A stretch of DNA of 26,366 nucleotides from a virus, in the IMG/VR virus record IMGVR_UViG_3300027969_000378, positions 1 through 26,366 of that record. The stretch is one strand, 5' to 3'. Position 1 is the stretch's first letter. Each line of letters begins with the position of its first letter. Both the position numbers and the translations under genes were made by a program. Positions 1 to 26,366 of this stretch are shown here, one piece after another. A model generated the notes under the pieces. The model saw only the letters and a list, made by a program, of their open reading frames with translations, made no database searches and was not told the origin of the DNA.

Positions 1-14
1 CGACGGGGGGGGTC

Positions 15-62
15 GGACACGGGATGTCCAATGACAATAGCGGGGTGGGACATTCGATGTCC
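15..62. repeat. Pair of GGACA-N5-TGTCC palindromes
   Basis: Two copies of the same 15-bp inverted repeat are present at 15-29 and 48-62. Each has arms GGACA and TGTCC around a 5-bp spacer; the spacers differ (CGGGA and TTCGA). The start-to-start distance is 33 bp, close to three helical turns, so both would face the same side of the helix. This layout is typical of operators bound by a dimeric repressor, but no binding protein can be assigned. Confidence 0.5.
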
Positions 63-97
63 TAGGGGGGATCCTGGTTGCCTAGTGTCAAATCGAA

Positions 98-125
98 AGT
101 GACCAGTGACCAGTGACCAGTGACA
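98..125. repeat. 7-bp tandem repeat (AGTGACC x4)
   Basis: Four head-to-tail copies of AGTGACC are present at 98-125; the last ends in A instead of C. The array sits in the non-coding left end. Short tandem arrays like this can be replication iterons, operators or slippage products; nothing here decides between them. Confidence 0.6.
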
Positions 126-237
126 AGGAAGGAAGGGAACCCACACAAGGGGATTGGATGGCCTACTCATGAGACAAGCGACAAGCGGCCCAAGGAAGGA
201 AGGAAGGGGACAAGCGGACTATCGGGGCACCGGGGCA

Positions 238-268
238 AAGAAAAGGCCCCTAGGGGATTCCTAGGGGC
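238..268 (-). terminator. Intrinsic terminator of the leftward operon
   Basis: A perfect 9-bp stem (arms 246-254 and 260-268, GCCCCTAGG against CCTAGGGGC) encloses a 5-base loop. On the minus strand the stem is followed at once by CTTTTCTTTG, a T-rich tract. On the plus strand no T tract follows. The hairpin lies about 110 bases past the last leftward gene, where an operon terminator would be expected. Confidence 0.75.
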
Positions 269-377
269 TTGGCGGGGGCTTGGATTTACTTTCCGTTGCC
301 CGCAAGGGCACTAAGGACTAACAGCAAAGTGAAAAGCAAACACAGGGCGAGATAACCGAGAACGCGAAGGAGGGGTT

Positions 378-626
378 TCAAAGTTTCCTCCCGTCGATTA
401 CCTCGAGTCTCATCCCGAGGTCGGTCAACTTTGCTTCGATGGTAGGGCGCACCCGGTCGGCGCAGTCGGCGCAGAAGACCTTAATCGAAACATATTGGGC
501 ACCCTTGCAAGCGGAGAACTCGGCGGCACGTTTCCAATCCAAGATCACCCCGCACTCGGGGATCGAACAAAAAATGGCGCGTCCCACGGAAAACTTGAAG
601 GCGTCGCGCTGAATAGTTTCTTTCAT
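378..626 (-). CDS. Small Cys-containing phage protein
   Basis: This is the last gene of the leftward operon, 82 aa from the ATG at 626; a GTG at 656 would add ten residues and overlap the previous gene by 26 bases. Neither start has a clear ribosome site, and I chose the ATG because it follows the upstream stop by four bases. Cys residues are arranged in pairs: C20 and C25 near AIFCSIPECGVILDW, C40, then C52xxC55 (FCADC). This resembles small zinc-binding phage proteins with the pattern C-x-VLDWRRA...C-x-x-C. I infer metal binding and do not know the function. Confidence 0.65.
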   Translation of the reverse strand: MKETIQRDAFKFSVGRAIFCSIPECGVILDWKRAAEFSACKGAQYVSIKVFCADCADRVRPTIEAKLTDLGMRLEVIDGRKL

Positions 627-630
627 GGGG

Positions 631-990
631 TCAAAATTGCTGAATGACGATTCCACCGTCGAATTGCACTACAGTGGTTTTCCGGCCAAGCCACATTTCA
701 GCCTGATTATTGTCCTCTGACTTGAAACCGTAAGCTTTCGCAGCTTCAAGCGCGGAAAGATATTCCGCCCATTCACAGCAAATCCCGATTGGATCAAGGG
801 TGAGTTCCTCTGCAATTGAGTTTTCGTATTCTTCCAAATATTCAAACAAGGCGCGGAGCGCGGCTGGGGAAAACTGCGTTCCCCGCCCGCAGGCGCGGAA
901 TGCGTCGGTAAATGCGTACTCTGTTACAATGGTTTTCATATGGTTTTTAAGGGCATCAATTGCCCGCAGAACCCACGGAGTTTCCCCCAT
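631..990 (-). CDS. Conserved phage hypothetical protein, 119 aa
   Basis: The frame is open to 1080, but the start at 990 is set by a strong ribosome site, GGAGG five bases before the ATG. The central part carries the signature FSPAALRALFEYLEEYE followed by LDPIGICCEWAEY, which I recognise from a widespread family of small acidic phage proteins of unknown role. An N-terminal helical segment of about 20 residues precedes it. The gene starts 16 bases after the end of the 230-aa gene and ends four bases before the start of the 82-aa gene, so it is co-transcribed with both. Confidence 0.8.
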   Translation of the reverse strand: MGETPWVLRAIDALKNHMKTIVTEYAFTDAFRACGRGTQFSPAALRALFEYLEEYENSIAEELTLDPIGICCEWAEYLSALEAAKAYGFKSEDNNQAEMWLGRKTTVVQFDGGIVIQQF

Positions 991-1006
991 GGATCCTCCG
1001 GAGAAT

Positions 1007-1699
1007 TCAAGCTTCGATGAAGTGACCAGCACCCTTTCCGTGTGGTGGAATGTGGACAGACTCGAGACCCCCGCGGGCACCCGAGCATAATTGACACACA
1101 GCGCAGGGGGTTCCTACTCGGGTGGATTCACACAGCGACTCACCGACACTAGCCTCGGAGCCGACGCGGAAAGTAGACCAGCCAAGGGAGCGGGCGATCA
1201 CAAGTTCCGCGATGGAGTCCACCGATGCCATTAGAAGGGTTTTCCACGCTTGGAGGGAGGGTTTTCTCCACTGGTGAGTGTAGCCTGTCCACCCCGAAGA
1301 AACGCCCGCAATAGCAAGCGCAAGGGAAAGGGGAATATGGACGGGGTCACCGTAGGCTCCGAAGCGGACTTTCCGGCCAGTGAAACACTCGAGACTACGC
1401 AGGGGGGGATAGTTTCCGGCTTTCCATGCTTTCCAAATCCCTTGGGGAGCTTGGCCGGGGTTCACATAGCAAGTCCGCTCCACACCGTGACGACCGTTTT
1501 CTTCGTGTCCACGGTGGACACAAGATCCACAGATTAAGCGGTCCAAGCCCGTGCGGATTGCTTCTGTGGGACTACAGGCTTTAACGAGTATCCAGATTTG
1601 GATCATATCGCCTGTCTTCCGGTTGTCCGAAGGGGTTTCAAACCCGGTTGCAATGATGACTCGGGCGTGATCTTCGTGGAGGATGTAGCCGTTACTCAT
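1007..1699 (-). CDS. Cys-rich conserved phage protein (DUF7227-like)
   Basis: This 230-aa protein matches a type common in phages, with fixed motifs in order: an N-terminal KTGDMIQIWIL segment (28-38), C57xxC60 followed by HRG, C77, RFGAYGDP (112-119), TGYTHQW (138-144), ASVDS (158-162), GWSTFRV (173-179), and C190 with C199xxC202xxC205. The spaced Cys clusters suggest a zinc or iron-sulfur site, and the GAYGDP/TGYTH motifs suggest a barrel-like enzyme; both are inference. The biochemical role is unknown. The ATG at 1699 overlaps the stop of the upstream gene (ATGA) and has a weak G-rich site (GGGGGTG) before it. The family assignment is from memory. Confidence 0.8.
   Translation of the reverse strand: MSNGYILHEDHARVIIATGFETPSDNRKTGDMIQIWILVKACSPTEAIRTGLDRLICGSCVHRGHEENGRHGVERTCYVNPGQAPQGIWKAWKAGNYPPLRSLECFTGRKVRFGAYGDPVHIPLSLALAIAGVSSGWTGYTHQWRKPSLQAWKTLLMASVDSIAELVIARSLGWSTFRVGSEASVGESLCESTRVGTPCAVCQLCSGARGGLESVHIPPHGKGAGHFIEA
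1505..1521. repeat. Near-perfect inverted repeat inside a gene
   Basis: GTGTCCAC and GTGGACAC flank a single G, giving an 8-bp-arm palindrome within the 230-aa gene, near the region encoding C57-H62. It includes TGTCC and GGACA in the opposite order to the two left-end palindromes. It may be a chance product of coding sequence or an internal site. Confidence 0.4.
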
Positions 1700-1950
1700 C
1701 GGGCACCCCCGTGAACCACAGTGAACCGGACATTGTGTCCGGTCGTTTCGTTTCGTCCGGTGCTGTAGCCTATGAAAGCGGCAAATTCGACGATGGAAAG
1801 ATTCGGCACGTAGGAATCTTCGACCATAGTCCGGACGTAACCGCGGCGACCGAATGCGCGGCGGGCGGCACGTTTCGCGAAGATCTCAGCGGCGGCGGCG
1901 ATGCCTTCGGCGCGGACTGGGCGGAAACCGTTGCAACGGAAGAGGATCAA
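1696..1950 (-). CDS. Small phage hypothetical protein (84 aa)
   Basis: The start is a TTG at 1950 with a strong GGAGG six bases upstream, and it overlaps the previous stop (TTGA), so translational coupling is likely. The protein begins hydrophobic and Arg-rich, then has an Ala/Arg-rich helix (about residues 16-37, EGIAAAAEIFAKRAARRAFG) followed by RRGYVRTMVED and SIVEFAAFIGY. I do not recognise a named family; the Ala/Arg helix plus aromatic segment is typical of small accessory phage proteins. Its 4-base overlaps on both sides show that it is a real operon member. Confidence 0.65.
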   Translation of the reverse strand: MILFRCNGFRPVRAEGIAAAAEIFAKRAARRAFGRRGYVRTMVEDSYVPNLSIVEFAAFIGYSTGRNETTGHNVRFTVVHGGAR

Positions 1951-2057
1951 AGGACACCTCCGACGATGAGATCGGCGACGCAGAGCGCGAGGGCTGAGAT
2001 TACGAGGAACGCGCCGATTAGGATCGCGAGGGCGGAGAGGAAGGGTTTAAGTTTCAT
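1947..2057 (-). CDS. 36-aa single-pass membrane peptide
   Basis: This is the first gene of the leftward operon, 36 aa from the ATG at 2057. After MKLKPF it is almost entirely one hydrophobic helix (about residues 7-35, including LSALAILIGAFLVISALAL), so it should be an inner-membrane peptide with its N-terminus charged. There is no clear ribosome site before the ATG. The end overlaps the next gene by 3 bases. Function unknown; small membrane peptides of this size occur in phage early and accessory operons. Confidence 0.55.
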   Translation of the reverse strand: MKLKPFLSALAILIGAFLVISALALCVADLIVGGVL

Positions 2058-2068
2058 GATTTGAGAGG

Positions 2069-2118
2069 GAACCAATGATCGGTTCACGAGAGGAGAGTGC
2101 AACGGTTCACGAGAGGAG
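2069..2118. promoter_or_regulatory. Divergent control region with duplicated 16-bp element
   Basis: The 90-base space between the leftward operon and the small terminase gene holds two identical copies of CGGTTCACGAGAGGAG at 2080-2095 and 2103-2118, 23 bases apart. An inverted repeat, GAACC...GGTTC with a 7-base spacer, lies at 2069-2085 and shares bases with the first copy. I could not find a convincing -35/-10 pair in either direction, though TTGACT on the minus strand (2118-2123) is a possible -35. The position between divergent units makes a transcriptional control role likely but unproven. Confidence 0.5.
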
Positions 2119-2147
2119 TCAACGCTGGAATACAAGAGAATGAGAAA

Positions 2148-2636
2148 ATGCTATCGGGGGGAATGGCGAAAGCGGGGGCGAAAAAAAATTCAACGGTTAA
2201 CCTGGAGAAGTCTTTAGGGGTTGGACATGAGATGTCTGAGGGGGGGAAGAAGGAAAAACGGAGGGTTGGGAGGCCCGAAATCCAGATATCTGCGGAACAG
2301 AAAAAAACAGCAACTCGAGCGGCTTACTTGGGTATGCCGGAAGATCGGATCGCGATCATCTGCGGATTTGCTTCCGGCAATCCAACTGGCTGGGGGCAAT
2401 ATCTCATTCGCCATCCAGACTTTAAACGGGAGCTTGAAAGCGCAAGGGTCACCGGTGAGGTTGAAATGCAGGGTAGAGTTCTAGACGCAGGCAATGGCTG
2501 GCAGGGTTCCGCATGGCTCCTCGAGCGCACCCGTGGCTACGTTGCCCGTGCCTCGCTTGAACATACGGGCAAAGGTGGCAAAGAGTTAAGTGTTAGCGGT
2601 AATCTACTTGGCGCATTCGGTGGGCAATCCAAATAG
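2148..2636 (+). CDS. terS: Terminase small subunit (putative)
   Basis: The protein lies directly upstream of the large terminase. After a Lys-rich, poorly ordered N-terminus it has a helical domain (AEQKKTATRAAYLGMPEDRIA, then GFASGNPTG) that looks like the DNA-binding part of small terminases. A later segment, GSAWLLERTRGYVAR, resembles the ALWxLER motif seen in many of them. The role would be recognition of packaging sites and activation of TerL. The start is uncertain: GTG 2097, ATG 2148, ATG 2163 and ATG 2232 are all in frame. I chose 2148 (preceded by GAGAAA), giving 162 aa; 2232 would give a more standard 134 aa. Confidence 0.72.
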   Translation: MLSGGMAKAGAKKNSTVNLEKSLGVGHEMSEGGKKEKRRVGRPEIQISAEQKKTATRAAYLGMPEDRIAIICGFASGNPTGWGQYLIRHPDFKRELESARVTGEVEMQGRVLDAGNGWQGSAWLLERTRGYVARASLEHTGKGGKELSVSGNLLGAFGGQSK

Positions 2637-2759
2637 GATAAGCAATAGGGATAGTGTACTAGGATAAGGACTATGGTAATAGGACGACGGGGGCGGGGGA
2701 CCACCCAGGAGGGGGGTGGGTGATACCTTATACCCCCCATCAGTACCCAACCCAATTTT
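2637..2759. other. Spacer between terS and terL with hairpin
   Basis: This 123-base non-coding gap is long for an otherwise tightly packed cluster. It has a 9-bp direct repeat TAGGATAAG (2634-2642 and 2660-2668) and a G/C-rich hairpin with arms CCACCC (2701-2706) and GGGTGG (2714-2719), then a C-rich tract and an AT-rich end just before the terL start. No T tract follows the hairpin, so it is not a standard terminator. It could be a packaging site or mRNA control element; this is inference. Confidence 0.45.
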
Positions 2760-4295
2760 ATGAGTGTCAAGCAAATTAAACGAAAGAAATCCCCTTCACT
2801 AGGAATGGGTTCGCATATCCCTGCATGGAAGCAGCGTAAGCTCTTGGAGGAGGCACAACATTTGGCCAACTTCCCTAAGATGATGTTGGGGCTTCGCGAC
2901 ACCTATCCTTGGCAGGAGAAGGTGCTGGGAGCGTTGAACGAGAAGCATTCCAAGGTGGCCCTCAAGGCCGCGAATGGTTCTGGCAAGACGAGCATGGTAG
3001 CCGCGAGCGCGGTCGTCTGGCACATGCTCCGCTGGCCTGGGAGTCTTGTGGTATGTACGGCTGGTGTGTACCGACAGGTGGCCGATGCTCTGTGGCCGCA
3101 TCTGCGGAAGATGATCAATGGATTGGGTGGCGAGGAGAATGGATTCTCGATCAAGGATGGAGAGATCCGCTATGTGTACCCGAAGAAGGTGGATGGTCAG
3201 GAGTTGGTGAGTAGGTGCATAGGGTTCTCGGCGAGCAATCCGGAGAAGGCGGAGGGCTGGCATGTGCAAGGTCCGAGCAATGATTTGCTGTATATTGTGG
3301 ATGAGGCGAAAGCGGTACCGGACGGGATATTCCAGTCGATGGAACGGTGCCAGCCGACTCGGACTCTGTTGATGAGTAGCCCCGGCGGCTCCTCCGGATA
3401 TTTCTACGATGTATTTCGCAGAAATGATGGGAAGTGGAATACGTTTACGGTGACGGCTTTTGATTGTCCGCATATCCGGAAGGAGTGGATTGATGATCAG
3501 TTCGCTAGGTGGGGCGAGGGTCATCCGCTTGTGAGATCGATGATCTATGCGGAGTTCATGGAGGACGACGGGAGTTTGACGGCGGTGAAGACGATTGATT
3601 GGCAGAGGGTGGTTAGTGGCCCACCTAAAGAGGATACGGAGGGTCAGCCATTGACCGCGGGTTGTGATTTCTCAGCGGGCGGTGATGAAAGCGTCCTCGT
3701 CATTCGCCAGGGCAATACGGTTAAGGGACTGGTGCGGTGGCGGGATAAGGACACGATGGCCAGTGTGGGTAGGTTCATAGCGGAGTTCAGGAAGTGGAAT
3801 CTGAAGGCGGCGGATATCTATGCGGATGTGGGCGGCATGGGTGTGGTGATGTGTGATGCCCTCCGCTCCGAGGGTTGGGATGTGCGGCGAGTGAACTTTG
3901 GGGAGCGGGCCATTCGGGATGATCAGTTCGTGAATAGGGCGGCTGAGATGTGGATCGAGTTCGGGCGGATGGTGGAGGAGGGGAAGGTGAATCTGGGGCC
4001 TGTTGGAACGGACGAGATTCTATTGCAGCAGTTCGTGAGCAGGAAGGTGCGGACTAATGGTAAGGGGAAGCTGACGCTGGAGGGTAAGGACGAGCTGCGA
4101 TCCCGCGGGGTGAATAGTCCGGATCGGGCGGATGCTATGGTGCTGGCGTTTTGCGGTGGTGGCGGGAAGCGGATGGATGAGTACCTGAAAGCATTGGGTG
4201 AGGATGGAAGGAGCTTGCTTGAAAGGATGGAGGATGAGATAGGTCCGGTGGAGGAAACTGGGTCTCCGCTTGCTGGATGCGAGGTTGGCGGGTAG
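2760..4295 (+). CDS. terL: Terminase large subunit
   Basis: This 511-aa protein is the ATP-driven DNA packaging motor with a headful or cohesive-end nuclease. The N-terminal ATPase has Walker A NGSGKTS (72-78), Walker B LLYIVDE (176-182) and a coupling motif TLLMSSPGG (202-210). The C-terminal RNase H-like nuclease shows the expected acidic residues in GCDFSAGGDES (D303), YADVGGMG (D356) and NSPDRADAM (D455/D458). Length is normal for the family. The ATG at 2760 has no ribosome site; a second ATG at 2805 (residue 16) follows AGGA directly. It lies between terS and the portal gene, as is usual. Confidence 0.96.
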   Translation: MSVKQIKRKKSPSLGMGSHIPAWKQRKLLEEAQHLANFPKMMLGLRDTYPWQEKVLGALNEKHSKVALKAANGSGKTSMVAASAVVWHMLRWPGSLVVCTAGVYRQVADALWPHLRKMINGLGGEENGFSIKDGEIRYVYPKKVDGQELVSRCIGFSASNPEKAEGWHVQGPSNDLLYIVDEAKAVPDGIFQSMERCQPTRTLLMSSPGGSSGYFYDVFRRNDGKWNTFTVTAFDCPHIRKEWIDDQFARWGEGHPLVRSMIYAEFMEDDGSLTAVKTIDWQRVVSGPPKEDTEGQPLTAGCDFSAGGDESVLVIRQGNTVKGLVRWRDKDTMASVGRFIAEFRKWNLKAADIYADVGGMGVVMCDALRSEGWDVRRVNFGERAIRDDQFVNRAAEMWIEFGRMVEEGKVNLGPVGTDEILLQQFVSRKVRTNGKGKLTLEGKDELRSRGVNSPDRADAMVLAFCGGGGKRMDEYLKALGEDGRSLLERMEDEIGPVEETGSPLAGCEVGG

Positions 4296-4313
4296 GAAGA
4301 GGGGTATACATTT

Positions 4314-6218
4314 ATGATGAGCGACAAACAGCGGAATTCGTTGCAGGGCCAGATTGTTGAGGCTGTTGCCCAGCGAAGCCCGTGGGAGATAAGGCAGACG
4401 CGGTGGTATGAGTTACGCCATCACGGATTGCGACGTACCAATAAGCCCTGGCCCAAGGCCGCGGATCTGCATTGGCCGCTCATTGATACGGCGATCGAGA
4501 AGCTCAAGCCGCTGTTCCTCCAGCAGGCGTTGGGCATGGATGTTGTGGCCAGCTTTGTTCCGATGCGCCAGCAGTTGAATGCGTATACGAAGGTGGCTGA
4601 GGACTGGTTCAATTATAAGATTCGGGACAAGACCAATTTTACGGATGAGGTATTGAGCTGGGTGGATTACACGCTGATGAGTGGGCGCGGGGTGATCAAG
4701 TGCTTCTGGAATCCCGGTGATAAGCGGGTGGGGTTTGAGGCGATTGACCCGATGTATTTCATTGTGCCGGCATACACCGTGGATTTGCAGGATGCAGATT
4801 GGGCGGTGCATGTGATGCCGATGAGTGTGGGGGCGTACAAGCGGATGGCTGGGCAGTTCGGGTGGAAGAGCGATTCCAAGACGATCGAGAAGATTCGGGG
4901 TAATCCGCAGCAGGACGATAACGTCCCGGGAGCAGCGACCGAGGAAGACGCAAAGCAGCTTCGCGAGGGTATCACTTACACGAGCAATACCGATGGGGTG
5001 ATTGTGTGGGAGGTGTACAAGAAGCGGGATGACGGGGTATGGGAGGTTTACCTGTACAGCCCCGCGGCAGTGGACATGGATCTGCGAGATCCGATGGAGT
5101 TGCCATATGATCATGGCCAATGTCCCTTCGTGGACTTCCCGTATGAGATCAAGGACAAGGGATGGTTCAGCCCGCGGGGCGTGTGCGAGATCTTGGCTCC
5201 GTTCGAGTTGTCCATGACCTCGATGTGGAACCATAAGCACGATGCGATGACGCTCTATAATCGCCCGCTATTTAGGGCGGAACGGGAGCTACCGAACAGT
5301 ATCAACTTGCGGTTCTCGCCCGGTCAGATCTTGCCGTATGGCGTGGCCCCGGTCCAGATGCCGCAGCCCCCGGTGAGCTTCGATCAGGAGCTAAACCAGA
5401 CTCGGGCGGTGGCGGAGAACCGGATCGGTAGTCCGGATTACGCGATGGGCAGTGCGATGGGCGGGGGTAGTGACCGGCGGACGGCGACCGAGATCCAGAG
5501 TATCAATGCTCAGGCAATGCAGAGCGGTGATCTGCGGGCGCGACTATTCCGTATGGCACTGGGCAAGATGTACCGGCAAGCTTGGGGACTTTATGTTCAG
5601 TATGATTCCAAGAGTTTACGATACCGCTTCGCGGAGGACTCGCTGGATGCGGATCCGGTGGCATTGCACGATCAATATGAGCTGGAACCGAAGGGCGGTA
5701 TGGACATGGTCAGCCGGCAGATGATGGTTCAGCAGGCCATTAACCGTAAGCAACTGTTCCAGAACAGCCCCTGGGTCGATCAGGTGGAGCTGGATAAGAG
5801 CATCATGGAGCTGGATGACCCGTCCCTGATCAAGCGATTGATACGGGATCCAGGTCAGAAGCAGCAGGATGAGCTTGAGGACGAGACCAAGACGATCCCG
5901 ACACTGCTAATCGGCATCCCGGTGCCGGCTAAACCGGGTCAGAACTTCGCGGGCCGTATCGGTGTGCTGATGCAGTACCTGAATGGGGCGATCCAGCAGG
6001 GGCAGCAGTTCAGTCCGGCTTCCAAGAATGCGTTTATGGTGCGGATTGACAGCCTGTTGCAGGGGTACGAGCAGGTGGCGACCAATGAAGCGCGGAAGTT
6101 GAGGGCTGAGATCCAGAAGTTCCTGACCAGCAGCGGTTTGTTGCAGCAGCAACAGCCTCAGATGCCAATGCCGCCCGCCGGCCCAGAGCCTCAGATGGCC
6201 CAGCCTCCCGTTCAATAA
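4314..6218 (+). CDS. Portal protein
   Basis: This 634-aa protein follows terL by 18 bases and matches podovirus-type portals in size. It should form the ring through which DNA enters and leaves the head. Seen in order: an N-terminal helical region, the segment DEVLSWVDYTLMSGRGVIKCFW (about 106-127) with the typical portal turn, the wing strands VWEVYKKRDDGVWEVYLY, and the stem and clip region around APFELSMTSMWNHKHDA and GSPDYAMGSAMGGGSDRRTATEIQ, the latter a clear portal signature (A-x-T-A-T-E-I). The C-terminal 40 residues are Gln/Pro/Met-rich and probably disordered. AGGAAGAGG lies about 11 bases upstream. ATG 4317 is an equal start choice. Confidence 0.92.
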   Translation: MMSDKQRNSLQGQIVEAVAQRSPWEIRQTRWYELRHHGLRRTNKPWPKAADLHWPLIDTAIEKLKPLFLQQALGMDVVASFVPMRQQLNAYTKVAEDWFNYKIRDKTNFTDEVLSWVDYTLMSGRGVIKCFWNPGDKRVGFEAIDPMYFIVPAYTVDLQDADWAVHVMPMSVGAYKRMAGQFGWKSDSKTIEKIRGNPQQDDNVPGAATEEDAKQLREGITYTSNTDGVIVWEVYKKRDDGVWEVYLYSPAAVDMDLRDPMELPYDHGQCPFVDFPYEIKDKGWFSPRGVCEILAPFELSMTSMWNHKHDAMTLYNRPLFRAERELPNSINLRFSPGQILPYGVAPVQMPQPPVSFDQELNQTRAVAENRIGSPDYAMGSAMGGGSDRRTATEIQSINAQAMQSGDLRARLFRMALGKMYRQAWGLYVQYDSKSLRYRFAEDSLDADPVALHDQYELEPKGGMDMVSRQMMVQQAINRKQLFQNSPWVDQVELDKSIMELDDPSLIKRLIRDPGQKQQDELEDETKTIPTLLIGIPVPAKPGQNFAGRIGVLMQYLNGAIQQGQQFSPASKNAFMVRIDSLLQGYEQVATNEARKLRAEIQKFLTSSGLLQQQQPQMPMPPAGPEPQMAQPPVQ

Positions 6219-6221
6219 GCT

Positions 6222-6524
6222 ATGACCTGCAAAGATTGCCGATATCGAGCCTCCGACAAGACCTGCCGGCGGTTTCCGCCCACCAGTAGGCCAACTTGCT
6301 GGCCCACTGTGCTGGATTTCGATTGGTGCGGAGAATTTTACGCTATGACCGCTATTATTGTGGAGCCTCAGCCCGTTTTGACCTCGATTCCGGTGCAATC
6401 CCAAGCCCAAGCTCCGTTAATGGAGCAGCTTGAGGAGGGTGTGGCACCGAAGATCAGGTTCCAGAAGGCTAAGAGGCAGGAGAACATCAAGGAGTTGCAG
6501 GATTCACCCCTATTCCAATCTTGA
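6222..6524 (+). CDS. Small Cys-motif protein downstream of portal
   Basis: This 100-aa protein starts with C3xxC6 and continues with C15RRFPP, W27P and DWCGEF (C36), a spacing I have seen in small phage and bacterial proteins that probably bind zinc. The second half is Gln/Pro-rich and then charged, ending in KELQDSPLFQS. It begins three bases after the portal stop and ends one base before the next ATG. No ribosome site is present, so coupled translation is likely. The function is unknown; the location suggests head assembly. Confidence 0.7.
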   Translation: MTCKDCRYRASDKTCRRFPPTSRPTCWPTVLDFDWCGEFYAMTAIIVEPQPVLTSIPVQSQAQAPLMEQLEEGVAPKIRFQKAKRQENIKELQDSPLFQS

Positions 6525-6525
6525 T

Positions 6526-6771
6526 ATGGCCGAGTACCAAGGAAAGAAAGTATCGCTTGGCAAACCTTTCTATACACCCGGCGAAACAAAGAAGCGGGCG
6601 GTGTACGTCCGAAATCCGAAGGGTACCGTGATCAGGGTTCGCTTCGGTGACCCCAACATGGAGATCAAGAAGGACGATCCCGAACGGCGAAAGAGCTTCC
6701 GAGCGAGGCATAACTGCGATACTGCGACTGATAAGACAACCCCGAGGCATTGGTCGTGTAAAATGTGGTGA
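6526..6771 (+). CDS. Small basic head-region protein (81 aa)
   Basis: The ATG at 6526 lies one base after the previous stop; the frame upstream is open but has no family-like sequence. The protein opens with a strand-rich segment (GKKVSLGKPFYTPGETKKRAVYVRN, in part) and GTVIRVRFGDPNMEIKKD. It then ends with RKSFRARHNCDTATDKTTP and WSCKMW. The FRARHNC...K-T-P-x-x-WSCxxW ending is a recognisable conserved signature of small phage proteins found next to portal genes in several podo- and myovirus groups. The two Cys may bind metal. Role unknown. Confidence 0.8.
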   Translation: MAEYQGKKVSLGKPFYTPGETKKRAVYVRNPKGTVIRVRFGDPNMEIKKDDPERRKSFRARHNCDTATDKTTPRHWSCKMW

Positions 6772-6774
6772 TTT

Positions 6775-6930
6775 ATGAAGAAGAAATCGAAGTTCAGCAA
6801 ACTGGCAACGCAACTCAAGAAGGAGGGCGCGGATGATCCCAAAGCTCTCGCGGCATACATTGGTCGCAAGAATCTTGGGGCCGCGGAGTTCATGCGCCGC
6901 GCCGCCGCCGGTCGCAAAAAGGCTAAGTGA
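6775..6930 (+). CDS. 51-aa basic phage protein
   Basis: This short gene lies three bases after the previous stop and ends in TGATG, sharing a base with the next start. The product reads MKKKSKFSKLATQLKKEG, then DDPKALAAYIGRKNLGAAEF, then MRRAAAGRKKAK. The pattern of a Lys-rich helix, PxALAAxIGRKxxG and a final A-x-GRK tail is one I recognise from many phage genomes, usually annotated as hypothetical and found near portal or capsid genes. It is strongly basic and may bind DNA; that is inference. Confidence 0.78.
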   Translation: MKKKSKFSKLATQLKKEGADDPKALAAYIGRKNLGAAEFMRRAAAGRKKAK

Positions 6931-7253
6931 TGATCTCACTCATTTCACGAGTCCGCGCCGCATGGACTTTTGGCCGGCATCAATGCTGGGTCGATGCGCT
7001 TCCTTGGAACAGGGATGACGCGACCACCCTCAATAACTTTTTCAAGAGCGAGACCGGAAAAAAGTTCAAGGACGCTCTCCTGAACACTGTTCTTATGCAG
7101 AACGCTTCTGCAATTACGGACAGAAACCATTTGCAATACTCCTCTGGATTTGCAATGGGTCAGGCCAGTCTTGTGAAGGTCATCGAGATGATGGCCGACC
7201 GAGAATCAATTACGGGACAGGAAGATGATCCGGATTCTGTCACGAATACATAG
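6930..7253 (+). CDS. Small hypothetical protein before scaffold
   Basis: This 107-aa product starts at ATG 6930, overlapping the previous stop by one base; GTG 6927 is an alternative. Weak AAGG lies about eight bases upstream. Recognisable parts are WNRDDATTLNNFFKSETGKKF (about 26-46), a helix with repeated Ala, and YSSGFAMGQASLVKVIEMM (about 70-88). The layout W-x-x-x-D-A-x-x-L-x-x-F-x-x-S-x-T-G, then Y/F-x-x-G-x-A-x-G, matches a conserved small phage protein of unknown role usually found near the portal. Co-translation with the head genes is likely. Confidence 0.75.
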   Translation: MISLISRVRAAWTFGRHQCWVDALPWNRDDATTLNNFFKSETGKKFKDALLNTVLMQNASAITDRNHLQYSSGFAMGQASLVKVIEMMADRESITGQEDDPDSVTNT

Positions 7254-7309
7254 GATCAAAGTTGCGGTTGCTGCGTCTGTGCGGACCAGCAAACGAATAC
7301 AAGCACAAT

Positions 7310-8266
7310 ATGTCAGATGAAACAATGAGTGCCGATGCGATGCTCGCTTTGGCCAATGATCACGATGCTGGTGTCGATATCGACAGCCAACCACGGGAGC
7401 AGACTCAAAATAAAAACGAGTCAGCTTCGGTTGAGCAAGATTCCTCCAATGAGAGGAGTGCCAGTAAAGAGGTCAATGACCGCGAGCAAGATGATGTAGG
7501 CACGAGCAATAAGTCAGAGACCGATTCCAAGGCCAAGCAGAAGGAGGAGAAGCCGAAGGATCAGAAGAGCAAATTCGCCCAGGATCAGAATCGAAAGACC
7601 AAGACCTGGGAACAAATCAACGCTGAGAAGGAGGCTATCAGGGCCGAGCGCGAGGCGGTGAGGCGTGAACGGGAAGAGTGGAGCAAGCAACGGGAGCAAT
7701 CCACGGTTGCCGATACCAATTCTTTTCGGGACGAGAAGGGTTACACTGCGGAGGATTACGAGGCTGCGGCCAAGGAATTCGATGCGGATGGTGACTCTCA
7801 GTTGGCCAAGGCAGCGCGAGCTAAGGCTGATGGCGTCCGTAAGACCGTGAGTGTGAAGCAGCAGCAGGTTCAACAGGAACGCTTTAACAAGTCGTGGGCT
7901 GACAACTATGGCCGACTTTCTGAGAAGGAAGTGTGGCTGAAGGATCAGTCCAGTCCTGAGTACAAGCGAACGGTTGAATTATTGCAGCGTGTTCCATTTC
8001 TCACTGGGATGCCGGATGGACTTGTCCATGCGGTAGAATTGATGAAGCTCCAAGATACTGCGAGTCGATATCAGTCTGTAGAAGCCGAGAATAAGTCTCT
8101 GAAAGAACAGCTCAACAAGCTCCAGCAGAAGACCGCCATTGGTAAAAGCGTTCCGGCAGGACAACTCAAGACCGAGGAGAAAGATTTCTCACGGTTATCC
8201 ATGAAGGAGCAAAGGGATGCGCTCATGCGAGCGACACGAGAGTTCGACCGGGAAAGCAACCAATAG
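7310..8266 (+). CDS. Scaffolding protein (putative)
   Basis: This 318-aa protein sits between the portal-linked small genes and the major capsid protein, the normal place for a scaffold. It is extremely hydrophilic: residues 20-105 are rich in Asp, Glu, Lys, Ser and Gln, followed by a likely coiled coil (EQINAEKEAIRAEREAVRRE, about 102-121) and a second one with heptad-like Leu spacing (about 258-285). It has no Cys and few aromatics. Such proteins guide capsid assembly from inside and are then lost. The start is ATG 7310 (MSDETMSADAML); a TTG at 7262 is also in frame. No ribosome site is visible. Confidence 0.78.
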   Translation: MSDETMSADAMLALANDHDAGVDIDSQPREQTQNKNESASVEQDSSNERSASKEVNDREQDDVGTSNKSETDSKAKQKEEKPKDQKSKFAQDQNRKTKTWEQINAEKEAIRAEREAVRREREEWSKQREQSTVADTNSFRDEKGYTAEDYEAAAKEFDADGDSQLAKAARAKADGVRKTVSVKQQQVQQERFNKSWADNYGRLSEKEVWLKDQSSPEYKRTVELLQRVPFLTGMPDGLVHAVELMKLQDTASRYQSVEAENKSLKEQLNKLQQKTAIGKSVPAGQLKTEEKDFSRLSMKEQRDALMRATREFDRESNQ

Positions 8267-8284
8267 CACAACCACAACTAAAAT

Positions 8285-9439
8285 ATGGCAGGCATTACTA
8301 CTTCAACCACGCTAACCAGTCAGTTCCAGAACTTCTTCAGCAAGGAGCTTCTCTCGATCGTCCAACAGGAGACGATTCTTGATCAGTTCTCCATGAAGGC
8401 TCCGATCCCCAAGAACAATGGTAACAAGGCCATCACGATGTTCCGCTTCGGTCCGCCGAGCGTTGCTGGTGTCCAGACCATCAGTTCTGAAGGTACTCCT
8501 ATCAGCTCTGGAAACTATCGTTCCCTTGTTCTCAACAGCCTCAGCAAGAGCCTCGCTCAGTACGGTCAGGTGATCGGATTGACCGACATCCTTCGCGCTA
8601 CGGACCTGTTTAACTCACTCCAGCAGGCCACAAAGACTTCCGGTCTGGACATGGCCCTCTGGGTTGACTCGGTCATTCGTAACACCCTGATCGGATCTAA
8701 CCTTACTGCGAGCGGTTCTTCTATCGGTTCCGCCGCCGAGGGTGGTGGTACGTTCGATAACTCGGATGCTTGTAACACTGCCGCTTCTTCCGGCGGTATT
8801 AAGGTGTACGGCAACCCCGCTACGCTGACCACTCAGACCTTTTCTGGTCTGAACAGTGCGACCACTGCTGCCGATGCCACGATGACCGCTTCGGCTGTCC
8901 TCGATTCCATGACTCGTCTGAAGCGTAACCGCGCTCCGATGATCAATGGCGGCTACGTCCTAGCGACCGATCCCCGTGTTACCCGTGATTTGATGCGCGA
9001 TGCCGATTGGTTGAATGCCTCCAACTACGGCAACAAGGGTACCCCGTTCTATAAGGGCGAGGTGGGTTCCATCTACGGTTGCCGCGTTGTTACTCAGACC
9101 AACTCGTTTGTCAGCACTGGTTCCGCTACTGCGGCTGATGAGTTCATCTATCAGGCGAGTGCCGCGGGTGGTGGTCTGGCGGTCAGCAAGGACATCATCG
9201 CTTCGTTCTTCTTTGGTAACGAGTCGTTCGGTATCCCTGCCTTGACCGGTGATGATCCGTTGTCCCCGAAGGTTGTGATCACCGATACCCCCGACAAGAG
9301 CGATCCGTTGAACCAGCTCGTCACCGTTGGTGTGAAGCTGTACTTCGCCGCTCTGCGTTTGGCCGCTGGTAACACTGGCTCGACTGCTAACCCTGTCTGG
9401 TACTTGGTGCATCGTACGAAGACCTCTACCACGCTGTAA
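8285..9439 (+). CDS. Major capsid protein, N4-gp56 type
   Basis: This 384-aa protein forms the icosahedral shell. The N-terminus has the family layout: QNFFSKELLSIVQQETILDQF, a short P-I-P-K-N-N-G segment, FRFGPPS, SSEGTPISSG, then a helix-rich part with QYGQVIGLTDILRATDLF (about 96-113). Later elements are GGYVLATDPRVTRDLM (about 222-237) and KGEVGSIYGCRVVTQTNSF (about 257-275), both typical of HK97-fold proteins of this family. Length fits. It follows the scaffold by 18 bases with no ribosome site, only an A-rich leader. Gly and Ser/Thr-rich codons are mostly C- or T-ending. Confidence 0.9.
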   Translation: MAGITTSTTLTSQFQNFFSKELLSIVQQETILDQFSMKAPIPKNNGNKAITMFRFGPPSVAGVQTISSEGTPISSGNYRSLVLNSLSKSLAQYGQVIGLTDILRATDLFNSLQQATKTSGLDMALWVDSVIRNTLIGSNLTASGSSIGSAAEGGGTFDNSDACNTAASSGGIKVYGNPATLTTQTFSGLNSATTAADATMTASAVLDSMTRLKRNRAPMINGGYVLATDPRVTRDLMRDADWLNASNYGNKGTPFYKGEVGSIYGCRVVTQTNSFVSTGSATAADEFIYQASAAGGGLAVSKDIIASFFFGNESFGIPALTGDDPLSPKVVITDTPDKSDPLNQLVTVGVKLYFAALRLAAGNTGSTANPVWYLVHRTKTSTTL

Positions 9440-9440
9440 T

Positions 9441-9827
9441 ATGCGACCCAAGACGGCCACCATCATGGTGATTGCCGTCGGCCCAAAGGGGCATCGTCGA
9501 GAAATCGGTGGTGCCCCTTCTCATTCCGCTTGCGGATGTGATGAGGCTGACAACAATGCGCCAATGATTGCGATTCCAGTCGAGGCTCTTTCCACTGATA
9601 CGGAAGATGGCCAACAGGCTTCTCCCGAGGTTGGTGATGAAGTGGTCCTACAGGAAGTTCGGGGCGTTCTCAAGAAGCTCGAAAACGGTGAGGCTTACGT
9701 TGAGATCAAAAGCGTGAACGGTATGCCCGCCGAATACGAGAAGGCCGGCAAGGAATCAATGGAACCAATGGACGAAGAAGGTATGCGAAACATGGTTTCC
9801 GAGTACGACAGCGAGATGGAGTCTTAA
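9441..9827 (+). CDS. Small acidic protein after capsid gene
   Basis: This 128-aa product starts one base after the capsid stop. The first third contains a possible metal site (H18, H28, C31, C33 within GHRREIGGAPSHSACGCDE), the middle holds a strand-rich segment (VGDEVVLQEVRGVLKKLENGEAYVEIK, in part), and the C-terminus is acidic and Met-rich (ESMEPMDEEGMRNM). I do not recognise a family. Position suggests a head protein, perhaps decoration or completion, but that is inference. Confidence 0.6.
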   Translation: MRPKTATIMVIAVGPKGHRREIGGAPSHSACGCDEADNNAPMIAIPVEALSTDTEDGQQASPEVGDEVVLQEVRGVLKKLENGEAYVEIKSVNGMPAEYEKAGKESMEPMDEEGMRNMVSEYDSEMES

Positions 9828-9828
9828 C

Positions 9829-10083
9829 ATGCCGATCTACACCTTCGAGAACAAAGGCAAGTCCGTGGAGCAAATCGCTCCGATGGGAACCGATTCTCTT
9901 GTGATCAAGGGTGAACGCTGGACGAGGCAGCCGGTAGCCCGCTTCGGGGTTACCGGTTTTGCCCGCGAAGCCGAACTCAAAGACAAGGTGAAGCAGGGCT
10001 TTAGCCGGATGGAAGACCGGCAGGGTACCCGCTTTGAAAGCACTTTCAGCAAGAATCAGATCCGTAAAATTTGGGACATATGA
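9829..10083 (+). CDS. Small head-region protein (84 aa)
   Basis: The start at 9829 has GGAG eight bases upstream. It begins MPIYTFENKGKSVEQIAPM, then a strand (TDSLVIKGERWTR) and a charged helical C-terminus. The opening MPIY-x-[FY]-E-N resembles the start of FmdB-type small zinc-ribbon proteins, but there is no Cys anywhere, so zinc binding is excluded. The stop overlaps the next ATG (ATGA). Function unknown; the location supports a head or connector role. Confidence 0.6.
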   Translation: MPIYTFENKGKSVEQIAPMGTDSLVIKGERWTRQPVARFGVTGFAREAELKDKVKQGFSRMEDRQGTRFESTFSKNQIRKIWDI

Positions 10084-10346
10084 GCATAGAATCTAATCTG
10101 GCAACCGAGTATTCGATGGGCAATGCGGGCTTCCAGCTCGTGACCTCTACCGCGTTGACCACTGGCCCATTCGTTGCGATCACCACGATTGCCGTCACCA
10201 CTTTCACTTCGATCACCGGTAATGGAATCAGCGGCTCTTGGTCCACAGTGGCTATCCCCGCTGGCATTACGCTTCCTGGGCCGATTACGAGCTTCCAGAT
10301 TTCCAGTGGTCAGGTGGTCGCGTTCAACGGAATCATCAGCTCCTAA
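10080..10346 (+). CDS. Small beta-rich virion protein (88 aa)
   Basis: Translation from ATG 10080, which overlaps the preceding stop, gives a product rich in Thr, Ser, Ile and Gly with almost no charged residues. It begins MSIESNLATEYSMGNAGFQL and continues with alternating strands and turns (TSITGNGISGSWS, then AIPAGITLPGPITSFQISSG, and VVAFNG at the end). The pattern of a strand, 'P-x-G-x-x-L-x-G-x-I-x-x-F' and a closing strand is like small capsid decoration or spike-base proteins. I infer an outer virion role. Confidence 0.6.
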   Translation: MSIESNLATEYSMGNAGFQLVTSTALTTGPFVAITTIAVTTFTSITGNGISGSWSTVAIPAGITLPGPITSFQISSGQVVAFNGIISS

Positions 10347-10348
10347 CC

Positions 10349-10588
10349 GTGACACTCGCTCTTGGAACACGATTGGCTTCGAGTGGGTCTGGCGGAAACG
10401 TCACGCCCGCCGATCTGCCAATCGTGCGCCGGGATCTATTGCAGGAAGACGAGTTCTTCGTACTGCAAGAGGATGGAACTGGGAAGATCGTGTTGTCTTT
10501 TGGCACCTACGATCGAATGGCAACTGAGCAGGGCACAGATCTCATTTTAACCGAAGCATCCGACAAATTCATTTTAACCGTAGAATAA
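10349..10588 (+). CDS. Small hypothetical protein (79 aa)
   Basis: The likely start is GTG 10349, two bases after the previous stop. The product begins TLALGTRLASSGSGGNVTPA, then LLQEDEFFVLQEDGTGKIVL, and ends in a short internal repeat: LILTE and FILTV, nine codons apart. The DNA behind this repeat is a 12-bp exact copy (10542-10553 and 10569-10580). The protein ends one base before the fibre gene. I recognise no family; an assembly or connector role is possible. Confidence 0.55.
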   Translation: MTLALGTRLASSGSGGNVTPADLPIVRRDLLQEDEFFVLQEDGTGKIVLSFGTYDRMATEQGTDLILTEASDKFILTVE

Positions 10589-10589
10589 T

Positions 10590-11522
10590 ATGGCAGACAC
10601 AAAGATCACAGCACTGACGGCGTTGACCGCCGCTGATCCGGCTAATGACGTTATCCCTATCGTTGATGTCAGCGATACCTCGATGGCGGCAAGTGGCACC
10701 ACGAAGAAGATCAGCGTAAACAACATCCTCGGAGCATCCGGCACCGCCACCCTCGCATCCGCCACCGTCACCGGCGCGGCTACGGTGGGTACGACGCTGG
10801 GTGTGACGGGTGTTACTACCGTCTCTGGAGCGCATGGTGGTGGCTATAGTTTGACGCTCGCCAACACCACAAGCAACGCTACAGCGGCTCTAAAGATTGC
10901 TGGCGGAGGAACTTTAGGTGGTGGCGAAATCGACTTTTTTAATGGAGCAAACTCTTGGGCCGGAATAAAGGCTGCGGTTATCAATCAGCTTGAGTTTTTG
11001 TCGAGCACATTTGCGACGTTGATGACGATCAACTCCACTGGTGTTGTTGTCCTCAAAGGTGGAACTGTTGCAGCCAACGGCGTAGGAGTAGCATTCCCGG
11101 CAACTCAAGTGGCTTCGTCCGATGCGAATTGTCTGGACGATTACGAGGAGGGGACGTTTACGCCGACTATTGTTGGACTCACTACCGCTGGAGTTGGTGT
11201 ATACACACTTCAACAAGGAAAATACACTAAGGTTGGAAACCTTGTTACATTCCAAGTGTTTATTACTTGGACTGCACACACTGGTACTGGAAACATGATA
11301 ATCAGCAACCTTCCGTTTACCAGTGGAGCAAATTTCTGGTCAGGATCTATTGGTTATGCAAACAATATAGCACTTACAGCGGGGAAAATTATGACCGGAT
11401 CTGTCGAAGCTAACACAGCGTATGTAAACCTTCAACAGTACGCAACTGGCGGTGGGGCTTCGGGAGGAATCCCAATCGATACTGCTGGTGAAATTATGTT
11501 CTCTGCATCATACACCGTTTAA
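10590..11522 (+). CDS. Fibre or tail-appendage protein 1
   Basis: This 310-aa protein is built like a phage fibre. Residues 1-48 (MADTKITALTALTAADPAND, then VIPIVDVSDTSMAASGTTKK) match an N-terminal attachment segment common in phage fibres. One copy of a 23-residue repeat follows (about 55-77, with VTGAATVGTTLGVTG). From about 175 on, the segment VASSDANCLDDYEEGTFTPT leads into a C-terminal beta domain known from many environmental phage fibres. It probably recognises the host surface. The C-terminal half is visibly more AT-rich than the first 230 bases, suggesting exchange of the tip. Confidence 0.8.
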   Translation: MADTKITALTALTAADPANDVIPIVDVSDTSMAASGTTKKISVNNILGASGTATLASATVTGAATVGTTLGVTGVTTVSGAHGGGYSLTLANTTSNATAALKIAGGGTLGGGEIDFFNGANSWAGIKAAVINQLEFLSSTFATLMTINSTGVVVLKGGTVAANGVGVAFPATQVASSDANCLDDYEEGTFTPTIVGLTTAGVGVYTLQQGKYTKVGNLVTFQVFITWTAHTGTGNMIISNLPFTSGANFWSGSIGYANNIALTAGKIMTGSVEANTAYVNLQQYATGGGASGGIPIDTAGEIMFSASYTV

Positions 11523-11526
11523 TTCT

Positions 11527-11772
11527 ATGTTAACCGAACGCACCATTTTCTCGCTTTGCGAGGTTCTCGCCAACACGACGCTCCAAGTTCGTCTTGCGGA
11601 CCAGATCGTCGATGGAGAAGCCGTGAAGGCTTCCACCTTCCGCCGCTATTGCTTGACTCCCGGCTCCGACCTTACGGGTCAGCCCGAGCAGGTTGTCGCG
11701 ATTGCCAACGCTGTCTGGACTCCTGCCGCGATTACCGCTTACAACGCCAACCTCCAACCCACCATCCAATGA
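11527..11772 (+). CDS. Small paralogue A of a duplicated pair
   Basis: The product has 81 residues from ATG 11527; the frame is open further upstream but inside the fibre gene. Residues 41-72 (PGSDLTGQPEQVVAIANAVW, then TPAAITAY) align without a gap to the same residue positions of the next gene. The N-terminal 40 residues differ. The gene ends in ATGA, overlapping the next start. I do not recognise a family. The place, after a fibre and before membrane genes, suggests a fibre accessory (chaperone or attachment) role, which is inference. Confidence 0.65.
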   Translation: MLTERTIFSLCEVLANTTLQVRLADQIVDGEAVKASTFRRYCLTPGSDLTGQPEQVVAIANAVWTPAAITAYNANLQPTIQ

Positions 11773-12029
11773 TCATTCCAGTTGATATTGTCGCAGTGCA
11801 GGTCAACCAGAACAACTCGCTGTTCGTTACGACCGGAGTTGATTACGACAGCGACGGCGCGGTTGTCGGTAGTGAGATTACCTCGCAGTACACGCTCGTT
11901 CCCGGTGACGACCTTACTGGTCAGCCGACCGAGGTGGTGAATATTGCCAACGCGCTGTGGACTCCTGCGGTTGTCGCGGCTTACAAAGCGGCAAATCCGG
12001 TGGTTGAAGCTGTCCAGCCCACCGAGTAA
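11769..12029 (+). CDS. Small paralogue B of a duplicated pair
   Basis: This 86-aa product starts at ATG 11769, overlapping paralogue A by four bases. It shares the collinear segment PGDDLTGQPTEVVNIANALW, then TPAVVAAY (residues 45-72), with the gene before it. The N-terminus (MIIPVDIVAVQVNQNN) is unrelated in sequence. The stop overlaps the next ATG by one base (TAATG). At DNA level the shared part is similar but differs at many third positions, so the duplication is not recent. Function unknown. Confidence 0.65.
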   Translation: MIIPVDIVAVQVNQNNSLFVTTGVDYDSDGAVVGSEITSQYTLVPGDDLTGQPTEVVNIANALWTPAVVAAYKAANPVVEAVQPTE

Positions 12030-12199
12030 TGGAACCAACGAACAGCAGCACCAGCCCTGGACTCAGCCTAGCAGCAGCGGCAGGTGCCACCGCTGTTTCG
12101 TTTATTCCAGTGCTCACTGACTGGGTAAGGCTTATCACCGCGCTGATAGGCTTACTTTGCGCCTGTTACGCAGCGTTTCGATTATTCCGCTCTAAATGA
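12029..12199 (+). CDS. Holin-like membrane protein (56 aa)
   Basis: This short gene overlaps its neighbours by one and four bases. The product has a polar N-terminus (MEPTNSSTSPGL), an Ala-rich hydrophobic stretch (SLAAAAGATAVSFIPVL), a short polar turn (TDWVR) and a second hydrophobic helix (LITALIGLLCACYAAFRLF) ending in RSK. Two helices plus a basic C-terminus in under 60 residues fit a small holin, which would form lesions in the inner membrane at lysis. No sequence family was recognised, so the holin call rests on topology and context. Confidence 0.6.
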   Translation: MEPTNSSTSPGLSLAAAAGATAVSFIPVLTDWVRLITALIGLLCACYAAFRLFRSK

Positions 12200-12396
12200 A
12201 AAACACGAAAACAACTCTCGCTGGTGTTGGTGCCATTCTGGTCGCTGTTGGTGGGGCCTTACGGGCTGCCTTCGATGGTGATGCAAGCACCAATATTGAC
12301 ATCGCTTCAACCATCGCCGCAGTGACCGCCGGTATTGGTTTGATCATGGCTAAAGACGCCACCGAGAAGCCTCTGGTGATCGAAACTAAGCCGTGA
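12196..12396 (+). CDS. Small membrane protein, second holin candidate
   Basis: The 66-aa product begins MKNTKTTLAGVGAILVAVGG, giving a basic start and a first hydrophobic helix (about 8-24), then a polar Asp-containing loop (DGDASTNIDI), a second helix (about 37-53, STIAAVTAGIGLIMAK) and a charged tail. This sequence type is common in phage genomes and is often placed near lysis genes. Two adjacent small membrane genes could be a holin and antiholin, or one could be structural. The ATG overlaps the stop before it (ATGA). Confidence 0.6.
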   Translation: MKNTKTTLAGVGAILVAVGGALRAAFDGDASTNIDIASTIAAVTAGIGLIMAKDATEKPLVIETKP

Positions 12397-12566
12397 ATTG
12401 GATCTACCAGATCCTCAAGGCTCTGCTCGACTGGCTCCGCGAAACACCACCCACCGATGTGCAACATGGTAAAGCACCTGATGATCTCAAGAATGATCTG
12501 GCTGGCCGTGTTGCCGATCTGCCTGGGTTGCCAGATGACCAAGGTGGTCCTAGTGCCAAGCGGTGA
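12393..12566 (+). CDS. 57-aa protein overlapping a lipoprotein gene
   Basis: The start is probably GTG 12393, within the preceding stop (GTGA). The product opens with an amphipathic helix, MNWIYQILKALLDWLRETPP, and continues acidic and polar (GKAPDDLKNDLAGRVADLPG). This combination recalls small phage proteins coded beside holin-like genes. From 12457 to the end it overlaps the lipoprotein gene in another frame, so both frames are used. It may lie on the inner membrane face; the role is unknown. Confidence 0.55.
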   Translation: MNWIYQILKALLDWLRETPPTDVQHGKAPDDLKNDLAGRVADLPGLPDDQGGPSAKR

Positions 12567-12687
12567 TCCTGTGATGCTGGCTGAGCCGGTGAAGGCCAGC
12601 GTCTACGGATTCGACAAAGATAAGAAGCTGGTGGGACCATCCAAGGTGGTCTTGCCGGCAGGTTGGTACGTTTTACCAAAGAACTGA
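12457..12687 (+). CDS. Putative small phage lipoprotein
   Basis: The product has a basic N-terminus, a hydrophobic stretch (MIWLAVLPICLG) and a lipobox-like CLGC ending at the Cys that would be acylated (residue 25 from ATG 12457). In-frame ATGs at 12466 and 12481 are equally possible starts. The mature part is about 52 residues (MTKVVLVPSGDPVMLAEPVK, then VYGFDKDKK and LPAGWYVLP) and resembles a small conserved phage protein. It overlaps the preceding gene by over 80 bases in another frame, much as Rz1 lies within Rz. An outer spanin role is possible but unproven. Confidence 0.65.
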   Translation: MCNMVKHLMISRMIWLAVLPICLGCQMTKVVLVPSGDPVMLAEPVKASVYGFDKDKKLVGPSKVVLPAGWYVLPKN

Positions 12688-12688
12688 T

Positions 12689-14023
12689 ATGGGAACACCA
12701 CTCACAGGCAGTAGCGTTGCATCGACCTACACTGGCCTACTCAAGAACTCCGACAACTCCACCGTAGGCGCATCGCTCAAAGCCATCAGCGACGGCAGCG
12801 GCAATGACTCTGCACTCCAGATCTCCAACGCCGCAGTCAATACCACCGGAGATTTCAGCGTAGCCACTAACAAGCTCACAGTGGCTGCTGCAAGCGGCAA
12901 CACGGCTGTTGCGGGTACTTTGGCTGTCACCGGGGCTACCAACCTCTCAAGCCTCGCTACGAGCGGTGCAGCGACCATAGGCGGTGCGCTCAATGTTACC
13001 GGAGCAACCACGCTCACCGGCAACCTGACAATCCCGGGAAACCTCGCGGTCACTGGAACCTCAACCCTGACCGGTAATACCGCCGTCACAGGTACCCTCG
13101 GAGTAACCGGAGCAAGCACACTAGCCAGCGTTGGCGTGACCGGAGCCGCTACCGTTGGAACTACTCTTGGTGTTACAGGAGCGACCTCATTGGCCAGTGT
13201 TACAGTGGGAACAACTCTCGGGGTAACCGGAGCAGCCACGTTAGCCAGTGTCGGTATCACAGGTGCTGCTACGGTTGGAACAACCCTTGACGTCACTGGA
13301 GCTACTACCTTGGCTAGTCTTGGTGTTACAGGTGCAGCAACCGTTGGAACCACACTGGGTGTAACCGGAAATACCACGCTGACTGGTGATCTCGCAGCCA
13401 ATGGCAATACCACTCTCGGAAATGCCGGCACCGACACGCTGACGCTCAACTCGGACAACATCACGGCTCCTAACATATCAACTGTTGCAATCGATTCCGC
13501 AAACGACAAGATTTTCATTCAAGATGCAACAGACAATAAGGTAAGGCTTGTAGTTTCAAGCTCGGTAACAACTACCAAAGCGGTATACTCTGAGAAAATA
13601 TCAAACACTCAGTTTTTCACTTTTGCTGGCATAACAAACGTTTATCCTTATAACGCAAACGGTGGTTCTCAATTTCAATATACACACACATTCAAGACTA
13701 TTGGTAATACTGCTATTATCAGCATGTCGGTTCCGGTTAAAGTAGCAACCTCGTCTCAGGTGTATTTGATTATTGCGGATGGGTCTTCGGTTCCTAATAT
13801 TGCAAATGTTATTGCATGCGGAATTGCAAGTGTTGGTTCCGCAAACGGTGAAACAACAATCAGCTTTTCAACAAAATTTGTTTCAACGTCTTTGTCTCAT
13901 ACTTTTTATATATGGGCTGCTGGAAGTGGTACTACCGCAACTTACAACACTTACACTCCATCTGGTGGTTTGCCTGGTTATTTTTATCCAAATTCAATCT
14001 TCAGTCTGATTGAAACCGCATGA
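12689..14023 (+). CDS. Fibre or tail-appendage protein 2
   Basis: This 444-aa protein has three parts. Residues 1-70 form an N-terminal segment (PLTGSSVASTYTGLLKNSDN, then SALQIS) as in phage fibres. Residues 74-240 are Gly/Thr/Ala repeats, of which 145-230 are four clear 23-residue units (TLASVGVTGAATVGTTLGV type), one lacking six residues. Residues 300-444 form an AT-rich-coded beta domain probably carrying the receptor-binding tip. The repeats probably form a trimeric beta-structured shaft. The stop overlaps the adaptor start (ATGA). Its repeat unit also occurs once in fibre protein 1. Confidence 0.8.
   Translation: MGTPLTGSSVASTYTGLLKNSDNSTVGASLKAISDGSGNDSALQISNAAVNTTGDFSVATNKLTVAAASGNTAVAGTLAVTGATNLSSLATSGAATIGGALNVTGATTLTGNLTIPGNLAVTGTSTLTGNTAVTGTLGVTGASTLASVGVTGAATVGTTLGVTGATSLASVTVGTTLGVTGAATLASVGITGAATVGTTLDVTGATTLASLGVTGAATVGTTLGVTGNTTLTGDLAANGNTTLGNAGTDTLTLNSDNITAPNISTVAIDSANDKIFIQDATDNKVRLVVSSSVTTTKAVYSEKISNTQFFTFAGITNVYPYNANGGSQFQYTHTFKTIGNTAIISMSVPVKVATSSQVYLIIADGSSVPNIANVIACGIASVGSANGETTISFSTKFVSTSLSHTFYIWAAGSGTTATYNTYTPSGGLPGYFYPNSIFSLIETA
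13121..13378 (+). repeat. 69-bp tandem repeats of the fibre shaft
   Basis: Four units start at Leu 145, 168, 185 and 208 of fibre protein 2, with lengths 69, 51, 69 and 69 bases; the second lacks six codons. Residues are nearly identical between units, but codons differ at most synonymous sites. Diffuse, more degenerate relatives of the unit extend upstream to about 12900. Confidence 0.8.
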
Positions 14024-14781
14024 AACCCTCTGAAGCAGCCCAAGCGGCTTGCGACAAGCTGTCGTTCACAGACTCGGCCACCATCGCGTTGGCCAAGAAG
14101 TTCTGTATCCGCCGCTACTCGATGATCTGGGATTCCTGCCTGTGGAACGATACCCTCGGCATTATCTCTCATCCGGTCACCGCCGGAACTGAGATCGTCA
14201 CCCTCTCCGATTACGTCACCTCCGCTTACGCTTCAGGGACCGGTTACAATACCTTCATCGACTTTCCCGTAGCCATCCGCTTCACGGTCACCGGAGATAC
14301 CGATGGCATCGAGGTTCCCGCCGCGGAATGGGTCTCGTTCTTCCAGCTCGATCCCAATACCTGGAACAACGTCGATAGCCGTAAATCCACCCCCGGCAAC
14401 TTCGTTAACTGGACTCGATTGATCGGTGGAGCTTATGGCGAGGCCGGTGTTCCCCGCATCAAGCTCGTTCCCACGCCCAATGCCGATGGCACCTTGTTCA
14501 TCCTCGCCAAGAAGCAGTCGCAGATGCGGCAGTTCGGTGAGGCAACAACCATCTCCAACGATACCAACTTCGAGCTGCGAGGCGTAGAGAACGCTCTAAT
14601 GGCCTACACCGAAGGCGATCTCCTCGAATACTCTCGGCAGTACGGTAAAGCCCAAGCCAAGTTCCAAGAAGGAGCCGCTCAGGTCGCCATCATGAAAGAC
14701 ATGGAACGCGGCCAACAACAGCAAATCAGCCGCATCATCCCAGATAGCTTGTACGATTACACGTTCCAAGACATCCTGTAA
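14020..14781 (+). CDS. Head-tail adaptor protein (putative)
   Basis: This 253-aa protein is placed between the fibre gene and the gp10/gp12-like tail gene, where podoviruses encode the ring that joins portal to tail (T7 gp11 or P22 gp4 type). The N-terminus has a helical start (EAAQAACDKLSFTDSATIAL) and aromatic strands, the middle is beta-rich, and the C-terminus holds the helix LRGVENALMAYTEGDLLEYS followed by RQYGKAQAKFQEG (about 191-223), a pattern I associate with these adaptors. The ATG overlaps the fibre stop. No ribosome site is visible. The call relies on context and the C-terminal pattern. Confidence 0.75.
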   Translation: MKPSEAAQAACDKLSFTDSATIALAKKFCIRRYSMIWDSCLWNDTLGIISHPVTAGTEIVTLSDYVTSAYASGTGYNTFIDFPVAIRFTVTGDTDGIEVPAAEWVSFFQLDPNTWNNVDSRKSTPGNFVNWTRLIGGAYGEAGVPRIKLVPTPNADGTLFILAKKQSQMRQFGEATTISNDTNFELRGVENALMAYTEGDLLEYSRQYGKAQAKFQEGAAQVAIMKDMERGQQQQISRIIPDSLYDYTFQDIL

Positions 14782-14787
14782 TCCGCC

Positions 14788-16746
14788 ATGCCATTCCAAT
14801 CCTCAGATGCTCTCGATGACCAGATGCTTCTGGATGGAAGCACTGGGTTTTCGACCGGCGTAATTTCAGCCACTCGTCCCGATGGCATTCCTGCAACCAG
14901 CATGGAATCGGCCATCAACATGGACTATGACGACTTCGGCAATCTCGTCACTCGTCTCGGAACCGTTTCACTGGCAGGCAACAGCATCACGGCCAATTGG
15001 GAGGACATCATCACCAACTGGGAGTCAACGACTTCCAACTTTGGAAGCAATCTTCCCATCAATGCGACGGTATTGTCCGGTTTCTACTTCGATACAGCCG
15101 CATCCGAACGCCTCGTCATCGCCGTTAATGACCTTAGCACCTCCACCAAGAGCCTCTACTACGGGTCACCCGGCGTTTCCTACAACCTGATTTCAGGATC
15201 AACGCTCAACGCTTCCGCTTCCTACGTCTATTTTGCTCAATTAAATGACAAATTGTTTTATTCAGACGGTCTCGGAACGCTGAAATACGTCTCCAGCGCA
15301 AACCTCAACAGCTCCACCACAGCCGGCAAGATCAGCCGCATCGACGTCATCAATCAGGGAAGTGGCCATAGTTCGATCCCGACAATCACCATCGCCGCGC
15401 CACCCAGCGGTGTAACGGCCACTGCAACCGCTGTTGTTGCCAACGATGGCAACCTTGTTTTCGTAACGATTACCAATCCCGGCAGCGGATACACAACCGC
15501 TCCCACTGTCTCCATATCGCCGGCCAACCAGTCTCACGCGGTCGCCTTTGTATCGCTCACGCCTCCTGCCAAGCCGATATTCCTAACCACCCATACCAAT
15601 CGGTTGTGGGCCGTTTCCGCGGATACTTCAATCCAGCCCGATACCCTCTACTTCTCGGATATCCTCGATGGCGAATCCTGGGATCCTCTCGGCTCTCTTC
15701 GTATCGGTGGCGATGGCGATCCCATCAAGGGACTCTACTCTTGGTTTGGCTATCAACTCATCGTCTTCAAGGAACGCTCTATTTGGAGCGTAAATGCCGA
15801 TCCTACGCAGGATGCTGCCGATTGGACCATATCACTCATCAGCGGCAATATCGGCTGCTCATCGCACCGGTCCATCACCGCGGTTGGTCCTGACGTATTC
15901 TTCCTATCCCGCGACGGCATCCGCTCCCTTCAACAGATCCAAGCCGGTACCCAGACCAGCGTAGGTCTCGCGCTTTCCAGCCCGATCAACGACCTCATCA
16001 GTCGCATCGACAAGACCAAGCTCGACCTCTGCGACGGTGTGTTCTGGAACAACCGATACTTGTTGGCGGTTCCGTTCGTTACCGAGGAACCAGCGATCCT
16101 CGGAATCGAAACCGAGTACGCGCTCCTGACCGAGAACAGCCTCGATATCGCCCTCGAAGGTGCGCTCAACGAGAACAACGCGGTCATCGTGTACCACTCA
16201 CTGGCCCGCTCTTGGCTTGGATATTGGGACAACTGGATCGTAAACGACTTCATCCCAACCTCGTTCTCAACATTTGGACCCGTCCTCATGTTTGCCGGCG
16301 ACATTATCTCGGTGTCAGCGGGAGCGGGCCAAGTCTGGTCATTCAACGATTACCTCCCGAACAGCCGGTTGTCGCCGGTCTCAAGCTCCGCGTACACCGA
16401 TGGCGGTGCGAATTACGAATCCACGGTTATCACCAAGGCTTACAACCTCAACGAACCTATCCCCGACAAGATCGGGTACAGCGTTCAGTTCGCCTTCGAT
16501 AACCCGTACACTACCGCCACCACGACCGCCGCAGTGTCGTTGGCCAAAGATATGTCGGACACATTCGTGACGCTCGATTCCGCGCTGGCGATCACCTCAA
16601 GCCAGAAGTTCCTGAAGGCTTATAACCTGATCAGCCAAGGCCGTTGGAATACTTTGCAATTCAAGGTAACCGCAGACGCTGGTCGCTTGTCTCTGCAATC
16701 CACCATTCTTTCCGGCTTCGTAGACTCGGTGCGTCCTCAGCAATGA
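14788..16746 (+). CDS. Tail nozzle / stabilisation protein (gp10-gp12-like)
   Basis: This 652-aa protein resembles P22 gp10 and T7 gp12-type tail hub proteins with a beta-propeller body. The N-terminal part has INMDYDDFGNLVTRLG (43-58), a typical entry segment. The propeller-like part shows FSDILDGESWDPLGSLRIGG (289-308), then LIVFKERSIWSV, GCSSHRSITAVGPDVFFLSR and DGIRSLQ (356-382), all characteristic. Between about 180 and 258 there are two copies of a GSG-x-x-x-x-P-T-[IV]-x-I repeat that looks like an insertion. The protein should close the tail and hold DNA in the head. Codons are strongly C-ending. Confidence 0.8.
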   Translation: MPFQSSDALDDQMLLDGSTGFSTGVISATRPDGIPATSMESAINMDYDDFGNLVTRLGTVSLAGNSITANWEDIITNWESTTSNFGSNLPINATVLSGFYFDTAASERLVIAVNDLSTSTKSLYYGSPGVSYNLISGSTLNASASYVYFAQLNDKLFYSDGLGTLKYVSSANLNSSTTAGKISRIDVINQGSGHSSIPTITIAAPPSGVTATATAVVANDGNLVFVTITNPGSGYTTAPTVSISPANQSHAVAFVSLTPPAKPIFLTTHTNRLWAVSADTSIQPDTLYFSDILDGESWDPLGSLRIGGDGDPIKGLYSWFGYQLIVFKERSIWSVNADPTQDAADWTISLISGNIGCSSHRSITAVGPDVFFLSRDGIRSLQQIQAGTQTSVGLALSSPINDLISRIDKTKLDLCDGVFWNNRYLLAVPFVTEEPAILGIETEYALLTENSLDIALEGALNENNAVIVYHSLARSWLGYWDNWIVNDFIPTSFSTFGPVLMFAGDIISVSAGAGQVWSFNDYLPNSRLSPVSSSAYTDGGANYESTVITKAYNLNEPIPDKIGYSVQFAFDNPYTTATTTAAVSLAKDMSDTFVTLDSALAITSSQKFLKAYNLISQGRWNTLQFKVTADAGRLSLQSTILSGFVDSVRPQQ

Positions 16747-17171
16747 CCGCACATCCAACAAACATTGAAGCGGCCAAGCTACTGCGAGAGCATTGGCCAA
16801 CTTGCTCCTCATGGACTGAGGATCAAATCCTCAACTGGATCGGGATCTTCAACGCCAAGAAGCTGATTGGCATTGTGAAGAACGAGGAAGGAAAGTGCGT
16901 CGGGGTGGGAGCTGTTCGATTCCTGAACTCCATCGAGGAATCCGAGGATCTCAATAACAACTTCCCAGACGGTCACATCGCGTGGATCGAGATTGCCATT
17001 GGCACCGAGCCGTATGCGGTTCAAACCCTTTGGTTGGCCATGATGCGGTTATGCTCTAAAAACGTCACCAAGCTGGGTGGTTTTAGAAAAGGCATTTCCC
17101 GTTTGTACGATTTCGACAGGTACTTCAAACTCCTGATGAACAAGAGGATTTCTTATGGGCGGATCATATAA
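16743..17171 (+). CDS. GNAT-fold-like internal protein (142 aa)
   Basis: The start at 16743 overlaps the previous stop. Residues 40-60 (KLIGIVKNEEGKCVGVGAVR) form two strands with a GVG turn, and 79-105 (HIAWIEIAIGTEPYAVQTLW, then LAMMRLC) form a strand and helix in the order seen in acetyltransferase folds. T7-like phages have a protein with this fold (gp13 type) in the same place. No acetyl-CoA P-loop (Q/RxxGxG/A) is clear, so catalysis is doubtful. It overlaps the next gene by 17 bases. Confidence 0.5.
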   Translation: MTAHPTNIEAAKLLREHWPTCSSWTEDQILNWIGIFNAKKLIGIVKNEEGKCVGVGAVRFLNSIEESEDLNNNFPDGHIAWIEIAIGTEPYAVQTLWLAMMRLCSKNVTKLGGFRKGISRLYDFDRYFKLLMNKRISYGRII

Positions 17172-18327
17172 AGCACCAGACTTGGCGGCGGCAAACCGTG
17201 AGGCCGTCATGGCTTCAATCGAAACCTTTCCGCTTCAACGGCAGATCGAGGCGGCATCACGAATTGGAGGTATTGTTACGGTTCCAATCTATAAAGATGG
17301 AAAAGAAACAGGCCAATTCAAGGACATTGATTTTAGCAAAACATCTGATGTTGCTCAGACTAAAGCTATCGGCCAAGCGTTGGCTGACTTGGTCCCGATT
17401 CAAGCTCAACGTCAACTTGAAGCCTCTCAGGAATACGGCACTCAGTTCGCTGAACAACGTCGCGCTGAACTTCAAGCTCTTGATCCTGAGCGTTATGGAA
17501 CAGCAGCTAAAGATGGTCAGCCAGGTCAGCCGGGTCTCTACGCCCAGTTCCTGAAGGATATAGGTTCTCGCCCAATTTCCGAGGAAACCATCGCTGCCCC
17601 TTCCTACGAGCGAGTAGGCATGCCGGGTGGTCCTCAAGACACTGGTGAGGCTGCAAGAATCCGTAGCAACCTTGAACGCCAAATCAGTGCCGGTCTCGCT
17701 CAAGCCGGTACGCTTGATCCAGCCATGATCCGAGGTGCGGAACAGGCTGCTCGCGCCCGCGGAACTTCCACTGGTAATCTCCTTGGTAACCTCTCGGCAT
17801 TCCGCGAATCCCGCGCCGTAAACGAGGCCATCTCTAACGCCGATGTCCAACGCCGGCAGCAAGCTATTGGCCTACTTCAGAGCGGTCAGACCAGCAGTGA
17901 TGTCGCTAATCGCCAATCTCAGGAAGCCTTCCAGAACATCCTTGCGGCCACCGGTCAGCGGAACACTGCGGCGCAACAGAGCTTTGCAGGCCAGATGGCT
18001 TCGCAGCAGCAACGTCAGGGTACCCAGCAACAGAACATTGCGAATATCCAGTCCGCTTTGGGACTTCAGCCGATCGTCTCTCAAGCTGCTCAGCTAAGTG
18101 GTCTTCAACAGGGTGCTTCTCCGTTTGCAACTCCGCAGTTGTATCAAGGAATGCAGCAGGCAGGACCGGGTCAGCTTCTGCAAACTGGCAGCAACTTCGC
18201 GCTATCCAACGCTCAAGGTGCGTTCCAAGCTTCGCAAGCGGGTTCCCCATTGTCCGTTTTTCAAGGGCTTACGAGCGGCATTTCAAATCTTGGTCAAGGA
18301 TTCCGCGGATTCGCTGGAGGACCTTAA
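17155..18327 (+). CDS. Internal virion (ejection) protein candidate, 390 aa
   Basis: ATG 17155 has AGAGGA seven bases upstream, one of the few good ribosome sites in the rightward cluster. The protein is helical and rich in Ala, Gln and Gly, with ARARGTSTGNLLGNLSAFRE in the middle and long Gln-rich stretches (AGQMASQQQRQGTQQQNIAN) near 275-294. It lacks membrane segments and Cys. These traits and the place after the tail proteins match proteins that leave the head during DNA entry in podoviruses (T7 gp14-16, P22 gp7/16/20). No family was recognised. It is followed by three more candidates. Confidence 0.6.
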   Translation: MGGSYKAPDLAAANREAVMASIETFPLQRQIEAASRIGGIVTVPIYKDGKETGQFKDIDFSKTSDVAQTKAIGQALADLVPIQAQRQLEASQEYGTQFAEQRRAELQALDPERYGTAAKDGQPGQPGLYAQFLKDIGSRPISEETIAAPSYERVGMPGGPQDTGEAARIRSNLERQISAGLAQAGTLDPAMIRGAEQAARARGTSTGNLLGNLSAFRESRAVNEAISNADVQRRQQAIGLLQSGQTSSDVANRQSQEAFQNILAATGQRNTAAQQSFAGQMASQQQRQGTQQQNIANIQSALGLQPIVSQAAQLSGLQQGASPFATPQLYQGMQQAGPGQLLQTGSNFALSNAQGAFQASQAGSPLSVFQGLTSGISNLGQGFRGFAGGP

Positions 18328-18330
18328 TCT

Positions 18331-19293
18331 ATGGCAAACGATACCGGATCAAACTACTTCTTTATACCGGGAGGAGAAACGCCTGCTCCACCGGTTACGC
18401 CCCCTCCTGCCATAAGCGAACCAATATCTCCGTTCGAGAAATACCTCATCGCGCTCGAAAATCTCCAGCCTCCTGTTGAGCTTAATCTTCCAACTTCTCA
18501 AGAGCCGGCTCCAACTCCTGTTTACTCGAATCAGGTTATTCGCAGGCCAACAGGCTTGCCTTCATTTCAAGTCACTCAAAGACCTTCGCTTGGACCAATT
18601 CCAAACGTTGTTTACGGATACGATACTCCGAAGGTGGTCAGTGCTTATGAACCTGACCTGAGTAATCCATCAACTATCGATCAGCCGTCTTTCACAACCC
18701 CCACCCAACCTCCTTCACAGGAAGTTGAAACAGGTGGAGGCGGAGAACCAACTGAGAGTGTTGAGGTTGGTGATGGACTAATTACTGACGAGAACAAGAA
18801 CAAATACCTTACCGAGTTCAAGATGGATCTACAGGGGCCTAACGTCCGGCCTACTGTGACTTCACCTCCAGAAGTTATTGCACTTCCAGAAACAGAGGCT
18901 CCTCCTTCTATATTTACACCAAGTCCTGTTGTTTCTACTCCGGCAACTCCTCCGCCCACCGTTATAGTGCCTGAAGTAAAGATTCCTGAACTTGTTGAGC
19001 CTCCAAAGATTACGTTCCCGATTGTAACTCCTCCTGAAAAACCGGTTGTGCCTAAGCCGGTTGTTCCGATTACTCCTGCAATAGTTCCGGTTACACCGAT
19101 CAATAGGCAACCAATCGTGCGTCCTGTTGTTGAACCCACTACAATTCCGATTGCGACCCGTAAGATGATTGAGTCTCTATCACCAGGATACTTCAAGGAT
19201 ATCAACTATGATCCCGATGAGATCCTTGCAGCGGCGATGCGGAGCATGGGCGGAAGACAAGCTCGTCGATCAATTTTAAACGAACTCCAATAA
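18331..19293 (+). CDS. Proline-rich internal protein candidate
   Basis: This 320-aa protein has GGAGG ten bases before ATG 18331. Residues about 167-275 are more than a quarter Pro, in pairs and triplets with Thr, Val, Glu and Ile (for example VTPPEKPVVPKPVVPITP). The N-terminal third is also Pro-rich, and the last 45 residues (MIESLSPGYFKDINYDPDEI, then AAAMRSMGGRQARR) look folded. There is no Cys. Such a protein would be extended and flexible. Its place between ejection candidates suggests an injected or linker role, but I recognise no family. Confidence 0.55.
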   Translation: MANDTGSNYFFIPGGETPAPPVTPPPAISEPISPFEKYLIALENLQPPVELNLPTSQEPAPTPVYSNQVIRRPTGLPSFQVTQRPSLGPIPNVVYGYDTPKVVSAYEPDLSNPSTIDQPSFTTPTQPPSQEVETGGGGEPTESVEVGDGLITDENKNKYLTEFKMDLQGPNVRPTVTSPPEVIALPETEAPPSIFTPSPVVSTPATPPPTVIVPEVKIPELVEPPKITFPIVTPPEKPVVPKPVVPITPAIVPVTPINRQPIVRPVVEPTTIPIATRKMIESLSPGYFKDINYDPDEILAAAMRSMGGRQARRSILNELQ

Positions 19294-19297
19294 CCTT

Positions 19298-20716
19298 ATG
19301 GCTACTACAGACGAAATCAGAAGGAAGCTTGAAGAGCAGGCTAACCAGCGCGTCAACCCGCTGCTCAAGGGATTGTCCATGCTCACCGGTGGAATCGCTG
19401 GAGAATTCACTGGAACCAATGAGCAGATCCGCCAGCAAAGAACCGCCAAACGAGCGTTGATGGAAGAGGATCTTTCTGCTTTGCAAGAGCAGCGGTTGAT
19501 GGAGCGAGTGAAGAATCAGCAGGCTGAAATGCTAAAGAGGCAGCTTGAGCTTGAAGCGGGTCGAACCGCTGCTGAGGAACGAAGACAGTTGCTTGATGTC
19601 ACTGGTGCTGAAGAGGTTTTGACCGGAGCCGACAAAACAAATATTGGACCAGTTGAACAGGCTCAAGAAATTGGACGCAGGAAAGCTCGTGTTCAAAAGC
19701 TTGTAACAGGCGAAAGAGAAGCTGCTGAAAAGGCGGGATTGATTGGCCGACTTCAAGCGGAAATGGGTGCGACTGAGAAAGCAGCTATTGAATCAGGTAC
19801 TATGCCTGATTATTCTAGTTTAGATATAAATACCCTTCGACGCATAGCCGGAGCCTCTGATGTTTCAATGCGTAATAAAGCAGAAGCCAGACAGGCAAAG
19901 CAAGATGAAGGAAGAGTGTTTGTTAGCAGAAGTGCTTCTGGCGAAGTAAGTGTTCAAGGCCCCGCTGATCTTGTTAGAAAGTATCAAGACGCAAATCCTG
20001 ATGTATTTACTAAACGAAAGAACTCTCCTTATAAAATCTCAATGAGGGAGACAGAGGATGGCAGGTCATTCAATGTTGATTTCGGTGACATGCCCATTGA
20101 TGAAATTCAGAACATTGCCCCTCAACTTGATCAGATGAAGAAAGCGTATGGCGTTTCATCTCAAGCGGATTTGAGCGGAGGCGGTGCTGGTGCTGGTGCT
20201 ACAACTGCAAAGCCGCTTCCTAAAGCCCCTGCTGCAACCCCTGGAGATCCAATGGTAGGAAGAGGGAGTGGAAAACCAAGAGGAGAGGTTGCCGATATGA
20301 TTGCAAAAGAGGTTGCGGCTCAACCTGATATGTACGGACCACCGACACCTCGTGAGCAGTTCCTTCAAACCGGAAAACGTCTTTCTGCATTAGAAGGTCG
20401 AGGCGGTGCTTCTACTTATGGTGCCAAACAGACACTTACAAGTCCGTTTAATGCAGCGGTGGCTTCTGAGTTAAATATTCAACCTGAACGAGTTGGGGCT
20501 GAAAGTGTTTTTGTCAAAGGGGCAAAAGCTGTTGTTGCTGATCAATTCCCAACTGAACAATGGAACAGCCTTCCTCAAGAGGTTAAAAACCGTATATACA
20601 TGCAAGCTCTAAATGAGTCAGCCGCTCAGATGGCTAATCCTTCTGCTCCTAAATCTCCGCTTGCTGTTGGATACGCTGAATCCCCGTTTGCTCCTTACTC
20701 CTATAAGACAAATTAG
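19298..20716 (+). CDS. Coiled-coil internal virion protein candidate (472 aa)
   Basis: The protein begins MATTDEIRRKLEEQANQRVN and carries a hydrophobic patch (GLSMLTGGIAGEF). A long charged helix or coiled coil follows, about residues 45-155, with Leu/Glu/Arg/Gln heptads (for example EEDLSALQEQRLMERVKNQQ). The middle has a short strand-rich region, and the last third is loose with Gly/Ala/Pro linkers (SGGGAGAGATTAKPLPKAPA). The gene is AT-richer than its neighbours to the left (60 bases at 19801 are 42% GC). It probably enters the cell with the DNA. No ribosome site is visible. Confidence 0.55.
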   Translation: MATTDEIRRKLEEQANQRVNPLLKGLSMLTGGIAGEFTGTNEQIRQQRTAKRALMEEDLSALQEQRLMERVKNQQAEMLKRQLELEAGRTAAEERRQLLDVTGAEEVLTGADKTNIGPVEQAQEIGRRKARVQKLVTGEREAAEKAGLIGRLQAEMGATEKAAIESGTMPDYSSLDINTLRRIAGASDVSMRNKAEARQAKQDEGRVFVSRSASGEVSVQGPADLVRKYQDANPDVFTKRKNSPYKISMRETEDGRSFNVDFGDMPIDEIQNIAPQLDQMKKAYGVSSQADLSGGGAGAGATTAKPLPKAPAATPGDPMVGRGSGKPRGEVADMIAKEVAAQPDMYGPPTPREQFLQTGKRLSALEGRGGASTYGAKQTLTSPFNAAVASELNIQPERVGAESVFVKGAKAVVADQFPTEQWNSLPQEVKNRIYMQALNESAAQMANPSAPKSPLAVGYAESPFAPYSYKTN

Positions 20717-20727
20717 GACGTAATATT

Positions 20728-23700
20728 ATGACAAAAACCCAACGTGATTGGTTGATCGAAAACAAACTTGATCCAGAGGTTTATGACATAGATGCGGAAG
20801 GAAACGTCTCTGAAAGCCCAATCATGGGTAAGCTTGAAGCTGGAGCTAGATCGGCTGCTGTCAGCGTTGCTCCTTCTCTCACTGCTATTCCTGCTTCGGT
20901 GGCAGGTGGTAAGGGTGGAGCCTTGCTTGGCGCACCGTTTGGTCCTGTTGGAGTGCTTGTAGGCGGAGGTTTAGGCGCGTTGAGTGCAGGTGCTGCGGCT
21001 GCTTACGCTACCAGCAAAGCTCAGGAAGCACTGCTTGAGAGGTACTCTCCTGAGACGCTTCAGAAGTTATCACAAGCTCAAGAAGAACAGCCTGTATCTT
21101 CTTACGTTGGTGGATTTGTTCCTACCGCGTTAACCGCTCGCCCATCCCTGAAAGGACTCAGCGAACTTGGTAGGCCACTGACTCGTCAGACTACGCTTCG
21201 TGAGGCTATCACCAAGCCGGCGTTTGTTGAGCCTGCCATGAACGTCGCGGCCAACGTCGCTCAATCTACCGGTCAGCAGATCGCTGATGTGGCTCAAGGA
21301 GGAGAGTTTTCCGGTGGCCGGCTCGCAGCGGACATTGCACTTGGCACCCTCTTCAATCGTCCAACTAGGTTGGGACGTAAGCTTGGTATGTCGGAAGGGC
21401 CTCAAGACGCTCCGCTTCAGAAGCTGGATCTTGAAGAGGCTAGGACTCGGATTGGAAAGCAAATTGACGCTGAACCCGCTCGGACTGAGCCTTCTCAACC
21501 AAAAGAAGAAAGTGATTGGTGGAAGTCATCCACTGAACCAACCGCTGATTTCATCAATGAAAAGGCAGCTAGGTTCAAGGTTGATGAGTTTGGAAACACT
21601 ATTGATGCGTTGGCAAAAGAGCCTAACGCAAATGATGTAGCTCAAACTCCAGATCAAGTTCCTAATTTCATTCAGAATAAATACGGAGAGTCGCTACAGT
21701 CTGCATACGAAAGCATTAGTAAAATAAACGAGACAAGCGACAAGTTGATAAGTGGACTTGCTGAAGAGCAGATGGGTGAGATTCAAAGGTCTTTGGCTCG
21801 AAAGAAAGAATCAGAGACTCTTGGGTTTAAAGACATTCTTCCAAAGACTTACGATGCTGCACAAGAGGTCTACGACACAATATCTGGCCGACTTCAACGC
21901 GAAGGCGAAGGCGCAAAGATCACTCAGCCCGACATAGATGCAGCCGCCCAGATCGCCGCTCGCCGAAATCTAACCATCGAGCTTGATCGTCCGTTCATTG
22001 GATCAACCGAGATCCGAGGTATGTACCTGTCTGATCCAGATACGGGTAACCGCATCGTCCGCGTTAACCCGTTGATGGCCACTCGTGACACGGCCATCCA
22101 TGAAATCGGTCACGATGTGTTCCAAGGGGTCACTAATCCTTCCATGCGGAAGTCTCTGCTTGAATCCGCTCAAGATACCCCCGCCTACAAGAGCGAGCTT
22201 CTGGCCCGCAATGCTGAGGTTCAGGAAGGCAAGCTCACGCCTAAGCAGGCCCAGGAAATCGCTCTTGAAGAAGGTCTCATCCAATCATTCGGAGAGCAGA
22301 TCCCGAACATCCAGCGTAGTGAGATCCGGTCTTGGTTCAACGCCTTCAAGGCTTCCACCAAGCAACTCTTCACTGGAAAGGTTTCACCCGAAGACGCTAT
22401 CGCGTGGATGCACTACGCAACCACCGAGTCAGTTCCTTGGAAGGGGGTGACCGCTCCAAAGGCAACTGAACAGCGTTTCCAACGGCCCGAGGAAAAGACC
22501 CGCAAGTTCGCAGGGCGTGTTGCCGAGGCTGAGTCAGTTCCTGAAGAGGTGCGACAAACAGTACGCCAGTCTCCTGAATCGCAATACGAGCAGCAGAAGG
22601 TGAACGAGGTGGTTGATCGCGCATCTTCGATGACGATGACTCAGCTCGCTGCTGATATGGCAGATACAGAGTCCAACACCAGGGTCGCTTCTGGAATGGA
22701 AACATTCAGTCGCCAGATCAATTCAGGTGATATGGCTGGGGCCAGCAGCACTGCGTTGTCTCTGTCCAAAAGCGGAACCACTTGGGGTCAGCTCATCAAT
22801 CAGTTCAAGCTCCTCAATTCCTCCACTCCAGAGGGATTGGTTCGGCTGGTTCAAGATTCGCTCGCAAATAAGAAACGACCGCCTCTTACCCAGCAACAGG
22901 CAGCTATCTTGATGGACGGTTCGAGCAGGCTAAAGCTGGCCGACAATGAAGTCCTGGCCGCAGGTCGCGTTGCCCGTGATGCGTTCGCTGCCAATGATGT
23001 CGCTGCAATAAACCAGAGCATCAAGCAACTGGACTTGGCCGATGCGAAACGATCCGAGATCGATGTCATCCTCAACGAGGCAATTTCCAAGATCAATCCA
23101 GCCGATGCCGCGGACTTGTTCATCTCGATGGTCCAGGGTTCCGTAATGGGACCAATATCCATCGTCCGCAACGTAGTGGGTAATGCCATCAATTACCCTT
23201 TGCGTGAGCTTGGAGATGCCGGTGCCGCACTCATCGACGCGACCTTCTCAAAGGACAAGAACAACTCCTTCAACATCCGCGCTCGTACTGTTGATCGAAT
23301 CGATGCAATCGGGAGATCGTTTCCAACCGTTGCTAAGACCCTTCTAAAAGGATCCAATGCAATGCCGTATGAGTTGGGAACCAGCATTGGTAACCCGCTC
23401 AACTTCCAGCGGGCATGGCGGCGAATTGCTGAGGACTTTGCTGCTGGCAAAATTGGTTCCGCGCTATCCCCTCGAAACCTGACCGAAGCAACTATCGGCA
23501 TCCTGCCGGACATCATGCTTCGCCTCACTCAGGCCACAGACATCCCGTTCCGACAAGCTGAACGCGCCCGCATCATCAGCGAGATCGGTCGCACCAAGGG
23601 TTTATCTGAAGCCCAGATCCAGATCGCCGTGCGAGATCCAAAGCTTGCGTTCGTTACCGATGTGGAAGCCCAGCGCGGTCGCCGCGGATTCACCGAAGAT

Positions 23701-25053
23701 GATCTGGCTACCATCGAAACCGAATCGGCTAGATCGGTGTTTCAACAAGATAACAAGGCAACCAAAGCGGTCGCCGGAATCAATCGGTTCATAAAAAATG
23801 AACTGGGATCTACAGGCTACATTCCCTATCGCCTCATCTCGCTGTTCCAAAAGACTCCCATCAATGTAGCCGCAGAGGCTCTCCAGTTTACTCCTGCCGG
23901 CGCATTGCAGGATTGGAGCAAAATGAGTCCTCGTGAGCGCAATATCGCGGCATCTCGAATCGCTGTCGGAGCAATGGTTACAACGGCTTTTGGTTACCTC
24001 TACCACAAAGGGATCATCACCCCGAACCTTGATACCGCTGGCGAGACCAACAAGGCTCGTGAGTTGGCCAAAGCTGGTGGCGTGATGCCTCCAGGCACGA
24101 TCAACCTGTCAGCGGTCAAACGGCTAGTTGGTGGGGGTAAAACAGAGTTTCAGGGGGGAGACACCGTTGTCGATCTCTCTTCGCTAGGAACCGCTGGCGC
24201 ATTGGGAATCATGGCTGGGACAGCCCTTCGGCAATCGGAACGTGGACGTACCAACGAGGAGCTGATGACCACGGTTTTCAAAGGCGTTCCAACCTCTGGA
24301 CTCAACTTCGTGATGGAGCAGCAGTTCCTCAAGGGAACCAGCGACTTCATCAAGCTGCTCTCGCAGGAATCCAGTAACTCAATGGATCGCTGGCTCAAGA
24401 ATCTTGCAGTCACCGCTGCAACGCCCTTGGCTCCAGCCGTCTTGGGATCTGTCCGCCGCGCTGAACGCGACAAGCTGCCGGTAATCGGTGGCCAGAGCTT
24501 CATCAAGGATACCGTCGATGAACTCAATCAGCGGTACGCCGCCCTTGGGTTGGCCATCCCTGGTGTAAAGGATCCGAACGCTATGCCGGTGCGCCGGGAT
24601 CTCTGGGGACAAGCCGTTGAACAGACTCCAAAGGGCAGCAACCCTTGGGTGTACCAGTTCTTCAATGCTTGGAAGGCCCGCGAGATCGATGCCGATCCGC
24701 TCAACACATCGATCTACACAATCTGGCGGAGAACCGCTGACAACAGCGCGATCCCTTCAGTTCCCAATCCAAGCCTGACTTGGAAGCAGAAGACCTACGA
24801 GCGGATGGCTCCTGAACAGTTTGATCGATACAGCGAATTGGTGGGGCAATACCGCAGATTGCGGGCAGAACAGGAGTTCATGCGTCCACGCTTCCAGCAG
24901 GGTGGCGATGAGCGAAAACTCAAGCTCCTGCAACGCGCCTACGATGATGGCCTGCTTATAGCCAAGAAGCAGTTTGTTCGAGAACTCGTGCAATCCGGTC
25001 AAACTCTCACGCCAGTCGCCGCTCGCCGGGGCTTCCAACAACCCTCCGAGTAA
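20728..25053 (+). CDS. Large ejection/polyvalent protein with zincin motif
   Basis: At 1441 aa this is the largest gene, like the largest ejection protein of podoviruses. Residues 48-100 are Gly/Ala-rich and hydrophobic, ending in helix AAYATSKAQEALLERY. Residues 455-465 contain TAIHEIGHDVF, an HExxH zinc-protease motif (H458, E459, H462), with Glu candidates for a third ligand at 510-515 (QEIALEEG). Further on, VMGPISIVRNVVGNAINYPL (about 807-826) is hydrophobic. The C-terminal 200 residues (KLPVIGGQSFIKD...DADPLNTS...APEQFDRYSELVGQ) resemble the ends of large polyvalent phage proteins. It could help penetrate the envelope. AGGA lies 10 bases before the start. The protease call needs structural support. 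Confidence 0.75.
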   Translation: MTKTQRDWLIENKLDPEVYDIDAEGNVSESPIMGKLEAGARSAAVSVAPSLTAIPASVAGGKGGALLGAPFGPVGVLVGGGLGALSAGAAAAYATSKAQEALLERYSPETLQKLSQAQEEQPVSSYVGGFVPTALTARPSLKGLSELGRPLTRQTTLREAITKPAFVEPAMNVAANVAQSTGQQIADVAQGGEFSGGRLAADIALGTLFNRPTRLGRKLGMSEGPQDAPLQKLDLEEARTRIGKQIDAEPARTEPSQPKEESDWWKSSTEPTADFINEKAARFKVDEFGNTIDALAKEPNANDVAQTPDQVPNFIQNKYGESLQSAYESISKINETSDKLISGLAEEQMGEIQRSLARKKESETLGFKDILPKTYDAAQEVYDTISGRLQREGEGAKITQPDIDAAAQIAARRNLTIELDRPFIGSTEIRGMYLSDPDTGNRIVRVNPLMATRDTAIHEIGHDVFQGVTNPSMRKSLLESAQDTPAYKSELLARNAEVQEGKLTPKQAQEIALEEGLIQSFGEQIPNIQRSEIRSWFNAFKASTKQLFTGKVSPEDAIAWMHYATTESVPWKGVTAPKATEQRFQRPEEKTRKFAGRVAEAESVPEEVRQTVRQSPESQYEQQKVNEVVDRASSMTMTQLAADMADTESNTRVASGMETFSRQINSGDMAGASSTALSLSKSGTTWGQLINQFKLLNSSTPEGLVRLVQDSLANKKRPPLTQQQAAILMDGSSRLKLADNEVLAAGRVARDAFAANDVAAINQSIKQLDLADAKRSEIDVILNEAISKINPADAADLFISMVQGSVMGPISIVRNVVGNAINYPLRELGDAGAALIDATFSKDKNNSFNIRARTVDRIDAIGRSFPTVAKTLLKGSNAMPYELGTSIGNPLNFQRAWRRIAEDFAAGKIGSALSPRNLTEATIGILPDIMLRLTQATDIPFRQAERARIISEIGRTKGLSEAQIQIAVRDPKLAFVTDVEAQRGRRGFTEDDLATIETESARSVFQQDNKATKAVAGINRFIKNELGSTGYIPYRLISLFQKTPINVAAEALQFTPAGALQDWSKMSPRERNIAASRIAVGAMVTTAFGYLYHKGIITPNLDTAGETNKARELAKAGGVMPPGTINLSAVKRLVGGGKTEFQGGDTVVDLSSLGTAGALGIMAGTALRQSERGRTNEELMTTVFKGVPTSGLNFVMEQQFLKGTSDFIKLLSQESSNSMDRWLKNLAVTAATPLAPAVLGSVRRAERDKLPVIGGQSFIKDTVDELNQRYAALGLAIPGVKDPNAMPVRRDLWGQAVEQTPKGSNPWVYQFFNAWKAREIDADPLNTSIYTIWRRTADNSAIPSVPNPSLTWKQKTYERMAPEQFDRYSELVGQYRRLRAEQEFMRPRFQQGGDERKLKLLQRAYDDGLLIAKKQFVRELVQSGQTLTPVAARRGFQQPSE

Positions 25054-25066
25054 ACTTTCCGAAAGA

Positions 25067-25082
25067 AAACTCTCGACAGTTT
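25067..25082. promoter_or_regulatory. Inverted repeat upstream of the HTH gene
   Basis: AAACT (25067-25071) and AGTTT (25078-25082) flank a 6-base spacer, 25 bases before the GTG start of the HTH gene. A further AAACT lies at 25052-25056. A weak promoter may overlap it: TCGACA (25073-25078) and TACTTT (25095-25100), spaced 16 bases. If real, transcription would start near the GTG, giving a nearly leaderless message. This is a suggestion from sequence only. Confidence 0.4.
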
Positions 25083-25107
25083 GCAACACGCTGCTACTTT
25101 GGCTTGC

Positions 25108-25281
25108 GTGAGCGTAAAACTTCTAACCGTCCAAGAGATCGCTTCGGCCCTCGGGACTCATCCCGAGACGGTGCGTCGGTGGATCCGGTCAGGAAAACTT
25201 CCAGCCATGAAGGCGACGAAGCGCACCATCCGTGTCCGCTCCGATGTAATCGAGGAACTCCTCCGACAAAACCCACAATGA
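25108..25281 (+). CDS. MerR/excisionase-type HTH protein (57 aa)
   Basis: The GTG at 25108 gives MSVKLLTVQEIASALGTHPE, then TVRRWIRSGKLPAMKATKRT and IRVRSDVIEELLRQ. This is the helix-turn-helix_17/excisionase-type fold: TVQEIASALG, HPETVRRWIRSGKLPA, then a wing strand and a final helix. The product binds DNA and could be an early regulator or excisionase. No integrase is seen in the window. It precedes and overlaps the RecT-like gene, so autoregulation of that operon is plausible. An upstream TTG at 25081 is in frame but adds no recognisable sequence. Confidence 0.82.
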   Translation: MSVKLLTVQEIASALGTHPETVRRWIRSGKLPAMKATKRTIRVRSDVIEELLRQNPQ

Positions 25282-26066
25282 ACAACTCAATCGCAACGAC
25301 AACGTCCCCCTCGGATAACTCCGAGATGTACTCCAAGATCCAAGATCCCATCTCAGCCATCGAGAAGATGGGCGAGTGGATCGCGGCCAGCGGAATGCTT
25401 GGCTGCACCAAGGTCGAACAAGGTAAACTCATCGCGTGGCAATGCGCCGCCGAGAAGAAGACCCCGTTCGATTTCAAGAGAGAATATCACATCATCAACG
25501 GCTCCCTCAGCATGCGCTCCGATGCCATGCTCGCCGGATACCGTGCCCGCGGAGGTAAGATCCTCTGGAAGCAGTTTGACAGCCGCGCCGCCATCGCTCT
25601 CTGGACCTACGATGGAAACTCTTGCGAGATCTCATTCACCACCGAGGACGCTAAGATGGCCGGCTTACTACCCGCCAAGCCGGGGTCTGGATGGGCCAAG
25701 GATCCATCCGCAATGCTCCGCGCTCGTTGTATATCCAAAGCGGTTCGCATGCTCGCCCCCGAGGTTGTGGCCGGCATCTACACACCTGAAGAGACCGAGG
25801 AGTTTACCCCCGCTCTCACCGAGGTATCGGTAGCTCCCACCAAGAGCTTCGACATCACCGCCAAGCTTGAGGCCCTGTTCGAGGACCGCGAGGACGAGGT
25901 CAATGCTCTCCTACTCAAGGCCGGTCGCATTCAGGAAAGTCAGACCTTCCGCGATCTCCCCGATGCGGTCGCATCTAAGTACATCTCCAAGCCGGACCTG
26001 ATCCTCAGCAAGCTCGCCGTGATCGTCACCCCTGAGATCGCCACCACGGAGGTTTCCAATGGTTGA
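25278..26066 (+). CDS. recT: RecT-like single-strand annealing protein
   Basis: This 262-aa protein should coat single-stranded DNA and anneal complementary strands during phage recombination. Residues 38-60 (SGMLGCTKVEQGKLIAWQCA), 71-88 (HIINGSLSMRSDAMLAGYR) and 143-170 (PSAMLRARCISKAVRMLAPE, then VVAGIYTPEE) form the RecT/Bet-type core with its conserved R-x-R-x-x-x-K-A pattern. The C-terminal 90 residues are acidic and variable, as usual. It starts inside the stop of the HTH gene (ATGA) and overlaps the nuclease gene by eight bases, so the three genes form one operon. Confidence 0.82.
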   Translation: MNNSIATTTSPSDNSEMYSKIQDPISAIEKMGEWIAASGMLGCTKVEQGKLIAWQCAAEKKTPFDFKREYHIINGSLSMRSDAMLAGYRARGGKILWKQFDSRAAIALWTYDGNSCEISFTTEDAKMAGLLPAKPGSGWAKDPSAMLRARCISKAVRMLAPEVVAGIYTPEETEEFTPALTEVSVAPTKSFDITAKLEALFEDREDEVNALLLKAGRIQESQTFRDLPDAVASKYISKPDLILSKLAVIVTPEIATTEVSNG

Positions 26067-26366
26067 TATCATGTTCGACATGCCCTCCGCAGATTACCAC
26101 GAGGCGAAGGCACTATCGAAGTCCGGTCTCGATCAGTTTCGTAAGTCCCCCGCGCACTTCCGCTCTTGGCAGGATGGTAAGACTCGTAACGAATCCAGCC
26201 CCGCGCTGGAGTTCGGTACCGCTGCCCATTGCGCCGTGTTGGAGCCGGAACGCTTTATCCTGACCTACAGGATGTTCACTGGTGATCGTCGCACCAAGCA
26301 GGGTAAGGAAGACTACCAACTGATCATCGACAACGGACAGATCCCGCTGCCTCAAGATCAGTGGAA
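26059..26366 (+). CDS. RecE/PDDEXK-type exonuclease, 5' part
   Basis: Only the first 102 codons are inside the window; the gene runs off the right edge. It has a strong GGAGG six bases before ATG 26059. The product shows the N-terminal signature of RecE-like phage nucleases: MPSADYHEAKALSKSGLDQF, then RKSPAHFRSW, SPALEFGTAAHCAVLEPERF. The G-T-A-x-H-x-x-x-L-E-P motif is characteristic. Catalytic D/E-x-K residues would lie beyond the edge. It should degrade one strand of duplex ends to feed the RecT-like partner. Confidence 0.85.
   Translation, partial: MVDIMFDMPSADYHEAKALSKSGLDQFRKSPAHFRSWQDGKTRNESSPALEFGTAAHCAVLEPERFILTYRMFTGDRRTKQGKEDYQLIIDNGQIPLPQDQW

Follow-up and report, generated by a model that had tools for sequence, protein, structure and literature searches.

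Zincins are the commonest domain of polyvalent proteins (PMC5512222). The MPTase type described there is defined by a helix followed by a three-stranded sheet, a helix carrying HExxH, and a Glu on the second C-terminal helix; the inserts that separate the last two helices vary (PMC5512222). It was proposed in 2017 that the MPTases of polyvalent proteins cut their own chains or act on host proteins (PMC5512222); the authors' main text does not mention linkers, processing sites or recurrent joint peptides. DdrB of phage P1 has been reported as processed and was assigned a C-terminal MPTase (PMC5512222, PMC9024508), and the C1 domain of the virion RNA polymerase (vRNAP) of phage N4 comprises aa 2124-2375 (PMC12633501).

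Here we describe a modular protein of the polyvalent type encoded in a stretch of viral DNA of 26,366 nucleotides (IMG/VR record IMGVR_UViG_3300027969_000378; hereafter the window). Comparison with relatives at the sequence level revealed (i) a zincin-type domain, (ii) exchange of modules and (iii) a short peptide that recurs at the joints between modules and is linked with the zincin. What this work adds to the autoprocessing proposal of 2017 is a set of candidate sites that accompany the protease.

The gene and its zincin-like module

The gene (positions 20,728-25,053 of the window, forward strand, as are all features given below) encodes 1441 aa; relatives were detected at 49 viral loci. 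It is placed after a block of capsid and tail genes and before RecT, within a 26-kb virus record that is probably a fragment. Judging from the gene order and the family, this putative virion protein (a virion protein in the earlier note) is probably packaged and enters the cell along with the DNA. Searches of the whole protein against Pfam, PHROGs, NCBIfam and PDB sequences gave no significant match, and tblastn searches of named phages, performed with the whole protein and with the zincin domain, revealed no relative. The N-terminal part (aa 1-387; 20,728-21,888) contains, according to its hydropathy profile, a Gly/Ala-rich, hydrophobic segment at aa 74-92, the remainder being variable. The C-terminal conserved part (aa 587-1441; 22,486-25,050), which is common to zincin-bearing and zincin-lacking relatives, matched nothing in Pfam, PHROGs or NCBIfam. 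Between them lies the only recognisable enzyme of the chain, a zincin-like metallopeptidase module (aa 392-582; 21,901-22,473).

The sequence TAIHEIGHDVF occupies aa 455-465, with HEIGH at aa 458-462 (22,099-22,113), and is followed by ALEEG at aa 512-516 (22,261-22,275), in which E514 and E515 stand 52-53 residues past the second His. The ORF and the HExxH motif lie where the earlier note places them. Composition-preserving shuffles of the protein yielded an expectation of 0.0008 HExxH motifs per copy. The 49 loci came from an initial search of viral contigs whose peptide patterns did not contain HExxH, and HEIGHD was kept in each of the 35 loci that cover the zincin module. In a wider set, whose members go down to approximately 47% identity, neither H462 (the second His) nor ALEEG varied, and neither had been part of the search patterns; the HE pair was included in these patterns, and its conservation in the divergent set is partly a product of construction. 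The domain was not found in the bacterial genomes searched, a PDB sequence search with its profile gave chance matches only, and no entry of Pfam, PHROGs or NCBIfam matches this zincin clade.

Two structure predictions of modest confidence (mean pLDDT 71 and 64, the second model being low at the active-site helix) agree on the order of elements: a helix (26-38 in model numbering), three strands (41-45, 57-61 and 68-72), the HExxH helix (79-90, with HEIGH at 84-88), two inserted helices, and a helix carrying ALEEG (131-150). The topology thus predicted for aa 392-582 is that of the MPTase definition in PMC5512222. The first model gave no fold match. The second, built from a more diverse alignment, had a lower mean confidence, and with it zincins became the top PDB fold matches; with E values of 0.15 or worse, these matches are weak, and they are led by MATCAP, CapP and MMP-11. 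Among the predicted viral structures of BFVD, giant phage proteins ranked first (E 2e-4 and 4e-4), and the one at 4e-4 bears the name of a large polyvalent protein; IrrE, SprT and lethal-factor-like proteins came next.

When its profile was compared with that of the HExxH domain (C1) of N4-type virion RNA polymerases, HExxH and ALEEG/ALNEF came into register (P approximately 0.001, as against 0.08 in a control comparison with an ART alignment). In a second profile alignment (P 0.004) the similarity extended past ALEEG/ALNEF. The Glu of ALNEF is invariant among N4-type virion RNA polymerases and, because ALEEG aligns with ALNEF, E515 is the best candidate for the third ligand, with E514 as the alternative.

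Taken together, aa 392-582 very probably constitute a zincin of the polyvalent MPTase type, which would be expected to bind zinc and to be active. It can be described as a gluzincin-like metallopeptidase, with H458, H462 and E515 (or E514) as predicted zinc ligands and E459 as the predicted general base. The suggestion in the earlier note that TAIHEIGHDVF is a genuine zincin signature, with a downstream Glu as the third ligand, is therefore well founded: the motif is conserved, fold and N4 C1 profile matches agree with it, and the modest-confidence models place HExxH on one helix and the invariant ALEEG on a later one.

Exchange of modules among the relatives

The same C-terminal part occurs in a group of relatives (L030, L033-L037, L041 and L045) whose N-terminal part is entirely different, unrelated in sequence and devoid of HExxH. 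The C-terminal parts of these zincin-lacking close relatives are 59-64% identical to that of the window protein, and their major capsid proteins, where checked, are 81-93% identical to that of the window. Since the capsid protein is nearly the same in phages without the zincin, the N-terminal half that contains it has been exchanged on nearly the same phage. Conversely, the zincin is present in phages with a different C-terminal part, in which no recognisable match to the window capsid protein was found. HExxH is conserved in all 35 homologues of the initial search that have the module, and some close relatives lack the module as a whole.

A second variable position is the slot between the zincin and the C-terminal part, which is empty in the window protein and filled in relatives. 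It contains ADP-ribosyltransferase domains (ART-PolyVal, PF18760; E down to 2e-28), a second zincin with the motif HELGH, or inserts that match no library (L009 and L031). One zincin-lacking relative (L045) carries in this slot a ParB-like insert scoring slightly below the Pfam cut-off. Unrelated enzymatic domains in one chain are therefore seen in the relatives (ART-PolyVal), whereas the window protein shows the zincin only. Such comparisons suggest that the window protein has a build of the polyvalent type, i.e. exchangeable modules on a conserved C-terminal part. The earlier note saw a likeness to large polyvalent proteins in the C-terminus; a polyvalent-protein context is supported by the ART domains fused in the chain of the relatives and by the fold matches. 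Phages that differ in the zincin half but hardly in the capsid protein also provide natural controls with and without the protease.

Joint peptides and their possible cleavage

Two short peptides border the zincin module of the window protein, and both are candidate cleavage sites: RLQR at aa 388-391 (21,889-21,900), on its 5' side, and RFQR at aa 583-586 (22,474-22,485), at the border with the C-terminal part. At the upstream joint, the two Arg residues and the Gln are nearly invariant, unlike the rest of the linker, which varies; the RFQR segment has low confidence in both models and is probably flexible. In the window protein and its zincin-bearing relatives, the pattern R-[FYLM]-[QS]-R is found (i) before the zincin, (ii) after it, (iii) after each inserted module and (iv) directly ahead of the C-terminal part. 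The modules that it follows are non-homologous, namely the zincin, ART, the second zincin and two unnamed inserts. An exact match is missing at one joint in a few zincin-bearing relatives (e.g. before the zincin in L013, L014 and L038). In relatives that share the C-terminal part but lack the zincin, the pattern is absent, with the exception of L036, in which two serine-type matches occur, one of them (RFSK) not far from the joint. A few additional matches to R-[FYLM]-[QS]-R are located away from joints. PLSxRF sequences were observed near some joints; the literature on the name PLxRFG gave nothing useful.

The pattern R-[FYLM]-[QS]-R was itself chosen after looking at the sequences. When all 3-residue gapped patterns were counted with no regard to this motif, RxQR came out at 64 occurrences against 9 expected (7-fold). 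It stands in 18 unlike contexts, and each of the 20 proteins has it at least twice. All six codons are used for the joint Arg residues, so that it is the peptide, and not a DNA site, that is conserved; a recombination site at the DNA level was ruled out on these grounds. No report of such joint peptides was found in the literature searched, which consisted of open-licence full texts.

Relatives of the ART domain at approximately 90 other loci also have joint peptides, which vary between proteins and recur within a protein (FSIRED, TFNL, [FM]QK, SKQR, YA[LV]G, [FY]SR, [RK]SxxR, LNQ and others). An ART search of bacterial genomes gave 7 loci only. The peptide before each ART was scored against the peptide after it, within the protein, and compared with 20,000 permutations. 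For 55 non-redundant ARTs, the match exceeded all permutations (0 of 20,000; z 8.2), as it did for the 52 that remained after removal of duplications (z 6.8). The joint peptides match in the 35 ORFs with HExxH (z 6.5; 0 of 20,000), while in the 17 ORFs without it the match is not clear (z 1.5; 1431 of 20,000); the direct contrast between the two groups (p 0.08) is suggestive only. Matching joints were also noted in ART proteins with no visible HExxH (L244, L211 and L257), though most are fragments. At two loci (L190 and L226), the ART protein and the zincin protein are separate ORFs and share the same joint peptide.

R-[FYLM]-Q-R occurs 52 times in the window's zincin class, against 1.5 expected (36-fold), and is not enriched in the three other zincin classes tested, nor in the zincin-lacking relatives. 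[IV]x[RK]SxxR is 29-fold enriched in the GHE zincin class and [FY]SR 4-fold in the F116 class. This matrix of classes and patterns is descriptive, as both were picked after inspection, and an unbiased pattern scan in the other zincin classes is not clear-cut, being dominated by repeated domains.

We propose that the zincin (aa 392-582) may cleave the chain of which it is part, at R-[FYLM]-[QS]-R joints. In the window protein, there would be three products: a fragment of residues 1-391, one with the protease (392-586) and one made up of the C-terminal part (587-1441). Among relatives, self-cutting would release inserted effector domains such as ADP-ribosyltransferases. The joint peptides are likely to be self-cleavage sites, and self-cutting is favoured because the joint peptide goes with the zincin and is absent from zincin-lacking relatives. 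Cutting of the joints is the most likely main function of the zincin, at about an even chance. Two observations speak against self-cutting: the N4 vRNAP, which has a related domain, is packaged uncut (PMC5512222), and matching joints occur in zincin-less ART proteins. More tentatively, and with less than even confidence, phage polyvalent proteins in general might be polyproteins that cut themselves: the zincin of each lineage would recognise its own short peptide, placed at the joints (R-[FYLM]-Q-R here, [FY]SR in F116-like proteins, [IV]x[RK]SxxR and others elsewhere), the protease and its code having changed together as modules were swapped.

In the earlier note, host or phage proteins were the targets proposed for the protease, either at entry or after injection. 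The protease-type domain stands; as to its main job, the evidence points more to its own chain than to host proteins. Nevertheless, the zincin could be an effector that cuts a host (defence or regulatory) protein after injection, the joint peptides being mere linkers. Action on host proteins is listed as a possibility in PMC5512222, and the zincin is exchangeable, like effectors, and has no other recognisable enzyme beside it in the window protein. We regard this as unlikely; it leaves unexplained why R-[FYLM]-[QS]-R comes back at joints whose flanks are unlike, and why relatives that lack the zincin do not have it.

Alternatively, the joint peptides may be real and yet remain uncut, as docking or packaging signals or as remnants of module exchange. 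Modules have clearly been exchanged, some proteins without HExxH have matching joints, and the ART module often brings a tail of its own, DI[RL][FY][SQ]R, also in phage F116. Against this, the codon usage of the joint Arg residues leaves no DNA-level crossover site, the same peptide stands behind non-homologous modules, and the match within a protein is clear only among the zincin-bearing ORFs. We consider this reading rather unlikely.

Another phage or host protease might cut the joints in place of this zincin, given that flexible Arg-containing linkers are easy targets and that P1 has a separate prohead protease (PMC9024508). This seems improbable, as the joint peptides are missing in zincin-lacking relatives whose capsid protein is 81-93% identical, and the class of joint peptide tracks the class of zincin. 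Moreover, among the other ORFs of the window the motif occurs in a single small one, probably by chance. Finally, opening of the cell wall or envelope at entry, in the manner of the T7 gp16 wall hydrolase mentioned in the earlier note, would suit a gene that follows tail genes and encodes a hydrophobic N-terminal segment, but is highly improbable: Pfam, PHROGs, PDB sequences and the predicted viral structures gave no match to a lysozyme, transglycosylase or other wall hydrolase, the fold matches are protein-cutting zincins, and the replacement of the module in close relatives shows that it is no constant component of the entry apparatus.

If the joint peptides are indeed cut sites, self-cutting can be tested by changing one motif or one catalytic residue. 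They would also offer a sequence-only route to the borders of modules, and hence to effector domains that are absent from the libraries.

Comparison with known systems

The window protein and its relatives share with polyvalent proteins (PMC5512222) the chain of several modules with an MPTase and, in the relatives, ART and ParB-like domains. HExxH and the Glu on the second C-terminal helix are common to this zincin and the polyvalent MPTases (PMC5512222), from which its clade differs in having no match in Pfam, PHROGs or NCBIfam.

The C1 domain of the N4 vRNAP has the HExxH and ALxE motifs in register with those of the window zincin, followed by a similar segment, and both belong to giant late phage proteins. 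The likeness is at the profile level only and is restricted to the HExxH domain: the N4 protein contains an RNA polymerase and is packaged uncut, whereas no polymerase domain was matched in the window protein in Pfam, PHROGs or PDB sequences. P1 DdrB and DarB, head-packaged antirestriction proteins, resemble it as large phage proteins, by description and not by sequence relation.

The giant ART/zincin proteins of phage F116 and its relatives likewise carry ART between joint peptides, in their case [FY]SR, and have two zincins in the chain; they differ from the window protein in zincin class, joint peptide and remaining modules. By analogy only, and with no homology, the arrangement resembles viral polyproteins with an embedded protease, in which the protease also lies inside the chain and a joint peptide is repeated.

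Modules found in relatives of the window protein

Analysis of the relatives (loci in viral contigs, L numbers) revealed that the slot between the zincin and the C-terminal part, which is empty in the window protein, is filled in several of them. In two relatives (L081, aa 788–795; L102, aa 811–818) the slot, here preceding an ADP-ribosyltransferase (ART) domain, holds a further zincin motif, VLKHELGHID, which differs from that of the first zincin. Inserts of approx. 170–240 aa, located between the zincin and the C-terminal part, were identified in L009, L012, L023, L031 and L040; none of them gave a library match, and they are candidates for unknown effector domains. A ParB-like insert (score slightly under the Pfam cut-off) is located near the slot of L045 (L045:9245–10075), a relative lacking the zincin, in which a pattern search of the relatives detected no joint peptide, the candidate cleavage site at module borders. 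An extra segment of approx. 75–80 aa (KDIPPE...AAFTPEGG.R..P), whose presence varies among close relatives, was observed in L007, L012 and L018, near the position of aa 374 of the window protein.

Border peptides in other polyvalent proteins

Unrelated polyvalent proteins each have their own short peptide, repeated at the borders of the ART and other modules (L219, ORF at 6119; L168, L169, L190, L191, L211, L224, L225, L226 and L244). At L190 and L226 a giant ART-bearing ORF without HExxH adjoins a giant ORF holding a GHE-type zincin, and [RK]SxxR joint peptides are present on both ORFs. This arrangement would suit action in trans.

Gene neighbours and phage DC33

Directly after the giant gene (20728–25053), positions 25104–26364 encode a RecT-like annealing protein and contain the beginning of a gene for an exonuclease. 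The gene block preceding the giant gene includes an ORF (18331–19293) for a protein of 320 aa with a very high content of Pro, Val and Thr, for which no PHROG match was found.

One of the analyzed loci, L166 (PQ492659.1), is Limnohabitans phage DC33, which is labelled Inoviridae. Despite this label it looks like a tailed phage: its genome is 39 kb in size and encodes a protein of 3125 aa in which both ART and zincin motifs occur.
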